DNA from: an uncultured Poribacteria bacterium
GTDB lineage: Bacteria; Poribacteria; WGA-4E; WGA-3G
NCBI GenBank assembly: GCA_951828515.1
Contig: OX639992.1
Coordinates: 3,450,217-3,514,216, forward strand
Direction: 5' to 3'
Length of the DNA: 64,000 nucleotides
The translations under genes and the position numbers were made by a program. Positions 1 to 64,000 of the stretch are shown here, piece by piece. Numbering within the stretch: position 1 is the stretch's first letter; the number at the start of each line of letters is the position of its first letter. Below the pieces are notes generated by a model. The model ran no database searches and was not told the DNA's origin. It saw only the letters and a program-made list of their open reading frames with translations.

Positions 1-744
1 GAAGTCCCCATATTCGGCTTGGGAACTTGGCAACTCAAAGGCGGGCAGTGCGAACGCATCGTTAAAGAAGCCGTTGCATTGGGCTACACACATATCGACA
101 CGGCATGGATGTACCAAAACCAGCGCGAGATCGGGAAAGCACTCCGCGACATCTCTGTTGATCGCCAGGAAATCTTTCTGACCACCAAAATTTGGGGTAC
201 CCATCTCAGACATGCCGATGTTCTTTCGCAATTTGAGGAATGTCTGAGCGATTTACAGATGGATTACGTTGATCTGTTATTGATTCACCATCCGAGTGAT
301 TCTGTTCCGTTTGCCGAGCCTTTAGAGGCTTTCCACAAACTTCATGAAGCCGGTAGTGTCAAAAGTATCGGTATCAGCAATTTTAGCATCCCTCAGGTAG
401 AGGAGGCATGTGAAGTCTCCGAACTCCCGATTTGCACGAATCAGGTGGAATACCATGTGCGCAGAAACCGATCAGAATTGCGGGACTACTGCCATGGGCG
501 CGGTATTGTGATGACGGCACACCGTCCGCTTGCTGTTGGGGACCTTGCCGGTGATACAGTGCTGCGTAGCATTGGAGAAAACCACGGAAAGACTGCGGCA
601 CAGGTAGCACTCCGGTGGTTGGTGCAACAAGACATTATCACAATTCCCAAATCGGGTTCAGTGCCGCATTTGCGCGAGAATTTAGATGTTTTTGAATGGC
701 AATTGACTGACGAAGAGATGCATAGACTTGATACCGAAATGTAA
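1..744 (+). CDS. Aldo/keto reductase (5' end cut by window edge)
   Basis: NAD(P)H-dependent aldo/keto reductase of the (beta/alpha)8 barrel family, expected to reduce small aldehydes or ketones in the cytoplasm. The frame is open from base 1, where EVPIFGLGTWQL is the usual N-terminal strand of the family, so the true start lies upstream. Visible hallmarks are the catalytic Asp and Tyr region (HIDTAWMYQNQREIG), DLLLIHHP, the strand GSVKSIGISNF, and the NADP-binding segment ITIPKSGSVPHLRENL near the C-terminus. About 248 residues are visible against a usual 270-320, so only a few tens of residues are missing. The substrate cannot be told. The next gene on the same strand is 139 bases away across a dispersed leader repeat. 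Confidence 0.9.
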   Translation, partial: EVPIFGLGTWQLKGGQCERIVKEAVALGYTHIDTAWMYQNQREIGKALRDISVDRQEIFLTTKIWGTHLRHADVLSQFEECLSDLQMDYVDLLLIHHPSDSVPFAEPLEAFHKLHEAGSVKSIGISNFSIPQVEEACEVSELPICTNQVEYHVRRNRSELRDYCHGRGIVMTAHRPLAVGDLAGDTVLRSIGENHGKTAAQVALRWLVQQDIITIPKSGSVPHLRENLDVFEWQLTDEEMHRLDTEM

Positions 745-784
745 AATTAGCAGTCAGTTGTCGGTAAAGAGGTGTTTGTTAAAC

Positions 785-882
785 CTAAGCGCGTAGCCCG
801 TAAGCGTAGCGGAGGGCAGGTCTACGTAAAGGCACTTCAATTATCAAACCCACCTGACCGAACCGCAAGGTATAATTAAAAT
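785..882 (+). repeat. Dispersed hairpin-leader element, copy 1
   Basis: A segment with a GCCC...GGGC hairpin (GTAAGCGTAGCGGA core) ends in CCGCAAGGTATAATTAAAA, 2 bases before the ATG at 883. Related copies lie at 3700, 24903, 30448, 63104 and 63887, and a bare tail at 42368. The tail could act as a Shine-Dalgarno (AAGG) with an AU-rich spacer, or as a -10 box (TATAAT) that would start transcription at or next to the start codon. The hairpin core is shared with the copy at 63104, and the stretch CACCTGACCGAACCGCA is shared with the copy at 30448. Confidence 0.75.
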
Positions 883-2163
883 ATGAAATTTGGGCTGTTT
901 TATGAACATCAGATTCCCCGCCCGTGGCACGATGGAGCAGAGCATAAACTCTTCCAAGATGCGTTAGCACAAGTAGAATTGGCGGATACACTTGGATTCG
1001 ACTATATCTGGGAGGTTGAACACCATTTCCTTGAGGAGTATTCACATTCTTCAGCACCAGAGGTATTTCTCGCAGCGTGTAGCCAACGGACAACACAGAT
1101 TCGATTGGGACACGGTATAGTGCTGATGCCCCCGGCTTACAATCACCCGGCGCGTGTTGCCGAACGCATTGCCACACTTGACCTCGTTTCAAATGGACGT
1201 GTAGAATGGGGTACAGGGGAATCCGCCTCCCGTATGGAACTCGATGGGTTCAACGTTGATCCAAAATGTAAGCGTGAGATGTGGGCGGAATGCACACGTG
1301 AAACGGCGAAAATGATGTGCCAATCACCTTACGCAGGGTATGACGGACAGTATTTTTCGATGCCGACCCGCAACATCGTTCCGAAACCGTTACAGACACC
1401 ACATCCGCCACCGTGGGTAGCCTGTTCCAGCCGCGATAGCCTTCGATACGCTGCCAGATATGGACTCGGCGCGTTAACCTTTGCATTTGTCGATGCAAAC
1501 GAAGCAAAATTTTGGGTGGAAGAGTATTATGAGATTTTCGAGAAAGAGTGTGAACCCTTGACGCAGCGGGTGAATCCAAACATCGCTATGGTATCAGGTT
1601 TTTCGTGCCATGATGACGAAGAGACTGCTATCGCTCGCGGTTTAGACGGTTTGCGCTTCTTCCGATTTGGGCTCGCGCACTACTATCATAACGGCTCGCA
1701 GATACCGGGGGAAACCGATATTTGGCAGTTATATAAACAGACACCGCAGGATCCAGCTGAAGGTAGAGCAGGGATCGGCACACCGGATCAAGTCCGTGAG
1801 CACTTAGAGATAATGGAAGCCGCCGGCGTGGACCAAGTTGTCTTCATCCAGCAGGCTGGCGCGAACCGTCATGAGGACATAATGGAATCATTAGAACTCT
1901 TTGCGGAGCGAGTACTCCCAGATTTCAAAGCGCGAGACACAGCACACGTTGCTAAGAAAAACGAACGATTCGCTGAAGCAACTGAGAGAGCGGAAGGACG
2001 AAAACCGGCTTTGATGTCTCTCGACGAGCTCCCGATTGTGGATTCTTATCCGGTTCTCAAGCGGAAATTAGAGGAAAAAACGGAAGAAGCGAATAACAGC
2101 GAGATGAGTGAGGATGGTGAGAAGTTTTTGTTGTCAATTGAGGGTGGCAAGCGAGTAACGTAG
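883..2163 (+). CDS. LLM-class flavin-dependent oxidoreductase
   Basis: Luciferase-like monooxygenase family protein (426 aa), a TIM-barrel enzyme that uses reduced FMN or F420 to oxidise an organic substrate. The N-terminus MKFGLFYEHQIPRPW, the block GFDYIWEVEHHFLEEYSHSSAPEVFLAA, the RIRLGHGIVLMPP-type strand (here QIRLGHGIVLMPP), NHPARVAERIATLDLVSNGRVEWGTGE and the C-terminal GTPDQVREHLEIMEAAGVDQVVF are characteristic. The last 90 residues (Lys/Glu-rich, after LPDFKARD) extend beyond the usual barrel and look disordered. The start is the ATG directly after the leader element. The next gene begins about 40 bases downstream on the same strand. Substrate unknown. Confidence 0.9.
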   Translation: MKFGLFYEHQIPRPWHDGAEHKLFQDALAQVELADTLGFDYIWEVEHHFLEEYSHSSAPEVFLAACSQRTTQIRLGHGIVLMPPAYNHPARVAERIATLDLVSNGRVEWGTGESASRMELDGFNVDPKCKREMWAECTRETAKMMCQSPYAGYDGQYFSMPTRNIVPKPLQTPHPPPWVACSSRDSLRYAARYGLGALTFAFVDANEAKFWVEEYYEIFEKECEPLTQRVNPNIAMVSGFSCHDDEETAIARGLDGLRFFRFGLAHYYHNGSQIPGETDIWQLYKQTPQDPAEGRAGIGTPDQVREHLEIMEAAGVDQVVFIQQAGANRHEDIMESLELFAERVLPDFKARDTAHVAKKNERFAEATERAEGRKPALMSLDELPIVDSYPVLKRKLEEKTEEANNSEMSEDGEKFLLSIEGGKRVT

Positions 2164-2205
2164 TGAACCTTCGTGTTGGCAGAGCGGGCATACAAGGTTA
2201 TCGAC

Positions 2206-3633
2206 ATGAAAGACGTATTGGTAATCGACGACGACGAAAAGATCTGTTGGGCTTTCGAGCAATTCTTAGAGAGTGAAGGCTACCGTCCCAGCACTGCAAA
2301 CAATGCTGAGGAAGGTTTGCGCCGCATTGCAACTGACAATCCGGATGTTGTCTTACTTGATGTGAAATTACCGGGGATGAGTGGTCTGGAGGCGTTAGAT
2401 GAAATTAAGGTGCGCCATCCGTGGGTAATTGTGATTATTATTACGGCTTATGACGATGTAGAGACAACCATAGAGGCAATGCGTTTACAGGCGTTCGATT
2501 TCGTCCCAAAACCGATCGATCTGGATATCGTCAAGAGTGTTCTGGAACGTGCATTCCGGACACAATCTGTCCGAAGCACTTTGCCTGTGGAAACAGCAGA
2601 CGAGTCACCAACTGCGCAGAGTGGACACCGATTAGTTGGAAAGAGCAGCCAGATGCGCGAAATCTACAAACTCATCGGGATTATGGCGAGCAATACGATG
2701 ACTGTGCTGATTGAAGGTGAAACAGGAACAGGCAAGGATCTGGTTGCCCGCGCGATCCACACAGGGAGTACCCGGAAGGAATCGCCATTCGTCCCTGTTG
2801 ATTGTGGAGCGCTTCCGGATGAACTCTTAGAGAGTGAACTGTTTGGGTACGAAGCCGGAGCGTTCACAGGCGCGAAAAGGGAGGGCAAACCCGGACGATT
2901 TGAATTGGCTAATGGCGGTACACTTTTCCTTGATGAAGTCGGCAATATGACGCCAGCATTGCAGGTGAAATTGCTTCGTGCTTTGCAAACACAAGAGATC
3001 GAACGGTTAGGTGGAACTCGGCGGCTTAAAGTGGATGTACGGGTCATTGCTGCAACGAATCAGGAACTCAGTGAAATGGTGAAGCGGGGGCAGTTCCGTG
3101 AAGATCTCTACTACCGTTTCAAGCGTATCGCGCTCCATCTTCCACCGTTGCGGGAACGCCAAGAGGATATTCCGCTACTGATTACACATTTCCTGAAACT
3201 TGCTCAAGAGGAACTCGGTAAACCGATTTGGGGTATCTCCGAAGAAGGAATGAAATTGCTGCAAGACTATCCATGGCCCGGCAACGTTCGTGAGTTGGAA
3301 AACTGCCTTAGAAGTGCGGCGACGCTTTGTCGGGCAGACGTAATTCTTCCAGATGATCTGCCGCCAGAAATCCAAACAGGACATCAGATGGATGCTACCA
3401 GTCCCTCACAGTTGGAAATGTCCCTCAAATCTGTTTTACAAGACGTTACAAAAGAGGCGATCACACAAGGGAAGCGGGAACTTTACGCGGAGGTTGTTGC
3501 GCTGTTGGATAAATCACTCATTGAACTGGTGTTAGATGAATTTTCGGGTAACCACAGTAAGACAGCAGACTTGCTCGGCATGAGTCGGACGACTCTTTTG
3601 AAGAAGATTAAACAGAGCAATAGTGATTTTTAA
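2206..3633 (+). CDS. Sigma-54-dependent response regulator (NtrC family)
   Basis: Two-component response regulator and bacterial enhancer-binding protein of 475 aa. The receiver domain (1-120) has the acidic pair D8/D9, phospho-acceptor D52 in VVLLDVKLPG, T80 and K102. The AAA+ domain has Walker A GETGTGKD (171-178), an intact GAFTGA sigma-54 contact loop (218-223) and Walker B LFLDEV (240-245). A Fis-type helix-turn-helix lies at the end (SKTADLLGMSRTTLLKKI). I place the start at ATG 2206, which has AAGG 8 bases upstream and gives the normal receiver N-terminus MKDVLVIDDDEK; an in-frame GTG at 2173 is less likely. No partner histidine kinase is adjacent. Targets are unknown. Confidence 0.93.
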   Translation: MKDVLVIDDDEKICWAFEQFLESEGYRPSTANNAEEGLRRIATDNPDVVLLDVKLPGMSGLEALDEIKVRHPWVIVIIITAYDDVETTIEAMRLQAFDFVPKPIDLDIVKSVLERAFRTQSVRSTLPVETADESPTAQSGHRLVGKSSQMREIYKLIGIMASNTMTVLIEGETGTGKDLVARAIHTGSTRKESPFVPVDCGALPDELLESELFGYEAGAFTGAKREGKPGRFELANGGTLFLDEVGNMTPALQVKLLRALQTQEIERLGGTRRLKVDVRVIAATNQELSEMVKRGQFREDLYYRFKRIALHLPPLRERQEDIPLLITHFLKLAQEELGKPIWGISEEGMKLLQDYPWPGNVRELENCLRSAATLCRADVILPDDLPPEIQTGHQMDATSPSQLEMSLKSVLQDVTKEAITQGKRELYAEVVALLDKSLIELVLDEFSGNHSKTADLLGMSRTTLLKKIKQSNSDF

Positions 3634-3699
3634 TGGATGGACCACTTCAAATCCACATTATTTTACCGCGAGGACTTTGATAAAAATATTCAACGAAAT

Positions 3700-3809
3700 C
3701 GGTAGCCTGCAACATCGGCGCAGGCGGATTTGAGAAACGCGCTTCAAAGGCATAACGACCCTAATTTCTCCGCAAGGTATAATTAAAATCTCCGCAAGGT
3801 ATAATTAAA
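3700..3809 (+). repeat. Dispersed hairpin-leader element, copy 2, with tandem tail
   Basis: Hairpin TAGCCTGCAACA...GCAGGC is followed by GGATTTGAGAAACG and then the tail CTCCGCAAGGTATAATTAAAAT. The 22-base tail is perfectly duplicated in tandem (3768-3789 and 3790-3811), the second copy running into the ATG of the GDPD gene. The TATAAT of the second copy ends 4 bases before the ATG. The exact duplication implies recent slippage or element activity. Confidence 0.75.
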
Positions 3810-4517
3810 ATGATTCGGATTGCACACCGTGGGGCATCGGGAATTGCCCCAGAAAATACGCTCGTGGCATTCAAAAAAGCAATCGAAATCGGTGTAGATG
3901 CGGTTGAACTTGATTTACACGGGACAGTCGATGGCGAAGTCGTCGTGATACACGATACCTCTTTGGATCGAACGACGAACCACCGCGGATGGGTCAATCA
4001 AACCGCTTTAGAAACAATTAAGCGTGCCGATGCTGGCGGATGGTTTGCTCCCGAATTTGTGGGTGAACCGGTGCCGACGCTCGCAGAAGCACTGGAATGC
4101 ATTGCAAAACAGACAATTGCGGTTTTAGAAATTAAAGATCCTTTGATAGCAGAAGCAGTCGTCGCGAAAATCCGAGAAACCCATACACAAGATATCGCCG
4201 TTATAATTTCCTTCCATACCACTGTTTTACAGACTGTTCGTTCATTGGAACCTCGCATTCCAACAGGATGGCTCATTGGGAATCACAACAACCACGCCTC
4301 TCCTGTGCAGTTGTGTCAGCAATTGGGCGAACTCGGCTGTAGTCTACTAAATGTCAACCACCAGTTAATTACAGCGGAGTTCGCCTACGAAATCCGGCGG
4401 CGCGGTATCGCACTCTGGTGTTGGACTGTCGACGACCTCTCCCGTATGCGCGAAATGCAGGCATTCGGTGTGCAAGGTATCACCTCAAATTACCCTGAAC
4501 GTTTCGGCGAAGTTTAG
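3810..4517 (+). CDS. Glycerophosphodiester phosphodiesterase
   Basis: GDPD/UgpQ-type enzyme (235 aa) that hydrolyses glycerophosphodiesters to sn-glycerol 3-phosphate and an alcohol. The whole family signature is present: HRGASGIAPENTLVAFKKA with the catalytic His and metal ligands, VELDLHGTVDGEVVVIHD with ExD and the second catalytic His, and LDRTT. The C-terminal strand reads GIALWCWTVDD. There is no signal peptide, so it is likely cytoplasmic. The start ATG overlaps the last base pair of the tandem leader tail. It is convergent with the next gene, whose stop lies 34 bases away, leaving little room for terminators. Confidence 0.93.
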   Translation: MIRIAHRGASGIAPENTLVAFKKAIEIGVDAVELDLHGTVDGEVVVIHDTSLDRTTNHRGWVNQTALETIKRADAGGWFAPEFVGEPVPTLAEALECIAKQTIAVLEIKDPLIAEAVVAKIRETHTQDIAVIISFHTTVLQTVRSLEPRIPTGWLIGNHNNHASPVQLCQQLGELGCSLLNVNHQLITAEFAYEIRRRGIALWCWTVDDLSRMREMQAFGVQGITSNYPERFGEV

Positions 4518-4551
4518 CATCTGCTTGCAACACATATATCTTCCGACTGGA

Positions 4552-5496
4552 CTATAGAGATCTCAATCGGAGGGTATTACTGCTCGGATCGGATTCCACG
4601 GCATCTGCGTTGATATAGAATTCTGCGGTATTGCCAGGGATTAATCCGTCTACTTGAATCGTTATCTGTGAAGATGTAGTTTCAACGGCGAATTGAACAC
4701 CACGACGGCCATCGAATCCCTCGGTTCGTGTAAAGTTCTTTATCTGAAGGTCTCTTTGGTTGTCCCGTCTTATCCGCACCCCTTCTACAACCCTGATGTC
4801 CGTATTCCTGAGCCTACGATTTACTTGGCTGAATGAGTCGGGGTAGTATACTTGGATAATCCAACCGTCCGGGATATTGGCATTGTTGTTACTATTGCCC
4901 CATACTCCGCCATCAGATGGCAGTTGAATCTTTCCCGCATCTACTAATTCCTGAACAAGTTGGCTGGTGTCCATTCCCCTTTCCGCATATAAGATGGGCT
5001 GACCTTCATAATGAAATACATAAGTAAGGCTCGTTGGATGAACGTGGACAATGGGGCCATCGCTATCGCCTGACCCATCAGGTGCGCCTTCTCCCACAAG
5101 TTTTATGCAAACTGAATCAAATCCATCTTGAACGCAGGCGGCACTCTCATCAGCCGATTCAAGGAACCGTTCTACATCTCTAACTTTTAGTATCGGACCC
5201 GTATAAGGGACATCAGAACAACCGATTATGCCGAGTAGTACAATTAGGATACCACCGATCAATCTTAACGATAAAGGCGCGGTTTTTCTCACTGTTTCAA
5301 AACCCATTGCTGTTATTGACTGTATGAGGTTGGTAGAGGTGGTGTGCGAGGTATTAAAACGAACGACCGACTCACTTTCGTGCGGATTCACCTTGGCGCG
5401 CTGAACACCTTTGAGCCTTATCAATGTATCCGTCCCTGTTTTAGTGCGAAGCTGACAGAATATATCACTAAATTTTAATTTTATCTTTGTCATCAA
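4552..5496 (-). CDS. HMA-like domain fused to a lipoprotein
   Basis: A 314-residue protein with two parts. Residues 2-69 align without gaps to the stand-alone HMA protein at 15226-15432 (31 of 68 identical by hand), but only the first metal-binding Cys is kept; the second is Arg. A hydrophobic segment then ends in a lipobox (GIIGC) followed by SDVPYTGPIL. From there on it is paralogous to the N-terminal parts of the lipoproteins at 12925 and 14118 (CxxPYTGPxL, VxDVxRxLxS, CxQxGxDSxCxK, IxHxH, YxFxYEGQ). The collagen-like stretch of those paralogues is replaced by GEGAPDGSGDSDG. If translated whole, the signal segment would be internal, about residues 75-95, which is unusual for secretion. An internal start at the lipobox signal is possible. 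Confidence 0.75.
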   Translation of the reverse strand: MMTKIKLKFSDIFCQLRTKTGTDTLIRLKGVQRAKVNPHESESVVRFNTSHTTSTNLIQSITAMGFETVRKTAPLSLRLIGGILIVLLGIIGCSDVPYTGPILKVRDVERFLESADESAACVQDGFDSVCIKLVGEGAPDGSGDSDGPIVHVHPTSLTYVFHYEGQPILYAERGMDTSQLVQELVDAGKIQLPSDGGVWGNSNNNANIPDGWIIQVYYPDSFSQVNRRLRNTDIRVVEGVRIRRDNQRDLQIKNFTRTEGFDGRRGVQFAVETTSSQITIQVDGLIPGNTAEFYINADAVESDPSSNTLRLRSL

Positions 5497-5719
5497 GTTA
5501 TTCCTTTGCTGGAAAAGTGTGTTCGCACGAATGGCGCATCCGGAACGCGAATGAGTTAATTTGTAGCCAATTGTGGTGAATTATCAAAATAATACCATTT
5601 CTGAATAAACGCTCCTCATTAACGAAAACCCGGTTTGTAGTAGCGCAATTCATTGCGCTCTTGCGTGCGGAAACTTTTAATGCGTTTCAAAACCACTGAA
5701 ATGCGAATTTATTTTTCAG

Positions 5720-5827
5720 ATTTGGTATAAGTTTACATTTCAATAGAAGCGAAAACCCCACCCCGCTGGCGAGGTTTCCTAACCTCGCCAATCTTCTGGT
5801 GTATAAGTAATTCTATAATTCACCATA
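5720..5827. mobile_element. Degenerate MITE with GGCGAGGTT hairpin
   Basis: The centre is a perfect hairpin, GGCGAGGTT/TCCT/AACCTCGCC (5769-5790), followed by GTGTATAAGTAATTCTATAATTCACCATA. The same centre and right flank occur at 12513 and 61498. The left terminal repeat is decayed, so boundaries are approximate. Confidence 0.55.
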
Positions 5828-6015
5828 AATGTTTTCCGCCGAAAGTTTCCTGCGATATGCCCTATTATACATGTCTGTTTCTGTATAAACCCAAATAGTA
5901 GTCTATCAACGTGCCTTGACTTAAGTGCGTCGCTCGGGTTAAACAGGGTATAAACGATCCCGAAAATGTGGCTTTCTATTGAGGTTTCAGTTTATCCGTA
6001 TTCCTAAATCAAACA

Positions 6016-6062
6016 AAACCCAACACTTCATAGTAAACGATTGGTACTGCTGTTGGGTTTCA
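6016..6062 (-). terminator. Probable terminator downstream of the flippase gene
   Basis: AAACCCAACA pairs with TGTTGGGTTT around a 25-base loop; on the minus strand the stem is followed by TTGTTTGATTT. It lies 126 bases past the stop of the minus-strand gene at 6188. A hairpin with the same arms occurs at 53649-53697, so it may also be a dispersed repeat. Confidence 0.5.
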
Positions 6063-6187
6063 CTAACTGGTGTACGTGGAGCGGACAATTTAAGAAGAGA
6101 CTGCCTCGCCGGTTCATCAGTCGGTGTGCAACTGGAAGGGATCTGCACCAAAGTTTAGGCGTTGCTTGACAAGCGCAAAGTCTATAA

Positions 6188-7555
6188 TTATCTCCGTCGC
6201 CAGAACATAAATGCAATGTATACGAGAATCGGATAAGACAATAACGCTGTTGACCAAGCGATTCCCTCTAACCCCCAATATTGCATGAAGACCCAATTGA
6301 GAAAGGGATTTAGAATAAGCCTGATAAGTGTTGCCGCGACAACGGTTCGGTGTGCCCGACGTGCGAGATGTGCACGGATTAGCAAACGACTGATTAAACG
6401 CGGGAGCATTCCTAATAGATAGATGCCGAGCAGAGACGCTATATGTGCCTGTCCCACCTCGGACAACTCACCATGTCCATACAATAGGGTAACAATGTCC
6501 GCTCGGAAAAGGTATAGGCACATCAGAAACGGTACCATCAGGATGAGTAACACAACGACACTTTGACCGACACTGCGCTGTAACTGTGTTCCTGTAGGAG
6601 GGAACTCCGATTCCCGACCTGTTCTTAAACGCTTTTCAGGTTGGGAATCCGGGGACGATATCTTTGACCAATGCGACAGTAAGACTGGCAGCGTTACACC
6701 CGTGAGTGTTTCAGGAATGGCGCACAGACGAAGCGCGTAATCCAATTTCGAGACGGAACTTGCTCCGAGTGTACTCGCCATGCCTCTATCGACGACAGGG
6801 TTTAACCCGTCTGAGATCGCTGCGCCCATCATTAGTAGACATTGCCGCAGGAATTGTGTCGTGTAGGATGTCGTCTGCCAACTGAGTCTAAGATGAAGCG
6901 GAGATAGATTCAGGACAGTACAGCATCGTCGAAATAGGAGAAGCAATTGGAAAAGTTCGCCGATGATCAGGGCAAGCGGTATGCTAAACCACGTCAGGAA
7001 CGGCTTGCACAGGTATATAACGCAGATGACAAGGATAGCACGGAGTCCTTGCACAATGACCGGTAGATGAAAGGCTTGATAGGTGTCTAAGATTGCCTTG
7101 AGCATCCAGCGGGCTGCGGCGATGATCGCGAAGCAGAGGAATCCACACACAATGCCGATTGTCGTAGAGAGTGGAAGCCCCGCGCTCGGTAGAAAAAGTT
7201 GGGAAACCACCCATGAAAGGAAGACAAGGAGGCAGCAGAGTCCCGGCATGAATATGATATATTGGGAAAAAATGGATTGTACACAACGTTGTGCCTCTGT
7301 TTCGCCTTTCGCACGGGCGTCAGCTAACATCGGGACGAGGACGGAATAGGCGGAAGCGGCACTGAGTAATTCTATCAGGAATACGGCGATGCCCCAGTAG
7401 TAGTAGATAAAATCCATTTCTGCTGGGTCACCGAACCAATTGGCGAGAACGACGTAGATGAGAAGCGTCCCCGCACGTCCAATCAGACTCAGCGGTGTAA
7501 TAATAAGGACATTCTTGAGGAGGGAGGCTTGGGACTGGGGTGCATGAGTGGACAT
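6188..7555 (-). CDS. MurJ-like lipid flippase (MOP superfamily)
   Basis: Integral membrane protein (455 aa) with about 12-14 hydrophobic segments, of the MviN/MurJ branch of the MOP exporter superfamily, whose members flip lipid-linked peptidoglycan or glycan precursors across the inner membrane. Supporting features are the N-terminal segment LLKNVLIITPLSLIGRAGTLLIYVVLANWFG, the loop YSVLVPMLADARAKGETEAQR, and late helices containing YLLGMLPRLISRLLIRAHLARRAHRTVVAATLI. It is shorter than typical MurJ (about 500 aa) and the sequence is divergent, so a role in other polyprenol-linked sugars is possible. It follows proA with 5 bases between them and is probably cotranscribed. Confidence 0.75.
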   Translation of the reverse strand: MSTHAPQSQASLLKNVLIITPLSLIGRAGTLLIYVVLANWFGDPAEMDFIYYYWGIAVFLIELLSAASAYSVLVPMLADARAKGETEAQRCVQSIFSQYIIFMPGLCCLLVFLSWVVSQLFLPSAGLPLSTTIGIVCGFLCFAIIAAARWMLKAILDTYQAFHLPVIVQGLRAILVICVIYLCKPFLTWFSIPLALIIGELFQLLLLFRRCCTVLNLSPLHLRLSWQTTSYTTQFLRQCLLMMGAAISDGLNPVVDRGMASTLGASSVSKLDYALRLCAIPETLTGVTLPVLLSHWSKISSPDSQPEKRLRTGRESEFPPTGTQLQRSVGQSVVVLLILMVPFLMCLYLFRADIVTLLYGHGELSEVGQAHIASLLGIYLLGMLPRLISRLLIRAHLARRAHRTVVAATLIRLILNPFLNWVFMQYWGLEGIAWSTALLSYPILVYIAFMFWRRR

Positions 7556-7560
7556 GACAC

Positions 7561-8823
7561 CTACTCACGCACTTGACCGTCTCCGTAGACGATATACTTA
7601 TAAGTCGTCAACCCTTCAAGTCCCATCGGTCCACGAGAGTGGAGTTTTTGTGTGCTAATGCCGACCTCGGCACCTAATCCAAATTCGTAGCCGTCAGTGA
7701 AGACAGTGCTGGCGTTGACGTAGACTGCGGCGGAGTCCACCTCTTTGAGAAACCGTTGCGCCGCGCTGTAACTTTCGGTGATAATCGCATCGGAATGATG
7801 CGAACCGTAAGTTTCAATGTGGTCGATTGCGGTGTCCATGTCATCTACAACTCGAATGGATAAGATATAATCGAGGTACTCTGTCCGCCAATCTTCTTCG
7901 GTTGCGGGTTTCGCAGTGCGATAAATCTGCTGTGTTCGTTCACATCCACGGATTTCAACATCTGCCCCCTGTAACTTGTCGCAGAAAATAGGGAGGAATT
8001 TCTCGGCGACATCCGTATGAACAAGGAGTGTCTCTACGGCATTGCAGACAGCAACCTTGTAGCCAACTTTCGCATTCATGCAGATCTGGGTTGCCATATC
8101 AAGATCGGCGGCTGCGTCGACATAGATATGACAAATACCGTCGGCATGCCCTAACACCGGGACATCGGATTCTTTCATTAAAAACTGGACGAATTCGTTG
8201 CTGCCACGTGGTATAACGAGATCAACGTAATCTGGCAATCGGATGAGTTCATAGACGGCTTGCCGGTCGGTCGTGTTAACGAACTGGATAGCATCTGGCA
8301 CGCCTTCTGCAGCGGCGGTCTTGCTGAGGATGTCCGCGAGCATCGCGTTGGAGTTAATGGCTTCGGAACCGCCCCGGAGGATAACCCCGTTTCCGGACTT
8401 GATGCAGAGTGCTGATACCTCAACAGTAACATCCGGACGCGACTCATATACCACAGCGACGACACCGATAGGCACACGGACTGTGCCAATTTTGAGACCA
8501 TTGGGACGTTCTCCCATACTGATGACCGCGCCAATCGGATCCGGGAGAGCAGCGACTTGACGAAGATTGTCCACCATTCGTTCAATCTTCTGGTCGTCCA
8601 ATAGGAGACGTTGCATGAGTGGTGCAGCGAGTCCGGTTTTTTCGCCGTGTTCGAGATCAATGCGATTTGCGTGCTGAATTTTATCTTTGGAATTCTGCAG
8701 GCTTTCAGCCATCGCTAAAAGCGCGTGGTTTCGGACATCAGCGGAACTTCGTGATAAAACGCGCATTGCCGATTTTGCCTTTTTCGCCTGCGATTGAATC
8801 AATTCTTGGATGTTTCCGTTCAT
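7561..8823 (-). CDS. proA: Glutamate-5-semialdehyde dehydrogenase
   Basis: Gamma-glutamyl phosphate reductase (420 aa), the NADPH-dependent second step of proline synthesis from glutamate. Family-specific blocks are IGVVAVVYESRPDVTVEVSALCIKSGN, VILRGGSEAINSN, the catalytic Cys region KVAVCNAVETLLVHT, and the C-terminal GLGAEVGISTQKLHSRGPMGLEGLTTYKYIVYGDGQ. Length matches the family. SD-like AAGG lies a few bases before the ATG. The gene is normally adjacent to proB, but here a 1-kb block of repeats and a transposase relic separates the two. Confidence 0.97.
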   Translation of the reverse strand: MNGNIQELIQSQAKKAKSAMRVLSRSSADVRNHALLAMAESLQNSKDKIQHANRIDLEHGEKTGLAAPLMQRLLLDDQKIERMVDNLRQVAALPDPIGAVISMGERPNGLKIGTVRVPIGVVAVVYESRPDVTVEVSALCIKSGNGVILRGGSEAINSNAMLADILSKTAAAEGVPDAIQFVNTTDRQAVYELIRLPDYVDLVIPRGSNEFVQFLMKESDVPVLGHADGICHIYVDAAADLDMATQICMNAKVGYKVAVCNAVETLLVHTDVAEKFLPIFCDKLQGADVEIRGCERTQQIYRTAKPATEEDWRTEYLDYILSIRVVDDMDTAIDHIETYGSHHSDAIITESYSAAQRFLKEVDSAAVYVNASTVFTDGYEFGLGAEVGISTQKLHSRGPMGLEGLTTYKYIVYGDGQVRE

Positions 8824-8878
8824 GGTGTTCCTTTTAGAGGTCGCCGTAAGTAGACGGTAATTGAAAATGCTGATTGGT

Positions 8879-8908
8879 ACTATAACATAAGTCTTGGAAA
8901 ATTTTCAA
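8879..8908 (-). promoter_or_regulatory. Candidate sigma-70 promoter for proA
   Basis: On the minus strand TTGAAA (8908-8903) and TATAGT (8884-8879) are 18 bases apart, about 55 bases upstream of the proA start. It would allow proA to be transcribed independently of obg-proB, consistent with the intervening repeat block. Confidence 0.45.
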
Positions 8909-8986
8909 TGGAATTGCACAGCCAAATTCTATTGGAAAAAGGTGTGGGCCATCCTGTGAAGTTAGAAATACCCGTACATTGCAGAG

Positions 8987-9239
8987 TTATCTTCTGGGAG
9001 ATTCGAGCGGTGCTTCCAGATCAAAGACGTACTTTGCATCGTAGGAGATATTGAAACGTTTCAGAAACTCAAGATATTCCTCATGGAAGGTCTGTCGAGA
9101 ATGATGTTCTTCCTGATTCTCAATGTAAGTAGCGACGGTATTTAACTGGGAGCGAGAATAGCTGAACGCGCCAAAACCTTCCTGCCACTGGAATTTTCCG
9201 GTGATCCAATCCTTCCGATTTATCTCTTTTGGGTGTTTC
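8987..9239 (-). pseudogene. 3' fragment of a Y1 (IS200/REP-associated) transposase
   Basis: Reading the minus strand from 9239 to the TAA at 8987 gives about 83 residues in one frame, including DWITGKFQWQEGFGAFSYS, VATYIENQEEHH and FHEEYLEFLKRF. These are the C-terminal landmarks of the single-Tyr HUH transposases of the IS200/REP-associated class. The N-terminal part with the HUH motif is gone; upstream sequence changes abruptly into the REP-like array. It therefore cannot encode an active enzyme. Confidence 0.8.
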
Positions 9240-9260
9240 GGTTTTGTGTTTTCAGGTTTT

Positions 9261-9835
9261 ATAGATAGGTAACTCCTAACGGAGTAAAAGAGACGCAGGG
9301 CACTTTATTCTACAGACAGGTTCTACCTAACGGCAGAAGATACGATGCCTATTCTTAGGTAGGTTCTGCTTCACGACAGAAGATATAATGTATATCCTTG
9401 CTCCAGCGGGGCAAGTCTTTTAGTGTTTCATTTTATAGATAGGTAACTCCTAACGGAGTAAAAGAGACACAGGGTACTTTATTCTACAGACAGGTTCTGC
9501 CTAACGGCAGAAGATACAATACCCTCCTTGCTCCAGCGGAGCAAAATGTCTGTAGATACACAAATATACCACCCCTCCTTGCTCCAGCGGAGCTACCGAT
9601 TTCGCTTTATATGCAGGTTCTGCCTGACGGCAGAAGATCCTGTCTATTCTTAGGTAGGTTCTGCTTCACGACAGAAGATATAATGTATATCCTTGCTCCA
9701 GCGGAGCAAAATGTCTGTAGATACACAAATATACCACCCCTCCTTGCTCCAGCGGAGCTACCGATTTCTTTACATGCAGGTTCTGCCTCACGGGAACCGA
9801 GAATACAACGCATATTCTTCCGCCAGTGGAGCAAA
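9261..9835. repeat. Array of REP-like hairpins
   Basis: Three small palindromes of the same architecture recur: ACTCC-TAAC-GGAGT (9272, 9446), TTCTGCCTAACGGCAGAA and variants (9321, 9364, 9495, 9618, 9659), and TTGCTCCAGCGGAGCAA and variants (9398, 9528, 9579, 9693, 9744). Longer direct duplications are visible: 9261-9338 with 9435-9512, 9346-9410 with 9641-9705, and 9541-9600 with 9706-9770. The block abuts the Y1 transposase fragment, the classic arrangement of REP sequences beside a RAYT. It contains no plausible gene. Confidence 0.8.
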
Positions 9836-9876
9836 ATGTCTATGAGTTGTTTTACCGTTCGGCAAATGGAGCAACA

Positions 9877-11040
9877 TCAGTCGAGTAATACCAAATTATC
9901 TCGATGTATGATTTCATCGTAATCGCGGTAGCCGAGAATATTCTCAATATGCTTCGTGTGTTTTCCTGCGAGTTTGGCGGTCTCCACCGCATTATAATTC
10001 GCCAAACCGCGTGCGAATTCCGTGCCGTTTTCGGTGAAGCACGAAACTGTATCGCTATAGTCAAAATCACCTTCAACGCGTCGGATGCCAGCAGGTAGTA
10101 GGCTTTTACCACCTTGCACAAGCGCGTCCCGTGCGCCATTGTCCACAAAGAGCCTACCTTTCGGCGGACGTGAATAAGCGATCCACCGTTTCCTTCCAGA
10201 GATACGCGAATTTGGGAGGAATAACGTTCCGAGAAGTTCGCCTTTCAAGAGCCGTGTTACGATAAGCGGTTCCTGTCCGTATGCCATCACCATCATCTCT
10301 CCGGATCCGGTGACGATATCAGCGGCTTGCAATTTCGTCACCATACCACCCGTGCCGCTTGTGGTGCCAGCTCGTCCGGCGGCTTTCCAGATTCCTTCTG
10401 AGATAGTCGTAACAGTGGGTATCAATTCCGAGTGAGGGTCGTGTCTTGGATCTGCGGTATAAAAACCAGCCTGATCTGAGAGGATAACGAGAAGTTGTGC
10501 TTGGGCGAGGTTCGTTACGTAAGCAGAGAGGGTATCGTTATCACCAACCCGAATTTCGTCCACTGCGACGGTATCGTTTTCGTTGATAATTGGGATCACG
10601 CCGAGATGAAGGAGTGCTCGGAGCGTGTCGTTCATGCGGGTGTAACGTTTCCGATTTGAGAAATCGTCGCGTGTGAGGAGCATGAGTGCGGTCTGTTGTC
10701 CGTAGTTACGAAATAACGCCTCGTAGACTGCCATCAACTGGATCTGTCCGACAGCGGCGGAGGCTTGTAAAAGTGGTATCGTCTGCGGACGTTGTTTCAT
10801 ACCGAGTCGGGGCCAGCCCGCGGCGATTGCTCCAGATGTGACAAGGATAACCTCCACACCGTCCTGTTTAACGAGTGCTAAATCGTGGACAAGCCCATGG
10901 AGTGCATCTTCGTTGAGATGTGCTCCTTCGGAAATGGTACTGCTGCCAACCTTTACAACAATGCGTTTCACGTCCGACAAACAGACACGCTGTTCAACTG
11001 GATCGCATTGCTCGTGGGCTATAGGTGAACTCGAATTCAT
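9877..11040 (-). CDS. proB: Glutamate 5-kinase
   Basis: First enzyme of proline synthesis, phosphorylating glutamate with ATP. The amino-acid kinase domain shows VKRIVVKVGSSTI, LVTSGAIAAGWPRLG, NENDTVAVDEIRVGDNDTLSAYV and GTGGMVTKLQAA; a C-terminal PUA domain follows (GRLFVDNGARDALVQGGKSLLPAGI). The start is uncertain. The frame is open back to a GTG at 11070, inside obg; ATG 11040 still overlaps obg by 47 bases, while GTG 10986 would begin just after the obg stop. I chose ATG 11040. Overlap or near-contact indicates cotranscription with obg. Confidence 0.93.
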   Translation of the reverse strand: MNSSSPIAHEQCDPVEQRVCLSDVKRIVVKVGSSTISEGAHLNEDALHGLVHDLALVKQDGVEVILVTSGAIAAGWPRLGMKQRPQTIPLLQASAAVGQIQLMAVYEALFRNYGQQTALMLLTRDDFSNRKRYTRMNDTLRALLHLGVIPIINENDTVAVDEIRVGDNDTLSAYVTNLAQAQLLVILSDQAGFYTADPRHDPHSELIPTVTTISEGIWKAAGRAGTTSGTGGMVTKLQAADIVTGSGEMMVMAYGQEPLIVTRLLKGELLGTLFLPNSRISGRKRWIAYSRPPKGRLFVDNGARDALVQGGKSLLPAGIRRVEGDFDYSDTVSCFTENGTEFARGLANYNAVETAKLAGKHTKHIENILGYRDYDEIIHRDNLVLLD

Positions 11041-12283
11041 CAATCTGAATGGTGTCTCCTTCGACAGCACCGGCGCGTTCCAGTGCGTTAATCACTCCCA
11101 TCCTTTTCAGTTTCCGATACAACAGAATCAGTGCTTGCTCGTTTTCCATGTCGGTCATAAGGACAGCGCGACGAGGTTCCTCACCGCTGATAACAAATCC
11201 TTCTTGCGTTTCAGCGAGTTCAAACCGCGCGCTCGGTTCTGGGGGGAGTTCGTCATCAAAGACAATCGTTGTCTCTGCTTCCTTTCGGGCGCGCGTTTCG
11301 AGGTATTGTAAGGAGCGGTAGGCTTGCTGTATAAGTGGGTTCACACCTTCGCCTGTAACTGCGGAGATAGGGAAGACTTTCCGTTTACCGAAATATTCTT
11401 GAACACGTTCCAAATTCGCCGCAGCGTCCGGCATATCTATCTTATTCAGCGCGATAATTTGCGGGAGTTTCGTCAACAGTTCGTTGTAATGTTCCAGTTC
11501 GAGGTTGAGTTGTTCGTAGTTTTCAATCGGATCCCGTCCATCTACCGCGCTCAGATCGATGACGTGGATAAGCATTTTTGTGCGTTCAATGTGCCGCAGA
11601 AATTGATGTCCTAAGCCTGCTCCTTTATGCGCGCCTTCTATCAATCCGGGGATATCGGCGAGGACGAAGTTCTGCTCCCGATTGATGCGGACGACCCCTA
11701 AATTTGGACGGAGGGTCGTGAACGGATAGGCGGCGATTTTTGGGGTCGCGGCTGAGGTTCGCGCCAGCAGTGTCGATTTACCGGCGTTCGGATAGCCGAC
11801 CAACCCGATATCGGCGATGAGTTTGACTTCGAGACTTATTTCGCGTGCTTTCCCGGGTTCCCCCTTTTCTGCAACGCGCGGTGCTTGAAAGGTACTGCTT
11901 TTAAAACGGGCATTGCCTTTACCTCCAACGCCGCCACGTGCAACAACAACGGTTTCATCGGGTTCGGTTAGATCTGAAAGCAACTCGGCTGTCTCTGAGT
12001 CTCTGACGATCGTGCCGGCAGGAACTCTAACAATACAATCTGCGCCATCGGCACCGTCTTTTTGCTTGCCCATGCCGTGTCCACCGTTTTCAGCGACCTG
12101 ACGTGGGTTATGACGCAAATCGATCAGCGTACTCATCCCAAGGGTAGCGATGAGGAGGACGTTTCCGCCATTACCACCGTTCCCGCCATCGGGACCCCCA
12201 CGAGGGACGTATTTCTCTCGGCGGAAACTGATGCACCCGTTCCCGCCATCGCCTGCTTTGACCTGAATCCTTGCTGTATCCAT
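10994..12283 (-). CDS. obg: Obg-family GTPase
   Basis: Ribosome-associated GTPase of about 429 aa (ObgE/CgtA), involved in large-subunit maturation and stress control. The glycine-rich Obg fold is at the N-terminus (IQVKAGDGGNGCISFRREKY, GGPDGGNGG). The G domain has G1 GYPNAGKST, G3 DIPGLIEGAHKGAGLGHQFLRH and G4 NKID. A C-terminal OCT-type domain follows (EGFVISGEEPRRAVLMTDMENEQAL). ATG 12283 gives the expected MDTARIQVKAG start; an upstream GTG at 12292 adds three residues. It is the first gene of obg-proB. Confidence 0.96.
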   Translation of the reverse strand: MDTARIQVKAGDGGNGCISFRREKYVPRGGPDGGNGGNGGNVLLIATLGMSTLIDLRHNPRQVAENGGHGMGKQKDGADGADCIVRVPAGTIVRDSETAELLSDLTEPDETVVVARGGVGGKGNARFKSSTFQAPRVAEKGEPGKAREISLEVKLIADIGLVGYPNAGKSTLLARTSAATPKIAAYPFTTLRPNLGVVRINREQNFVLADIPGLIEGAHKGAGLGHQFLRHIERTKMLIHVIDLSAVDGRDPIENYEQLNLELEHYNELLTKLPQIIALNKIDMPDAAANLERVQEYFGKRKVFPISAVTGEGVNPLIQQAYRSLQYLETRARKEAETTIVFDDELPPEPSARFELAETQEGFVISGEEPRRAVLMTDMENEQALILLYRKLKRMGVINALERAGAVEGDTIQIDEFEFTYSPRAMRSS

Positions 12284-12924
12284 ATATACCACTTTTCAGA
12301 GAATGAAGTCTTACGCTGATTGCTTGCTGTATCAACCAAAACGCCTTGTCACTGTAATACGCTTAGATATGAACTGCTCTCTACTAATTATACCCGACTC
12401 TACAGCGGTTTGCAACCTTTAGGGTTATTTGTGGTAAAACCTGAAAATAAGTAACATTTCAATAACTTGTGGGAGGGGTTTTCAACCCCGACTGTCTCGG
12501 TAGGTTCACCCTATCGCTGGCGAGGTTTCCTAACCTCGCCGTTAGAGTGTATAGGTAATTCTAAAACCTACCATAGTTTGTGCTGTGTTCTACGCAAACG
12601 AACAGTTTGCGCTACAGTGGGAGCAGTTCTTATCCGACGTGAAGCATCGTTTGAAATGTCAATGTGTTTTACTCACAGAGGGGTGTGGTATTCTTACACT
12701 GCCCTAACGTTTTCTATAGGTTTTTGAAAGTCAGGAATCGCGACCGGGAGGTCGCTCTTACAGAAGAGAGAATCGAGGGATCGGAGATCCTCCACAGGAG
12801 GACTAAATGCCTCAACTTTATTTACGAACATTTACAGTGAGACCTACAATTGGTGAACAGTATAAAAGGCTCGGTTGTAAAATCTCACCAGCTAAACGGT
12901 CGTCAGACATCGGACACCTCCCTT
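12284..12924. other. Intergenic region with a MITE
   Basis: Between divergently spaced minus-strand genes. It carries a MITE (12430-12575) and small palindromes such as GACCGGGAGGTC (12742) and CCTCCACAGGAGG (12790). No gene with a plausible start and ribosome binding site was found. Confidence 0.6.
12430..12575. mobile_element. MITE, TIR TAT(A/G)GTAAAACC family
   Basis: Left end TGTGGTAAAACCT and right end AAAACCTACCATA are imperfect inverted repeats. The centre has the GGCGAGGTT/AACCTCGCC hairpin (12515-12540). Compare copies at 20940, 46777 and 61443. No coding capacity. Confidence 0.65.
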
Positions 12925-14043
12925 TTAATCACATTCCGGTCCCAGTTCCTTGACAGTAATAGTGTATTCCGACCCTTCAACCATAAATTTAAGCACGTGA
13001 GTATTAGGTGTTGCCGTGCAGATTAGTTCTGGATGATTCTCCGTCAAAAAGATAGTAATACCATTATCTTTCTGGCATGCGCGCCAATGTTGATATGCCC
13101 TGGGCGTATTCGAACCCGGACGGTAAGCGGTTACTGTTAGACCTGTGCCACCGTTAGCGCAGGCAGAGTATCCCGTGTCGTGGTCGCGGTGATCTCCTGT
13201 GAGTATTGTTAAAGATTGATCACCTGTAGTTCCAAGATTTATAGGGGACCCTTCGCCGTAAACTTGAATCGTTTTTCCGGTGTTGCCATTTCCATTGCCA
13301 CCATTACCGCCATTGCCACCGTTTCCACCATTGCCACCATTACCGCCGTTTCCGCCATTACCGCCATTACCGCCATTACCACCGTTTCCACCATTGCCAC
13401 CATTGCCACCATTGCCACCATTACCGCCGTTACCGCCATTACCGCCGTTATTACCGTTGTTTCCATTATTGCCATTATTGCCATTATTGCCGTTGTTTCC
13501 ATTATTGCCGTTATTGCCGTTTCCGCCATTGCCACCATTACCACCATTACCACCATTGCCACTATTTCCGCCATTGCCACCGTTGTTGCCATTGTTGCGA
13601 GGGACAATACCGCCGTTGTTTCCACCGCCATTCCCCTGATTACTACCTTGTTGTGCCGCTAAGAGTGCTAAGAGTTCGGAGGGGTCCGCCGGACGCTCTT
13701 CTCGCTGAATAAGTTTGCCTTCATGATAGAACTCGTAAACGATGTGGTCTTCATGAATGTGGATGATGGGGATGTTTGCACCAGGGTTTCCTTGGAGTCC
13801 CAGTGGTCCTTGAGGTCCCGGTGGTCCGGGCGGTCCGGGTGGTCCCGCTGGTCCTTGAGGTCCTGGCATAATCTTTACGCAAATAGAATCGAAACCCGGT
13901 TGTAGGCAGGAAGTGTCCTCACCCACTGAGTGAAGATACCGGTCTACGTCATCAACCGTTAGTATGGGACCTGTATAAGGAAGTTCACATCCAGTGATAG
14001 CCAAGGACCCTATAAAAATTGCGATAAGCAATTTTTTCATCAA
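12925..14043 (-). CDS. Lipoprotein with collagen-like and Gly-Asn repeats
   Basis: Predicted lipoprotein (372 aa): signal MMKKLLIAIFIGSLAITGC, then ELPYTGPILTVDDVDRYLHS shared with two paralogues at 14118 and 4552. A short collagen-like (GPx)n stretch follows at about 60-90. Then comes a conserved segment (IIHIHEDHIVYEFYHEGKL), about 120 residues of NGG/NGN repeats, and a C-terminal domain of about 115 residues with four Cys (SACANG, WRACQ, LICT, PECD) that I do not recognise. The repeat DNA is built from GCCACCATT/GCCGTT-type trinucleotide units and could change length in frame by slippage. SD GGAGGTAATTG precedes the ATG. Likely surface-exposed; function unknown. Confidence 0.85.
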   Translation of the reverse strand: MMKKLLIAIFIGSLAITGCELPYTGPILTVDDVDRYLHSVGEDTSCLQPGFDSICVKIMPGPQGPAGPPGPPGPPGPQGPLGLQGNPGANIPIIHIHEDHIVYEFYHEGKLIQREERPADPSELLALLAAQQGSNQGNGGGNNGGIVPRNNGNNGGNGGNSGNGGNGGNGGNGGNGNNGNNGNNGNNGNNGNNGNNGNNGGNGGNGGNGGNGGNGGNGGNGGNGGNGGNGGNGGNGGNGGNGGNGGNGGNGNGNTGKTIQVYGEGSPINLGTTGDQSLTILTGDHRDHDTGYSACANGGTGLTVTAYRPGSNTPRAYQHWRACQKDNGITIFLTENHPELICTATPNTHVLKFMVEGSEYTITVKELGPECD

Positions 14044-14117
14044 TTACCTCCGTCCTTAATTTTGTTAAGATCAATTCGACTTAAACATTTTGCATCTGCT
14101 GAGGGTTCGTTTTTCGT

Positions 14118-14963
14118 TTATAAAGGAATCAGTTGGAACGTAGAAGTTACCGGAATTGTACTATCCTGACCACCTGCCATTGTAAATATTGCCCTATGCT
14201 CGGAGAATAAATCGTTGACGCTAATAACCATTTCATTTAATTTCGTTGAAACGAAGAATTGAAGGGCATCTCCACCGGGACCACCTTTGATTTGGACAAC
14301 ATCCCTTATGACTGGGATTTGATTCCCATTCTCATCTTTCTCGTGTGCCGTAGTAAGGTTGTACACAAAGCCGTTTTCATCTCTGGTGTGTACTGTGACC
14401 TGGAGTCCGGTGTTCACATTAAAATTTATTCCTGCCCCCTCGGGTGCCTTACCATCTTGGTAAGTTATCTGCACGATCCACCCTACTTTCTCGATTATGT
14501 TGGCATCACCTGACTCTACTGTTAGTGCCGCTGGATCATCGTTGTTACCGCCGCCATCCTGATCGTCCTGTTGTATGACTAATGATTCTAAAAGTTCGGA
14601 GGTATCCGCCTGCTTCTCTGCTCGCAAAATTAATTGGTCTTCATGATAGAAATCGTAAAGGATGCTCTGAGCATGGATGTGAATGATAGACGCGTTAGTA
14701 CCTGGTATTCCCTGTTCTCCTTGGGGGCCTCTGGGTCCTTGAAGTCCTCTGGGGCCTTGGGGTCCTCTGGGGCCTTGCTGTCCCGGAGTAAGTTTCACAC
14801 AGAGAGAGTCAAGTCCGTCCTGCAGGCAAACAGCGTCCTCACCAGTCGAGTGAAGATACTCGTCTACATCATCAACCGTTAGCATGTGACCTGTATAGGG
14901 GATATCACAGCCAATGACACTTAGAGACAGTATAAAAATTGCAATGCGCAATTTTTTCATCAA
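14118..14963 (-). CDS. Lipoprotein with collagen-like segment
   Basis: Predicted lipoprotein (281 aa) paralogous to the next gene downstream: MMKKLRIAIFILSLSVIGC signal, then DIPYTGHMLTVDDVDEYLHS. A (GPQ/GPR/GLQ)n collagen-like stretch lies at about 62-88. The shared segment IIHIHAQSILYDFYHEDQLILRAEKQADTSELLESL is followed by a unique C-terminal domain of about 120 residues rich in beta strands (GWIVQITYQ, GLQVTVHTRDENG, LQFFVSTKLNEMVISVNDLF). The upstream region, including GGAGGTAATTG, is nearly identical to that of the gene at 12925, indicating tandem duplication. The C-terminal part resembles the fusion protein at 4552 (WIIQVYYPD, QFAVETTSSQITIQVDGL). Confidence 0.85.
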   Translation of the reverse strand: MMKKLRIAIFILSLSVIGCDIPYTGHMLTVDDVDEYLHSTGEDAVCLQDGLDSLCVKLTPGQQGPRGPQGPRGLQGPRGPQGEQGIPGTNASIIHIHAQSILYDFYHEDQLILRAEKQADTSELLESLVIQQDDQDGGGNNDDPAALTVESGDANIIEKVGWIVQITYQDGKAPEGAGINFNVNTGLQVTVHTRDENGFVYNLTTAHEKDENGNQIPVIRDVVQIKGGPGGDALQFFVSTKLNEMVISVNDLFSEHRAIFTMAGGQDSTIPVTSTFQLIPL

Positions 14964-15097
14964 TTACCTCCATTCTTATTTGAGTTACTTTATTAAGAAT
15001 CCGGACTCTGTCGAGTCAATGAACGATTGCAAAGCAATCCGTTTAACCGTATGAATACAAATATAGCCTCTTCAATTCATTAGCCAATTGAATCGTT

Positions 15098-15218
15098 AGG
15101 ACTTACGCATGATGCGATAAATCGCATCACTACAAACAGAAGGAACTTTGAAGGATACTGTTTTTCAAAAGGAGCATGGTTCGTAGTAGCGCAATTCATT
15201 GCGCTTTGCGTAGGTCCT
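15098..15218. mobile_element. MITE, TIR AGGACTTACGCA family, copy 1
   Basis: Left end AGGACTTACGCA and right end TGCGTAGGTCCT form 12-bp inverted repeats with one mismatch. Inside are two hairpins: GATGCGAT/ATCGCATC (15110-15127) and GCGCAA/TTGCGC (15190-15205). The interior matches the copy at 50498; that copy has extra sequence in the second hairpin. No coding capacity. Confidence 0.8.
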
Positions 15219-15225
15219 GATGGTA

Positions 15226-15432
15226 TTAAATGACCTTAAAACCCACAGTGGTTATCGCCTCTGTGAGATTCGCGGGGGTAACGCGCGAGCCATCGAAATG
15301 AACGACAGCCTCGGCTTTGCGTAAGTTTACCTTCGCACGCCGAACACCCGGAAGTTCTGTGAGGGCATCGGTTACAGTTTTAACGCAATGTTCACAGGAC
15401 ATTCCGCCGATTTTTAACTTCGTTTTATCCAT
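15226..15432 (-). CDS. Heavy-metal-associated (HMA) domain protein
   Basis: Small metallochaperone-like protein (68 aa) with the canonical GGMSCEHC metal site (Cys13, Cys16), followed by the ferredoxin-like fold landmarks GVRRAKVNLRKAEAVVHFDG and AITTVGFKVI. Family members bind Cu(I) or similar soft metals. The start is ATG 15432 rather than the upstream in-frame GTG/ATG at 15507, which lies inside the preceding gene. It follows the zinc-ribbon gene by 4 bases and is probably translated in the same operon. A paralogous domain that lost Cys16 is fused to a lipoprotein at 4552-5496. Confidence 0.93.
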   Translation of the reverse strand: MDKTKLKIGGMSCEHCVKTVTDALTELPGVRRAKVNLRKAEAVVHFDGSRVTPANLTEAITTVGFKVI

Positions 15433-15436
15433 GATG

Positions 15437-15658
15437 TTATGCCTTTGTATGAAAACTGTACTTGCACGACGGACAGATTTGTGTATGTGTACGAATCGCC
15501 AATCCACACTCAGGACAAATACGTTTCACCCGAAAGCGTTCAACAAGACGAGACACAATGACGATTCCCAAGAAAAGGATAATGAGAAAAGCAACTTCCC
15601 AAAAACCGATAGACACCCTTTGCTCCCCGCCGTTCTTTACAGTAATAGGGAAAACCAA
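15437..15658 (-). CDS. Small membrane protein with zinc ribbon
   Basis: A 73-residue protein with one hydrophobic helix (about 22-40, VAFLIILFLGIVIVSRLV) followed by a zinc-ribbon with CPEC and CPSC knuckles (residues 48-67). The arrangement predicts a single-pass inner-membrane protein with a cytoplasmic metal-binding tail. It sits 6 bases after the nfo stop and 4 bases before the HMA gene, so the three form a compact operon. The family is not recognised beyond the zinc-ribbon. Zinc binding together with the adjacent HMA protein hints at metal handling, but that is inference. Confidence 0.75.
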   Translation of the reverse strand: MVFPITVKNGGEQRVSIGFWEVAFLIILFLGIVIVSRLVERFRVKRICPECGLAIRTHTQICPSCKYSFHTKA

Positions 15659-15664
15659 CAGACC

Positions 15665-16507
15665 CTACGATACATTTAACCCGCGTAAGGTTGCGAGGTT
15701 CGTCTCGTGCATCGTCTCCATCTGTGGTGTTTCAATGATGAGTGGAATTTCCGAGAACCGGGAATCGTTGAGGATATAAGCGAATGCAGCAGCACCGATA
15801 TTGCCATCGCCGATGTGTTCATGCCGGTCCACGCGACTCTGATAGGTTGATTTTGCGTCGTTGAGATGAAAAGCCTTTAATCGTGCTAAGCCGATAATCT
15901 CGTCAAACTGATTAAATGTTGCCTCGCAATCAGCCTCAGTCCGAAGGTCGTAGCCAGCGGCGAAAACATGACACGTATCCAAACAGACACCAAACCGATC
16001 TGGGTATTTTGACATACCGATGACATCACGCAAATGTTCAAAGCAGTAGCCGAGGTTCGTGCCTTGCCCGGCGGTGGTTTCCAGAAGCACAGTGACATCT
16101 GGTGCCTCAACGTTTTTAAATAGAAAATCGAAACTTTCGCTTAACAGTTTTAAGCCGGGTTCCTCGCCTTCGCCGAGGTGCGAGCCGAGGTGCGTTACGA
16201 TGTAGCGGAGACCGAGAGTATCCGCAAGTTCCATTTGCTCCTGAAACTGTTGGCGTGATTTTTCGAGGACCTCTGTTTTCGGTGAAGCGAGATTGCTCAA
16301 GTGAATATCGTGAACAATCACTTCCCCAATGCGAGATGCTGCCCAAGCATCACGAAACTTATCAATTACTGCGGGGGTCGGCGGTTTCGCCACCCATCGG
16401 TTTGGGTTTCTTAAGAAGATTTGGATTGTATCACAGTGGAGTTTGTCGCCATTTGTAATGGCGTTATGTAAGCCGCCTGAAGTAGATACATGTGCGCCGA
16501 GGATCAT
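15665..16507 (-). CDS. nfo: Endonuclease IV
   Basis: AP endonuclease of the Nfo/Apn1 family (280 aa), cleaving 5' to abasic sites in base excision repair. Family landmarks: MILGAHVSTSGGL, IHDIHLSNLASP (VHDIHLSNL here), IVTHLGSHLGEGEE, VLLETTAGQGTNLGYCFEHL, GVCLDTCHVFAAGYDLR, AFHLNDAKSTYQSRVDRHEHIGDGNIG and PLIIETPQ. These include the His, Glu and Asp ligands of the three-zinc site. I chose ATG 16507, which gives the normal N-terminus and family length. A GTG at 16549 would add 14 residues that fall in a dispersed CCCAAGCAAAAACACC repeat. Confidence 0.96.
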   Translation of the reverse strand: MILGAHVSTSGGLHNAITNGDKLHCDTIQIFLRNPNRWVAKPPTPAVIDKFRDAWAASRIGEVIVHDIHLSNLASPKTEVLEKSRQQFQEQMELADTLGLRYIVTHLGSHLGEGEEPGLKLLSESFDFLFKNVEAPDVTVLLETTAGQGTNLGYCFEHLRDVIGMSKYPDRFGVCLDTCHVFAAGYDLRTEADCEATFNQFDEIIGLARLKAFHLNDAKSTYQSRVDRHEHIGDGNIGAAAFAYILNDSRFSEIPLIIETPQMETMHETNLATLRGLNVS

Positions 16508-16824
16508 ATTTTTACAAGTTTCGGGTGTTTTTGCTTGGGGGTTGCCCACACCGAAATCGGTATCTCCCTATTATGTCTATAATTACACCTATTTAGCACC
16601 GTATGTTATTAAAGATACCACAAAAGAGCAACGAAGTCAAACAAAATGCGTTTAAAATATGTTACGGGGGAGTGTTTGTCAAAAAATCTTTAGAAATTTA
16701 ATAGCGTTTATTTCTCTCCGCTCAACCCACCCCATACTGGAGGACATTTAATTTTCGATCCAAACGAAAAATGGATTAACCTCAAATAGACATACAGATT
16801 GGAAAATTACCAAGGCGTGTGCTA
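16508..16824. other. Intergenic region
   Basis: Holds a short CAAGCAAAAACACC motif (16520-16540) also seen at about 20988, 53842 and (inverted) 30474. Otherwise AT-rich with nothing recognisable. Confidence 0.5.
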
Positions 16825-17841
16825 TTACGGATGAACTACCGTCTTGACCCCAAGCCCTGCACCAGCATTATCGAACGCGGCTAAACCCTGTTCAATTGGA
16901 AACCGATCTGTTAACAACGGCTCGAAGTTAAGTGCTTTTTCTATCAAGAGCTGTCGTGACTCTTCAAGACTGGCACGCGAAAACGCCCACGAAGCCATGA
17001 GTTTATGACCGGCATAGTGAAGCTCTTCTAAGTTGATATTGAGCGTTTCACCATCGGGAGCAAGCCCAAAGAAGTTGACGCATCCGCCTCTGCGGACAAG
17101 CTCAAAAGCGAGTGCAATTACGGATGCTTTATTGGTTGTGGAAGAGATGACAGTATCAACGCCACCGTGGGTGATGTCCTGGAACTGCGCGATAGCCTCT
17201 GATGAAGTATCAAAAGTGAGATCGGCACCGAGGGTTTCGGCGACAGCCCTGCGGTGCGCCAGTGGTTCCAACAGATAGGTTGTCAGACCGGCTCGCTTCG
17301 CCAATTGTGTGAATATCAAGCCGATGGGACCGGCACCGAGAATAGCAACAGAATTCTTGAAAAGCGTTTCCTGCATTGCATTCAGACAGCAGCCCAAAGG
17401 TTCTAAAAAAAGTAACTCTTCAGGTGGAACGCTGTCTGGGACGCGGATAAGCTTGCCGGTATCCACGCCGTGTTTTGGCATCCGCATGTATTCGGCGTAA
17501 CCCCCATCAATATCGTGACCGATGCCCGCAATGGTGTTGCAGTATTTGTCCAGATCGTTCTGGCATTCCGGGCATACACCGCAAGAAAGCATCGGGTTGA
17601 CAGTAACCCGTTCCCCAATTTTGACATCGGGGTGTCGGCTCTCTACCACGATACCTGCGAGTTCGTGTCCCATCACGACAGGTGGTGCGTAATCCGATAC
17701 ATCTCCACGCAGCGCGGCAAGGTCAGACGCGCAAATGCCGCAGAGTTCTATCTCGATGAGTACATCTCCGGTAGTAAGGGTCGGGATGGGTTTTTCGTGG
17801 ATACGTAATTGCTGAATTTTCTCAAAAACGATAGCTTTCAT
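16825..17841 (-). CDS. Zinc-dependent alcohol/polyol dehydrogenase (MDR family)
   Basis: Medium-chain dehydrogenase (338 aa) resembling sorbitol and threonine dehydrogenases. The catalytic-zinc region reads ELCGICASDLAALRG and MGHELAGIVVE. The structural-zinc loop has Cys in LSCGVCPECQNDLDKYC. The Rossmann motif is VAILGAGPIGLIFTQLAKRAG. It probably oxidises a sugar alcohol or similar with NAD(P). It begins 5 bases after the Gfo/Idh/MocA gene stop, so the two are cotranscribed and likely act in one sugar or polyol pathway. The exact substrate cannot be told. Confidence 0.92.
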   Translation of the reverse strand: MKAIVFEKIQQLRIHEKPIPTLTTGDVLIEIELCGICASDLAALRGDVSDYAPPVVMGHELAGIVVESRHPDVKIGERVTVNPMLSCGVCPECQNDLDKYCNTIAGIGHDIDGGYAEYMRMPKHGVDTGKLIRVPDSVPPEELLFLEPLGCCLNAMQETLFKNSVAILGAGPIGLIFTQLAKRAGLTTYLLEPLAHRRAVAETLGADLTFDTSSEAIAQFQDITHGGVDTVISSTTNKASVIALAFELVRRGGCVNFFGLAPDGETLNINLEELHYAGHKLMASWAFSRASLEESRQLLIEKALNFEPLLTDRFPIEQGLAAFDNAGAGLGVKTVVHP

Positions 17842-17846
17842 AGCCT

Positions 17847-18878
17847 CTATGATTCAAACTCGTAAGGCACTGTTTCTGCCTGATGTGTCTTGGCAGATTT
17901 TTCCGCCAAATCCATGATAGCGATGACACGGCGCGCCGACTCCGGTGTCACAAGCAATGGCGTGCCATCGTTTAAATGTGCAACGATATTCTCATAGTAG
18001 GTAGGTCCGGGTCTACGATGGTAACCGACCTGCTGCTCTTTCGGATGTCCTTCGACTTCGGATAAGACCTTAAACCCGCCATCTTCGGCGGTAATCGCGC
18101 CGTGTGAACCGAGCAGTTTCCACCGCTCGCCACCAATTTTCGCGATGTTAGACATCTGGATATTCGCCGCCGCTCCATCCGCTACGACCTCTCCGCCTGC
18201 AAACCGAACAATGGCTTGAACATGGTCCTCGTTGGTAATATCGTCCCAGACGAGATTCGGTTGATAGAAGCCGGTGACATTGATCATCGGTGTCTCAATG
18301 ATATTGAGTAGCCAATCGAGGTAGTGGGCACCCCAGTCGTAGAATTGTCCACCCGAGATCGCTTTGACGCTCCGCCACCAATCTGGATTGGGTCTACCAT
18401 AGCCGCCACCCCACATCTCAACGCTAAAAACTTTGCCGATAACACCGGAGTGAACGAGTTCACGAAGCGTCCAAAAGTCGGCATCCCACCGTCGGTTGTG
18501 ATGAACGGACAACATAACGTCATTCTCTTCGGCGGTCGTAATCATTTCGGTGGCTTCTGCGATTGTGACGCACATCGGCTTCTCGACAACGACATGCTTA
18601 CCTGCTTTAAGGCTCGCTACAGTGGGACCACAGTGCAGGCTATGCGGGAGGACATTCGCGATAAGATTGACGCCATCGTCCGCATTGAGTTCTTCAACCG
18701 AGTTATACGTGCGGACTCCCGGAAAATCCTCTTTCGCAGCTTCTGTTCGTTCCGGATCAATGTCACAGATGGCAACACATTCAATGCCGTCTGTATTTTT
18801 CATCATGTTTGCATGGGCTCTGCCCATATTAAATGCCGCTCCGTAGCCGAGGACGGCACCTTTGATGGTTTCTGCCAT
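17847..18878 (-). CDS. Gfo/Idh/MocA-family oxidoreductase
   Basis: NAD(P)-dependent sugar oxidoreductase (343 aa). N-terminal Rossmann fold (IKGAVLGYGAAFNMGRAHANMM, VAICDIDPERTEAAKEDF), the family motif GKHVVVEKPMCVTIAEATEMI with the conserved EKP lysine, and the dimerisation half with GGQFYDWGAHYLDWLLNII. I chose ATG 18878 because GGAG lies 9 bases upstream; an in-frame ATG at 18926 would add 16 unsupported residues. A possible -10 TATAAT lies on the minus strand at 18920-18915. It is operonic with the MDR dehydrogenase. Confidence 0.93.
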   Translation of the reverse strand: MAETIKGAVLGYGAAFNMGRAHANMMKNTDGIECVAICDIDPERTEAAKEDFPGVRTYNSVEELNADDGVNLIANVLPHSLHCGPTVASLKAGKHVVVEKPMCVTIAEATEMITTAEENDVMLSVHHNRRWDADFWTLRELVHSGVIGKVFSVEMWGGGYGRPNPDWWRSVKAISGGQFYDWGAHYLDWLLNIIETPMINVTGFYQPNLVWDDITNEDHVQAIVRFAGGEVVADGAAANIQMSNIAKIGGERWKLLGSHGAITAEDGGFKVLSEVEGHPKEQQVGYHRRPGPTYYENIVAHLNDGTPLLVTPESARRVIAIMDLAEKSAKTHQAETVPYEFES

Positions 18879-18978
18879 GTGTTTGGCTCCTTCTTTTTCT
18901 TGTGTGAATGCCTTATTATAACACAAACCAGAAAAATTCGCATAGAAATTACATCGGCAGCACTGGAAAGGAAACTGA

Positions 18979-19007
18979 TTGACATTTCTGAAAATTCATG
19001 ATAAACT
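18979..19007 (+). promoter_or_regulatory. Candidate sigma-70 promoter
   Basis: TTGACA (18979-18984), 17-base spacer, TAAACT (19002-19007), about 120 bases upstream of the plus-strand reductase gene at 19127. It lies in the divergent intergenic region. Confidence 0.5.
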
Positions 19008-19126
19008 CAACCGACGTTTATTGGCACAGTTACAGCGGGATCCATATACACAGTACAACTCTTAAAAGATGCGCAATCTGTGTCAATTCTATATACTATT
19101 ATTTATGAAATTCCTTGAGGTAATTT

Positions 19127-20020
19127 ATGGCAAAAGTTGGATTAATCGGGGTTGGCAACATGGGTATGGGGATGTCAAGAAACATCCTGAAAGCCGGACA
19201 TGAACTCACAGTGTATGATGTCCGCTCAGAGCCGTTGGAAACACTTGCGAAAGAGGGAGCATATACTGCAACATCGCCGCGAGAAGTGGGCGCGGCGGCA
19301 GACACTGTCTTTATCATGGTCCTGAATGTTGAACAGGTCAAGGCGGCACTTCTTACAGAAAATGGGCTTCTGGCAGGACTCAAACCAGGAGGCACAGTCA
19401 TCTGTACGGCGACAATCGGACGCTCACAGGTGATAGAGGTCGCCGAACTGGTGACAGAAAAAGGGTTTAATATTGTCGATGCCCCTGTCAGTGGCGGGGC
19501 ACCCGGGGCAGCCGCTGGAACTCTCACAATGATGGTATCGGCACCCAAGGAGACGTTTGAAGCATCGAAACCGGTGCTTGAAGCCGTCGGACGGGATATC
19601 TACCATGTTGGGGAAGAGACTGGGATGGGTCAAACCGTCAAGTCGGCACTGGCAGTCCTCATCGGTGTCACTTATGTCGGTATCTTTGAGGCACTGACGT
19701 TGGCAGTGAAGGCAGGTGTTGCACCGGAGACACTTCGCGACGTTGTCAGCACGAGTGTCGTTGGAAATTTCCTGTTCAGGGACACAACACAAAATATATT
19801 AGATCGGAATTTCAAGGGGCAGAGTAATATCGGCACAATGTATAAGGATCTCACTTTGGCGAAAAATATGGCAAGCGATTGTGGTGTACCGCTTTTCGCA
19901 GCGAGTGCCGCTTTTGAACTCTTTCAAGCGGGGAAAGCAGTAAACCCTGACGAGGATAATTGGACGATTATCAAAATCCTTGAAAATATTGCAGGTATTG
20001 AGGTCCAAAAAACGGAATAA
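19127..20020 (+). CDS. 3-hydroxyisobutyrate dehydrogenase-family reductase
   Basis: Beta-hydroxyacid dehydrogenase (297 aa). The NAD(P) site is VGLIGVGNMGMGMSRNILKAGHELTVYD; the substrate motif is DAPVSGGAPGAAAGTLTMMV; the catalytic Lys lies in VKSALAVLIGVTYVGIFEAL (GQTVKSAL). The C-terminal YKDLTLAKNMASDCGVPLFAAS is also typical. It likely oxidises a small 3-hydroxy acid such as tartronate semialdehyde or 3-hydroxyisobutyrate. SD TTGAGGTAATTT precedes the ATG. A TIM-barrel isomerase follows by 60 bases, suggesting a joint role in sugar-acid metabolism. Confidence 0.93.
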   Translation: MAKVGLIGVGNMGMGMSRNILKAGHELTVYDVRSEPLETLAKEGAYTATSPREVGAAADTVFIMVLNVEQVKAALLTENGLLAGLKPGGTVICTATIGRSQVIEVAELVTEKGFNIVDAPVSGGAPGAAAGTLTMMVSAPKETFEASKPVLEAVGRDIYHVGEETGMGQTVKSALAVLIGVTYVGIFEALTLAVKAGVAPETLRDVVSTSVVGNFLFRDTTQNILDRNFKGQSNIGTMYKDLTLAKNMASDCGVPLFAASAAFELFQAGKAVNPDEDNWTIIKILENIAGIEVQKTE

Positions 20021-20080
20021 TTGCGAGAGTGTATTTAGCATTTTGAAGCCTACAAAGACAAAGAAATTGAGAGGAATTGA

Positions 20081-20932
20081 ATGTTCAAATTGGGAACGAT
20101 CACAGATGGAATTAGTCGGGACTTCGAGTACGCACTCGATACGATGGTAGAAACTGGATTGGAATACGTTGAATTACAGTACCTTTGGGAAAAGCAGGTT
20201 GGCGATCTGACGGATGCAGACATAGAGCGAGTCAAGGCGTTAATCGAGGCACGGAATCTAAAGGTGTCGTGTATCTCGCATCACAATCTCACGGCACTTC
20301 CTGTGGATACGGCAGTTGATGCGCCGGCGTATCAAGCGCACATTGCGACGTTACAACGGTGTATCGATGTTGCCCAAGCACTCGGCACGAACCTTGTCCG
20401 AATTTTCAGCTTCCGAAAAGAGATGGTGCTTTTTGGGGCAGAACCTATTATCTCCGAAGGCGCATGGACGACACTCCTGAACAGGTTAGAGGAACCGCTG
20501 CGAATCGCCGATGCGGCGGGTATCACGCTTGTTATGGAAACCGCAATCTCCGGTAATGTGACATCGGCACATCTTGCGAGAAAGTTGATTGATGAATTAG
20601 ACGCGCCGCATCTGAAAGTCCTCTGGGATCCGTGCAGTTCCCTCTATTGTACTGAAATTCCTTATCCAGATGGGTACGAGGTTATCCGCGAGCACATCGC
20701 CCACGTTCATCTCAAGGATGGAGTTGTGAATCTCCCGGCGGCGACATTCGATTTCTGTGCGATGCGTCAAGGACAAATGGATTCTTACTACAATGACATC
20801 GTGAATGCTTTGAAACGGGACGGATACGACGGTGCGATCTCCTTAGAGAGTGTCTACACACCGGTGGGTGGGACCCGCGAGGACGGATTTCGGGAATCGC
20901 TACCGATCTTTATGGAACTCGTGGGGCGATAG
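20081..20932 (+). CDS. Sugar phosphate isomerase/epimerase-like TIM barrel
   Basis: Xylose-isomerase-like TIM-barrel protein (283 aa) of the AP-endonuclease-2 superfamily. Seen: MFKLGTITDGISRDFEYALDTMVETGLEYVELQYLW, ISHHNLTALP, LGTNLVRIFSFRKE, LVMETAISGNVTSA with a Glu metal ligand, VLWDPCSSLYC, EHIAHVHLKDG with the metal His, and GAISLESVY. It is probably a metal-dependent keto-sugar isomerase or epimerase. SD GAGAGGAATTGA is good. It is downstream of and likely cotranscribed with the reductase at 19127. Confidence 0.9.
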   Translation: MFKLGTITDGISRDFEYALDTMVETGLEYVELQYLWEKQVGDLTDADIERVKALIEARNLKVSCISHHNLTALPVDTAVDAPAYQAHIATLQRCIDVAQALGTNLVRIFSFRKEMVLFGAEPIISEGAWTTLLNRLEEPLRIADAAGITLVMETAISGNVTSAHLARKLIDELDAPHLKVLWDPCSSLYCTEIPYPDGYEVIREHIAHVHLKDGVVNLPAATFDFCAMRQGQMDSYYNDIVNALKRDGYDGAISLESVYTPVGGTREDGFRESLPIFMELVGR

Positions 20933-20939
20933 CAAGACT

Positions 20940-21072
20940 TATAGTAAAACCCACAGTTACTTGGACATTGACAGTAGGCGAGAGAAACACCCAAGCAAAA
21001 ACACCTCGCCAGCGGAAACTTTGGGGTTTGGTTCGCTGAACAACTACCTACATATTTTCCAGCTTTACTATA
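20940..21072. mobile_element. MITE, TIR TAT(A/G)GTAAAACC family
   Basis: Left end TATAGTAAAACCC and right end AGCTTTACTATA are inverted repeats. The interior holds the CCCAAGCAAAAACACC motif and half of the GGCGAGG hairpin (CCTCGCC). It begins 7 bases after the preceding stop codon. Confidence 0.65.
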
Positions 21073-21079
21073 AAAAGGA

Positions 21080-21120
21080 AAAGGACGCAGCCGATACATT
21101 TTGACTGCGTCCTTTCATTT
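21080..21120. terminator. Bidirectional intrinsic terminator
   Basis: AAAGGACGCAG pairs perfectly with CTGCGTCCTTT around a 14-base loop, with A-rich sequence on one side and TTTCATTTT on the other. It lies between convergent genes ending at 20932 and 21146. Confidence 0.75.
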
Positions 21121-21145
21121 TAACGATGTATAGCGAAACTAAACA

Positions 21146-22366
21146 TTACTTGGCTTTCAAACTTCCCCAAGTTGTGAAGAGTTTCCCGGTAGGTTCGACG
21201 GAAACGAAATTAGCCCCGATAGACCATGTGCCACCGACACCGGCGAACATGCTCCAACCACCGCCGCGTTCACTGACCTTTACCAACAGGACATTAGGCC
21301 CGTCAACGAGGTTAACTTCGAAATCATCTTGGAAGTCGCCAGCACCACGATTGACAGCGTTTGTGTGAACGACTTCACCGTTGAGCCAGACTTTGACGGA
21401 ATCGTCACTACCGACTTTCGCCGGAACGCCATCCTGGTCTCCATCAGCGTTAAGGATGATCAGTGCGTAGGACGAATGGTCGTTGACATCACCTTCACCC
21501 AAGCCAATTTCATTGACGAGATCGTTGACGTTGTTGCCGCCTGTATCGGCGATCTCACCGACTGTCCATACCAAATCACCGACAGCATCGCCTTCACTGG
21601 CACCGTGTGTTGCGACCATATCTTCGGTAACGGTACCACTACTGGCTTCAGCGAGTGAATCTACATCGGTCGAATTCGCGCCACCTTCGCCTGCTGGCGT
21701 TGCGGCAATCACCCAGAGCCAGGGACCCGTAATTTTTCCATCTACAGCACCGGGGGCTTTATAGACAGCATTTACGTCGGCATCAACACCGGCGAACATG
21801 CTCCAGCCACCACCACGTTCACTGACCTTCACGAGTAGGAGATTATTGCCTGCTTGCAGGTCAACCTGAAATGTGTCCTGAAAATCACCAGCACCGCGGT
21901 TGACAGCGTTTGTGTGAACCACTTCACCGTTGAGCCATACCTTGACAGAGTCATCACTGCCGACTTTCATATCGACACCGCTCTGATCAGAGTCGGATTC
22001 GAGCGTGATGAGTGCATAAGACGAGTGGTCGTTGACATCGCCTTCACCCAAGCCGATCTCATTGACGAGATCGTTGACGTTGTTACCGCCGGTTTCGGCA
22101 ATTTCGCCAAGCGTCCATACCAAGTCGCCGACAGCGTCGCCTTCGCTGGCACCGTTGTTCGCGACCATCTCTTCGGTAACGTCACCACCGCTGGCTTCAG
22201 CAAGTGAATCCACATCGGTAGCAGCCGCTCCACCTTGACCTGCTTCGGTCGGGGCAATCATCCAGAGCCACGGACCTGTAATTTTATCTTGGGCATCGGC
22301 AGTTTGTGCCATAACAAAAAGTGCTATGAGACATGCGAACCCTATTGTGAACAATTTTCTATACAT
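21146..22366 (-). CDS. Secreted protein, two tandem carbohydrate-binding-like domains, C-terminal tail
   Basis: A 406-residue secreted protein: signal MYRKLFTIGFACLIALFVMAQTADA, then two near-identical halves of about 180 residues. Each starts KITGPWLWxIA and contains DSLAEASxGxVTExMVA, GNNVNDLVNEIGLGEGDVNDHSSYAL, VGSDDSVKVWLNGEVVHTNAVNRGAGDFQD and LLVKVSERGGGWSMFAGV. The second half of each unit resembles jelly-roll carbohydrate-binding modules (the VKVWLNGE strand). It ends VSVEPTGKLFTTWGSLKAK, a tail shared with three other secreted proteins here. ATG 22366 has GGAGG 6 bases upstream. Probably exported or surface bound; ligand unknown. Confidence 0.88.
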   Translation of the reverse strand: MYRKLFTIGFACLIALFVMAQTADAQDKITGPWLWMIAPTEAGQGGAAATDVDSLAEASGGDVTEEMVANNGASEGDAVGDLVWTLGEIAETGGNNVNDLVNEIGLGEGDVNDHSSYALITLESDSDQSGVDMKVGSDDSVKVWLNGEVVHTNAVNRGAGDFQDTFQVDLQAGNNLLLVKVSERGGGWSMFAGVDADVNAVYKAPGAVDGKITGPWLWVIAATPAGEGGANSTDVDSLAEASSGTVTEDMVATHGASEGDAVGDLVWTVGEIADTGGNNVNDLVNEIGLGEGDVNDHSSYALIILNADGDQDGVPAKVGSDDSVKVWLNGEVVHTNAVNRGAGDFQDDFEVNLVDGPNVLLVKVSERGGGWSMFAGVGGTWSIGANFVSVEPTGKLFTTWGSLKAK

Positions 22367-22629
22367 GAAATCCTCCAATTAATTTTACTTTTAAATCGAA
22401 CAAAGCGAAATCAGTGCTGCCCGTTCTCGCGGGGCGGGTTGCGCCGTGATTAGGAAATCGTGGCTACAATATTACGCCGATACTTACAAAGATAGGACAA
22501 CCTCTTTAAATTAGTTTAACAAATATACCACAATTAAATCAAGCACAAAAAAATTTGTGCAGTTTTAGCCGATAAAAACGGTTCCGAATTGTGAGTTTCG
22601 GGAATGGTAATACCGGCTAAAATACCAAC

Positions 22630-23322
22630 TTAGTAAGAGCTTTTGACTTCTGCCCACTGTGTTGCTAATTTGCCAGCAGGCTCAACGGGGAGTCCCTTAA
22701 ACTCCAGGTTGTATTCCAAAGGCGCGTCAATCCCGGCGAACATGCTCCAGCCACCGCCGCGTTCACAGACTTTAACCATGAAAACGTTATCGCCTTTCTT
22801 GACATCCACTTCGAATGTGTCCTGAAAGTCGCCAGCACCGCGGTTGACAGGGTTTTTGTGAACCTCTTCACCGTTCATCCAGACCTTGACGGAATCATCA
22901 CTGCCGACACGGGCTTCAACGCCTTTCTTTGTAACCTTTGATACGGCGTTGATTACGGCGTAGGAACAATGGTCATTGACATCGCCCCCGGGTCCTAACT
23001 TAATCTTTATGAGCGTGTCGTTGATGTTGTTTCCCCCGACTGCGGCGATTTCTCCCTCAGTCCATTTGTAATTCTCGGCAAATTTGACTTTCAGAATATC
23101 CTTTGTAATACCCTGTTCTGCGACATCTTCCTCGGTCAGTTTACCCTTTGTTGCGTCGTCGATACCGTCTTCATCTGTTACGGCGGCACCGCCGCCACCA
23201 GCGGGGCTTTCGGTGATCATCCAATACCAAGGACCCTCAATTTTATCAAGGGCGGCAGCGAATTGCGCTGTAAGAAGAACGCCGATAGCACATACTGCCA
23301 AAAGCATAAATCTGCTTTTCAT
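22630..23322 (-). CDS. Secreted protein, single carbohydrate-binding-like domain, C-terminal tail
   Basis: Single-unit paralogue (230 aa) of the protein at 21146. Signal MKSRFMLLAVCAIGVLLTAQFAAA, then KIEGPWYWMITESPAGGGGAAVTDEDGID, GNNINDTLIKIKLGPGGDVNDHCSYAVI, VGSDDSVKVWMNGEEVHKNPVNRGAGDFQDTFEVDV, MVKVCERGGGWSMFAGID. It ends LPVEPAGKLATQWAEVKSSY, the shared tail. I chose ATG 23322 because GGAGG lies 5 bases upstream; the upstream in-frame ATGs add a charged stretch before the signal. It precedes the two-unit gene on the same strand with a 263-base gap. The two-unit protein probably arose by internal duplication of this type. Confidence 0.87.
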   Translation of the reverse strand: MKSRFMLLAVCAIGVLLTAQFAAALDKIEGPWYWMITESPAGGGGAAVTDEDGIDDATKGKLTEEDVAEQGITKDILKVKFAENYKWTEGEIAAVGGNNINDTLIKIKLGPGGDVNDHCSYAVINAVSKVTKKGVEARVGSDDSVKVWMNGEEVHKNPVNRGAGDFQDTFEVDVKKGDNVFMVKVCERGGGWSMFAGIDAPLEYNLEFKGLPVEPAGKLATQWAEVKSSY

Positions 23323-23436
23323 TTTTTCCTCCATGTTTTGATTATCGTTTCTATTCAATTAACGAAAATAGTTTACCATAAGTTACCAGAGAAGTCCAAT
23401 TAATTCTTTTCAATTGAATTTTAAATATCCCGTCGG

Positions 23437-23742
23437 TCATTCTGCCTGTAACTGCTTTTCGACACTGCTAACCTTATCGTCCATTGTCTGTGTTCTATCG
23501 ACCCGAGTGCCAAACTTGAGCGTCGTTGTAATTCGCGGGGCACCCATCTCATGGACGACTTCGTGACACCGCCGGATCGCGGCAAACACAACATCCCATT
23601 CGCCTTCAATGTTGGTGCCGTAAGCGTGCAGTTTTGTCTCCAAACCCGCTTCCTTCAGCACTTTTTCGCACGCAGTGACATATTTCGAGACCGAGACACC
23701 GACGCCTATTGGAACAACACAAAGATCTGCGATAACCTTCAT
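23437..23742 (-). CDS. MTH1187/YkoF-like thiamine-binding-type protein
   Basis: Small protein (101 aa) of the MTH1187 family (DUF77), ferredoxin-like proteins reported to bind thiamine or related ligands. Seen: MKVIADLCVVPIGVGVSVSKYVTACEKVL, GLETKLHAYGTNIEGEWDVVFAAIRRCHEVVHEMGAPRITTTLKFGTRVD. I chose ATG 23742 with GGAG 6 bases upstream. The gene is 10 bases after the aldo/keto reductase stop, so the pair form an operon. The role is not established; a metabolite-binding or chaperone function is inferred from the family. Confidence 0.88.
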   Translation of the reverse strand: MKVIADLCVVPIGVGVSVSKYVTACEKVLKEAGLETKLHAYGTNIEGEWDVVFAAIRRCHEVVHEMGAPRITTTLKFGTRVDRTQTMDDKVSSVEKQLQAE

Positions 23743-23752
23743 AGCGTCTCCT

Positions 23753-24691
23753 TCATCCGTTGCGTAATTGTTCCAAAATGTCGGCAGGCAAAGGCGCGGC
23801 ACCCGAAGTCGAAACCCCGTCATCAACTTGCGCTGGGGTCATCATCCCGGGAACAACACAAGAGACAGCGGGATGTGCCAAAATGAATTTGAGGGCGGCT
23901 TGTGGCAGACTTCGTGATTTATTCCGTATGATCGATTTAACCTGTTCTACCCGCTCCAGATCGGCGAGAAACTTCTCACGGGACCACGTCTTTCGATAGT
24001 CGTTCTCCGCGAAGGCGGTGTCCGGTCCGAGTTGCCCAGAGAGCAAACCCGACGATAACGGCTGTCGGACAACAACAGCGATACCGTTCTCGGAGGCGGT
24101 TTCCATCACAGGAGTTGCCATTTCTTGGGTGAGAATATTGTAGGTGAGCATCAGCGAAGAAATACCGGCTTCTTTTATTGCCTTTAGCGCGTCTGCTTCA
24201 CTACCGAGACCCATCCCATAAAAGCGAATCTTGCCCTCGGTTTTGAGTGCTTCCATTGTACTAAAAGCGTCATCCCATGCCTCCGCAGGCGGGGGTGAAT
24301 GGAATTGGTAGATGTCTATAACATCGCGCTTCAACCGTGTGAGACTCCCTTCGACTGCCATCCGAATATAATCGGGTGAGACGTTGAACGATGGATGCTC
24401 CCACCCATGGCTGATCCAACCATCAGAGTCCAATTCATAGCCGAGTTTTGTTGCGATGACAACTCTATCACCGAGTGCCGAGAAGGCTTCACCGAGGAGT
24501 CGTTCAGCGCGACCCCCTCCGTATTGGTCTGCCGTATCGTAATAGGTAACACCACTTTCAAAGGCGTATCGGAGAAGATCCACAGCGTCGGATTCACCGA
24601 TGTCTCCCCATTCACGACCTCCGAGTTCCCATGTTCCCATGCCGATTTCAGAAACGATTAATCCTGTATTTCCCAATTTGCGTTGGTGCAT
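23753..24691 (-). CDS. Aldo/keto reductase
   Basis: Aldo/keto reductase of the Tas/YajO type (312 aa). MHQRKLGNTGLIVSEIGMGTWELGG, the catalytic region TYYDTADQYGGGRAERLLGEAF, VVIATKLGYE, LKRDVIDIYQFHSPPP, IRFYGMGLGS and VSCVVPGMMTPAQVDDGV (NADP phosphate site) are visible. It is expected to act on a sugar-like aldehyde or ketone. It is the first gene of a two-gene operon with the MTH1187-like protein. SD is AAAGGGAAAAT. Confidence 0.94.
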   Translation of the reverse strand: MHQRKLGNTGLIVSEIGMGTWELGGREWGDIGESDAVDLLRYAFESGVTYYDTADQYGGGRAERLLGEAFSALGDRVVIATKLGYELDSDGWISHGWEHPSFNVSPDYIRMAVEGSLTRLKRDVIDIYQFHSPPPAEAWDDAFSTMEALKTEGKIRFYGMGLGSEADALKAIKEAGISSLMLTYNILTQEMATPVMETASENGIAVVVRQPLSSGLLSGQLGPDTAFAENDYRKTWSREKFLADLERVEQVKSIIRNKSRSLPQAALKFILAHPAVSCVVPGMMTPAQVDDGVSTSGAAPLPADILEQLRNG

Positions 24692-24902
24692 TATTTTCCC
24701 TTTCGCAAGGCACAGGACCCTGCACTACTAAAGCATTACGATTTGGATTTGATGTCCATTTTAGGGTGTTCACAATTGTTTGTCAACTATTTTGTTCCGA
24801 TCCGGAACTCGGAACCTCTCTGCATAAAAACGAATTTAGATTGACAGACCGCACTCATTTTTGATAGGATAGAGTTACTCATTAAATATGGTTAAATCTG
24901 CC

Positions 24903-25004
24903 TCGTTCCTCAACGATAGCCTGCAACAGCGGCGCAGGCTATCTGAGAGAAAGGTGCTCCAAGCATGAATCCGCCTTTGTTACTCCGCAAGGAAGAATTA
25001 AAAA
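24903..25004 (+). repeat. Dispersed hairpin-leader element, copy 3
   Basis: Hairpin GATAGCCTGCAAC...GCAGGCTATC (10-bp stem) followed by about 45 bases and the tail ACTCCGCAAGGAAGAATTAAAA ending against the ATG at 25005. In this copy the TATAAT variant is AAGAAT, while the AAGG is kept, which favours a ribosome-binding role for the tail. Confidence 0.7.
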
Positions 25005-26039
25005 ATGAAATTATTGGTTACGGGGGGTGCAGGATTTATCGGTACCAACTTCATCCGGTATTGGCTGCAACGCAATTCGGACGATGTTATCGTCAACTTT
25101 GACCGACTGACGTACGCTGGAAATCTCTCTAATCTGACGGACATGGCGGCACGCCACTCAAAGCGGTACAGGTTTGTGCACGGTGATATTCTGGACACTG
25201 CTCTTGTGGAAAACGTTCTGGAAAAAGAACGTCCAGACGTGATAGTCAATTTCGCTGCGGAGTCCCATAACAGTCGCGCGATTCTGCATCCGCGGCGTTT
25301 CTTTGAAACGAACGTGATCGGGACGCAGGTGCTACTGGATGCATCCCGGAAGTACGGCGTGCAGCGGTTTCATCACATCTCTACATGTGAGGTATATGGT
25401 GAACTTTCTTTAGACTCACCCGATAGGTTCAGCGAAGACGCGCCCTATCGTCCACAAACACCCTATAACGCCTCTAAAGCGGCAGCGGATCATCTCGTGA
25501 ACGCCTACTTCCATAGCTTCGGTATGCCGATAACGATTTCCAATTGTGCTAACAACTACGGCCCCTATCAGCATCCTGAGAAACTCATTCCGCTCTTTAC
25601 AACAAATGCGATTCAAGATTTACCGCTAACGCTCTACCGAAGCAGTCATAACCGAAGAGAATGGTTGCACGTTGAGGATCATTGCAGGGCAATCGCGGCG
25701 GTTCTTGAGCACGGCAAAATCGGCGAAACCTACAACGTCGGAAGTGGTGTGGAGAAGAGTATTGAAGAGATTAGCGATTTCATATTGGAGAGCCTTAACA
25801 AACCGCAGCATCTGAAAACTTATGTTCCTGACCGACCCGGACATGATTGTCGTTATCTCTTGGATTCGGGCAAGATCGCTCGTGATGTGGGTTGGAAACC
25901 GATTATTGCCTTTGAAGAGGGGATGCGCGAAACGATCCAATGGTACGTCGAAAATCAGGAATGGTGGCAGACAATTCAGCAGAAAACAGATAGTGAAATG
26001 ATTCAAGAGGATAAATGGGAAACGTTCTCAGAGAGGTGA
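25005..26039 (+). CDS. dTDP-glucose 4,6-dehydratase-like SDR with Cys in the active-site motif
   Basis: Extended short-chain dehydrogenase (344 aa) closest to RmlB/RfbB, which converts dTDP-glucose to dTDP-4-keto-6-deoxyglucose. GxxGxxG is TGGAGFIGTN; DRLTYAGNLSNL, VNFAAESHNSRAI, the YxxxK in PYNASKAAADHLVNAY, and NCANNYGPYQHPEKLIPLF are present. The catalytic STDEVYG of canonical RmlB is STCEVYG here, replacing the general-acid Asp with Cys. REWLHV replaces the usual RDWLYV. It may therefore be a related sugar-nucleotide epimerase or dehydratase. It heads an operon with PhyH (5-base gap) and MDR genes. Confidence 0.85.
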   Translation: MKLLVTGGAGFIGTNFIRYWLQRNSDDVIVNFDRLTYAGNLSNLTDMAARHSKRYRFVHGDILDTALVENVLEKERPDVIVNFAAESHNSRAILHPRRFFETNVIGTQVLLDASRKYGVQRFHHISTCEVYGELSLDSPDRFSEDAPYRPQTPYNASKAAADHLVNAYFHSFGMPITISNCANNYGPYQHPEKLIPLFTTNAIQDLPLTLYRSSHNRREWLHVEDHCRAIAAVLEHGKIGETYNVGSGVEKSIEEISDFILESLNKPQHLKTYVPDRPGHDCRYLLDSGKIARDVGWKPIIAFEEGMRETIQWYVENQEWWQTIQQKTDSEMIQEDKWETFSER

Positions 26040-26044
26040 AGACT

Positions 26045-27010
26045 ATGCAACTGACAGCGGAACAATTGACAACCTGGAAACGAGATGGAATAATCGTGGT
26101 GCCCAATGTGTTTTCACCGGATACAATTGCACCCGCGTTAGAAGGGATGGAGCACAATGCTTACGATGGCTTGACTTATGCCGAATATCGGGAGAAATGG
26201 GATCCGCAGCCGGACGTGTTGAAGAGTGCCTATGAGAAGAACAGCGATCTGCAACTGCTTGCTGGTCCGTTCGGTAAAGCAGTGCATTTTCCGACAGGCT
26301 TGGAAGCACTGGATACGCTCATTGAAAACGAGACGTATCTCACAATCGCACAGCAATTGTTAGGCACGGAAGAAATTCGACTCGGTTATGGACAAATATT
26401 TCTCCGAGAAGGGCTCACCGATAGCCGGCACAGTGAACATCCGTGGCAGGGGTATCATATTGACAATGCAACGAATTCCGCCTTGCCACCACATCCGGAT
26501 TGGCAACGTTACGGATATATTTTGTCCGCAATCTTCCTACACGACATCGAGGTAGATGGGGCGCCGATGCTCGTCTGTCCAGGTTCACAGAACCAATTGG
26601 ATAAAATATGGGCGAAGTATCCCGGTAGAGCAGGCGGAATGGGTATACCTGACCTACGTGAATTTAAAGGTGAACTCGCAGATCCGGTTCCTCTTACGGC
26701 GAAAGCGGGAAGTGTTGCATTCCGTTCCAGTTATTTGGTTCACGCAGCACAGCCGTTTCAGAACAAGAGCAGACAGCGTGGGTGGATGGGGTATCATTTC
26801 CATCGCGCCGACAATGCTGATTGGTGTAAAACGACGCGTCCTGTGCCGGGGTGGAGTAGCCCAAACTACATGAAGTTTGTTATAAGGACGACCCCTGCCG
26901 TGCGACGCGTTTTGGGGTGGCCCGCTCCTGGTGATGCATACTACACACCGGAAGCTCTTGCACGTCTTGAGGATGCATATCCCGGGATTAATTTGGAACC
27001 TTACCAGTAG
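26045..27010 (+). CDS. Phytanoyl-CoA dioxygenase family protein
   Basis: Fe(II)/2-oxoglutarate-dependent oxygenase of the PhyH family (321 aa). N-terminal QLTAEQLTTWKRDGIIVVPNVFSPD is typical. The iron facial triad is visible as HxD in GYHIDNATN and the distal His in SYLVHAAQPFQNKSRQRGWMGYHF; the latter Arg would bind 2-oxoglutarate. ATG 26045 has GAGAGGTG upstream and begins 5 bases after the previous stop; ATG 26015 overlaps the preceding gene and is less likely. Substrate unknown; family members hydroxylate diverse small molecules. It is in an operon with an rmlB-like gene and an MDR reductase. Confidence 0.92.
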   Translation: MQLTAEQLTTWKRDGIIVVPNVFSPDTIAPALEGMEHNAYDGLTYAEYREKWDPQPDVLKSAYEKNSDLQLLAGPFGKAVHFPTGLEALDTLIENETYLTIAQQLLGTEEIRLGYGQIFLREGLTDSRHSEHPWQGYHIDNATNSALPPHPDWQRYGYILSAIFLHDIEVDGAPMLVCPGSQNQLDKIWAKYPGRAGGMGIPDLREFKGELADPVPLTAKAGSVAFRSSYLVHAAQPFQNKSRQRGWMGYHFHRADNADWCKTTRPVPGWSSPNYMKFVIRTTPAVRRVLGWPAPGDAYYTPEALARLEDAYPGINLEPYQ

Positions 27011-27052
27011 GTATTCGATCCCAGAAATATAAAAAAACAAAAAGGACTGTTT

Positions 27053-28102
27053 ATGAGTAAAACGAGAAGAGTTTTGATGATGAATGAAGCGGGACGTATC
27101 TGGACGGAAGAACAGGAAACGCCTGCGCCGAAACAGGGACAACTCTTAATTGAAGTTCACGCTTCAATGGTGAGTCCGGGTTCGGAACTCGGTGGTGTTA
27201 AACGGCGACGCGAGAATCCGGGTTCTGAAGCGCAGCAACGTCCGTTCGGGTACACGAACGCTGGGGTTGTCATCGGCAAAGAGGGTGATTGCGACGAATT
27301 CGAGATCGGCGATAGGGTGGCTGGTATGGGTGGCGGATATGCGCTTCACGCTACGTACGCCTGTGTGCCCCACAACTTATGTGCGAAGATTCCCAATGAT
27401 GTCAGCGACGAAGAAGCGGCGTCTATTCATCTCGTTGCAACAGCACTCCACGCGGTGCAACGCGGACGCATCCGTATTGGTGAAAACGTTGTCGTTGCTG
27501 GATTGGGAATTGTTGGGCAATTCGCGTGTCAGATAGCCAGAACCGCGGGTGCTTATGTTATTGGTTTGGATCAACTACCCCTACGAATAGGCATTGCTGA
27601 AGAGGCAGGGATACATCGTGCCATAAATGTTTCAGAAACGGATCCGATCCCAATCGCGAATGAATTTACCAACGGCTACGGTATGGATTGCGGAATTATC
27701 GCCTTTGGTGGCGATGGAACGAGCGCGTTTCAGCAGATCCGTGCGATGCTCAAGACGGCACCGGATACCCACAAAGTTGGACGGATTGTCATCGTCGGTG
27801 GTGCGAACATTACGCACGGTTTCGCGGCAGGGCTCGGCAACGTCGATGTTATTAGTGCAGCGCGCACTGGACCCGGTTATCACGACGAGGATTATGAACA
27901 CGGCGCGGATTATCCACCGGTATTTGTCCCTTGGCCCACACAACGCAACTTAGAATTATCACTGCGGTTGATGTCGGAAGGCAAAGTCCAAGTGCAACCG
28001 TTGATTACAGATGTTATTCCCATTGATCAGGCACCTGAAGGGTGTGAAAAATTGATTCAAACGCCGAATGAGGCGTTAGGCGTTGTTTTCTCGATGCAGT
28101 AA
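27053..28102 (+). CDS. MDR-family dehydrogenase
   Basis: Medium-chain reductase/dehydrogenase (349 aa) with a GroES-like N-terminal half (QLLIEVHASMVSPGSELGGVKRRR, GYTNAGVVIGKEGDCDEFEIGDRVAG) and a Rossmann half (VVVAGLGIVGQFACQIARTAGAYVIGLD). The structural-zinc Cys cluster is absent. The N-terminal VSPGSEL motif resembles the zinc-independent bacteriochlorophyllide/threonine-type branch. SD AAAAAGGACTGTTT lies before the ATG. It follows the PhyH gene by 42 bases and is likely the third gene of that operon. Substrate unknown. Confidence 0.9.
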   Translation: MSKTRRVLMMNEAGRIWTEEQETPAPKQGQLLIEVHASMVSPGSELGGVKRRRENPGSEAQQRPFGYTNAGVVIGKEGDCDEFEIGDRVAGMGGGYALHATYACVPHNLCAKIPNDVSDEEAASIHLVATALHAVQRGRIRIGENVVVAGLGIVGQFACQIARTAGAYVIGLDQLPLRIGIAEEAGIHRAINVSETDPIPIANEFTNGYGMDCGIIAFGGDGTSAFQQIRAMLKTAPDTHKVGRIVIVGGANITHGFAAGLGNVDVISAARTGPGYHDEDYEHGADYPPVFVPWPTQRNLELSLRLMSEGKVQVQPLITDVIPIDQAPEGCEKLIQTPNEALGVVFSMQ

Positions 28103-28135
28103 CAGTTATCAATTATCGGTAATAAGAGGAAGAAA

Positions 28136-28190
28136 GGATGGAAAGAGGGAAGGGAGGAAGGATGGGACCCACCCTTCCCGTCTTCCATCC
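28136..28190. repeat. Purine/pyrimidine-rich long hairpin
   Basis: GGATGGAAAGAGGGAAGGG (28136-28154) pairs with CCCTTCCCGTCTTCCATCC (28172-28190) at 16 of 19 positions. It lies after the MDR gene and lacks a T-run, so it may be a repeat or transcript stabiliser rather than a terminator. Confidence 0.55.
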
Positions 28191-28238
28191 TTCCAACCCA
28201 CCAAATGCTATTAAAGCAGAAACCCAATCGTTAAAAAT

Positions 28239-29456
28239 ATGGAAATTAGAGCAGTTCGCAAATCGGAATTAGAACAGGTCGTTGATCTGTGTTGCTTGGC
28301 GTTTAATCCCGATGGACATGAGCGTTATTGGCAGTATGTGCGTGGTGACAGTAGCTACAGACTTCCGCAAACCCGGGTTGTCGTTGTAAACGACACAGTT
28401 ATTTCGACGCTGCGCGTTTGGGAACGGCGGATGCAGGTTGGTGCATCTCTCGTAACGATGGGCGGCATTGGTGGTGTTTGCACACATCCGCAGTATCGGG
28501 GAGTTGGGTACGCGTCTGCCCTCATGCGTGATACAATTAACTATCTGGGAATGATAGGATGCGACATCGGTGCCCTATTTACTATCATTCCAGCGGATTT
28601 TTATCGCCGTTTGGGATGGACCTCTTTGCCGTTACACGGCTTCAGTTTGACATGCAATACAGCGACACGTACGGTGAATGCGTCGGGGTGGCAACTAACC
28701 GATTTCAACTTAGAAACAGATTTAGATGCAGTGGCGAGATTATACGACCTCATCAATGCCCAGCAAAGTGGAACTATCGCGCGGACACGTGCTTACTGGG
28801 ATATGACTCCCTCACGTATCCGCGAGGTCCTTCCAACCGTTGTCGCCCGCCAAGACGGACACATCAATGGGTATCTCAACTATGAAATACACGAAAAGAC
28901 CGCAGAAGTGCGTGAGGTCGGATACATCCCCGATAATCCAGAAGTCTTGGACGCGCTTGTATCCCACTTTCTGGAAGCGTGTGAAGTACAAGAGGTTGAG
29001 AAGATAGAAGGCATGTTCTCGCCCCAACACCCATTTGTAGAACGACTCACAGCGGGATGCCATGGTGCGTTAACGCCGACAATCGACACGAAGATGATGC
29101 TCTACGCTGTGAACTTACCTGTGCTTTTGCGTCGCTTTGTCGTCGGGTGGGAATCGCGAATTGCGGATGCCGAAGAGACGTTTCCACCGCTCACCGTCAA
29201 ATTGTCTGCTCTCAACAATCAGCAAGCCGCCCTACGACACAATGCCGATGGCACGCTGCAAATCGTACCTGAAGATGCGGATACTGTTGACTTGGGAGTA
29301 GATTTAACTGAAGCAGATTTCTGGCAACTTCTGTTCGGTGAAATAGGATGGGAGCAGGTAAACGCCGAGGCTTCGGTATCCGCAGAAGTCTCGGCGTTTT
29401 TAGGCACGTTATTTCCTAAACGCAATGTCATTTTCTGGTCCCCGGATCGATATTGA
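28239..29456 (+). CDS. GNAT-family N-acetyltransferase, Eis-like
   Basis: Two-domain acetyltransferase (405 aa). The N-terminal GNAT fold has the acetyl-CoA loop GGVCTHPQYRGVGYASALMRDTINYLG, with the QYRGxGxA signature. The remainder (GYLNYEIHEKTAEVREVGYIPDNPEVLDALVSHFL, then a sterol-carrier-like C-terminal half) matches the length and plan of Eis-type multi-acetyltransferases. Substrate unknown. A strong hairpin with a T-run lies inside the last 100 bases of the gene (29361-29401). The next gene begins 5 bases after the stop. Confidence 0.88.
   Translation: MEIRAVRKSELEQVVDLCCLAFNPDGHERYWQYVRGDSSYRLPQTRVVVVNDTVISTLRVWERRMQVGASLVTMGGIGGVCTHPQYRGVGYASALMRDTINYLGMIGCDIGALFTIIPADFYRRLGWTSLPLHGFSLTCNTATRTVNASGWQLTDFNLETDLDAVARLYDLINAQQSGTIARTRAYWDMTPSRIREVLPTVVARQDGHINGYLNYEIHEKTAEVREVGYIPDNPEVLDALVSHFLEACEVQEVEKIEGMFSPQHPFVERLTAGCHGALTPTIDTKMMLYAVNLPVLLRRFVVGWESRIADAEETFPPLTVKLSALNNQQAALRHNADGTLQIVPEDADTVDLGVDLTEADFWQLLFGEIGWEQVNAEASVSAEVSAFLGTLFPKRNVIFWSPDRY
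29361..29401 (+). terminator. Terminator-like hairpin inside the GNAT coding region
   Basis: AACGCCGAG-G-CTTC pairs with GAAG-T-CTCGGCGTT and is followed by TTTTTA. It encodes part of VNAEASVSAEVSAFL near the C-terminus. If functional it would attenuate transcription into the methyltransferase gene. Confidence 0.4.
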
Positions 29457-29461
29457 GGTGA

Positions 29462-30385
29462 ATGGAAAGTATGGGTAAAATAGACTCGGAATCTCGGAAG
29501 CAAGGCACCCAGACCAGCGCGTTTGGAACCCCCGGCAGAATCAATCACGATGCAAGTGAGTTTTATGGAAGCAAACTCTACGCCGATCAGGCACCCCCAG
29601 AACCCGATACATGGACAGAAAACCCAATCCCTGACGAAAATCTCAATCAACTCTATTGTGCATCCAGCACAGACATGTCCGCAATCCCTGATGCCAGCGT
29701 TCATCTGATGGTTACGTCTCCGCCGTATAATGCGAAAAAGGAGTATGACGAGGATTTGTCGCTCGCGGAATATAGAGAACTCCTTTACGCTGTTTTCGCT
29801 GAAACCTATAGAAAATTGGTTACCGGTGGCAGAGCGTGCATCAATATCGCCAACTTGGGACGGAAACCCTATATCCCATTGCATAGCTACATTATAGAAG
29901 ACATGTTAGCGATCGGTTACTATATGCGAGGTGAGATTATTTGGGACAAGGCTTCGAGCGCTGGGTCTTCGACGGCGTGGGGGAGTTGGTTATCGGCGGC
30001 GAATCCGGTGTTAAGGGACGTTCATGAATATATCCTCGTTTTCTCAAAGGATTCCTTTTCTCGGAAACGCAATGGAAAAGAAAATTCGATCTGCAAAGAG
30101 GATTTCTTGGAGTGGACAAAAAGTGTCTGGACGTTTCCGTCGGTTTCGGCGAAACGCATCGGACATCCTGCGCCTTTTCCTGAGGAGTTGCCGCATCGGT
30201 TAATTCAACTCTATACCTTTGTGGGTGATGTCGTCCTGGACCCATTTTGTGGAAGCGGCACCACGTGCCTGAGTGCCTTGAAATCGGGGAGACGCTATAT
30301 TGGATACGACATTGAGGAGAAATACATCGAACTGGCAAATGAACGGATCAAGCAATATACCGATCAAACGCGTTTGTTTTTTTAA
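29462..30385 (+). CDS. Orphan DNA methyltransferase (beta class)
   Basis: DNA-methyltransferase (307 aa) with motif IV VTSPPYN (about residue 80) preceding motif I DPFCGSGTTCLSALKSGRRYIGYD near the C-terminus: the order of beta-class N4-cytosine or N6-adenine enzymes. SAM-binding and amino-methylation chemistry follow from these motifs. The target recognition region would be in the middle (about 150-215, GSSTAWGSWLSAANPVLRDVHEYILVF). SD GAGGTGA overlaps the previous stop, so translation may be coupled to the GNAT gene. No restriction endonuclease is adjacent, so it appears to be an orphan or regulatory methylase. The target sequence cannot be inferred. Confidence 0.92.
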   Translation: MESMGKIDSESRKQGTQTSAFGTPGRINHDASEFYGSKLYADQAPPEPDTWTENPIPDENLNQLYCASSTDMSAIPDASVHLMVTSPPYNAKKEYDEDLSLAEYRELLYAVFAETYRKLVTGGRACINIANLGRKPYIPLHSYIIEDMLAIGYYMRGEIIWDKASSAGSSTAWGSWLSAANPVLRDVHEYILVFSKDSFSRKRNGKENSICKEDFLEWTKSVWTFPSVSAKRIGHPAPFPEELPHRLIQLYTFVGDVVLDPFCGSGTTCLSALKSGRRYIGYDIEEKYIELANERIKQYTDQTRLFF

Positions 30386-30447
30386 GGATTCACCACTGTG
30401 GGCTTAACTATAAACGATTTCTATATGTTGAGAATTTGTACGAAAAA

Positions 30448-30558
30448 CCAGAGCCTGCAACAACGGCGCAGGGTTTTTGCTTGGGTATTTCCCCCAGATC
30501 TACGGAGAGGATCGTCGTTCATTCAACACACCTGACCGAACCGCAGGGTAAATTAAAA
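30448..30558 (+). repeat. Dispersed hairpin-leader element, copy 4 (not before a gene)
   Basis: GAGCCTGCAACAACGGCGCAGGG starts the element and CACCTGACCGAACCGCAGGG plus TAAATTAAAAAA ends it. Unlike other copies it lies between convergent genes, and its tail supplies the TAA stop codon of the minus-strand GH95 gene. This shows that the element is not simply part of each gene's leader. Confidence 0.7.
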
Positions 30559-32859
30559 AAGTGCGTAGGTTTTCCGTGCTTTTGTTCCAAACGTGACAAC
30601 TGACTCCAATTGTTCCGTTTCAACCGGCACACCCTCACATGTCACCGAAACAGTTGCGGCTGTTCGGACAGTGCAGTCTTCTCCCAATGTGGAATGGAGG
30701 TGTGCCTCAGTGAGTTGTCCATTCTCCCATGCCATTGCCACTTCAAATCCGCCGCGGGCGCGCAACCCACTGGCACTTCCTGTGCTCCATGCTTTTGGAA
30801 GCGCGGGCAACAGGTGAATCTCACCCGCATGACTCTGAAGCAACATCTCTGCGATGCCGGAAGTGCCACCGAAATTTCCATCAATCTGAAAAGGTGGGTG
30901 TGTATCAAATAGGTTTGTTAGGGTGCATTTCGCCAGCAGTGCTTGGAGATGCATATATGCTGCCTCGGCATCCTCAAGCCGTGCCCAGAAGTTGACGAGC
31001 CATGCACGACTCCAACCCGTATGGCCACCGCCGTGTGCCAAGCGATATTCTAACGATTTCTTTGCCGCTGTTGCTAATTCCGGTGTCCCGCGCAGCGTAA
31101 TCTGGCAACTTGGGTGGAGGGCATACATGTGGGACATGTGCCGGTGTCCTGGTTCCGGTTCGTCGTAGTCAAATGCCCATTCCTGCAATCGTCCTGTTTT
31201 TTCGCTAATCTGGAGTGGCGCGAGTCGTTCCAAGGCAGAAACCAATTCGGCACGGAAGTCGGCGTCCTCTTCGAGAACATCAATACAGGCGATACAGTTG
31301 GTAAAGAGTTCATGGATAATTTCCAGGTCCATCGTTGCGGCATAGGTAAAAAGGGAGCGTGTGCCATCAGGCTTTAGGAAACTGTTTTCGGGGGAATGTG
31401 ACGGGTTCGTGACGAGTTTACCAGCAAGAGACGTGCCTTCGGGTGCCTCAACGAGAAAATCCAGTATGAAGCGAGCGGCACCTTTCATGAGTGGATAGCC
31501 CTGTCCTATGAGAAAATCTTTATCACCACCGAAAAGATAGTGTTCCCACACATGTCCACACAGCCATGCGGCACCTACGGGCCAGATACCCCAGATGCCA
31601 TCGGCAGGCGTTGTGAAACCCCATACGTCGGAAAGATGATGGACAACCCAACCATTGGCACTGTAATGGCGTTTTGCTGTGCGACTCCCCGGTTCAACAA
31701 GTGTCTCCATATAATCGAATAAGGGAATATGGCACTCCGCGAGGTTGCATATCTCAGGGACCCAATAGTTCATTTGAAGGTTGATATTGGTGTGGAAATC
31801 ACTGTTCCATGGGGCATTCATGTGCTCGTTCCAGATGCCTTGCAGATTTGCAGGCAAGCCCCCCGGTCTTGAACTTCCCATCATCAAATAGCGTCCATAC
31901 TGGAAGTAAAGCACGACAAGTTCTGGATCCGACGCACCTGCCTTTACTGCTTCCAAGCGTTCGTCAGTAGGGAGATTTGTAGTGTCAGTAGTACCGAGAT
32001 CCAAATGTACTCGTTGGAAGAGGTCCTGATGATCGGCAATGTGATCTGCTCGAACTGTCGCATAAGATTTTCCGTCAATACCAGTGAGATGACCTTCGCA
32101 AAGCGCGTGTGGACTTCCACTCATATCATTCTGATTGGTGTAACTTGTCGCAGCGGCGAGAAGAAGCGTAACGGTATTTGCATCACGCACAGCAAGTTGG
32201 TTGTTCTCCGACTGAACCTTTCCGCCCTCAATTTGCACCTGTAGATACACTGAAAAGTGCATTCCATCATTGCCACATTGCCCGTCCAACCTAAGGATAT
32301 TAGCGGCAATTGCTTCAACAGCGGCATCTTGTTCCCGAGTTATCGCGACATCGAAAGTGAGTTGCCCTGCCGTGTCAGATTCAATCCTAACGACAATGAG
32401 GTTGTCTACTGCTGTCGCAAAAACTTCTCTGCTAAAATTGACATCTCCACAGCGATAAGTTGTCTTTGCGATACCTGTGTTCAGATTTAACTCTCGACGA
32501 TATTCGGTAGGATCGCCATCATGCGAAAACTCCAAAAACAGATCGCCCAAGGATTGATAGGACTTGATACGTTCTGGGATGCCAAGCATCGTCTCACCGG
32601 CGAGTTGAGTGGCTTCCTCGTTTTTGTCATCAAAGAGCAACTGCTGCACCTTTGGGAGTGCTTCCAAAGCCTTTGAGTTGTTGGTATCGCGAGGTCCGCC
32701 GTCCCAAAGAGTTTCTTCGTTGAGTTGAATGCGCTCCTGCTCCATACCCCCGAACACCATGGCACCGAGCCGCCCGTTTCCAATGGGTAGTGCGTCTGTC
32801 CATGCCTCGGCTGGTTTCTGATACCATAAAACGAGATTATTTGTGTCTGTGTTTGTCAT
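30553..32859 (-). CDS. Glycoside hydrolase family 95, alpha-L-fucosidase-like
   Basis: GH95 protein (768 aa), an inverting alpha-1,2-L-fucosidase or related hexosidase. N-terminal [28 protein letters not shown] and [14 protein letters not shown] are family signatures. Active-site landmarks are [12 protein letters not shown] (Asn pair), [10 protein letters not shown] (acidic residue) and [21 protein letters not shown] (Asp). [13 protein letters not shown] and [17 protein letters not shown] are also present. There is no signal peptide, so it is probably cytoplasmic, acting on imported oligosaccharides. Together with the nearby sulfatase it suggests use of fucose-rich or sulfated glycans, an inference. 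The stop codon lies in the tail of a leader element. Confidence 0.94.
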
Positions 32860-32902
32860 TGACTTCCCGTGATGCTTTAGAGATCACTTACCGAATAAGG
32901 AA

Positions 32903-34006
32903 TCACCATGACCATCCTCTTCGTTCTCGGTGATGGCATAGTACCTTTACTGCCTCATGCGCTTTCTTCTCTGCCGCAATGTGTAGAGGCGTATGACCTC
33001 TATCATCTTCAGCATTAGCATCTGCACCACTTTCTAACAATACCAGTGCTGTTTCATACGCATTGTGCTGTGCTGCAACGTGCAAAGGTGTATCGCCATT
33101 TTCGTCCCTCACGTTGATATTCGCGCCGTTTTTTACCAACACTGTTGCCACCTCAGAAGTGTCGTCTTCTGCCGCGATGTGTAGCGGGGTGCAGTTATTT
33201 TTGTCTTTTACGTTGACTTCGGCACCATTCTCCAGTAATACCAGTGCTGTTCTATAGGCATTACGCCACGCTGCCCAGTGCAGGAGCGTATAACCAGATT
33301 TGTTCCTCGGATTGAACCCTATCTGGTCTTCCAACGACATCCCTTCTGCCTCATAAACATTGCGCCACGCTGCCCAATGTAGAGGGGTGGCACCATCTTC
33401 ATTCTCTGAATTAACATCTGCGCCATTTTCCAACAATATTGTTGCTGTTTCATGTCCATTATTCCAGGCTGCCCAATGCAACGGCGTAAAATCCTTATCG
33501 TTCTTTGCGTTAACATCTGCGCCGTTTTCCAGCAATACTGCCGCTGCCTCGTAAGCATTGTGCCATGCCGCCCAGTGCAGCGGAGGATAACCATATTTGT
33601 CTGTTGCGTTGACATCTGCGCCGTTTTCCAGCAATACTGCCGCTGCCTCGTAAGCATTGTCCCGTGCGGCATCATGCAGGGAAGTATAGCCAAGTTGTTC
33701 TGTCGGATTGACTGGACGCGCAACGTGTTTAGATGTTGATGAATCCACTGTCTTTCCGGCATCTGTCCCTGAGGTAACTTCCACGACCTTATTGCGATCT
33801 TTCGTACGCGAATCAGGGGTCGCGTTGAGGGTATCCTCGGATTCCGATGTATCAGGTAAATTTCGTTTGCGAAACAAAACTGGAACCTCCTTTTCTATTC
33901 GGCTTTTAATTTTACCTTGCGAATAAGTATCGGTTGCTTGTATCTTGACGTTTTTCGTGTTCGAGCCGCACTCCATTTCATTTCGTGCGAGGTTTTTGAA
34001 GGGCAT
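32903..34006 (-). CDS. Ankyrin-repeat protein
   Basis: A 367-residue protein with a charged N-terminal 110 residues and eight ankyrin repeats of 33 residues (from about LGYTSLHDAARDNAYEAAAVLLENGADVN to HTPLHIAAEKKAHEAVKVL). Repeats 2-5 share TPLHWAAWxN and are nearly identical in DNA in places, so they expanded recently. The fourth repeat (GMSLEDQIGFNPRN) is degenerate. No signal peptide or enzymatic domain is present; such proteins bind other proteins and in symbionts may be host-directed, but nothing here shows secretion. It begins just upstream of a TnpB-type relic. Confidence 0.93.
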   Translation of the reverse strand: MPFKNLARNEMECGSNTKNVKIQATDTYSQGKIKSRIEKEVPVLFRKRNLPDTSESEDTLNATPDSRTKDRNKVVEVTSGTDAGKTVDSSTSKHVARPVNPTEQLGYTSLHDAARDNAYEAAAVLLENGADVNATDKYGYPPLHWAAWHNAYEAAAVLLENGADVNAKNDKDFTPLHWAAWNNGHETATILLENGADVNSENEDGATPLHWAAWRNVYEAEGMSLEDQIGFNPRNKSGYTLLHWAAWRNAYRTALVLLENGAEVNVKDKNNCTPLHIAAEDDTSEVATVLVKNGANINVRDENGDTPLHVAAQHNAYETALVLLESGADANAEDDRGHTPLHIAAEKKAHEAVKVLCHHRERRGWSW

Positions 34007-34017
34007 TGTCTAACAAT

Positions 34018-34470
34018 CCCAAGTCTTTAGACTTGGGTCCAACCCCGTCAATGCCGGGCATCTGTACAAAAAAGGGTTAACATATTACCAAAATTTGTGA
34101 TATAATTAGAGTATCAAGCAGTGGGAGTCAATGCAATCTTCGCGAACCTTTTGCGAAGTGGCTCCCCGCCCAAATTGCATACAGGGCTTTGCTTGTTGCT
34201 TGGAACAGAACCCGATTTAGATACCTGCACCCCCAAGAGGTTGCGTGCAGCCTAAACAAAGAAAATAAGAATACTGCCGGGACAGATTCTCATTGACAGC
34301 AACCGTGATTGCGTCAAGTATCAGGGAATTCCACACGCAAAACTTTCCCTGTAGTTGGGTCGGTGGTGCGCCCCGTGACTTCTCGCATGAGTCACGTAAC
34401 TTCGGTAAGTGGTTACTCTTAGAGAACTCACACCGTTGGAGTCGCTATAAGCGATAAAATGCTACTACAC
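34018..34470 (+). mobile_element. TnpB-type (IS200/IS605-like) element relic or derived RNA locus
   Basis: Starts with the perfect hairpin CCCAAGTCTTTAGACTTGGG, then about 40 bases later TTAACA-18-TATAAT and TAGAGTATCAAG, the same order and spacing as the left end of the TnpB element at 35882 (TTGACA-18-TAAAAT, TAGAGTATCAAG). What follows is a structured region (GGGAGTC/GGCTCCC and CTTCGC/GCGAAG stems) with no tnpB reading frame. The right boundary is unclear. It is either a deletion derivative or a non-coding RNA locus that shares the promoter. Confidence 0.55.
34077..34106 (+). promoter_or_regulatory. Promoter of the TnpB-type relic
   Basis: TTAACA (34077-34082), 18 bases, TATAAT (34101-34106), followed by the hairpins of the relic. 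Matches the tnpB promoter at 35950 in layout and in downstream TAGAGTATCAAG. Confidence 0.6.
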
Positions 34471-34484
34471 GTTGCGGATTGTGC

Positions 34485-35765
34485 TTACCGCTGCCAGGGA
34501 ACACACCCAGCCTTTTGTGTTTCCGCCTGAAATAATTGGCTCATTTCTCTGAAAAGGTCCATCTGTGTCTGTGGGTTTCCGTTTGTCGTTTCCAGCGGAT
34601 CGTTTGACAAATCGTAGAGTTCCAACGGCTCAAAGGGCCTGTTGTGCAACAATTTGATGTCCCCACGCCGTACGGCATGTTGACACTGCCCGAAAAACCG
34701 CTGCCCTCCTTCTCGTCGCAACCAGTAGAGGATGCGGTCGGAGAAGTCTTGCTGTTCGCCTTGGAGTGTTTGCCAAATTGAACGCCCTTCAACTTCATGA
34801 TTGATTGGCGCGCCTGCTACTTCACATACCGTCGGGAAAAGATCCATCAGCAATGCCACCTGATCTGTGGCATGTCCTTCTGGAACGTGTCCTGGCCACA
34901 TTGCACAGGTCGGAACTCGAATCCCACCTTCATACATTTCGCCCTTTTGTCCGCGCAGAGGACCATTGTGCGCCCCAACGTCCATTGACCCACCGTTGTC
35001 AGATGTGTAAATAACGAGGGTATTCGACAACTGATCTGTTTCAACAAGCGTATCGAGGACTCGTCCAATGCCAGCATCCATGTGCTCAACAAGAGCAATG
35101 TATTTGGCGCGCTGCGGGGAAATATCCGGCTCGCGTTCCCTCACCCGTTCTACCCAATCGTCAGGCGGTTGGATCGGTGTGTGTGGTGCATTATAGGCAA
35201 GATAGAGGAAAAAAGGTTGTGATGCTTGCGCTTGTGCACGAATGAAATCCACACTCCATTCCGTGAAGAGATCTGTGGCATGTCCCTGCGGATCAATCGT
35301 GTCGGTGTCGCGTTGCATGTAATTAATGTCGTGCCGGAGGTGCGTGTAGTAGTCATCCATCATATCGCCGAGAAAACCGTGAAAATGGTCGAAGCCCCGC
35401 TTACACGGATGATTCTCCGGTTCAAGTCCAAGGTGCCACTTACCGATGAGGGCGGTATGATAATCTTTCTGCTTCAAAACTGAGGGGAGTGTGACTGCAT
35501 CCTGTCGAAAGTAGCCCCAACTGTTTTCTGGATGGGTGCGGATTACGCCCGGCACTCCGACTCGGTCGGGATAGCGCCCGGTCATAAGAGAGGATCTACT
35601 CGGAGAACAAACGGAAGAATTGGCATAAAATTTGGTAAATCGCACTCCGTTTGTGGCAATCCTGTCAATATTAGGTGTCTGGATTGATGGACCGTTGTGA
35701 ACTGAAATATCACCATACCCGTGGTCATCGGCGAGTATAAGGAGTACGTTCGGGGACTTTGCCAT
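34485..35765 (-). CDS. Type I sulfatase (arylsulfatase)
   Basis: Sulfate ester hydrolase (426 aa) of the alkaline-phosphatase superfamily. The CxPxR activation motif is CSPSRSSLMTGRYP (Cys53 is the residue matured to formylglycine). Metal ligands are in NVLLILADDHGYGD and YTSDNGGSMDVGAHNGPLRGQKG; the catalytic His/Lys region is GKWHLG. There is no signal peptide, so it is probably cytoplasmic. Maturation needs a formylglycine-generating enzyme; a broken FGE relic is at 55675. ATG 35765 has GGAG upstream; an ATG 12 bases earlier is less likely. It likely desulfates glycans. Confidence 0.95.
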   Translation of the reverse strand: MAKSPNVLLILADDHGYGDISVHNGPSIQTPNIDRIATNGVRFTKFYANSSVCSPSRSSLMTGRYPDRVGVPGVIRTHPENSWGYFRQDAVTLPSVLKQKDYHTALIGKWHLGLEPENHPCKRGFDHFHGFLGDMMDDYYTHLRHDINYMQRDTDTIDPQGHATDLFTEWSVDFIRAQAQASQPFFLYLAYNAPHTPIQPPDDWVERVREREPDISPQRAKYIALVEHMDAGIGRVLDTLVETDQLSNTLVIYTSDNGGSMDVGAHNGPLRGQKGEMYEGGIRVPTCAMWPGHVPEGHATDQVALLMDLFPTVCEVAGAPINHEVEGRSIWQTLQGEQQDFSDRILYWLRREGGQRFFGQCQHAVRRGDIKLLHNRPFEPLELYDLSNDPLETTNGNPQTQMDLFREMSQLFQAETQKAGCVPWQR

Positions 35766-35949
35766 AGTAATCTCCATATTAACCTAAGTTGCTGTCTTAG
35801 CAAAATAACCCAGATTATATGAGTAAAAAAAGCGTATCAAGTTAATTGTGTTTATATTATTATCAAACTTCGGTGTCAAAACCCCCTTGCTTTAGCTGGG
35901 GGATATAGACACCGCCCTCTTGAAAAGGACCAAAACGTTCATTTTTTCC

Positions 35950-35979
35950 TTGACAGTTCGTCCGAAAATGTGGTAAAAT
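35950..35979 (+). promoter_or_regulatory. Promoter of tnpB
   Basis: TTGACA (35950-35955), 18 bases, TAAAAT (35974-35979). A near-consensus sigma-70 promoter about 100 bases upstream of tnpB, with a long hairpin leader between (35994-36035). Confidence 0.7.
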
Positions 35980-36076
35980 TAGAGTATCAAGTTGGCAGAC
36001 ATGTAAAGCGTTACCGCTTGGTAACGTGTCTGCCTACCCACTTTACAGGGGTTAAAGACTTGAGACTTGATATACC

Positions 36077-37288
36077 ATGCGAAACACAAAACATAAACTT
36101 TTCAAAGATAAGACGTTGCGTCACTTGCACGACGAGTTGAATATCAGTGGCGTTGTACGGAATCATTTTTTGGCACTCTCTATGCGGTATTACCGCAGAT
36201 ACGGTAAGGAGCTATCGTATTCCAAAATGTCTGCTCATTTGACGAATCTCAAGAAACTTGAGAAATACCAACATTGGAATATCCCTTACTCTTGGGCATT
36301 ACAGAATGTGCTGAAACGTCTATCACAAAGTTTCCGTGAAATGAAAACACTCGGCAGAGGACACCCTCAATTCAAGTCTTGCAAGAAACACAAAGGGATG
36401 ACGTTTGACGGCAGACAAGCCCCCCTCGAAAAAGTGTTGGATAAACAGAAACACGAAAGAAACCATCCGACGTATAAAATCCGTCTCAATGGACGCTGGT
36501 ATCGTTTCGCCCTGCACCGTCCGATAGAAGGTAAAATCACACAAGTTCACGTTACACGGGATGCCCTCGGAGACGTGTATATCACGCTCACTGAAGATTA
36601 CTCGGAAGTCAAATACGAACCCAAGACAGGTAAAGCTGAAGGGTTTGACTTTGGAATCAAAGACTTCCTGACTGGCAGTGACGGACATCCATACCCCTCT
36701 CCAATGTTCTACAAACACAACGCTGATAAGTTAGCAACCGCACAAAAAGTTCATTCCCGAAAGGTAAAAGGTTCTCATAACAGAGAGCGAGAACGCAAGA
36801 ATATCGCCCGTATCCATAAGAAAACTGCCAACCAGAGAACAGACCACCATTGGAAACTTGCGATAGAGCTGTGCCAAAAGTTTGATATTCTGTTCTTTGA
36901 AGACCTGAACCTTCGGGGTATGAAAGCCCTTTGGGGAAAACAAGTCTCTGACCTTGCTTTTGGTGAGTTCCTGCGGAAACTGAAACACCAAAGCAAAAAA
37001 CGTATCCGTTCGGTGTTGAAGATTGATCGCTGGTCTCCAACAAGTAAGTGCTGCTCTGTGTGTGGACATAAAAATGATAACCTCACGCTCGCAGATAGGA
37101 ACTGGACGTGTCCAGAGTGTCATACAGACCTCGACCGCGACCAAAACGCTGCGATGAACATTCTCAAGGAAGGGGTAGCTTCCTTTGGCTTAGGAGTCGT
37201 CAGACCGATTGTCTTGTTCAACAGGATTGTTGGCATCTCCGTTGAAGCGACCAGTCCGCTTCTCAAATCCACAAATGCTTCTGCATAA
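36077..37288 (+). CDS. tnpB: TnpB RNA-guided endonuclease
   Basis: TnpB of the IS200/IS605 group (403 aa), an RNA-guided nuclease ancestral to Cas12. The RuvC-like catalytic residues appear intact: D191 in GFDFGIKDF, E275 in ILFFEDLNLRGM, and D355 in DLDRDQNAAMNIL. The zinc finger has two pairs, CSVC (326/329) and CPEC (345/348). KLKHQSKKRIRSVLKIDRWSPTSK precedes it. A guide RNA (omega RNA) usually overlaps the 3' end of the gene and ends at the right end; the hairpin GCTTCTGCA/TGCAGAAGC at the stop codon fits. No transposase gene is adjacent, so it may be a solo nuclease. ATG 36077 lacks an obvious SD. Confidence 0.94.
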   Translation: MRNTKHKLFKDKTLRHLHDELNISGVVRNHFLALSMRYYRRYGKELSYSKMSAHLTNLKKLEKYQHWNIPYSWALQNVLKRLSQSFREMKTLGRGHPQFKSCKKHKGMTFDGRQAPLEKVLDKQKHERNHPTYKIRLNGRWYRFALHRPIEGKITQVHVTRDALGDVYITLTEDYSEVKYEPKTGKAEGFDFGIKDFLTGSDGHPYPSPMFYKHNADKLATAQKVHSRKVKGSHNRERERKNIARIHKKTANQRTDHHWKLAIELCQKFDILFFEDLNLRGMKALWGKQVSDLAFGEFLRKLKHQSKKRIRSVLKIDRWSPTSKCCSVCGHKNDNLTLADRNWTCPECHTDLDRDQNAAMNILKEGVASFGLGVVRPIVLFNRIVGISVEATSPLLKSTNASA

Positions 37289-37321
37289 CTTTTGCAGAAG
37301 CCCCCATGCTTTAGCTGGGGG
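37180..37321 (+). ncRNA. Predicted omega RNA region of TnpB
   Basis: By analogy with TnpB systems, the guide RNA overlaps the tnpB 3' end and stops at the right end. Two hairpins are visible: GCTTCTGCA/TGCAGAAGC (37277-37300) and the terminal CCCCC/GGGGG (37301-37321). The 5' boundary is arbitrary. The guide would be the sequence just beyond 37321. Confidence 0.4.
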
Positions 37322-37450
37322 TCTATCACTATGTCCTGATGTGATTATCATAACCTGACGCGAGAAATAAAGCAAGATGAAAGTGACATTTTTCGTGCGC
37401 GTTCAATATGCCCAGTCATCCTGTTTTCTTTACAGCGATCATCCGAAAAT

Positions 37451-37489
37451 GAGTGCAGCCAGTCGTTTGGGAACGCGCCGGCTGCACTC
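37451..37489 (-). terminator. Intrinsic terminator of the LamG genes
   Basis: GAGTGCAGCC pairs perfectly with GGCTGCACTC around a 19-base loop; on the minus strand it is followed by ATTTTCGG. It lies just downstream of the minus-strand LamG gene ending at 37502. Confidence 0.55.
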
Positions 37490-37501
37490 GGTTTGCCGTG
37501 T

Positions 37502-38284
37502 CTATTGCCGGGATTTGAGGCCTGCCCATGTAGTGGCAAGTTTATCAGCAGGCTCAACGGGTAATAGAGTCAGCATCCCCTTTTCCATTAGTTCTTCTAT
37601 ATCCTCTGCTTCCAGGACGGAAGCGAAAATTGCAACCTCATAGAGCATACCGTCAAGGGTCTCTGAGGTATTGTTGGTCCAACCACCGATGTTGACGTCA
37701 GTATCGTTCCGGGGTGCCGGTTTACCCATCCCGCCAACAGAACCGATTTCCTCAGCATTTTCGTAAATCTTGATGGTATCCTTCGCGTCATAAGTTGCAG
37801 TCATATACAACCATTCATCTTTTTTCACTTGGCTTTGGTTCCAAGCCCCTTTCCAGCCGCCGTTCGCAAAGTAAGCTTCCCAACCGGTGCCGCTGGAGCT
37901 GGTCCTGAAGGCGTAATTTGCCACTGTACCCGCTGCGGGCCTTTTGCCGAGAATATGTCCATAACCGCCCTCGGATTTGTTGACATACACCCATGAAGTA
38001 ATGGACCACGCCTTTTCCAGATACATACTATCGGAGTCCGCGATGATAACCCGGTCATCTTGCCCGTTTAAACTTAGGGCAGGACCATCCGGGCCTTTGG
38101 CCCATTTTCCGCCCTGAAGTTCACCGTGGTTCTCGTTTCCAGAGATGTCCTCGATTTTATCGCCTTTACCTTCGTCGAGTAGCCAAATTCCTCTTGCGGT
38201 TTCAAAGTCGATCTCCGCATAAGTTTGTACTGTGAGGGTCAAACTTATGATAATGATCGCTAAGCAAACTATAATGGGTTTCAT
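37502..38284 (-). CDS. Secreted LamG/ConA-like protein with C-terminal tail
   Basis: A 260-residue protein. Signal MKPIIVCLAIIIISLTLTVQTYA is followed by a concanavalin A-like (LamG-type) domain: GIWLLDEGKGDKIEDISGNENHGELQGGKWAKGPDGPALSLNGQDDRVII, AWSITSWVYVNKSEGGYGHILGKRP, WLYMTATYDAKDTIKIYENAEEIG, TLDGMLYEVAIFASVLEAEDI. It ends LPVEPADKLATTWAGLKSRQ, the C-terminal tail shared with unrelated secreted proteins at 21146 and 22630. The gene at 38399 is a tandem paralogue. Probably binds extracellular polysaccharide; no catalytic site visible. Confidence 0.9.
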   Translation of the reverse strand: MKPIIVCLAIIIISLTLTVQTYAEIDFETARGIWLLDEGKGDKIEDISGNENHGELQGGKWAKGPDGPALSLNGQDDRVIIADSDSMYLEKAWSITSWVYVNKSEGGYGHILGKRPAAGTVANYAFRTSSSGTGWEAYFANGGWKGAWNQSQVKKDEWLYMTATYDAKDTIKIYENAEEIGSVGGMGKPAPRNDTDVNIGGWTNNTSETLDGMLYEVAIFASVLEAEDIEELMEKGMLTLLPVEPADKLATTWAGLKSRQ

Positions 38285-38398
38285 TTTTACCTCCTAAGGG
38301 TTGAATTTACCATTAAGGGACGTTTTAAACGAAAAACTGTGTCACTCTGACCATAGTTGTTCAGGTGACATACCGACTGTACCCAATTTGTCCAACTA

Positions 38399-39178
38399 TC
38401 ACTGAGATTTGAGGTCTGCCCATGTCGTTGCGAGTTTATCAGAAGGTTCAACAGCCGTTGGGTCCACTATCCCCTCGATCATCAGGGTGTTTATGTCTTC
38501 TTCTGACAGCGCTACACTAAAAAGCGCGATCTCATAGAGCATACCGTCAAGTGTCTCTGAAGTGTTGTTTACCCATCCGCCGATGTTGACATCAGCTTCA
38601 TCCCGAGGTGCCGCTCCACCATGACCGCTAACGGAACCGATTTCAGATCCATCTTCATAGATCCTGATGGTGTCTTCTCCATCATAAGTCGCCGTCATGT
38701 ACAACCATTCATCTTTCTTGACGCTTCCTTGATTCCAGGCACCTTTCCAGCCGCCTCGCGAATAGTAAGCTTCCCAGCCGGTACCGGTGGAGTTTGTCCT
38801 GAAAGCGTAATTGGCTATCGCTCCAGATGCGGGTCTTTTGCCGAGAATATGTCCATAACCGTTCTCGGTGCCATTCACAAAAACCCATGCAGTGATCGTC
38901 CACGCCTCTTCCAGGTACAAACTATCGGAGTCTGCAATGATAACCCGATCATCTTGCCCGTTCAAACTTAGAGCGGGACCCTCTGGTCCTTCGACCCATT
39001 CTCCGCCCTGAAGTTCACCGTGATTCTCGTTTCCAGACATATCGTTGATAACATTGCCTTCACCTTCGTCGAGTAGCCAAATGCCTCTTGCGGTTCCAAG
39101 ATCTATTTCCGCATAGGTATGGACTGTGAAGGTTAGACTGATGGTAATGATCGCTAAGCGAATTATAATAGATCTCAT
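38399..39178 (-). CDS. Secreted LamG/ConA-like protein with C-terminal tail (paralogue)
   Basis: Tandem duplicate (259 aa) of the gene at 37502 with the same layout: signal MRSIIIRLAIITISLTFTVHTYA, LamG-type domain (GIWLLDEGEGNVINDMSGNENHGELQGG, SLNGQDDRVIIADSDSLYLEEAWTITAWVFVNG, YMTATYDGEDTIRIYEDGSEIG) and the tail AVEPSDKLATTWADLKSQ. SD GGAGATAAAATGAG. The two copies are about 70% identical by eye, with divergence concentrated just before the tail, suggesting different partners or turnover there. Confidence 0.9.
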   Translation of the reverse strand: MRSIIIRLAIITISLTFTVHTYAEIDLGTARGIWLLDEGEGNVINDMSGNENHGELQGGEWVEGPEGPALSLNGQDDRVIIADSDSLYLEEAWTITAWVFVNGTENGYGHILGKRPASGAIANYAFRTNSTGTGWEAYYSRGGWKGAWNQGSVKKDEWLYMTATYDGEDTIRIYEDGSEIGSVSGHGGAAPRDEADVNIGGWVNNTSETLDGMLYEIALFSVALSEEDINTLMIEGIVDPTAVEPSDKLATTWADLKSQ

Positions 39179-39257
39179 TTTATCTCCTGAAGGTTGGATT
39201 TACGAAGAGAGACGTTTTGACTAAGTTTGTCCCTCTAACTGAAACTAATTTAACCGA

Positions 39258-40253
39258 CTATTCCGAATGTACCGCCTGAATTAAGGCGATGATATATCCA
39301 AACTGGAATGCCCACGCTTGTCGAACTCTACCAGAAACACCGGGGGGTGATGAATCATCTGGGTGCCCTGGTGCGTGGTCAGGCATTAACATGTAGGGAT
39401 AGTCTACATCTCGAAGTGTCTGTGCAACCTTATGCATATCCAAGTGTCCTTCGTCGGGCCAAACCTCTTGGAAGTCGTGCAGTCCACCACGAATATTGCG
39501 AAAGTGAATGTTGAAAAGCTTCTTCTGTTCTCCAAAATAGCGAAGAATTTCGTAGAATTCCCTGCCTGGATCTTCTAAGCCCTCTGACACTGTACCACAG
39601 CAAAAATTAAAGCCGTGATATGGACTATCCACAATTTCAGCGAAACGTTTCAAGCCGTCAAAAATGGGGTAATTCCATCGTTCAACGCCCCTCAGGATAG
39701 GCGCGGGAGGATCGTTCGGGTGGCATGCCATCTGGACTCGGTTTGCCTCGGCGACCGGAATCACCCGTTCAAGGAAGTAAGCGAGACGATCAAACGCTTC
39801 TTCACGACTTACTTCACCCGCCTCTGAAAGTGTTTCGTTATCGTATTTGGAGAAGTCAAATGTGCTGTAACTTGAGCCACCACGCCCGACGGTGCTCTCG
39901 GTCCGCTGATGATTTAGGATACAAAAATTATAATTCAAGCCTCGCAGTCCTGCAGCTGCTGCATTCTCGATCATTTTGCAAACGGCATCAATATCCGTAT
40001 CACGCTGTGGATCTTGGGCAAGCGTAATGCTCCTCGGAAGTCCAATATGAATCATCTCAAGACTGACACCGGCTTCCGCTGCTTCTGCTTTGTGTCGAAC
40101 CAGCGTTTCGGTTTCAGTATCCCCAACGGAGGCATCCATGTGTGTTACACCGTGGCGCACGAGGAATGCCAACTCTTTAGGAGATGTTCCAATGCCTTGA
40201 ACGCCGACGTGCATCGCCGCCTTTTTATCGGGTTGTTTCTCAGGTTTATCCAT
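39258..40253 (-). CDS. Mannonate dehydratase family protein
   Basis: TIM-barrel protein (331 aa) of the UxuA family, which dehydrates D-mannonate to 2-keto-3-deoxygluconate in uronate breakdown. Typical segments: GLRGLNYNFCILNHQRTESTVGRGGSSYSTFD, QMACHPNDPPAPILRGVERWNYPIFDGLKRFAEIVDSPYHGFNFCCGTVSEG, NIHFRNIRGGLHDFQEVWPDEGHLDMHKV, PYMLMPDHAPGHPDD. ATG 40253 has AAGGAG 9 bases upstream; the in-frame start at 40292 has no such site. It differs from canonical UxuA near its N-terminus, so it could act on a related sugar acid. Transcribed alone. Confidence 0.88.
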   Translation of the reverse strand: MDKPEKQPDKKAAMHVGVQGIGTSPKELAFLVRHGVTHMDASVGDTETETLVRHKAEAAEAGVSLEMIHIGLPRSITLAQDPQRDTDIDAVCKMIENAAAAGLRGLNYNFCILNHQRTESTVGRGGSSYSTFDFSKYDNETLSEAGEVSREEAFDRLAYFLERVIPVAEANRVQMACHPNDPPAPILRGVERWNYPIFDGLKRFAEIVDSPYHGFNFCCGTVSEGLEDPGREFYEILRYFGEQKKLFNIHFRNIRGGLHDFQEVWPDEGHLDMHKVAQTLRDVDYPYMLMPDHAPGHPDDSSPPGVSGRVRQAWAFQFGYIIALIQAVHSE

Positions 40254-40410
40254 CGTTGTGTGCTCCTTTGACAATTGAATATGCCGTATCAACTGTCTGC
40301 CTAAAACCGTATCCGCGCATCATAGCATATTTAAAAAAATAAATCAATTCAAAATGAGAACACAGTCAGAGGCATTCAGTTTCAGTAAATCGAACTTACC
40401 CAACTTTCGG

Positions 40411-40480
40411 GCAGAAAGCCTCCTGCTTTAGTGGGCGGATGAATGCCCGCCCTATTGAATTAGACCAAAGGGTGATGCTG
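40411..40480 (+). mobile_element. Solo left-end relic of the TnpB-type element
   Basis: CCTGCTTTAGTGGGCGGATGAATGCCCGCCCTATTGAATTAGACC resembles the left end at 35887 (CTTGCTTTAGCTGGGGGATATAGACACCGCCCTCTTGAAAAGGACC) in 45 aligned bases, with many matches but no nearby right end. It lies upstream of the cupin gene. Confidence 0.55.
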
Positions 40481-40509
40481 AAAAACACTTGACTTTTTAA
40501 GATTGGCAA

Positions 40510-40538
40510 TTGACAATTTCTGAATACCGTGTTAAGTT
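40510..40538 (+). promoter_or_regulatory. Promoter of the cupin gene
   Basis: TTGACA (40510-40515), 17 bases, TAAGTT (40533-40538), about 60 bases before the cupin start. It lies just downstream of the solo left-end relic, which may have supplied it. Confidence 0.5.
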
Positions 40539-40600
40539 AACACCAGTCTTTTGAGTGCCAATTCTGTGTGCAAACTCAGCTGAAAAAGGGAGCGATTTCC

Positions 40601-40906
40601 ATGAAAAGAGAGATTAGAAGCGACGTCAAAGGTATCAATCGGTTTGTTTTTGAAGCCGGGTCGGACCGCGAACACCTTCACCTTCATATTTCCGAAGTCG
40701 GACCAGGGCAGCGAGCGCATCCGCCACATACACATGAGGGTCAAGAAATTTTCTATGTGTTTTCCGGTGAAGGCGAGGTTTTGTTTGGTGATCAGACGCA
40801 CCGTGTGAGTGACAACGAAGCCGTCCATGTTGAGTGCCAAGTATTACATGGTATACGCAATGTTGGTGAAACCCCCCTCCGCTATGCCGTGATTATTGCA
40901 AAATGA
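40601..40906 (+). CDS. Cupin-domain protein
   Basis: Small cupin (101 aa) with the two metal-binding motifs: HPPHTHEGQEIFYVFSGEGEVLFG (motif 1, His-His-Glu) and EAVHVECQVLHGIRNVG (motif 2 His). Single cupins bind a metal and a small ligand or catalyse sugar or amino-acid isomerisation. ATG 40601 has GGGAG 9 bases upstream, better than the in-frame GTG at 40568. Monocistronic; convergent with the membrane protein at 40928. Confidence 0.92.
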   Translation: MKREIRSDVKGINRFVFEAGSDREHLHLHISEVGPGQRAHPPHTHEGQEIFYVFSGEGEVLFGDQTHRVSDNEAVHVECQVLHGIRNVGETPLRYAVIIAK

Positions 40907-40927
40907 GCCTATCGCAATTGGGCGCAA

Positions 40928-41365
40928 TTATTCTGAGGACTCTAATGGCAATCCCTCCGAAAATAGCTTATAAATCCCATAGATACCAACAGCGATGAGG
41001 ACAATCCCGATAGCCGCTAAGCCGCGCCGCACCCAAATCGGTTGTAAGAAGACCGGTAAATTGACGATGAACCAACGCGGTTGTAGAAGCTTTGACATAG
41101 CAATGCCAAAATACAGCGTTCCATAAGCGATAAGACCGATGTCGCTCGCCAATTCTTGCTTTCGAGGTGTGACCGGCAGTTTGAACGGGTTCAGAAGGTA
41201 ATCTCCAGAGAAGATTAGGGCGATGCCTACGACCAGAAAGGTGGAGAGAATTGCGGCTGAATACCCTGAACCCCGGAATGTTATCAATAAACCGATGCTG
41301 AAACATCCCAAGATGAGGCTCATCACCCCTTGCATAATTTGATAGTTTCTATTGCGTGAGACCAT
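40928..41365 (-). CDS. Uncharacterised four-helix membrane protein
   Basis: A 145-residue protein with about four hydrophobic helices (MSLILGCFSIGLLITF, SAAILSTFLVVGIALIFSGDYLL, IGLIAYGTLYFGIAMSKLL, GLAAIGIVLIAVGIYGIY). It follows the permease gene by 9 bases on the same strand, so they are probably cotranscribed. No family is recognised. Confidence 0.7.
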   Translation of the reverse strand: MVSRNRNYQIMQGVMSLILGCFSIGLLITFRGSGYSAAILSTFLVVGIALIFSGDYLLNPFKLPVTPRKQELASDIGLIAYGTLYFGIAMSKLLQPRWFIVNLPVFLQPIWVRRGLAAIGIVLIAVGIYGIYKLFSEGLPLESSE

Positions 41366-41374
41366 ACTTTAAAT

Positions 41375-42367
41375 TTACGAAACGGAAGTTCCAAGCTGAA
41401 TGCGCGGATCAACCAGCGTGTAACAGATATCGGTGAATAATAAACCAACAATATACAGCACAGAACCGATATAAACCATACTGCGCACAATAGCGAAATC
41501 CTGTGCATGGATGGCTTCTATTGTAAAACCTCCAAGCCCCGGAATAGCGAAAAACGCTTCCATCACCAAACTTCCCATAAAGAGCAAGGGAATTACCAAG
41601 ACCACATTCGTCAGAATCGGAATCATTGCGTTCTTTAGGACGTGTTTAAAGAGAACCACCCCTTCACTCAACCCCTTTGCCCGTGCCGTACGTACATAGT
41701 CCCGATTGACCTCTTCAAGAAATATCGTTCGGTAAAAACGGATACCGTTGCCGACACCACCAATAATGCCGATAACCACCGGCAGAATAACGAACTTCAG
41801 CATATCTACACCGGAATCATATCCAGAGATTGGAAAGAGTCGCAATATTTTTCCGAATACCCACTGCCCACCAATAATATAGAAAAGCGTTGAGACAGAC
41901 ATGAGGATAACCGCAAGGATTGTTCCCCAGAAATCGACGTATGTTGCGCGGTAGTAAGCGACAATCATTGAAACGGTGATATTTACCAGAACGCCAACCA
42001 GAAAGGTCGGCAGTGCTATCGCAAGACTCGCCCACATTCGTTGAGAAATCTGTGATGTTATGTCAATGTTGTTGGCATCCGATGTCCCAAAATCGAAGAA
42101 AAAGAGTTTAACCGATTTCTGGAAGAAAATAGTTTGTGTAAAAGACTCGGTTCCAGATACCTTGGTATTGAACCAGAGGGGCAGATGATAGCCGTTTTGC
42201 TTCTTCCAATTGTCAATATCTTCCTGCGTAATATTCTTCTCACCGAGGATTCGTTGTGCCATCTGGTCAGGAGAACTGACAACAAAGAAAAGTAGAAATA
42301 CAGTGATATTCACACCGATCAGGATTGGGATTGCGTAAAGAATCCGTCGGACAATATAAGAGGTCAT
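41375..42367 (-). CDS. ABC transporter permease (DppB/OppB-like)
   Basis: Inner-membrane permease (330 aa) of the peptide/nickel importer class. N-terminal TSYIVRRILYAIPILIGVNITVFLLFFVV is typical. The EAA-type loop is RAKGLSEGVVLFKHVLKNAMIPILTNVVLVIPLLFMGSLVMEAFFAIPGLGGF. The periplasmic loop is long. The substrate-binding protein gene lies 27 bases upstream. No second permease or ATPase gene is adjacent, so the transporter is incomplete in this window. The start codon is abutted by a leader-element tail CAAGGTATAATTAAAAA. Confidence 0.9.
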   Translation of the reverse strand: MTSYIVRRILYAIPILIGVNITVFLLFFVVSSPDQMAQRILGEKNITQEDIDNWKKQNGYHLPLWFNTKVSGTESFTQTIFFQKSVKLFFFDFGTSDANNIDITSQISQRMWASLAIALPTFLVGVLVNITVSMIVAYYRATYVDFWGTILAVILMSVSTLFYIIGGQWVFGKILRLFPISGYDSGVDMLKFVILPVVIGIIGGVGNGIRFYRTIFLEEVNRDYVRTARAKGLSEGVVLFKHVLKNAMIPILTNVVLVIPLLFMGSLVMEAFFAIPGLGGFTIEAIHAQDFAIVRSMVYIGSVLYIVGLLFTDICYTLVDPRIQLGTSVS

Positions 42368-42384
42368 TTTTTAATTATACCTTG
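42368..42384 (-). promoter_or_regulatory. Leader-element tail before the permease gene
   Basis: On the minus strand CAAGGTATAATTAAAAA runs into the permease ATG. The same tail precedes the genes at 883 and 3810. Only the tail is present here; the hairpin portion is absent because the previous stop lies 27 bases upstream. Confidence 0.65.
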
Positions 42385-42394
42385 TGCCCATAAA

Positions 42395-44530
42395 TTAAAA
42401 ACCCCGTTCCCGTTTCCAAATGGTAATCACAGCCGGAATAGTGCCTAAAATGAGAAGCGCGAGACATACCCATAGGGGCCAGACAATCGGTTGGTTCCAC
42501 GCCTGCCGATTTTCTGTCCGTTGACCAGCATCAATACGAAGATATTTCAACGATCCGCCGCCTAAGGAACTCGGCTTGCTGTTCTTCACCCATTGATGTG
42601 ACAAACCGAAACTAACAGGATGGTAGGTGAAGACCCACGGGGCATCTCGTTGAAGCAGATGATTCATCTCTCGAATTATTGCCAACCGTTTCTGTGAGTT
42701 TTCCATATTTTTCATCTGTTCGAAGAGTTTGTTGTATTCGGTGTTGTCGTAGTTAGCAGTATTTTCACCACCGTGAATGGCTCTCGCATTCGGTCCGTAG
42801 AGAAGAAACAGGAAGTTTTCTGCATCAGGGTAATCTGCGTGCCATCCCCAGGATATGAGCTGGAAGTTCCCGTTCTTCACTTTGTCGCGAAATCGATTGT
42901 AATCAGTCGTGCGGTTCTCCATTGTGATGCCGAGTTGATCCAATTTATTCCGCATCCACATTATGCGCGATGTGGCACCCGCGAAATTCCATGCGTTGTC
43001 AAAAGTGACGACGAGAGGATTTCCATTACTGTCCTGTCCATCTGCGTAACCGGCTTCTGCGAGAAGTTGCCGGGCTTCTTCAATGGATTTGCGAACTGGA
43101 CGTTGCTTCGCGGTATCCCAATTATAGACATAAGAGTTTATACCGCTCTCGCCCCCTTCGTACCCAAAGATACCCGGTGGAATCGGACTCTGGGAACTAA
43201 CACCGCGTCCATTATAGAAAATTTCAACGTGCTCCTCATAATCTAATACGATCGAAATCGCTTGACGGAGTTTCTGCTTTTCCTCTCTGTTCCCGCCAAC
43301 GGTATCATCCAACATATTAAAAGCGAGGTATCTCGTCGTAGGGGCAACGCTGGTGCGCAGCACGATACCTTTCGCTCGCATCTCATCGCTAATCCTCGGA
43401 TCGCCTGTATCGTTAAACGTGACGGCACTGTCAAATGTATCCGAATAGATGGTAGAAGTATCATAGTAGCCTTGCAAAAACTTATTCCAGCGCGGGATCT
43501 GTTCCTTCTCCAATTTGTAGACGATTCTTGGAATAAACGGGACAATTTCCCATGCGTCGTCCAAAAGTCCGGCTTCCCTGTCCCCTGGTTCCCCACTTGA
43601 TGGGTAACGCTCCACCCGAAAATTCTCATTCTTGACGAGAACTATCTCTTTGTGTGCCAGAAGGGTTTCTACCCGATAAGCACCAGTTCCTACAGGAAAC
43701 CTATCAATGGTAATGTTCCGCTCTTCGACAACTGGTTGACTGTAAAAATCGATTGCTTCTTTAGGCATTGGCGAGAAGAATGGCATCGCTAACCAATAGA
43801 CAAACTGCGGATACTTTGTCTTGAGGATAATCCGATAGATGTACCGATCCACGACCTCAACCCCGGGAAAAGGAGCATCCTTCTGCCCATTAGCAACGGC
43901 TTCTGAATACGCTTCCATGCCGAGAATATAATCCTTCAGAGTGCTGAGAATAGGGCAGGAAACGCTCGGATCCGCCATCCGTTTAATCTGATAGACATAA
44001 TCTGCGGCGATGAGTTCACGCGTGCCTGTCATTGAGAAATCTTTGATCTCATTAAAGCCCTTAACATCTGATGCCGTTAAGTTGCGGTAGTACCATGTCC
44101 CGTCTTTAGTTTTCGCAAAACAGGGGTGTTGCTGATACATAATCCCTGGACGGATGCGGACTTCATAAACGGCACGCGCCACTGATGCCGCAGCAGCGTT
44201 TGGTGTTAACTGCTGTCCATCAGCATCTAAGTAACGAGGTTGTGGCACCGCCTCTGCAGTCAGCGGGATGAGTTCGTAGGGTCTTGTCAAGTAATGGTAT
44301 CGTAACGGAGGTTCATAAATCTGTTGAATGAATCTGTATTCTTCCGAACTGTAGGAAATCGCTGGATCGAAGTGCTTCGGTTCTGCAACGAAGGTGTTGT
44401 AGTAAATCTCTTGATCGTGTTCAGATTTCGGATACGGATTATTCGGTACACCACAACTGACGCAAAAAAGAACCAGTGTTAAGGCTAAACTGCATCGGTT
44501 TGGAAATTTCAACAATTTTATTCGCATCAT
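42395..44530 (-). CDS. ABC transporter substrate-binding protein (family 5) with C-terminal helix
   Basis: Large solute-binding protein (711 aa) of the peptide/nickel SBP_bac_5 class. A lipoprotein signal (SLALTLVLFCVSC) precedes EIYYNTFVAEPKHFDPAISYSSEEYRFIQQIYEPPLRY. PVGTGAYRVETLLAHKEIVLVKNENF and YNNTEYNKLFEQMKN-like ligand-domain segments follow. The end is unusual: a hydrophobic helix WPLWVCLALLILGTIPAVITIW then KRERGF, predicting a second membrane anchor. The protein is about 150 residues longer than typical family members. It is paired with a DppB-like permease downstream. Confidence 0.9.
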   Translation of the reverse strand: MMRIKLLKFPNRCSLALTLVLFCVSCGVPNNPYPKSEHDQEIYYNTFVAEPKHFDPAISYSSEEYRFIQQIYEPPLRYHYLTRPYELIPLTAEAVPQPRYLDADGQQLTPNAAAASVARAVYEVRIRPGIMYQQHPCFAKTKDGTWYYRNLTASDVKGFNEIKDFSMTGTRELIAADYVYQIKRMADPSVSCPILSTLKDYILGMEAYSEAVANGQKDAPFPGVEVVDRYIYRIILKTKYPQFVYWLAMPFFSPMPKEAIDFYSQPVVEERNITIDRFPVGTGAYRVETLLAHKEIVLVKNENFRVERYPSSGEPGDREAGLLDDAWEIVPFIPRIVYKLEKEQIPRWNKFLQGYYDTSTIYSDTFDSAVTFNDTGDPRISDEMRAKGIVLRTSVAPTTRYLAFNMLDDTVGGNREEKQKLRQAISIVLDYEEHVEIFYNGRGVSSQSPIPPGIFGYEGGESGINSYVYNWDTAKQRPVRKSIEEARQLLAEAGYADGQDSNGNPLVVTFDNAWNFAGATSRIMWMRNKLDQLGITMENRTTDYNRFRDKVKNGNFQLISWGWHADYPDAENFLFLLYGPNARAIHGGENTANYDNTEYNKLFEQMKNMENSQKRLAIIREMNHLLQRDAPWVFTYHPVSFGLSHQWVKNSKPSSLGGGSLKYLRIDAGQRTENRQAWNQPIVWPLWVCLALLILGTIPAVITIWKRERGF

Positions 44531-44571
44531 TCTCCCTTAATGGGGTATTTTTATACCAGTAATACAGAAGT

Positions 44572-45522
44572 TTAGAATGAATATAAAACTGTTAACGACA
44601 CCAATGGTCCGAATTCAAAGGCATCGCTCTCCTCATACGCGCCATCCAGCAGAGCGGAAGTGTCATCATAAAGCGTCTCTTGGCTCAAGGGTAGCATCAA
44701 CGCCACAGACAACGGGATGTTATAAGGCGTTACAATTGAAGCACCCACGGATGCCATGCTGAAGCGGAGTCCGGTATTGATGTCCTGTGCCCCTGCCCAA
44801 TAGGCGTATGCCTGATAAAAGCCGAGGTAACCTGCTTGGAGCGATAGCCAGTCACTAAAACGATAGTTCAAGCCCGCCGTATAGGTAAGTTCCCTGGAAC
44901 CGCGATAGGTTTTACTGTTTTCATAGAAGGGAAACTTCCCACGGACACTGGCGTTCGCGCCCAACCCTTTATAGAGTGGAAGACTGTAATGTAGGTCTGC
45001 GATTGGATTAAAGGTGCCGGTTCCAAACTGGATATGGAGATGTTCGAGTCCCGCATTGCCCAACTTCCATGGATCTTCTTCGGTTTTGCCGAATGGAATT
45101 GTGGTTCCGATGCGCCCCATTAAGAAGTCGTTTTCCTTAAGGAGACCTACCGTATGGTACCCCAGAAAAACATCCGAGTCAGTGAGTCCGGTGTATGTCT
45201 CATTTCGGTGATGATTATCGCGATTGCGTATGATCGCTTCGCGTTCTGCTTGTGTGACAGATTTAATCTCCTCAAGGGTTGCTTCTTGGACTTTGGTCTC
45301 GTAGGGTATATTCGCTTCGAGCATCCATTGAGAACCGAATTGATACTTCAAGCCGATATCAACGCGAAAGATGTTCAGGGTAACATGGTGTCGGTGGAGT
45401 GGGACATCTATCACTTTTCCGCCTTCGGAAATTCCTTTTCTTTCTAAATGTCCACCCTGTGCATCGAACCATCGCATCATACTGACAGCACTCTGAAATC
45501 GCTTCATTTCTTCTGAAGTCAA
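44572..45522 (-). CDS. Outer-membrane beta-barrel-like protein (N-terminus interrupted)
   Basis: A 316-residue region with repeated amphipathic strands (LNIFRVDIGLKYQFGSQWMLEANIPYET, LTYTAGLNYRFSDWLSLQAGYLGFYQA) ending in aromatic YSF, as in outer-membrane barrel proteins. The reading frame continues upstream through 36 more codons that include two in-frame TGAs and, before them, a signal peptide starting at ATG 45648 (see that entry). If translated only from here (TTG 45522), it has no export signal. The frame is otherwise intact. The family is not firmly recognised; a transporter-like porin is possible. Confidence 0.7.
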   Translation of the reverse strand: MTSEEMKRFQSAVSMMRWFDAQGGHLERKGISEGGKVIDVPLHRHHVTLNIFRVDIGLKYQFGSQWMLEANIPYETKVQEATLEEIKSVTQAEREAIIRNRDNHHRNETYTGLTDSDVFLGYHTVGLLKENDFLMGRIGTTIPFGKTEEDPWKLGNAGLEHLHIQFGTGTFNPIADLHYSLPLYKGLGANASVRGKFPFYENSKTYRGSRELTYTAGLNYRFSDWLSLQAGYLGFYQAYAYWAGAQDINTGLRFSMASVGASIVTPYNIPLSVALMLPLSQETLYDDTSALLDGAYEESDAFEFGPLVSLTVLYSF

Positions 45523-45648
45523 ACTGACTTCACCAATCCCGCCTCGTGGAATTGCGGGATTGCTTCACGCACCTCAGCTTTCTTGGACAAAACCGAATGG
45601 AAGAAAGATGAATTGAAGGCAGAGGAGTAAGAAAAAAAATCTTGCCAT
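45523..45648 (-). other. Signal peptide of the barrel gene separated by two TGA codons and a hairpin
   Basis: From ATG 45648, whose first base overlaps the stop of the aldo/keto reductase (TAATG), the frame reads MARFFFLLLCLQFIFLPFGF then VQES, TGA, GA, TGA, SNPAIPRGGIGEVSL, and on into the 44572 frame without a shift. A 9-bp perfect hairpin CAATCCCGC/GCGGGATTG (45533-45561 region) overlaps the interruption. It is most simply a decayed junction or a hairpin-repeat insertion that kept frame; stop-codon readthrough is an untested alternative. Confidence 0.6.
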
Positions 45649-46598
45649 TATAGCGGGTCTCCATCCGTTTCTAAGTTGAGCCACGCCATTTCAGCATCGG
45701 AGAGTTCAAGTCCCATTGCGCCGAGAGAGGAATCCATCTCTGTTAAGGTCGCAGGTCCGACAATTGGAAAGACAGGAAAAGGAATATTCAAGCAGTATGA
45801 CAGGGAGACTTGGATCGCGGAATAACCGTATTTTTCGCCTAATTTCTTTGCGCGTGCAAGCCTTTCAAAGTTGTGGTCGTTGTAGTAGACCCGCACCATA
45901 TCTCCATTTTCTCGGTTCTCTGGTGTAAACGCGCCGCTAAAGAAACCTCGTGCTTGCGAGGACCAAGGCATCAACGGGAATTGGCTCTCTTTGTGCCATT
46001 CGCGAGCGGCATCGTCGACGCAGACACAACCACCCCACATCGGTTCCATGGGTACTGCGAGACTGATGTTATTGCTACAGGAGACGAACCCTGCCAGCCC
46101 ATTTTCGGCGGCGTAGGTGTTGGCATCAATAATGCGCTGCGGTTGCCAGTTAGAAGCGGCAGCAGCGCGAATGCGTCCTGCACCGATCTCGTCGTTCAGG
46201 TAATCAATAATCGTTTTAACGGGAATCACGGGATCGTCGCGATGGAGCATGTAAAGGTCAATATAATCGGTGCGGAGCCGAATGAGACTTTCATCCAGAT
46301 CGCTTTTGAGTTCTTCGGGAGAGAGACGTGGACGCGGTACTCTACCTTGTGGATGTCCGCCCTTGTCAATGAGAAAGACTTCGTCTCGGTTACCGCGTTG
46401 CCGCATCCAGAGACCGATGAGCATTTCACTATCACCACCGCCATAACCGTGTGCCGTGTCGAGGGCGTTTCCACCGGCTTCAAAGAATGCGTCGAGCATT
46501 TCGGTACTATAGTCGAATTTTATAGGTGAAAACATCATGCTACCCAGAATCAGATGCGAGATGTCTTTGCTGACTCCGGGAACTTTTATATGTTTCAT
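45648..46598 (-). CDS. Aldo/keto reductase
   Basis: Aldo/keto reductase (316 aa). MKHIKVPGVSKDISHLILGSMMFSP, the catalytic region DAFFEAGGNALDTAHGYGGGDSEMLIG, FLIDKGGHP with the catalytic Lys, LIRLRTDYIDLYMLHRDDP, IRAAAASNW and FPIVGPATLTEMDSSL are visible. It resembles AKRs acting on sugars. Its stop overlaps the start of the barrel gene signal (TAATG), so the genes were once translationally coupled. SD is AAAGGAAAC before ATG 46598. Confidence 0.94.
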   Translation of the reverse strand: MKHIKVPGVSKDISHLILGSMMFSPIKFDYSTEMLDAFFEAGGNALDTAHGYGGGDSEMLIGLWMRQRGNRDEVFLIDKGGHPQGRVPRPRLSPEELKSDLDESLIRLRTDYIDLYMLHRDDPVIPVKTIIDYLNDEIGAGRIRAAAASNWQPQRIIDANTYAAENGLAGFVSCSNNISLAVPMEPMWGGCVCVDDAAREWHKESQFPLMPWSSQARGFFSGAFTPENRENGDMVRVYYNDHNFERLARAKKLGEKYGYSAIQVSLSYCLNIPFPVFPIVGPATLTEMDSSLGAMGLELSDAEMAWLNLETDGDPL

Positions 46599-46776
46599 TA
46601 CAAACGGTTTCCTTTTTTATGTGGGCATACAAATCTTGCCCTTTGCGATTACAGGATATAGGGAAATTATAGCAGATTTTCAATCCAAAATCCAGAAGAA
46701 AATGTGTCAATGCAGGGAAACCTATAGTAGGTGGGGGGCGCGTGAAGGTTAAAAATTTGATTCAGTTGTTAGAAGC

Positions 46777-46916
46777 TATAGTAAAATCGAAAAATATGTT
46801 TACAGGTCGTCACAGAACAAGAGCCGACCCCCGCTAACGAGGTGTTTTTGATGGGGTGTTTCCTTAAGGAACCTGTCCCTTGCGCTGGTGTATAAGTAAT
46901 TACGGGTTTTACTATA
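46777..46916. mobile_element. MITE, TIR TAT(A/G)GTAAAACC family
   Basis: Left end TATAGTAAAATCG and right end ACGGGTTTTACTATA are inverted repeats. The interior has a degenerate central hairpin and GTGTATAAGTAATTACG, matching other copies. It occupies most of the 351-base gap. Confidence 0.65.
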
Positions 46917-46949
46917 ATCTGTCCTAAACCCGTTAGAGGCTATCCTATT

Positions 46950-48509
46950 TCAAAAGGACGCGTTGTCCAACTGCGTTAACGACTTCTCCTCTGCATTGAG
47001 ATAGGCGTTCGGGTCATGGGACAATGCTCCCTCCGGAAGCCATTCCCAGAACGGCCCCAGACTCTTTCGTATTCGTTCCACATAGAACTGTGGAATTTCC
47101 GTGGTCTCCCCCTCAAAAAAAGGTCGGAACTGTGGGTCTGCATCCAGCCGTCTCCGTATTTCACGGTAGTACTTCAACTGCTCAAACCACGGCAAAACCC
47201 GGATAAGGTTCAGCCACCGGGCGGTGGCGTGCGGAATCGCCTTGTAACTGTTAAAGAGCGTTTGCCATGAAATGTTATGTTTAATCAGATCAATGACGTT
47301 ATCGTAGAAGGTATCCCACGTATAGTTTTTCGGCTTGATATTCATCCCACGCTTGCTGTCAAGAAAATAAAAGGGAATCGGGAGAACACGCCCCTCTTGT
47401 TGATATTCAAGATTCAAGGGGGCTGCCTGTCCGTATGAGGTCAATAGCAAATAAGCAGGATAGGCACCGGGGGTTATATCGAGGAAGTGTTTCGTAAGTC
47501 CAAAGGGTTCTGCCCCTTCGTCAATATCGAGTCCGAAGACGAAGTTGGTTTGGACGTACGGAACGTATCTCAGAATCATGTTCACCTGCTCTGAGACCTG
47601 TCGGACTTTATCAATACCGCTCTGTTTCCCTGTTTTCGATTTGTTCCCGAAGTCTTGCCAGGACTCAATCCCGGGCAACATCATCTTAAACCCGTTTTGC
47701 TTCAGCCGTTTCATGTGCGATTCCGAAAGGATCGACAAACTGCTCTCGGCGATGAAGTCTATGCTATCTGGCGGCACTGCGGCTTCGATTGCAGACAGGT
47801 AATCATCGAATCGGATACCGAAGTTGGGATCGTGCCATCCGACGAGGGGTCGCTTAAACCTCCCTAAGAGGAAACGCAGATCTGCCTTCATGACATCAAA
47901 GTCCAGGGGTTGATAGGGAACGACCGAATCAATACAAAAACTACACGTATACGGACACCCCATACTGCCGAGCATCGGCACCGCCTTAATCCACGGTGCC
48001 TTGCGGAGGGCGAGTTCTATGAACTTCCAACGCTCTTGCACACCCGGCATTGTCAAGGGTTGTCTGGCCGCTGAGAGGCGGATACCGAGAGGCCGATGCG
48101 GAGAACAGTCTCGCAACAGATCCGCAATGATGTCTCTGTCGGTGAAACCGAGAACGTAATCAAAATACTTTTGGGCATCTTGAGGATAGCAGCGAGCATG
48201 AGGCCCCCCAAGCGCGGTAACCACGCCTCTGGATCGGAAAAGGTTGCTCAAGGCGTATGCGAGTTGGGCTCCCTGTGAAAATGTTCCGATAATAACGAGG
48301 TCGAGCGTTTCGGGGAATGCCTCAATCGGATTTTCAAGACCTGTATAACAGACGAAGGTGACATCATGTCCCTCTTCTTCACACCATACGGCGATGGTTT
48401 GAGGCATGATGCTTGCCATATTAGCGTGCATTGTCCGGGTCCACAGATTTCGCGTCGGTCCTTTAGCAACAAGGTCAAGAACACCAATTTTAAGTTTTCG
48501 CACAGTCAT
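46950..48509 (-). CDS. Cobalamin-binding-type radical SAM protein
   Basis: A 519-residue radical SAM enzyme with an N-terminal B12-binding-like Rossmann fold (ETLDLVIIGTFSQGAQLAYALSNLF, VTALGGPHARCYPQDAQKYFDYVLGF) and the cluster motif CPYTCSFC (residues about 187-194). FDVMKADLRFLL, WHDPNFGIRF, IAESSLSIL, MMLPGIESW and FVFGLDID follow the usual barrel pattern. Members make unusual C-C bonds or modify lipids or tetrapyrroles; the substrate is unknown here. SD AAAAGGAGTAG. Transcribed alone on this strand after the sigma-54 activator. Confidence 0.9.
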   Translation of the reverse strand: MTVRKLKIGVLDLVAKGPTRNLWTRTMHANMASIMPQTIAVWCEEEGHDVTFVCYTGLENPIEAFPETLDLVIIGTFSQGAQLAYALSNLFRSRGVVTALGGPHARCYPQDAQKYFDYVLGFTDRDIIADLLRDCSPHRPLGIRLSAARQPLTMPGVQERWKFIELALRKAPWIKAVPMLGSMGCPYTCSFCIDSVVPYQPLDFDVMKADLRFLLGRFKRPLVGWHDPNFGIRFDDYLSAIEAAVPPDSIDFIAESSLSILSESHMKRLKQNGFKMMLPGIESWQDFGNKSKTGKQSGIDKVRQVSEQVNMILRYVPYVQTNFVFGLDIDEGAEPFGLTKHFLDITPGAYPAYLLLTSYGQAAPLNLEYQQEGRVLPIPFYFLDSKRGMNIKPKNYTWDTFYDNVIDLIKHNISWQTLFNSYKAIPHATARWLNLIRVLPWFEQLKYYREIRRRLDADPQFRPFFEGETTEIPQFYVERIRKSLGPFWEWLPEGALSHDPNAYLNAEEKSLTQLDNASF

Positions 48510-48635
48510 CTACTCCTTTTCGCTGAATTTTTCTTAAACAACCTGAGGGCAATAAAAAATAAGTGTGTTGTTAAGAAAACCCGCATCGCTGCCATCAACT
48601 CTATTGAGAGTTGCCAAAAGGCTTTATCTTCTGCT

Positions 48636-49748
48636 TCATTGCTGACAGTCCTCTGACTCTTTCCATTTTTTATATTTCTGAAGTGTACGGACATCAATAC
48701 CTAATGATTCAGCTGCCTGACGCAAGGTAGTGTATTGTTCAATACGCTTCTGTGCCACCGCACATAGAATTTGATTCAGGTTCATATTTTCGATATTCAG
48801 AGATTCGTCCTGTTCGATCGTTTTTGGCATATTTGAAGTTTGCAAGTTACGCCAAATCCCTATTGTCTGTTTTGAGAGTGCGTGGATGATTGTCTGTTGT
48901 GTCTCCAGAGGAAGTGCCTTCCATATTACATCCTGAGTGTTTGATGGAAGTGTCTGCCATATAGAGATAAGGGCTTCGTCAAGTTTTGGGTAGATCCCGG
49001 GAAAATCTTTGGGTTCGAGTATGTCTGTTGTCGCGAGAGCGACAGCCGTCTGAACTGTGTTTCTCAGTTGGCGGATGTTCCCAAGCCACGCCGCCCGTTC
49101 AAGACGTGCGAGTGCCTCCTGGGTAATCCCTGTAACGCTTTTCCCGTATTCAGCACTAAACTCGCTCATAAATGCTTCTACTAACGGCGCAATATCCTCT
49201 GGACGCTCCCTGAGCGGCGGGAGGTGAAACATCATGCCCTTAAGGCTGTAATAGAGATCTTCCCTAAACTCCTTTTCCGAAACGGCTTTGACAATATTTT
49301 TATTGGTCGCCGCAATAATGTGAACATTCGCCGTCAAAATCTCATTTCCACCCAGACGCGTGAATGCTGCTGTGTCCAAGACATGAAGGAGCATTTTCTG
49401 TGCGTCTAAAGACATTTCGGAGACCTCATCTAAAAAGATGATGCCACCGTTTGCGACTTCAAACGCCCCTCGACGTTGGCAAATTGCGCTCGTAAATGCC
49501 CCCGCTTCATGGCCAAAGAGTTCACTTGGCAGAAGTTCTGCGAAGAATCTACCACAGTTGATAGTTATAAAAGGTTGGGCGCGTCGTGGACCACTTTCGT
49601 GAATGTATCTTGCGATGCCTTCCTTACCAACACCGGTTTCGCCAGTAATGAGGAACGGAACGTTTGACTTTCCACACTGCTGGATTGTGTTGTAAATTGC
49701 CTGCATTGGTGGAGATGGCAATTGAATGAACACTGCCTGTTGTTGCAT
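48636..49748 (-). CDS. Sigma-54 activator without receiver domain, GAFTSA variant
   Basis: AAA+ enhancer-binding protein of 370 aa. Walker A GETGVGKE (36-43), Walker B IIFLDEVS (103-110), and RxxR-type sensor FREDLYYSLKGMMFHLPPLRERPEDI are present. The GAFTGA loop is GAFTSA (83-88), with Ser replacing the second Gly. There is no N-terminal sensory domain; the AAA+ domain starts almost at once. A C-terminal Fis-like HTH (TTLRQAAESLGIDVRTLQKYKKW) ends it. ATG 49748 has AAAGGAA upstream; ATG 49775 is less likely. Direct signal input is not visible, so it may be controlled by expression or by a partner protein. Confidence 0.9.
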   Translation of the reverse strand: MQQQAVFIQLPSPPMQAIYNTIQQCGKSNVPFLITGETGVGKEGIARYIHESGPRRAQPFITINCGRFFAELLPSELFGHEAGAFTSAICQRRGAFEVANGGIIFLDEVSEMSLDAQKMLLHVLDTAAFTRLGGNEILTANVHIIAATNKNIVKAVSEKEFREDLYYSLKGMMFHLPPLRERPEDIAPLVEAFMSEFSAEYGKSVTGITQEALARLERAAWLGNIRQLRNTVQTAVALATTDILEPKDFPGIYPKLDEALISIWQTLPSNTQDVIWKALPLETQQTIIHALSKQTIGIWRNLQTSNMPKTIEQDESLNIENMNLNQILCAVAQKRIEQYTTLRQAAESLGIDVRTLQKYKKWKESEDCQQ

Positions 49749-49832
49749 AATGGTTCCTTTATACCGAATTATCAACTTAATTTTCAGTTCGGAATCCCTG
49801 TCCTTACAAAAAACACAAAGAAAACATCGAAG

Positions 49833-50049
49833 TCAGACCTTTTGGTTCGGATCATACGGTGTTATGTGAAGCCACTCAAAAGTACGGGTTTTTGCATTCC
49901 ACTTGATGAGCCCCGCGTCCTGAAGATCTGCGATAGCACGCATAAGGGTCGTCCGATGCTTCACACGCCAACCTTTCTGGAAACGCATCACAACTCTCCA
50001 CAATTTTTTCAAAGGAAATGTTGTGCGATACCACTGTCAAATCCTCCAT
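49833..50049 (-). pseudogene. Frameshifted small winged-helix-like gene
   Basis: From ATG 50049 one frame reads MEDLTVVSHNISFEKIVESC; the +1 frame then continues MRFQKGWRVKHRTTLMRAI, ADLQDAGLIKWNAKTRTF, EWLHITPYDPNQKV and stops at TGA 49833. The second part resembles a winged helix. Either part alone is too short for the track of a normal domain, so a frameshifted gene is likely. A short gene from ATG 49988 alone is the alternative. Confidence 0.4.
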
Positions 50050-50083
50050 AGTTTGTGCTGCTTGTATGGGCGGCAATTATAGG

Positions 50084-50347
50084 TTAAAAATCAGTGATCT
50101 GCCATTTATGTGTGGCTTCTGGGTCGCGTCTAACTCGTCCTTCGTCCTCAAGTCGAACAAGGATTCCACGAAGAATGTAATAGTATGAGGTATTATTAGC
50201 CAAGTCGGTGCTTGGGATCCCCAACCGCTGGCTAATCTCTGCCATCGAAAGAGGGGGTTCGCCTTCGTGTTCTGCTTCAAGTAGCACGCTAAGCACAGCG
50301 TCTTTTAGAAAAAATAGCCCCAGTTCTGCGACTTCTTCGATTTTCAT
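50084..50347 (-). CDS. Small winged-helix protein
   Basis: An 87-residue protein predicted as a winged helix-turn-helix: MKIEEVAELGLFFLKDAVLSVLL, then PPLSMAEISQRLGIPSTDLANNTSYYYILRGILVRLEDEGRVRRDPEATHKWQITDF. It is probably a DNA-binding regulator of the type that switches between species and element genes. ATG 50347 has GAGGG 7 bases upstream; longer in-frame starts run into a repeat. A damaged related gene follows. Confidence 0.7.
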   Translation of the reverse strand: MKIEEVAELGLFFLKDAVLSVLLEAEHEGEPPLSMAEISQRLGIPSTDLANNTSYYYILRGILVRLEDEGRVRRDPEATHKWQITDF

Positions 50348-50497
50348 TTTTCCCTCGTTGTTATTCAGTCGTGCGGGTCTAAAAGCCGGTTGTTTTGTTA
50401 AGTTCCCCGCACAACCTGCAAGGCGCGGTTTATTACGTGATGTAATGTGTTCGGGGTTGAAAACCCTTCCACAAGAACATCTGTCACTCAATTGATC
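50348..50497. other. Short intergenic region before the MITE
   Basis: No gene seen. Together with the MITE at 50498-50651 it fills the gap between the winged-helix gene and the TonB receptor. Confidence 0.5.
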
Positions 50498-50651
50498 AGG
50501 CCTTACGCAAACAGGCGATAAATCGTCTTACTACAAACGCCATCTCTTGGAAATACCGGTGTTTCTCAAAATACGCACGGTTCGTAGTAGCGCAATTCTG
50601 CGGCGTACTCGCCCAAATGCGACGTGCATTATTGCGCCTTGCGTAAGTCCT
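50498..50651. mobile_element. MITE, TIR AGGACTTACGCA family, copy 2
   Basis: Left end AGGCCTTACGCA and right end TGCGTAAGTCCT. The interior matches the copy at 15098 (GCGATAAATCG..., TACTACAAAC, GGTTCGTAGTAGCGCAATTC) with a 30-odd-base insertion in the second hairpin. It lies 27 bases downstream of the TonB receptor gene stop. Confidence 0.8.
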
Positions 50652-50677
50652 GTTGATATTTATGGGTTTAGCGTTCG

Positions 50678-53470
50678 CTAGAAACTATACGATAACTTCG
50701 CATAATAAAGCCCGCCGTTGAAACCAAAAGGCGCAGCCCTTCTTGAATACGGAAACACACCGGATGAATCAACAATGACATGGCCCGTGCTGTCCGTTAA
50801 AGTTCCAGCACGGGACTGACTAATCTCACTGATATCGGGCATCTGGTCAAACAGGTTGTTCACACCGATAGTCAATGAAAGCCCTTCATTGAGTTGATAG
50901 TTGCTCTGGACATCGGTAAGCCATTTCCCGCCGTAAGTCTGACGTGCCGGATCGGCACCACTTCCTTCTTGAACGGTGTAGCTTCCGAAGTAGCGCAAGG
51001 CACCCCCGATAGTGAGATCGCCGATGATGTAATCCGCGCTGAAGTTAATCCGGGTGTTCGGCTGCCACTCCTCGATCATGGAACGATCCTGTGACGGGAA
51101 GAGGGTCTCCTCAAGCCCGATGAGGATTTCTGGCGCATCCACATCACCGATAACCTCGGTATCTGCCCATGTGAACGCAACCTTCAAATTGAGAATCGAT
51201 TCATTGTCGAAAGCAAACAAGTAACCTGCAGCGACATCAACGCCTTGTGTGCGAGTCTGTGCGACGTTTGTGAACGCCTGTGCACTGCTCGCCCCTGCTG
51301 CGATGAGACTCGGGATTTTATCGGCACTGAAACTGCCACTCAGAACGATACGATCATCAATTTGGATAAGGAAACCGTCTACAGTGAGCCACATCTTCTC
51401 AAACGGTTTCAACACGAAACCCCCGGAGACGTTGAATGCGGTCTCCTCTTTGAGTTCAGGGATACCGAGGGCACGTGCGGCATCGCTGTCGTTACGGAAC
51501 GTGCCGAGTTCGCGGGGTAACACTTCGGTTGTATCTCCGTCGCCATCAAGATCCGTCGCATCTACCAAGAATTGCGTGCTAATGTTATTGAAGTAGAGTT
51601 GTTGCAGTGAAGGCGCCCGGAAACCAGTGCTGCCCGCGGCCCGGACCGCAACCTGTTTCGTCACGTCATAGCGAGCCGTCGCTTTTCCTGTGACGGTGGC
51701 ACCGAAGTCGCTATACTGCTCACCGCGCACCGCTGCACCGACAAGAAGCCCTGTTCCAGGTTGTCCACTGAGATAGGATTCAAAATCAGCATACCCGGCA
51801 ATGTTCGTCCGGCTTTCGTCCACTTCATTGTCGGGTCGGAAACCGGGGAAGACTTGGATACCACCCGTGGCGCCCGGTGCCCCAAGTCCGGCGTTAATCC
51901 ATGAAAACGGTTCGCCAGCGTGGATGCCGTAGCCTTCTCGGCGGAACTCAACACCGCCTGCAAGGTTCACCAGCGAGGACTGATAGTCAAGCGGGTAGGT
52001 TACATCCAAGTTAAACGCCGTTTGCGAGAGTTCAAATCCACCCGCATCCGCGGAAGTCAGGCTACTCGCACCGTAAGAGGCGTTCAGAGAGTTGGAAATG
52101 AAAAAGTCGAATGTGTTCAAGCCGTAATTAATGCTGGCATCGACATTCAGATCGGTCGCCTCATGCGTCCATACCATCCCTAAAGCGAGAGAGGTGTCGC
52201 CAACATCTGTGTTGATTTCCGGCAGGAATCCGTCAGGATAGATGTCGGTGACAGTCCGCGAGGGCTGGTTGGCTCTGCGATAAAATCCTGCACTGTTGTT
52301 GTCGCGTGAGGAGTGTCCGCCAAAGGAATAGAGTTCTAAACCCGCAGCGAGTGGGAGTCCGAAGTTATAAAATCCGACTTTTTGAGACGAATCAGCGTCC
52401 CCAACGCGAAAGTTCTGGCGTTCAAAGGTATATTCGCGCGGATCGAACCAGACAGGTTTAGTTGTTACAGTCCCATCGTCATTTTCGATTTCAAGCATCT
52501 TATCCGGGGGTCTGCCTTGATCGACATCTATCCAGTCATACTGCCGTTCGCCTGTGAGACCTGCACGATTGGTGCGTTTCCGATCGCGCCATTCAGCAGT
52601 GAGATTGAGGAACCCGGAGTCACCGACTTTCATGCCGTAGTTGGCGTTCCCGCTCCGTGTATCGCCATCGCCTTCGTAGGTTTGCCCCCAATAAACGTCA
52701 GCATCGCCTGTATTAACATCGTCTTTCAGCACAATATTGATGACACCGGCGATGGCATCGGAGCCATACTGTGCCGCCGCACCGTCTCGAAGGACTTCAA
52801 TCCGCTCTATCGCCGCCGCCGGAATCGCATTGAAGTCTGTGCCAGCAGTGCCACGTCCTACCGACGTGTTTACGTGCAGCAATGCACTTTTGTGGCGACG
52901 TTTACCGTTGATGAGCACAAGCGTCTGGTCGGGCCCCAAGCCGCGCAATGTCGCCGGACGCAGGGCATCTGTGCCATCGCTAATGCTTGAACTTGAAAAA
53001 TTGAAGGAGGGGACTAACATCTGAAGGACGCGACCGGTTTCGGATTGACCGATAAGGCTGAGCTGTTCCCTGTTAACGACTTCTATCGGAACGGGGGCCT
53101 GCAAGGCTTGCCTGCCTATACTCCGGGTTCCGACGACCACAACGGATTCAATCGTTTGGATGGGAGCAAGTATCACTGTGGCTTCGGTTTGCCCCACGGT
53201 GGTATTGATGCGTTTATTTGAAAATCCGATTGCTATTACAGTCAGCGACTGTGCGCTTGTCACGTCGCTAAACGTAGCAGTTCCAGATTCGTCGGTTATT
53301 TGTTCCTGGTTTCCAATTTGGACTTTTGCTTCTGATATAGCGTTCCCATTTTGGTCTTGAACGACTACCTTGAGTGCATCAGCACTGACAGCCATTGGTA
53401 TCACTGATGCAATACCTAATAAAATAGCAACAATACACCAGAAATACCGTTTATTATCTGAAATTAACAT
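50678..53470 (-). CDS. TonB-dependent outer-membrane receptor
   Basis: A 930-residue receptor. Signal YFWCIVAILLGIASVIPMAVSA; then an N-terminal carboxypeptidase-regulatory-like domain (LKVVVQDQNGNAISEAKVQIG ... TVIAIGFSNKR); the plug (IESVVVVGTRS, PVPIEVVNREQLSLIGQSETGRVLQMLVPSFNFSSSSISDGTDALRPATLRGLGPDQTLVLINGKRRH, IPAAAIERIEVLRDGAAAQYGSDAIAGVINIVLK) and a 22-strand-type barrel ending in YYAKLSYSF. It would import a large or scarce ligand with energy from TonB. No substrate enzymes adjoin, so the ligand is unknown. Confidence 0.96.
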   Translation of the reverse strand: MLISDNKRYFWCIVAILLGIASVIPMAVSADALKVVVQDQNGNAISEAKVQIGNQEQITDESGTATFSDVTSAQSLTVIAIGFSNKRINTTVGQTEATVILAPIQTIESVVVVGTRSIGRQALQAPVPIEVVNREQLSLIGQSETGRVLQMLVPSFNFSSSSISDGTDALRPATLRGLGPDQTLVLINGKRRHKSALLHVNTSVGRGTAGTDFNAIPAAAIERIEVLRDGAAAQYGSDAIAGVINIVLKDDVNTGDADVYWGQTYEGDGDTRSGNANYGMKVGDSGFLNLTAEWRDRKRTNRAGLTGERQYDWIDVDQGRPPDKMLEIENDDGTVTTKPVWFDPREYTFERQNFRVGDADSSQKVGFYNFGLPLAAGLELYSFGGHSSRDNNSAGFYRRANQPSRTVTDIYPDGFLPEINTDVGDTSLALGMVWTHEATDLNVDASINYGLNTFDFFISNSLNASYGASSLTSADAGGFELSQTAFNLDVTYPLDYQSSLVNLAGGVEFRREGYGIHAGEPFSWINAGLGAPGATGGIQVFPGFRPDNEVDESRTNIAGYADFESYLSGQPGTGLLVGAAVRGEQYSDFGATVTGKATARYDVTKQVAVRAAGSTGFRAPSLQQLYFNNISTQFLVDATDLDGDGDTTEVLPRELGTFRNDSDAARALGIPELKEETAFNVSGGFVLKPFEKMWLTVDGFLIQIDDRIVLSGSFSADKIPSLIAAGASSAQAFTNVAQTRTQGVDVAAGYLFAFDNESILNLKVAFTWADTEVIGDVDAPEILIGLEETLFPSQDRSMIEEWQPNTRINFSADYIIGDLTIGGALRYFGSYTVQEGSGADPARQTYGGKWLTDVQSNYQLNEGLSLTIGVNNLFDQMPDISEISQSRAGTLTDSTGHVIVDSSGVFPYSRRAAPFGFNGGLYYAKLSYSF

Positions 53471-53904
53471 TTAGTTTCCTTTATTATGGTGAATTCTAAC
53501 AATATGGTAAAACCTATAAACAACGTGAGTTGAATAATAAAAAATCGGATGTAACCGTAGGTTGGATTGAACAAGAATGCATCAAAAACTGTCGAGAGCA
53601 ACCGACTTGAAGCATTCAAGAAACCTCATATTACCAAAATCCGAGTGAAACCCAACACATTCTTGCTGAAAGCGGTTGGAGCGTTGGGTTTCGCTATATT
53701 TCTCTACACCGCTGACCCATTGAAAGACAGAACTTCTATAGAAAACCCGTGAGGCTTCGGCTTTTACCCCTCAACCTTGGGGAAATACGCAGAAGGGGAA
53801 ATCCGTAGAAATACGCAGAAACACCCTATCAATACGCAGAAATACCCAAGCAAAAACTCCTACGAGAACTATATTCTAATACCGAAGCTGCTGTTGTAGG
53901 CACA
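53471..53904. other. Repeat-rich intergenic region upstream of the TonB receptor
   Basis: No gene supported. A TATGGTAAAACC end at 53503 is a MITE-end fragment. A hairpin AAACCCAACA...TGTTGGGTTT-type (GAAACCCAACAC at 53649 with GTTGGGTTTCGC at 53683) resembles 6016-6062. The stretch 53790-53850 repeats ATACGCAGAAA units and contains CCCAAGCAAAAACTCC. Confidence 0.55.
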
Positions 53905-54051
53905 GTTTGATGAAGATTAAAAAGTTAATTCGGTAATTTCTTAGGGCAGTCCGGTGCGGTTGCAAACCGTGAAGAAACACCCTATCAAAAACCCTACCGG
54001 GCCTGGGGGCGAATTAGAATTACCGATTTAAATAATTAAACTTCATCAAAC
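53905..54051. mobile_element. 147-bp element with long imperfect TIRs
   Basis: GTTTGATGAAGATTAAAAAG at the left end is the inverted complement, with mismatches, of the right-end arm ending CTTCATCAAAC (54041-54051); the match extends over about 40 bases (TCGGTAATT... ...AATTACCGA). No coding capacity; a different MITE family from the others here. Confidence 0.65.
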
Positions 54052-54088
54052 CTCACCTACCGGATTCCAGCTATCCTATGGTCATTTG

Positions 54089-54921
54089 GTAGGGTAGTCG
54101 TGTCCCCTCACGGAGACACAACCCCCTCCGAACGATGCGTGCGACTTTCACCGCACATCGCTCTCCAGTTCAATTTGACGTAAAAGATACGCTTTAGGTA
54201 GTGCTACCACTTTACTTCAGTCTTAATATTAAACCTACACCTTTTCGGCGATATTAGGTATTCTTAAGGCTATTTCAAGAATTGAACCTGATTGGGCTTT
54301 GCCAAAGGCTTTTTCCAATCTCCTCAACCCTGCCAACTTGCGTAAAAAAACTCTCGTTTACAAGTTAGTTTAGGTTCTGTCTAACTTCCTGTAAAGAGAC
54401 TTCATAACTCATGTAGGGTCGCCCTATATCCCGATAAACACTTATTGTGCCTTGTGCTATTTGTTCCAGTTTGTGAAAATACTTTTAGATTTTCACAATT
54501 GATGTAATAAAGAGGAGTTACACCCTATAGCACTACAACTCTTGCGTTTCGCTCAAGGCTGTTGTATTGGAAATTACGAGACTTACAGACGTTCAACTTT
54601 CGCTTACCCTTGTGAGTCCTGTCGGACGCTCCACTTTTGAACGTTAGCATTATTACTAATGCTAACTTCGCCTGTGTTCTTAGGAGTGCGCCATTTTTTC
54701 TTGCTTCCCACGTTAGCGTTTCCCCTAACGCAGTTAGAGTAAGACATACATTGCTGGACTCATGTAGAGGTATCATAACCTCATTCCCTTTACGCTTGTT
54801 AGACCGCACCCTCTTGCTTTCCACGCTGTCGTTTCCTATAGCGCAGTTAGAGTCAGACATACATTGTTGGGCTAATGTAGTGGATTTGCACCACATTCCC
54901 TATGCCCTTGTTAAACCGCAC
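54089..54921 (-). mobile_element. ORF-less group II intron
   Basis: The minus strand begins GTGCGGTTTAACAAGG (54921) and ends in CTACCCTAC (54089), as group II introns begin GTGYG and end AY. Domain V is canonical at 54163-54130, with an AGC triad, 34 nt length, 2-nt bulge and a GAAA-capped stem; domain VI follows. There is no intron-encoded reverse transcriptase. The 5' part exists in two diverged copies (GTGCGG starts at 54921 and 54809). It is inserted 4 bases after a stop codon of a sorting-domain relic. Confidence 0.8.
54130..54163 (-). ncRNA. Group II intron domain V
   Basis: On the minus strand GAGCGATGTGCGGTGAAAG then TCGCACGCATCGTTC. Lower stem GAGCGATG/CATCGTTC, 2-nt bulge, upper stem TGCG/CGCA and a GAAA tetraloop. 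This matches the consensus secondary structure in length and key positions. Confidence 0.85.
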
Positions 54922-54924
54922 ATA

Positions 54925-55068
54925 CTATTTCCGTATTAGCATCTTGCGTGTTGCCATGAAATTGCCTGCGGTGAATGTGTAAAAATAGAGACCACTTGCA
55001 ACAGGTTCACCCAGTTCATTTTTCCCATCCCGATACGCCGCACGACAGGTATATAACTGCTTGAGGAA
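54925..55068 (-). pseudogene. C-terminal sorting-domain relic (first)
   Basis: One frame reads ..QLYTCRAAYRDGKNELGEPV, ASGLYFYTFTAGNFMATRKM, LIRK then TAG. This pattern (G-EPVASGLYFYT ... TRKMLIRK) is the C-terminal strand-rich sorting or FlgD-like domain common to secreted proteins of type IX-like systems and Poribacteria. Upstream sequence is decayed in other frames. The stop is followed after 3 bases by the group II intron. Confidence 0.6.
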
Positions 55069-55211
55069 TCATATCGTCGGGAACAAAGTAGGGAATCCCG
55101 AATTGTGTTCCGACCTCGAATTCAGTTGCCAGGGCAAGAAGTATAGGTGAGATATGCGTCCCACCCCTGTAGGGGTGCTTTGTAAGCACGCTACGAGGTG
55201 GGTTCAAATTG

Positions 55212-55332
55212 TTACTTCCGTATCAACATCTTCCGCGTCACAGAGAAATCGCCAGTTGTGAGTGTATAGGAATAGACCCACTCGCCACAGGTTTGCCGAT
55301 ATTATTAATGCTGTCTCTGTAGGCGGTACGGA
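55212..55332 (-). pseudogene. C-terminal sorting-domain relic (second)
   Basis: Part reads GKPVASG in one frame, then with a one-base shift VYSYTLTTGDFSVTRKMLIRK and TAA 55212. It is a second, frameshifted copy of the sorting-domain ending seen at 54925. No full-length parent gene remains. Confidence 0.6.
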
Positions 55333-55358
55333 CCCTGCTCTGATTGGATGCGAACTTA

Positions 55359-55547
55359 TCAACTTTGCTCATATACGCCCTTGAAACTGTCATGGTTGTA
55401 GTAAGCTATAAATCCCATTCTTTGTATAACAAAGTTATAAGCCTGCTTTGTTAGTTTTTCCATATCATTACTTTCAAGCACACGAGCAATTGAGTTTTTA
55501 ACTCGCTTTAATTTTGCTTTTGTATAGTCAGATGTTTACTCACTTTT
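55359..55547 (-). pseudogene. Unrecognised small gene fragment, frameshifted
   Basis: After SD GAGGAGATAAAAA, GTG 55547 begins MSKHL, but the long open part is in another frame: DYTKAKLKRVKNSIARVLES, NDMEKLTKQAYNFVIQRMGF, IAYYNHDSFKGVYEQS then TGA 55359. The composition looks coding. The family is not recognised. Confidence 0.4.
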
Positions 55548-55556
55548 TATCTCCTC

Positions 55557-55676
55557 AGGACTTACGCATGCTGCTCTTTTGTAGCATAAACTGTTAGTTT
55601 GTGTCAGGGGTATGAGGCTTATTTTCGGGCATCCCCATCTAATAAAGCGTGCCACGGTCAAAACTGCGTAAGTCCT
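55557..55676. mobile_element. MITE, TIR AGGACTTACGCA family, copy 3
   Basis: Perfect 12-bp inverted ends AGGACTTACGCA/TGCGTAAGTCCT. The interior differs from copies 1 and 2, so only the ends are shared; it may be a different subfamily moved by the same transposase. It ends exactly where the FGE fragment is interrupted. Confidence 0.8.
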
Positions 55677-55971
55677 ACTGATTAAGAACTTGTTCCATCT
55701 CAAAAATTAACTCATTTTTTCGGTTATTCCCCATAAAACTTCTATGAACAGGTGGGTGTTCGTTTCCCCAAGAAAACCTAGCTTTATCAAGCCCGCCCCG
55801 CGCGGCTTTCTCCCATTCCGCCTCTGTCGGTAATCGTTTTCCAACCCATCTAGCGTATGCCTTAGCGTCCTCTACTCGTACAATAGCAGGATGTCTTTCG
55901 TTTCCGAATAATCTATCTCCAATAATCTGTTCACAGTAATTTTTTCCCTTTAATTTATCTAACTGAGGGGT
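55675..55971 (-). pseudogene. Truncated formylglycine-generating enzyme fragment
   Basis: One open frame of 99 codons includes GNERHPAIVRVEDAKAYARW, VGKRLPTEAEWEKAARGG and FSWGNEHPPVHRSFMGNN. This is the HPVVxVSWEDAxAYAxWxGKRLPTEAEWEYAARGG core of FGE-sulfatase enzymes. The 3' end is cut by the MITE, whose first bases provide a TAG stop. The C-terminal catalytic half with the active-site Cys pair is missing. It is therefore not functional. Confidence 0.75.
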
Positions 55972-56707
55972 TCAGAAATAAAGTTGCGATGTGTCACGAT
56001 GATGGATATCCTTCAATGAAAACCAAAACATTCAAGGCGTATCCGAAAAATTTCCTGTTTTTTTATTCATCACAAAATGGATTTTATATTATAAATGATT
56101 TTAAGTCAATATATGTACTTATATATTTATAAAAATATTGTCGTAGTATCATTAAATTACGCCGAGTGTTGACCATTTTGTCAAAATTAAAGCTAAAAAA
56201 CCACCTAATTTGCTCGGAAAAGGACGTAATTCTATCTTTTTATGAAAAAACGGACTCTTTTAGGAAGTGCTGGAATTGAGGCGTTGGGAGTTGGTGTGTA
56301 TATTTTTTGATGATCCGTGATTTATTACGGATACTAACGAAATGTATTGGAAGATATGGCACGCTTCTCTCCATCGTACCACCTGCGAAGTATCACCTAC
56401 AATCTAAAGTTAGGCGTAACCGCGAAGCATCTATTCCATCAGCCACAAAAAATGATATAAGACAATCAGAATATGATAATTTATTTACAAAATATGTCCT
56501 GATATAATTTCTCTGAAGCCTTGCTGCCATTGACTTCGTTAGTCTAATAACCTTGATTAAAAAATAGGACTTATGATATTATATAATACTAACCTGACTG
56601 GAGAAAAGGTCTGATTTACTTGGAACAGTTGTTATTGGAACCATAATCTATTCAGAACGGCTGATAGAAGAGTGTCCATCTCTGATTGAGCAGATAGGCT
56701 AAGAACA
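55972..56707. other. AT-rich region upstream of the 1138-residue gene
   Basis: Clearly richer in A and T (56070-56170, runs such as TTATATATTTATAAAAATATTG) than its neighbours, which may mark acquired DNA. A weak reading frame at 56307-56507 lacks an SD and recognisable protein, so I do not call it. No clear promoter was identified for the gene at 56708. Confidence 0.55.
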
Positions 56708-59700
56708 ATGAATGCTTTGAAAGATATTATTCAACGCTGCCACCAACGCCGCAACAATCCACTTCGGCAGCGGAGGACTGTGTTAGTCCCTACGCTGTAC
56801 GATAAGAATTCCCCTTATCAGTTCGCGGTCTATTGTGCCCATAGACACCGCATGCTGCTTGCCGATCTGGAGCAGGCAGATATTTCCTTTATGCCGATAG
56901 GACGTGCGCCTCATCATGACCGGAGTCCCAGAAAATTTGGCGGTGATCCGTTCTCAAAACGCCAAGGAATACAAAAGGCAAAAAGCGGGCAAATCAGACT
57001 ATGGCATTCATCATGGGGAATTGAGGTGTATACGGGTATTCCTTCCGAACGCGATGGCTCACGATGGCATGACCTCGATTTTAAATACGAGGCACTCTCT
57101 GCCGCACCGGATGCCGTTTTTACCTGTATTGAGACGCTCATCAACGCCGTCGCGAATCCGCTGTTGACGATTTCAAAAGAGGGTGGGCTGCGTTTCTCAT
57201 GTAGGGTACCAGATTACCTACATCCGAATGCCGCGCAAGAGCGATTATACATCTACAAGCACATACCGACTTCGGAGGATCCGCACCAACGAGATGTGTA
57301 TCTTGAAATCCTTGGAGAAGAAGGAGCCAGCAGCTGGGACACCCGCTACGAGATTCTGTCTGGAAATCTTTTAGAGCCACCCGTCATCGCGAAAGAGATA
57401 CTCTTTGGGCCTATTGACGCGCTCCGTGCCGCGCTCCACGAACCTACCTCGCTTGGAGAAAAGAAACTGAAACCGACGCTTATAGATCCGCCACTGTCTC
57501 TCGGTTCACATCACCTCGATCTCGCAAAAGAGGCGTTTTTGAAGCGCGATTTTTCTTATATTCGAGAAAAGGAGGGTCTTCACCACTGGATTCCATCAGG
57601 CAGTAATAGTGCTGATGGATATGTATCGCTATGGGAGAGCGATGACACTGTGTGGATACGAGCATCTACCTCTAACACCGAGCTGCCCACGGATGCCACG
57701 TCAATTACAGATGTCTGGGACGATACAGGCATTTTACCACCGATACCTGCTACTGGACTACCTATCTCTGAGGAGATGCTCGCCGTCCGGGAAGGGAGAT
57801 TGAGTCCGTTGGCGATAAAACGTTCGCCTCCGGTGCTGCAGAAGTCAGAATCCGCGAGAAGGGTTTACGGGATACCAGAAGGAAAAGCCCCTCAGATACG
57901 ACGTATTTTTGATGAGAACGTGCGAATTCTCGGACTCATTACCCAGACAAGCACGGGGAAAAACTATGAAGCGGAATCCTATGTTCTCAATAGCGGGACA
58001 ATTTGCATAAACGTGCCACCCGTCATAGCAGGAGAAACAGAGAAACGTTTTCAAGAGCGAAATGTGTCGTCGGTTGCCCACTGGAGACATCGGATGTACC
58101 TGTGGGATCAGGTGAAAGAGATACCTGTTGATGTCCGCATGGCAAACCCTTTTCAATACGGGAATGTCTGTGAGGATCCGGAGCGGTGTTCCGCGCTGGA
58201 GGAGAAAGGCGGAAATCCGAGTGAAAGCATCTGTCCACAGTGTCCTGTCTATTCGGAATGCCAGCAGCGCGGTTATCTATCGCAACCTACCGCCTTACAA
58301 CACGCCAAGGCACAGATATCAACGACCTACCAACTCTTTTATAATCCTTACAGCACCGAGGCTTTGGAAGAAATACTCGGACAGGACGATCAAACACAAC
58401 GGCTTTGTATTCTCGATGAGACGCATGCCCATGAACTGTTTCTCAAATGTCAGCTATCAAGAAACATATTGCGGGAGTGGCGTGTCAACTGGGAAGGGAG
58501 TGTATTGGGGAATTTCGCCGAAGCCCTCCTGAATGTCTTGGAGATCAACAACAGATCCCATGGTGATCTGGTCAAACGGGTTCGGACAACACTGCCAACG
58601 TTTCAATGGCAGGAGGCAGCTCTCGTTGAGCAGATGTGCCGCGTGAAGGTGTGGGGTAAGGTAGTGACGCGCGGGATTGTTGATGATGAAACCGGTCGGG
58701 TATTGGCACGCTTTACCATTGAGTTTGAAGGGGGTGCCTTTGCTTACATTCCATTGGATAATGAGGCTATGAATGTCCTGACAGCAAAGAGACTGCCCTT
58801 CTTTTCTCTCCACTCTTTTATGCTAAACGAGCCTATGAAAGTCCCGATGCCGATGGCGCAAGTCATTCGGTTAGGCATTTTGGATGCGGCAACTGTCCAG
58901 AACATTCAGGAATTGCCAACTGTCTGTCAAAATCCAGACTGGACGTTTTGGCACCAACTCAAGCGTTTTTTTGCTTACTACACCCGAGATGCCGACGCAC
59001 CGATGTTCTGGAATGGTGAAATGCTGCATTTCTGGGTACCGCCGATGTTGCACTCGAGTATCAAACGTCTTCTGTTAATATCTGCTACCCTCTCTGATCA
59101 ACATCTCCATAAAATATTTCCAGATGACAAAGTTGAGGTCATTCGCTCCGACCCCATGGAGTGGGTCGCAGGAAACCAGATTTTTCAGATTCGTACAGGG
59201 ACCTATCCATTAGAAATAATTTTGGACTACGAAAGTAACTGGGACGTTATTGGGCTGTCTAAAACCGGACAACGCTTTTTTGCGGGTATCGGTGCAGAAA
59301 TTGAGAGGGATCCGAGCGTTAAGCATGGGATTGTGACCTATAGGGGTAGTGTTCAACGTCAGTTGGCGTCCATCGCTGAAAAAGAAAACGTCTGCTTCCT
59401 AACGGATCAGAAAAACACAAGAAGGTTTCAGACAGATTTTGAGGCAGCAGACGTTATATGGATAGTCGGTATCCCGCGATGGGCACCCTACATCATTTGG
59501 CGGTGGACACAGATATTGTTTGGAAACGACGCGAAACCCCTCTGTTATGAGAAAGAAACAGAGTCTGATCGCTATAAAGATGAACGGGTCCAGAGTGTTT
59601 ATGAAGAGAGTGTGATTGGCTTTCTGACACAGACTATAGGACACGCGAGATTACATCACCTCGCGGGCAAGAAAATCGTGCTGATCACGAGTTTTCCAGT

Positions 59701-60124
59701 GCCTGACATCACGGACCGACCTGAAACGATTCTTTTTGACTGGGAAGATTTTGAGATTGCGGGCGGGCTTGACAAACTCGTCGAAGTGGTAGAGATACGC
59801 CAGCGTTTTGAAGCAGAACGTGACAAGTTAACTGCCGAATCCAGTAGAAAAGAGGTCGAGCGCGTTTTGGGATGTTCGGCAAGACAAGCCAACCGGACGT
59901 TGCAAAGACTCCGGGGCGGGAAACTACTCCGTATCCCGTTCCGTGAGCAACTCCTCGCTATCCTTGCTGGCGGCGAGAGAAAAACGGCTGAACTGATCGC
60001 TGATATTAAAGGACACCCAGAGGCGATAAAACATGAACTCACGCGTCTTGTGGACACCGGTGAGATTGTGAGAGTTCGACGTGGGGTGTACGCCCTTCCA
60101 AAAGCATCTCTGTCTAAGGAGTAA
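56708..60124 (+). CDS. Large primase/helicase-like protein with winged helices
   Basis: An 1138-residue cytoplasmic protein. In the N-terminal part, HDLDFKYEAL (121-130) and SKEGGLRFSCRVP (156-168) suggest the DxD and SxGGxH-type motifs of AEP primase-polymerases, the second with Arg for His. In the middle, TSTGKN (414-419) looks like a degenerate Walker A; Cys 488, 494, 509, 512 and 518 resemble an iron-sulfur cluster; DETH (570-573) is Walker B; SATL (792-795) is motif III; QTIGHAR (975-981) is motif VI-like. This is the XPD/DinG helicase order. Two winged helices end it (about 1045-1135). It could be a mobile-element replication protein or a defence factor. No SD precedes ATG 56708 and no partner genes adjoin. 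Confidence 0.75.
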   Translation: MNALKDIIQRCHQRRNNPLRQRRTVLVPTLYDKNSPYQFAVYCAHRHRMLLADLEQADISFMPIGRAPHHDRSPRKFGGDPFSKRQGIQKAKSGQIRLWHSSWGIEVYTGIPSERDGSRWHDLDFKYEALSAAPDAVFTCIETLINAVANPLLTISKEGGLRFSCRVPDYLHPNAAQERLYIYKHIPTSEDPHQRDVYLEILGEEGASSWDTRYEILSGNLLEPPVIAKEILFGPIDALRAALHEPTSLGEKKLKPTLIDPPLSLGSHHLDLAKEAFLKRDFSYIREKEGLHHWIPSGSNSADGYVSLWESDDTVWIRASTSNTELPTDATSITDVWDDTGILPPIPATGLPISEEMLAVREGRLSPLAIKRSPPVLQKSESARRVYGIPEGKAPQIRRIFDENVRILGLITQTSTGKNYEAESYVLNSGTICINVPPVIAGETEKRFQERNVSSVAHWRHRMYLWDQVKEIPVDVRMANPFQYGNVCEDPERCSALEEKGGNPSESICPQCPVYSECQQRGYLSQPTALQHAKAQISTTYQLFYNPYSTEALEEILGQDDQTQRLCILDETHAHELFLKCQLSRNILREWRVNWEGSVLGNFAEALLNVLEINNRSHGDLVKRVRTTLPTFQWQEAALVEQMCRVKVWGKVVTRGIVDDETGRVLARFTIEFEGGAFAYIPLDNEAMNVLTAKRLPFFSLHSFMLNEPMKVPMPMAQVIRLGILDAATVQNIQELPTVCQNPDWTFWHQLKRFFAYYTRDADAPMFWNGEMLHFWVPPMLHSSIKRLLLISATLSDQHLHKIFPDDKVEVIRSDPMEWVAGNQIFQIRTGTYPLEIILDYESNWDVIGLSKTGQRFFAGIGAEIERDPSVKHGIVTYRGSVQRQLASIAEKENVCFLTDQKNTRRFQTDFEAADVIWIVGIPRWAPYIIWRWTQILFGNDAKPLCYEKETESDRYKDERVQSVYEESVIGFLTQTIGHARLHHLAGKKIVLITSFPVPDITDRPETILFDWEDFEIAGGLDKLVEVVEIRQRFEAERDKLTAESSRKEVERVLGCSARQANRTLQRLRGGKLLRIPFREQLLAILAGGERKTAELIADIKGHPEAIKHELTRLVDTGEIVRVRRGVYALPKASLSKE

Positions 60125-60247
60125 CGTCCTCAGTTGAAAATTCTGTTCTACGTGTGATGATGTAATGATGTAATAATATGTTTGACACCAATCCGATAAA
60201 TCGCATAAAATTTCAGGTACGAGAAACCAGAGATTGGAGGGAAACCG

Positions 60248-61261
60248 ATGAAAATCACAGGCTTTGAATACCGGACCATCTCCATCCCGTTCATCCCAGC
60301 GATACAGGAACATTCGGGGATGGATTACCCGACCACCTTGGTCTGGGTGCATACAGATGAAGGGCTGATAGGGTTGGGTGAGAGCAATTCTCTGAACAGC
60401 GATATTACGGATCAGGCTGACCAGATTGCCGAAAGATACGTTGGCAAGAATCTTTGGGAGATTGATCTCGCCTCGGAGGCATTTGTTTTCCAATGCGCGT
60501 TTTATGACTTGGCAGGACAGGCATTGGGGGTGCCTGCGCATAAGTTAATCGGTGAGAAATATAGGGATAGCGTTGAACTCGCCTACTGGTCGCCACCGAT
60601 GCCAGCGGAAGCGACAGCGGCAGAGGCGGAACGCGCCGTGAACATGGGTTTTCGGGTACATAAACTCAAGGCTCGGAAGGCGAATATCGTCGAAACCGCA
60701 CACCTCATCGAAAAAGCGTGCGGACCTGATTTCCAAATTCGTGTCGATCCAAACACGGAATTTGGAGATTTGGAGACCGGTCTCCGACTTGCGGAGGCGT
60801 TGCTTCCGTATAATATTGAAGTCTACGAAGACCCAATTCGTTTTGAGGATTTGTCTTGGTATCGTCAGATGCGCGAGGAGGTAGAGGTGCCAGTCGCTCG
60901 GCATTTGGGGGCACCGCAAGGGATTTTAGAGAATATCCGTGCTGATGCTGTAGATGCAGTCAATATGGGTGGAAACGTTGCAGGGCTCCGCAAAAGTGCT
61001 GCCGTTGCCGAAGCCGCTGACCTACCGATATGGGTACAAATCTTTGCGTTCGGTTCATGTGTCGCCTCGACGTTCGCGGCACACATCGCATGTACACTAC
61101 CGAACTGCACGATGCCGATCGATGAACTTCCACACATCCGCGTTGACGATCTCTCTGGCGGGAGTATGGACCTCTCAAATGGGGCAATCAATCTATCAGA
61201 TGCACCCGGGTTGGGTATCAGTCTCGATATGGATGCTGTTGAGCAGTATCGGATTCGTTAG
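60248..61261 (+). CDS. Mandelate racemase/muconate lactonizing-family enzyme
   Basis: Enolase-superfamily protein (337 aa). N-terminal lid ITGFEYRTISIPF..., then the (beta/alpha)7beta barrel with HKLKARKANIVETAHLI (catalytic KxK), QIRVDPNTEF (metal Asp), VYEDPIRFEDLSWY (metal Glu), and VPVARHLGAPQ; the C-terminal NMGGNVAGLRKSAAVAEAADLPIWVQ. It likely dehydrates or epimerises a sugar acid. SD GGAGG (60236-60240) precedes ATG 60248. Substrate unknown. Monocistronic and separated from the large helicase-like gene by 120 bases. Confidence 0.93.
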   Translation: MKITGFEYRTISIPFIPAIQEHSGMDYPTTLVWVHTDEGLIGLGESNSLNSDITDQADQIAERYVGKNLWEIDLASEAFVFQCAFYDLAGQALGVPAHKLIGEKYRDSVELAYWSPPMPAEATAAEAERAVNMGFRVHKLKARKANIVETAHLIEKACGPDFQIRVDPNTEFGDLETGLRLAEALLPYNIEVYEDPIRFEDLSWYRQMREEVEVPVARHLGAPQGILENIRADAVDAVNMGGNVAGLRKSAAVAEAADLPIWVQIFAFGSCVASTFAAHIACTLPNCTMPIDELPHIRVDDLSGGSMDLSNGAINLSDAPGLGISLDMDAVEQYRIR

Positions 61262-61442
61262 AATAGCGGTCAGCAATCACAGTGATCAGCGGCAGGAGAA
61301 TGGGTCGTTCTGTAGAAGGTTCCTTCTACAGAACGATCATAAGAAACTGCCCTACCTATTATAGTTTTAGCGGACATTTGAAACCGAAATCTGTAGTCTA
61401 ACGTTTCTATTTTCATGGGTGAGAAGTGTAGAGCAAAGAAGA

Positions 61443-61559
61443 TATAGTAAAGCCCGAAAATACTTGCACGCTCTTGAAAACCCAAAACCCACATTGCTGG
61501 CGAGGTTTCCTAACCTCGCCGCATTACAGAGTGTAAACTTAATTATGGGTTTTACTATA
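61443..61559. mobile_element. MITE, TIR TAT(A/G)GTAAAACC family
   Basis: Left end TATAGTAAAGCCC and right end GGGTTTTACTATA are inverted repeats, with the GGCGAGGTT/AACCTCGCC hairpin in the middle (61499-61520). It is the cleanest copy of the family in the window. Confidence 0.75.
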
Positions 61560-61610
61560 ATACTCTCTCTTCTCAATGAATGAACCACCAATAGCGTAAG
61601 GAGAAACACA

Positions 61611-61808
61611 ATGACTTCGGAAGCGTATTGGAAAGTACTACAGAAATCCAACCGTATGCTGGCGTTAAATTGGGAAACACTTGTATCGGCACGCGTTGAA
61701 GGCGATAGGAAGCGGATAAGAAGAGCTGAGAGGAATTATTTCCAGGCACTGCGGAGTGCTATGGTAGCAACGCAGAATGCGGTCTCAGAGCGAATGTCTG
61801 CAGCGTGA
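61611..61808 (+). CDS. Small uncharacterised protein
   Basis: A 65-residue protein with good SD (AAGGAG, 7 bases before ATG). It is basic and predicted helical (YWKVLQKSNRMLALNWETLVSARVEGDRKRIRRAERNYFQALRSA), with no domain I recognise. A strong terminator lies about 150 bases downstream. Likely real on the strength of SD and terminator. Confidence 0.6.
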   Translation: MTSEAYWKVLQKSNRMLALNWETLVSARVEGDRKRIRRAERNYFQALRSAMVATQNAVSERMSAA

Positions 61809-61952
61809 CATGACCAATACCGGATACGTGTGCTTATGAAAACCAGAGTTTCAGAGGTGCCGTATACGTATCGGTGTTACCGTTTCCTTTCACTCATGTG
61901 AAATTCTCTTCTAACGTCACTGTTGTTTTAAGATCTATTTTACTAACTCCTT

Positions 61953-61978
61953 GGCGAGGTTGCTCACCTCGCCTTTTT
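61953..61978 (+). terminator. Intrinsic terminator
   Basis: GGCGAGG pairs with CCTCGCC around a 7-base loop, followed by TTTTT. It lies after the small gene at 61611. The stem is that of the MITE hairpin, so the element may have supplied it. Confidence 0.7.
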
Positions 61979-62123
61979 ACTGTCTATTCATCAGCAGGAA
62001 ATCGAGACATAAAAGATTGCAACAGGGTGCGAATTATGATAGAATAAACGGCGACATTTCGTCGTAGCTTTCTGTGAGAAATCCATAAATCAAACGATCA
62101 AGGTTACCGCAAACATCAATATT

Positions 62124-62891
62124 ATGAGTACTTCCCATCTACGTTATCTACACGTTGCACAAGACGTTCTGAAACAAATTGAGGCGACACAAGTCGAGGC
62201 AATTGCACAAGCCTCTGAAATGTGTGCAGAGACTATAGCAGAAGACGGACTCGTTTACCTATTCGGATCTGGGCATTCCCGTATGCCGGTCGAGGAAATT
62301 TTTCCACGTTACGGCAGTTTTCCGGGTTTCTTTCCCATCGTCGAATTGGCGGTTACATTCCACAACCAAGTCGTTGGTTGCAACGGTCAACGTCAAGCAC
62401 TCTTTCTGGAAAACATCTCAGGATATGCAGAGGTGATCCTACGCAACTTCACCTTCGGTCCACACGATTGTATGATGGTGTTTTCTAATTCTGGCACGAA
62501 CATCCTCCCGATCGAAATGGCGATGGGGGCGAAGGCGCGAAATTTACCTGTCATTGCTGTGAGTTCAATTGCACACAACAGTGCATCGAGCTCAAAACAT
62601 GCCTCCGGCAAACGTTTATTTGAAGTTGCGGATCTAACCATTGACAACTGTAATCCACCGGGAGATGCCGTCGTAGACATCCCGAATTTGGCATATCCAG
62701 TGGGACCTACGTCCAGTATCGGCACACTTTCGATTGTCAATGCTATTAAATGCCGAGTTGCTGAGCTCCTGACAGAACGTGGGAAGCCTCCTGTCGTGTT
62801 GACCGGGGCTCATTTCCTCGGTCCGGAAGAATCAGCGAAGCAGATTGAGAGGGCTTATGACGATTATAAAGCTCGCGTTCAAGGAAGTTAG
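62124..62891 (+). CDS. SIS-domain sugar isomerase family protein
   Basis: SIS-domain protein (255 aa), a fold that binds phosphosugars. GLVYLFGSGHSRMPVEEIF, MMVFSNSGTNILPIEMAMGAKARNLPVIAVSSIAHN and LAYPVGPTSSIGTLSIVNAIKCRVAELL are characteristic. It resembles the UPF0309/MurQ-adjacent class. It may isomerise or sense an amino-sugar phosphate. Monocistronic; SD is unclear (AAGG lies 23 bases upstream of the ATG at 62124). Confidence 0.88.
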   Translation: MSTSHLRYLHVAQDVLKQIEATQVEAIAQASEMCAETIAEDGLVYLFGSGHSRMPVEEIFPRYGSFPGFFPIVELAVTFHNQVVGCNGQRQALFLENISGYAEVILRNFTFGPHDCMMVFSNSGTNILPIEMAMGAKARNLPVIAVSSIAHNSASSSKHASGKRLFEVADLTIDNCNPPGDAVVDIPNLAYPVGPTSSIGTLSIVNAIKCRVAELLTERGKPPVVLTGAHFLGPEESAKQIERAYDDYKARVQGS

Positions 62892-62909
62892 CGCGCCACG
62901 ATTTTTCCG

Positions 62910-62938
62910 TTGACTTTTCTCCGACAAATCTATATACT
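62910..62938 (+). promoter_or_regulatory. Candidate promoter upstream of nadD
   Basis: TTGACT (62910-62915), 17 bases, TATACT (62933-62938). It is followed by ACGGAGTAGGACAGACGCA, which resembles a segment of the REP-like array at 9279 (ACGGAGTAAAAGAGACGCA). Confidence 0.5.
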
Positions 62939-63103
62939 TTAACGGAGTAGGACAGACGCAAAGAGGTCAGTAAATCAGTTGTTGGGTGTCGGTTACCAGT
63001 TAAGAGGTTTTGTCTCACAAGAGGGTTCTCGTTGTCGTCTACGCAACTGTTGGTCTCCTGCGCGCGAAGATGTACAACCTAACAGGTTCGGCTACAAGTG
63101 CCT

Positions 63104-63206
63104 CAAAACCCTTAGCCCGTAAGCGTAGCGGAGGGCGGATATAAGGAATGTACGTCAAAGTTCAAACGCATGCTGTTTCTCCGCAAGGTAAAATTAAAAC
63201 ATTCTG
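63104..63206 (+). repeat. Dispersed hairpin-leader element, copy 5
   Basis: GCCCGTAAGCGTAGCGGAGGGC hairpin, then GGATATAAGGAATGTACGTCAAAG, and the tail CTCCGCAAGGTAAAATTAAAAC, with the ATG of nadD 6 bases after the tail. GCGGATATAAGG and TCAAAG match the copy at 63887, and the hairpin matches the copy at 785. Confidence 0.75.
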
Positions 63207-63806
63207 ATGCCGAAAACTACGAAAAGAATCGCGGTGATGGGTGGAACATTCAATCCAATTCACTACGCGCATCTGATCAGTGCTGAACAGGTTCGGGCAG
63301 GATTAGGCTATGATAAGATCCTATTCATCCCTTCTGCCAGACCGCCGCATAAGGTCGCAGACGCTGATATTATCGAACCGGAACATCGGTATCAAATGGT
63401 GCTTTTAGCAATCGCAGAGAACCCGCATTTTGAAGTGTCACGCATTGAATTGGAACGCGCAGGTCCGTCATATACTATTGAGACCTTGAAAGCCTTGAAA
63501 GAATTGTACGGGGAAACGACTGAACTGGCATGGATTATCGGAGCAGACTCTCTTATTGAGTATAAAGTTTGGAAGGACTTTGATGAAGTGTTGGAACGAT
63601 GTGTTATGATCGCGACAACACGTCCGAATTACAACCTGAATCAAGTTCCGTTAGTAATTCAAAAACGGGTTACCACCTTCCCGATAACAGGTGTTGATAT
63701 ATCCGCCACAGTTATCCGGGAGCGGATTCGGAAAGGTCTTTCAATTCAGTATCTCGTGCCTGAAGGCGTCCAAGCATATATCGAACAGCGTCAACTGTAT
63801 CTATGA
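63207..63806 (+). CDS. nadD: Nicotinate-nucleotide adenylyltransferase
   Basis: NAD-biosynthesis enzyme (199 aa) that adenylates nicotinate mononucleotide to deamido-NAD. MGGTFNPIHYAHLISAEQVR contains the HxGH-like nucleotide motif (HYAH here), FIPSARPPHK, SYTIETLKAL, WIIGADSL and the C-terminal DISATVIRERIRKG (ISSTxxR-type). The family's usual first His of GxFDPxHxGH is retained. Length is normal. Its start follows a leader element and the SD is the element tail. Confidence 0.94.
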   Translation: MPKTTKRIAVMGGTFNPIHYAHLISAEQVRAGLGYDKILFIPSARPPHKVADADIIEPEHRYQMVLLAIAENPHFEVSRIELERAGPSYTIETLKALKELYGETTELAWIIGADSLIEYKVWKDFDEVLERCVMIATTRPNYNLNQVPLVIQKRVTTFPITGVDISATVIRERIRKGLSIQYLVPEGVQAYIEQRQLYL

Positions 63807-63886
63807 AGGCTTTTGATTTAGAGTCTCTTGGGCGGTGTGCCACTTCTTTGCGCGCAGATTTCTGATGAAATATGAAACATTGAACC

Positions 63887-64000
63887 AAACCTGTAGCCTG
63901 CAACAACCGAACCCGATACTCGTGCTTTTAAGTATTGTATCGGAGACGAGTTTCGGGTTCGGCAGGCGGATATGAGGAACGCACGTCAAAGTTCTAACGG
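63887..64000 (+). repeat. Dispersed hairpin-leader element, copy 6 (cut by window end)
   Basis: TAGCCTGCAACA, then a larger hairpin CCGAACCCGA...TCGGGTTCGG, then GCAGGCGGATATGAGGAACG and CACGTCAAAGTTC. It is the same element with an enlarged loop. The downstream tail, and any gene it precedes, lie outside the window. Confidence 0.65.

Follow-up and report, generated by a model that had tools for sequence, protein, structure and literature searches.

A probable collapsed twintron with two 5′ domains in a group II intron of an uncultured Poribacteria bacterium

Why would a single group II intron begin twice? The window analyzed here, the whole 64,000-nt stretch of DNA from an uncultured Poribacteria bacterium, contains on its minus strand, from 54921 to 54089, an 833-nt group II intron in which no ORF could be recognised and two diverged 5′ domains stand head to tail before one 3′ end. 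Two 5′ ancestries, the outer boundaries, the fit of the inner junction, the poor fit to the host and a mosaic 3′ end can all be read from the sequence, and we consider the element very probably a collapsed twintron.

The element and its host site

Domains V and VI (DV and DVI) matched RF00029 at 54089-54165 (minus strand) with 67.2 bits over model positions 1-77 of 77, the sole Rfam match at gathering level within the window, and the intron ends in CTACCCTAC, as its relatives do. No reverse transcriptase (RT) was found in the intron interval, where the longest mechanical ORFs (123 aa on the minus and 100 aa on the plus strand) had no Pfam match. The initial annotation had described canonical DV and DVI without an RT, and these data agree with it. 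Positions of all features are given in Table 1.

Table 1. Features of the intron and its flanks (window coordinates)
Feature	Position	Strand	Basis or remark
5′ exon	54922..55041	-	final 38 codons of gene end (...GEPVASGLYFYTFTAGNFMATRKMLIRK); from translation
Stop TAG of 5′ exon gene end	54927-54925	-	intron begins 3 nt past stop
Host IBS1 position TAGTAT	54927-54922	-	from coordinates
Outer 5′ domain, putative intron A nt 1-112	54810..54921	-	repeat search and alignment
IBS2-like GGAAA inside outer copy	54818..54822	-	pairs EBS2
IBS1-like AAGAGG, final 6 nt of outer copy, abuts inner GTGCG	54810..54815	-	pairs EBS1
Inner intron B, 721 nt, GTGCG to CTACCCTAC	54089..54809	-	predicted active unit; nt 1-461 82% to G032
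EBS2 TTTCC	54569..54573	-	covariation column
EBS1 CCTCTT, in hairpin loop	54510..54515	-	covariation column
EBS3 T	54426..54426	-	covariation column
3′ segment of other ancestry, DV and DVI	54089..54169	-	matches G004/G047 introns; RF00029
3′ exon start CAAATGACCATAGGATAGCTGGAAT	54064..54088	-	conserved past stop codon in similar gene ends

When the host flanks were joined without the 833 nt, they aligned as one gapless block across the junction (64-85 columns) in eight of nine loci, which may be orthologues or may belong more widely to one family of gene ends; in the ninth, L205, the alignment has gaps near the junction. Matches to the joined flanks were present in 69 of the 72 genomes, and in G036 a different intron lies in the same flank, 6 nt further along. 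The uninterrupted flanks in relatives and the G036 intron together establish 54921 and 54089 as insertion boundaries, with the second 5′ domain inside them. A search of the window's own genome at 3 mismatches found no uninterrupted host site. The AAATG just past 54089 was considered as a continuation of an outer intron and rejected, being host flank that is conserved in relatives.

The gene upstream of the intron is probably a remnant, because its TAG does not terminate any ORF of at least 60 aa. Introns of the same family recur just past the stop of genes ending ...GEPVASG.YFYT...-like (window, G036, G012 and G016), and conservation among these gene ends extends to the approximately 25 nt past the stop. 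Directly downstream, window 53900-54060 is occupied by a repeat with 34-nt inverted arms (85% complementary) that has 46 matches in its own genome, itself and its own inverted arms counted; a 71-nt stretch of this region is found at 99% in G017. It looks like a small dispersed repeat element.

The two 5′ domains and their relatives

The outer 5′ domain opens with GTGCGGTTTAAC at 54921 and the inner one with GTGCGGTCTAAC at 54809. These are the two starts named in the initial annotation, and an independent repeat search found the same direct repeat (72-nt core, 83%, spacing 113). The annotation had put the divergence of the copies at roughly a quarter of positions; they are indeed diverged, and the figure is about 20% over 112 nt, with 89/112 bases identical (79.5%).

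Both copies have the GTGCG 5′ end and the conserved domain I elements, and both align to 16 relatives. Over these 18 sequences a 20-pair structure was formed in 92.1% of cells, and pairing fell to 38-50% when the partners were slid by 1-3 columns. The outer copy keeps 17/20 consensus pairs and the inner 18/20, the range in the 16 relatives being 16-20; in the CGCT/AGCG stem of the outer copy two mismatches lie above its four pairs. The stems keep pairing through paired changes, as had been noted from the two copies, and 17 of the 20 pairs have changed on both sides. None of 500 shuffles was as high, a result that is not a probability, since the sequences share ancestry and the structure came from this very alignment. 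The paired changes had been taken as a sign of structural selection on both copies. They do speak for constraint in two lineages; that the outer copy is still under selection does not follow from them.

A covariance model of the 5′ domain, R1, built from 18 sequences with the two window copies among them, matches both copies over positions 1-126. The R1 scan, run with strict filters by which weak matches may be lost, gave at least 49 matches in 30 of the 72 genomes of the order; three of the matches are in the own genome. Among the matches listed, the window pair is the only tandem or close pair; on the other two contigs with two R1 matches, these are 20 kb and 113 kb apart.

Matching intron DNA was found in 29 of 97 genomes, the own genome included. 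One of them, G032 (JAJDTM010000038.1, a Candidatus Poribacteria MAG), is placed in the same genus as the window genome, and its intron (L056:484-2911) encodes a 623-aa protein with RVT_1, GIIM and HNH. This intron resembles the inner intron (82% over inner nt 1-461, 91% in the 5′ domain) and differs from the window element in having one 5′ domain, an encoded RT and a different DV-DVI; its EBS1, ATAAGG, fits its own exon CCTTAT. The inner 5′ domain is 91.1% identical to that of G032 and 79.5% to the outer copy, and the outer is 84.8% identical to G032 and 80.0% to G042. By these identities the two copies derive from two different introns and not from one 5′ domain duplicated. Elsewhere in the family, one intron (L045, G052:C6) apparently lies inside a tRNA gene, with GCGCCTGTAGCTCAGTGGATTAG as its 5′ exon and a 3′ exon that is tRNA-like by eye.

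Exon-binding sites, 3′ end and proposed history

To locate exon-binding sites, the final bases of the exon were compared with the first 560 nt of the intron in 19 relatives and the inner copy, with G-U allowed and counts made per alignment column; the relatives include near-copies with like exons (the two G047 introns; G036 and G012), and the counts are partly non-independent. The EBS1 column pairs 6/6 with the own exon in 8/19 relatives and a neighbouring hairpin does so in four more (12/19). At neither column was EBS1 found in the other 7/19, one of which, G012, pairs 5/6. For EBS2, one column pairs 5/5 with the exon at -13 to -9 in 10/19. The EBS3 column holds the Watson-Crick partner of the first 3′-exon base in 15/15 relatives with a clear 3′ end (L052, L018, L027 and L034, which lack one, were left out), the runner-up column reaching 11/15.

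At the inner junction these columns fit throughout. With the putative next base of intron A, the site reads GGAAA-gc-AAGAGG|A, and AAGAGG pairs with EBS1 6/6 and GGAAA with EBS2 5/5, all Watson-Crick. Such an 11/11 Watson-Crick fit occurs once in 127,972 positions on both window strands, at the inner GTGCG, and two places in the window reach 11 with G-U allowed. EBS3 U fits the A following the domain-I site in 20/20 aligned rows, the base presumed for intron A. The host site TAGTAT|C pairs with EBS1 2/6 and with EBS2 3/5 (5/11 in total), and EBS3 U opposes C there; against the exons of the 19 relatives the window EBS1 and EBS2 reach at most 6/11. For the 833-nt unit, EBS-IBS pairing with the flanking exons was thus not found. 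The inner unit has it on its 5′ side (6/6, 5/5) and not on its present 3′ side. GGAAA also occurs in the host exon, lying two bases closer to the junction than IBS2 usually does, and a shifted EBS2 pairing with it is possible. A nested or twintron-like arrangement had been suggested in the initial annotation, with loss of the downstream half of a tandem insertion as the alternative; that EBS1 and EBS2 fit the outer copy at its end, and not the host, supports this.

The 3′ end points to a further ancestry. The last 80 nt match the G047 and G004 introns at 78/80 and 77/80 and the G032 intron at 53/80; the last 41 nt are identical to the G004/G047 introns and match the G016 intron at 21/41. Judged from these matches, the 3′ end of the window intron is a chimera with another intron lineage, the crossover in the 3′ half falling at about inner nt 440 to 640. 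Identical DVI with differing 5′ halves is seen in L048, L049, L051 and the window, and again in L055 and L056, which suggests that 3′ ends are often exchanged in this intron family.

We propose the following history. Intron A would have occupied a position three bases past the stop codon in a common gene end (TAGTAT|C). Intron B, a relative with EBS1, EBS2 and EBS3 that fit the conserved family domain I element GGAAAGCAAGAGG|A, would have entered domain I of A after A nt 112, presumably by reverse splicing. The 3′ halves of the two introns, being similar, would then have recombined, this order of events being likewise presumed, with loss of the last part of B and of A from nt 113 to a point in its 3′ half. 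The identity of the lost base A113 is presumed from the aligned rows, and the EBS3 fit depends on it. In the product, A 1-112 would be followed by B, beginning at its 5′ end, and by a 3′ end with which the original 3′ boundary of A is restored.

The G016 intron (L047), although most of its 5′ half is missing, gives an idea of intron A. It likewise lies three bases past the TAG of a gene end of this kind (TAGTTT|GTGCGGTTTAAC), and its first 12 nt are those of the outer copy. Its EBS1, ATACTA, pairs 6/6 with the window TAGTAT and 5/6 with its own exon, and its EBS3 G fits the window host C. Intron A would be expected to have had these features. Recombination between inner and outer 3′ halves would leave the outer boundary restored by a 3′ end from another lineage. 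The present 3′ end may have come from A, although the G016 relative of A has a different DVI (21/41), and B may already have been a mosaic.

An inner intron of a twintron should start at an EBS-fitted site in the outer intron, and the window one does, with 11/11 at 54810/54809. The outer intron does not resume past the inner 3′ end, where host flank directly follows 54089, and the element is therefore a derivative of a twintron and not a complete one. An uncollapsed A/B/A twintron was not found in the 72 genomes: CTACYYTACAAATGGCG (one mismatch) gave 7 matches in 6 of them, with no DV in the preceding 90 nt, and these are chance matches because a reversed control pattern gave more (about two dozen). 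By exact matching, the inner junction pattern was present in the window only. With up to 3 mismatches allowed, AAATAGTWTGTGCGGTTTAAC was matched 18 times in 15/72 genomes, with 0 mismatches only in the window and G016.

Could the two copies have arisen otherwise? They lie head to tail, are nearly equal in length (spacing 112-113) and have both conserved their stems, as they would after a local tandem duplication in which slippage or unequal crossing over doubled the first 112 nt and the copies later diverged within structural constraints. Such a duplication has little probability and is strongly disfavoured: the inner copy is nearer to the intron of another species (91.1%) than to the outer copy (79.5%), and neither the fit of EBS1 and EBS2 at the copy boundary (11/11) rather than at the host exon (5/11) nor the misfit of EBS3 to the host is explained by it. 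The GTGCG start of both copies and their 17 and 18 of 20 consensus pairs might also suggest a maintained device, with two 5′ splice sites serving alternative splicing in a mirror image of the Clostridium tetani 3′ repeats. However, the single EBS1 present fits the inner site only (6/6 vs 2/6), the arrangement was seen once among at least 49 5′-domain matches, and a location past the stop codon yields no protein variant; we regard this idea as highly improbable.

Our analysis rests on assembled sequence, in which an assembly artefact might have brought two intron copies together. We hardly expect this, as the genome is one contig of 5.85 Mb, a real site is regained when the outer boundaries are joined, and the place of the join coincides exactly with an EBS-fitted junction. 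Intron DNA was matched elsewhere in the own genome at two places only, both in the 3′ region and neither in the outer or inner 5′ domain; therefore no second copy was available for mis-joining. A collapsed twintron thus remains much the most probable reading. If its RNA splices, the inner 5′ site (54810/54809) is predicted to be used, and the 112-nt remnant would stay in the 3′ UTR.

Present mobility from the genome's own resources is unlikely because there appears to be no intact RT in the genome. RVT_1 (PF00078) had no match there, and a search with the G032 protein gave a weak match of 31 residues and a C-terminal RT remnant (C1:4535950-4536900) interrupted by a TGA and a TAG. The RT remnant belongs to a G032-type intron remnant (L055, own genome C1:4535846-4536900), an RT part followed by DV, whose DVI and first 3′ flank resemble those of G032; the G032 intron follows a transposase-like ORF.

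The target of B is widespread in the family. In 10/19 relatives the domain-I target fits the EBS1 of B 6/6 with G-U allowed; among them is the other complete intron of the own genome, with one G-U. The inner intron's own copy of the target is AAGAAA, 4/6 with its own EBS1, and two of the 19 relatives are as low (4/6); AAGAGG (6/6) is kept in G032, G036 and G012. On this one case it is conceivable, though rather doubtful, that B represents a lineage specialised for homing into the family's domain-I element and avoiding itself by target loss. If true, this would be an intron that parasitises introns in their catalytic scaffold, with self-avoidance.

Comparison with known systems

The window preserves the product of a process outlined in review, intron-into-intron homing followed by recombinational loss. 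The history is legible base by base, the EBS giving the insertion site of the survivor and the outer boundary the place of the host intron. In this way the effective 5′ splice site of a group II intron could move by 112 nt, and the intron could acquire a 3′ end from another lineage. Scans built on a single 5′ and a single 3′ end for each intron would misinterpret such elements, and a mismatch between EBS and exon is a cheap finder of more of them. In the accessible parts of the related literature (including PMC4476101, PMC8919778 and PMC8637638), with subscription journals mostly outside, no collapsed product with two 5′ domains is described, which is weak evidence of absence.

Clostridium tetani resembles the window in having repeated intron parts at one locus. 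The repeated units there are reportedly on the 3′ side; in the window the repeat is on the 5′ side, with one fitting splice site. The Clostridium tetani intron is alternatively spliced (PMC3919590).

In the Trichodesmium twintron the inner intron lies in domain I of the outer, as in the window; however, it is a complete twintron in a conserved gene, with stepwise splicing shown (PMC4649490), whereas the window outer intron is incomplete and splicing of the element is a prediction. Thermosynechococcus elongatus shares with the window a related ORF-less intron that enters a conserved family site by EBS/IBS pairing, but its site is in DIV between two ORF start codons and the outer introns are whole (PMC2882425). 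The window site is in domain I, and the outer intron was cut to 112 nt plus at most the 3′ end.

Of all these systems we turn last to Methanosarcina acetivorans. Its nested group II introns were reportedly described by Dai & Zimmerly in 2003. Introns of this species home into group II introns and the copies are lost again by homologous recombination (PMC4424553). Intron-in-intron homing, recombinational loss and flanks without a coding role are thus common to both cases; arrays of up to five nested introns persist in M. acetivorans (PMC4424553), whereas one insertion is proposed for the window, and there a single intron remains, which has one 3′ end and two 5′ domains. Both twintrons and their recombinational loss are already known, and the window element is a variant of them.

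Follow-up and report, generated by a model that had tools for sequence, protein, structure and literature searches.

A multi-copy primase-helicase family of Poribacteria chromosomes with repeatedly lost ATP sites and a likely origin in element replicases

We identified a chromosomal family of AEP primase-helicase proteins in Candidatus Poribacteria that reaches 12 copies in a single genome; its members have repeatedly lost the ATP site of the helicase, and their primase, Fe-S-like and DNA-binding parts are under selection. We favour, with about even confidence, the explanation that this is a lineage-specific, multi-copy family domesticated from the primase-helicase of an integrative plasmid, and that it consists mostly of motor-dead primase/DNA-binding proteins. 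Such a family would be a natural experiment in the use of a primase-helicase without its motor, and opens a defined gene family to testing in a widespread phylum of uncultured symbionts. Poribacteria are symbionts of sponges, as is also apparent from isolate names; a literature search returned no paper describing the family. One member, the window gene, lies in the 64,000-nucleotide stretch of DNA analysed here, hereafter the window.

Domain architecture of the window protein

The window gene is a single open reading frame of 1138 codons (56708..60124, forward strand, as are all features of the gene given below), in agreement with the initial annotation. An AlphaFold2 model of the protein (pLDDT 84.1, pTM 0.77; 56-row family alignment), together with the intact frame and full-length relatives, identifies it as a fusion of an AEP primase, an XPD/DinG-type helicase and winged helices. 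The AEP primase-polymerase domain (aa 39-247; 56822..57448) has as its best match, in the top row of VIA-align, the pRN1 ORF904 structure 1rni (Z 12.4, rmsd 3.5, 177 aa). The SF2 helicase core (aa 386-1027; 57863..59788) matches XPD/TFIIH and DinG chains at Z about 9-11, mostly over 420-490 aa (XPD 9pd3_B, Z 10.9 over 487 aa; 4a15, Z 10.5), and Foldseek independently ranked XPD first for the same model (4a15, E 4.9e-8). Two winged helices follow at the C-terminus (aa 1041-1131; 59828..60100), the second of them AbiEi-like (PF13338, aa 1100-1131, E 1.2e-6), and the last 60 residues resemble winged helices with Z up to 9.9. The initial annotation had proposed from motifs an AEP primase, a helicase of XPD/DinG order with a cysteine cluster, and two C-terminal winged helices; the predicted folds, the Foldseek ranking and a PADLOC typeIV_DinG match of a Walker-A-intact relative (L024, aa 393-805, E 1.8e-7) indicate that these domain calls were right, with both the primase and the helicase fold recovered.

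The full architecture is as unfamiliar as had been supposed: Pfam, NCBIfam and PHROGs recognise nothing beyond the last ~32 residues, the AEP domain has no Pfam match, and sequence searches of the PDB gave no convincing match. That the gene stands well beyond chance follows from full-length relatives, about 60% identical, in dozens of genomes, and from the fold matches to a primase-polymerase and to XPD. Two viral proteins in BFVD, A0A1P8DJ66 (1085 aa, E 5e-11) and A0A1B1IQ42 (953 aa, E 6e-9), match the window model over long stretches, and from these predicted structures are possible phage relatives of the same layout.

The sequence motifs on which the initial annotation rested are all in place. 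AEP motif I is D122-L-D124 (57071..57079), with D122 present in 98 of 99 family members. Alignment with a Pfam Prim-Pol protein (L121, motif 'NNGFHCRYR') places motif II at SKEGGLRF (aa 156-163; 57173..57196) and the motif III acid at E200, within YLEILG (57305..57307); D211, an earlier candidate for this acid, was dropped after the same alignment. The acid triad D122, D124 and E200 is therefore complete in the window copy. Position 162 of motif II is Arg, not the usual AEP His, both here and in all 99 members. According to PMC5862659, certain AEP families have Gln or Tyr at this position and the DR0530-like family has Arg or Lys; thus, Arg162 alone does not imply an inactive primase.

In the helicase core, the Walker A motif (TQTSTGKN, aa 412-419; 57941..57964) was correctly described as degenerate, its TSTGKN part lying at aa 414-419: it falls outside the canonical pattern [AGS]xxxxGK[ST], and on its failure at GK[ST] the window protein is not classed as a working helicase. 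Five cysteines (C488, C494, C509, C512 and C518; 58169..58261) form a cluster that, from cysteine conservation and fold, would hold a putative Fe-S cluster. Helicase motif II retains its DE (DETH, aa 570-573; 58415..58426). The motif III-like SATL (aa 792-795; 59081..59092) and motif VI-like QTIGHAR (aa 975-981; 59630..59650) are poorly conserved in the family, and the latter lacks the first Arg of the consensus Q..GR..R; its intact counterparts read QAIGRAR in L144 and QAILRLR in L152.

Distribution of the family and loss of the ATP motor

All 62 family loci found in the public genome set belong to Candidatus Poribacteria, and strong matches within the phylum come from only two genera of one family, two further genera of which have zero copies. 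Nine copies, of which two are adjacent, lie in the window genome (5.85 Mb, one contig). In other complete or near-complete genomes the count is 12 (two split pairs each taken as one copy), 11 (including one fragment), 5, 1, and 1 with a further truncated copy; most genomes surveyed are metagenome assemblies. Thus the window gene, which had been called solitary, is so locally, with no replication or defence neighbour, but not across its genome. The proteins fall into size classes of about 1130, 1007, 905-980 and 772 aa, and two genomes (G021 and G028) have clusters of four that combine two copies of the 772-aa class with two full-length copies. We found no relatives in viral contigs or plasmids; the protein L117 was likewise absent from viral contigs, and its matches in phages were limited to the AEP part.

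Motif conservation was scored in 91 distinct members, with some residue counts taken over 99. Canonical Walker A is kept in 16 of the 91 and the DE of motif II in 26, compared with 50 that keep the AEP acid triad (D122, D/E124 and an acid at 200), and both Walker A and triad are intact in 11, so that some members may be full enzymes. Among the 99, position 124 is D in 40, E in 25, H in 15 and N in 10, and position 200 is Glu or Asp in 90. Cys 488, 509 and 512 are present in all 82 members that have the Fe-S region, and Cys 494 in 79. Of the motif residues listed in the initial annotation, D122 and Cys 488, 494, 509 and 512 are conserved; the listed helicase motifs do not belong to the conserved part. 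Mean identity between paralogues is 0.64 in the AEP domain, 0.73 in the Fe-S domain, 0.74 at aa 1002-1040 and 0.63-0.66 in the winged helices, and is lowest, at 0.38, in the half of RecA1 that contains Walker A. Conservation is poorest in the helicase motor, the reverse of the pattern expected from a working helicase.

Counts on a single FastTree topology, with loss assumed to be irreversible, give 12 losses of Walker A for the best tree and at least 8 with weakly supported nodes collapsed; the corresponding figures for the AEP triad are 17 and at least 15. The 772-aa class is missing the P-loop and the cysteine cluster. Its model (pLDDT 79.5) retains the AEP fold (Z 10.7) and a winged-helix fold (Z 10.5), and XPD is absent among the 50 matches listed, although a remnant of the core may persist.

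These patterns bear on two alternative functions. The proteins could be chromosomal PrimPol-like primase-polymerases for repair or fork restart, selected for AEP activity and using the helicase core as a DNA clamp. The AEP domain is indeed among the best conserved, its triad survives in 50 of 91 members including the window copy, and chromosomal, fixed loci would suit such an enzyme; yet at least 15 losses of the triad have occurred, strong selection persists in a clade whose position 124 is His, and 1-12 copies would be odd for a housekeeping repair enzyme, so that we consider this explanation rather improbable. We also regard it as unlikely that the proteins regulate transcription or chromatin through their C-terminal winged helices alone, with the remainder kept as a relic or dimerisation body. 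The AbiEi-like wing and the good conservation of the winged helices (dN/dS about 0.1) would fit, but the AEP and Fe-S domains are conserved at least as well, and upstream regions contain neither a family-wide motif nor a shared operator beyond orthologous sets.

Selection and fixed loci of ATP-dead clades

We estimated dN/dS by a counting method on sequence pairs, in a set that lies outside the window copy, whose nearest relatives are about 61% identical. A clade in which the P-loop has become GIGPWD, and which is thus ATP-dead, has dN/dS of 0.13 (bootstrap 0.12-0.15), with 0.10 in its RecA1 part. The value is 0.17 for the ATP-dead 1007-aa class, 0.35 (0.24-0.49) for the 772-aa class, which has no P-loop, and 0.26 for a Walker-A-intact clade. 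Neighbours are fixed as well: a gene for an ECF-sigma/M61 fusion follows the GIGPWD clade in all six loci whose flank is long enough, and argG adjoins the 1007-aa class in four of four. The low dN/dS and these fixed neighbours indicate that the ATP-dead clades are maintained genes, not debris. At one locus of the GIGPWD clade, this neighbour (L041:11555-14521) joins an ECF sigma factor to an M61 aminopeptidase region.

Decaying pseudogenes, whose motifs vanish for want of selection, are accordingly very improbable. Motif loss is widespread and truncated copies occur in two genomes (G082 and G028), but most copies are full-length open frames, and for the clades tested pseudogene decay is refuted by dN/dS of 0.13-0.17, and of 0.35 in the shortest class.

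Clustering of neighbouring genes gave no partner that recurs across family loci. Second in size among the neighbour clusters, with 28 loci, is one that chains WD40, Ig-like and sigma-fusion proteins, which we assume to be common in these genomes, except for the ECF-sigma fusion fixed to one clade.

The window locus

In contrast to the clades at fixed loci, the window copy occupies a variable island. The island (46720..60177) spans 13.4 kb and also bears radical-SAM, sigma-54 activator and TonB-receptor genes. One relative (L165) lacks everything between about 46,720 and 60,178, and its junction there is almost seamless; three others (L158-L160) have gaps of about 90-100 bp at this position, and three more (L161, L168 and L173) have other inserts of 3-4 kb. 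The MR_MLE-SIS-NadD block downstream is 86-96% identical in seven relatives, all of which are missing the gene, and the window copy has no close orthologue in the genomes searched. The initial annotation had asked whether homologues sit in variable islands: the window copy does, and the two clades at fixed loci do not. Transposition of a gene-sized unit was considered for this locus and rejected, the insertion being the multi-gene island.

As first described, the gene stands beside an AT-rich stretch, which is full of dispersed repeats, with no replication or defence partners among its local neighbours. Within the 3.2 kb upstream lie gene fragments together with dispersed repeats some 120 bp long; the neighbouring genes are metabolic, TonB and sigma-54 activator genes, with MR_MLE next. 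No initiator or integrase gene lies beside the window gene, nor an AbiEii toxin gene next door, and the AbiEi likeness is limited to a 32-aa wing of a protein that is not short.

We noted several further features of the window. The AT-rich non-coding region 53471-56707 includes dispersed ~120-bp repeats (54923-55046 and 55557-55676), each with about 15 further matches in the genome, and a 72-bp direct repeat pair (54699 and 54812). A 43-nt inverted repeat (53896/54060) also lies upstream of the window gene, and a decayed fragment resembling a formylglycine-generating-enzyme domain is found at about 55650-55950 on the reverse strand. A TnpB/OrfB gene of IS605 type is located at 36077-37288 (forward strand), and similar ORFs occur in four of the other loci examined.

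Element-type relatives and origin

We additionally identified, in the same genomes, element-type relatives (L152, L128, L153 and L154) with intact Walker A, DE and motif VI. L152 (1048 aa) has motif I TDLDF, motif II SGGLRYSCR, Walker A PAQTGKT, the Fe-S cysteines, DEPNP and QAILRLR, and adjoins a Dam gene; L153 adjoins a Rep3 initiator. L154, an intact fusion of a BT4734-type AEP domain and an Fe-S helicase, lies in an integrated plasmid (G018:C61, 3-11229) with a Rep3 initiator, a tyrosine (phage) integrase, an N6/N4 methylase and ParA. In the tree, a fully supported split divides the chromosomal family from L152/L128/L153. Since this outgroup has intact motifs and lies in an element context, the likely direction of descent is that the chromosomal family was captured from a plasmid or element replicase. 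An intermediate form (L144, on the 3.7-kb contig G014:C32) combines a zinc-ribbon-like insert with GTGKN at Walker A, QAIGRAR at motif VI and a C-terminus of HTH_23 type.

The initial annotation had offered a replicase of a degenerate element as one possibility, which fits the likely ancestor but not the chromosomal copies, with their fixed loci in several clades, usually lost ATP site and lack of element genes. For the family as a whole, a replicase of a selfish or dying mobile element is quite unlikely: element-type relatives exist and the window copy lies in a variable, repeat-rich island, but family members have no integrase, initiator or recurrent element genes alongside, the island boundaries take in unrelated genes and not a gene-sized unit, and ATP-dead clades are under purifying selection with fixed synteny.

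Proposed role

Under the favoured explanation of domestication, an integrative-plasmid primase-helicase would have been captured by the Poribacteria chromosome, and most members would no longer need the ATP motor, serving as DNA-binding bodies independent of ATP. The AEP palm, Fe-S-like domain and winged helices may hold DNA, and perhaps prime it, with the old helicase core as a scaffold; priming would be possible where the AEP triad is intact, as in the window copy. Since the ATP motor has been broken repeatedly and the primer-making and DNA-gripping parts kept, the proteins probably serve something other than DNA unwinding. Our favoured guess at the benefit, suggested by the family's likely origin in element replicases and its occurrence alongside them, is interference with the replication of related mobile elements, whose replicase the family resembles. 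More specifically, though with low probability, captured and motor-disabled plasmid replicases could be immunity proteins that stop related elements from replicating by occupying their origins or forks. Intact element replicases and chromosomal copies showed no mutual exclusion, and genomes with the former usually carry both.

Comparison with known systems

The fold of aa 39-247 resembles pRN1 ORF904 and the Prim-Pol AEP primases found on plasmids and in phages (PF09250), and the family shares motif order and a RYEI..G.L..P.I segment with the Prim-Pol protein L121. It differs from PF09250 in the motif II Arg in place of His, in a family-specific W-D-x-R in place of GGyaV.PPS, and in an AEP domain without a Pfam match. 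An Arg or Lys at the motif II His is shared with the DR0530-like AEP family (PMC5862659), a comparison that concerns this residue only.

The helicase core, with two RecA domains and an Fe-S-like insertion, has the fold and cysteine cluster of XPD/DinG Fe-S helicases, including the DinG of type IV-A CRISPR systems; in contrast to these, most members have a degenerate Walker A and motif VI, and the core is fused to an AEP domain. A single-gene defence protein, the other possibility raised in the initial annotation, may or may not describe the family: PADLOC gave only the AbiEi wing and a DinG match in one relative (L024), and no recurrent partner gene turned up. TOTE conflict proteins combine an AEP-TOTE domain with an SF2 helicase and a nuclease; Pfam gives no match between the window protein and the AEP-TOTE domain.

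Bacterial AEP primases are nearly always found within mobile elements, according to PMC5862659. The paper describes AEP-helicase layouts comparable to ours in the element replicases All3500 and PrimQH; PrimQH includes a winged helix, and All3500 has remote SF2 helicases in some cases. In the sections used for this comparison, the descriptions of these two families include neither an XPD/DinG Fe-S core nor a chromosomal, motor-dead, multi-copy family.

The closest counterparts are the Poribacteria replicases of the L152/L154 type, whose helicase core is homologous to that of the family; in L152 the homology extends to the N-terminal domain, which is about 37% identical. They differ from the chromosomal family in their intact ATP site, zinc-ribbon-like insert, other C-terminal HTH and element neighbours.
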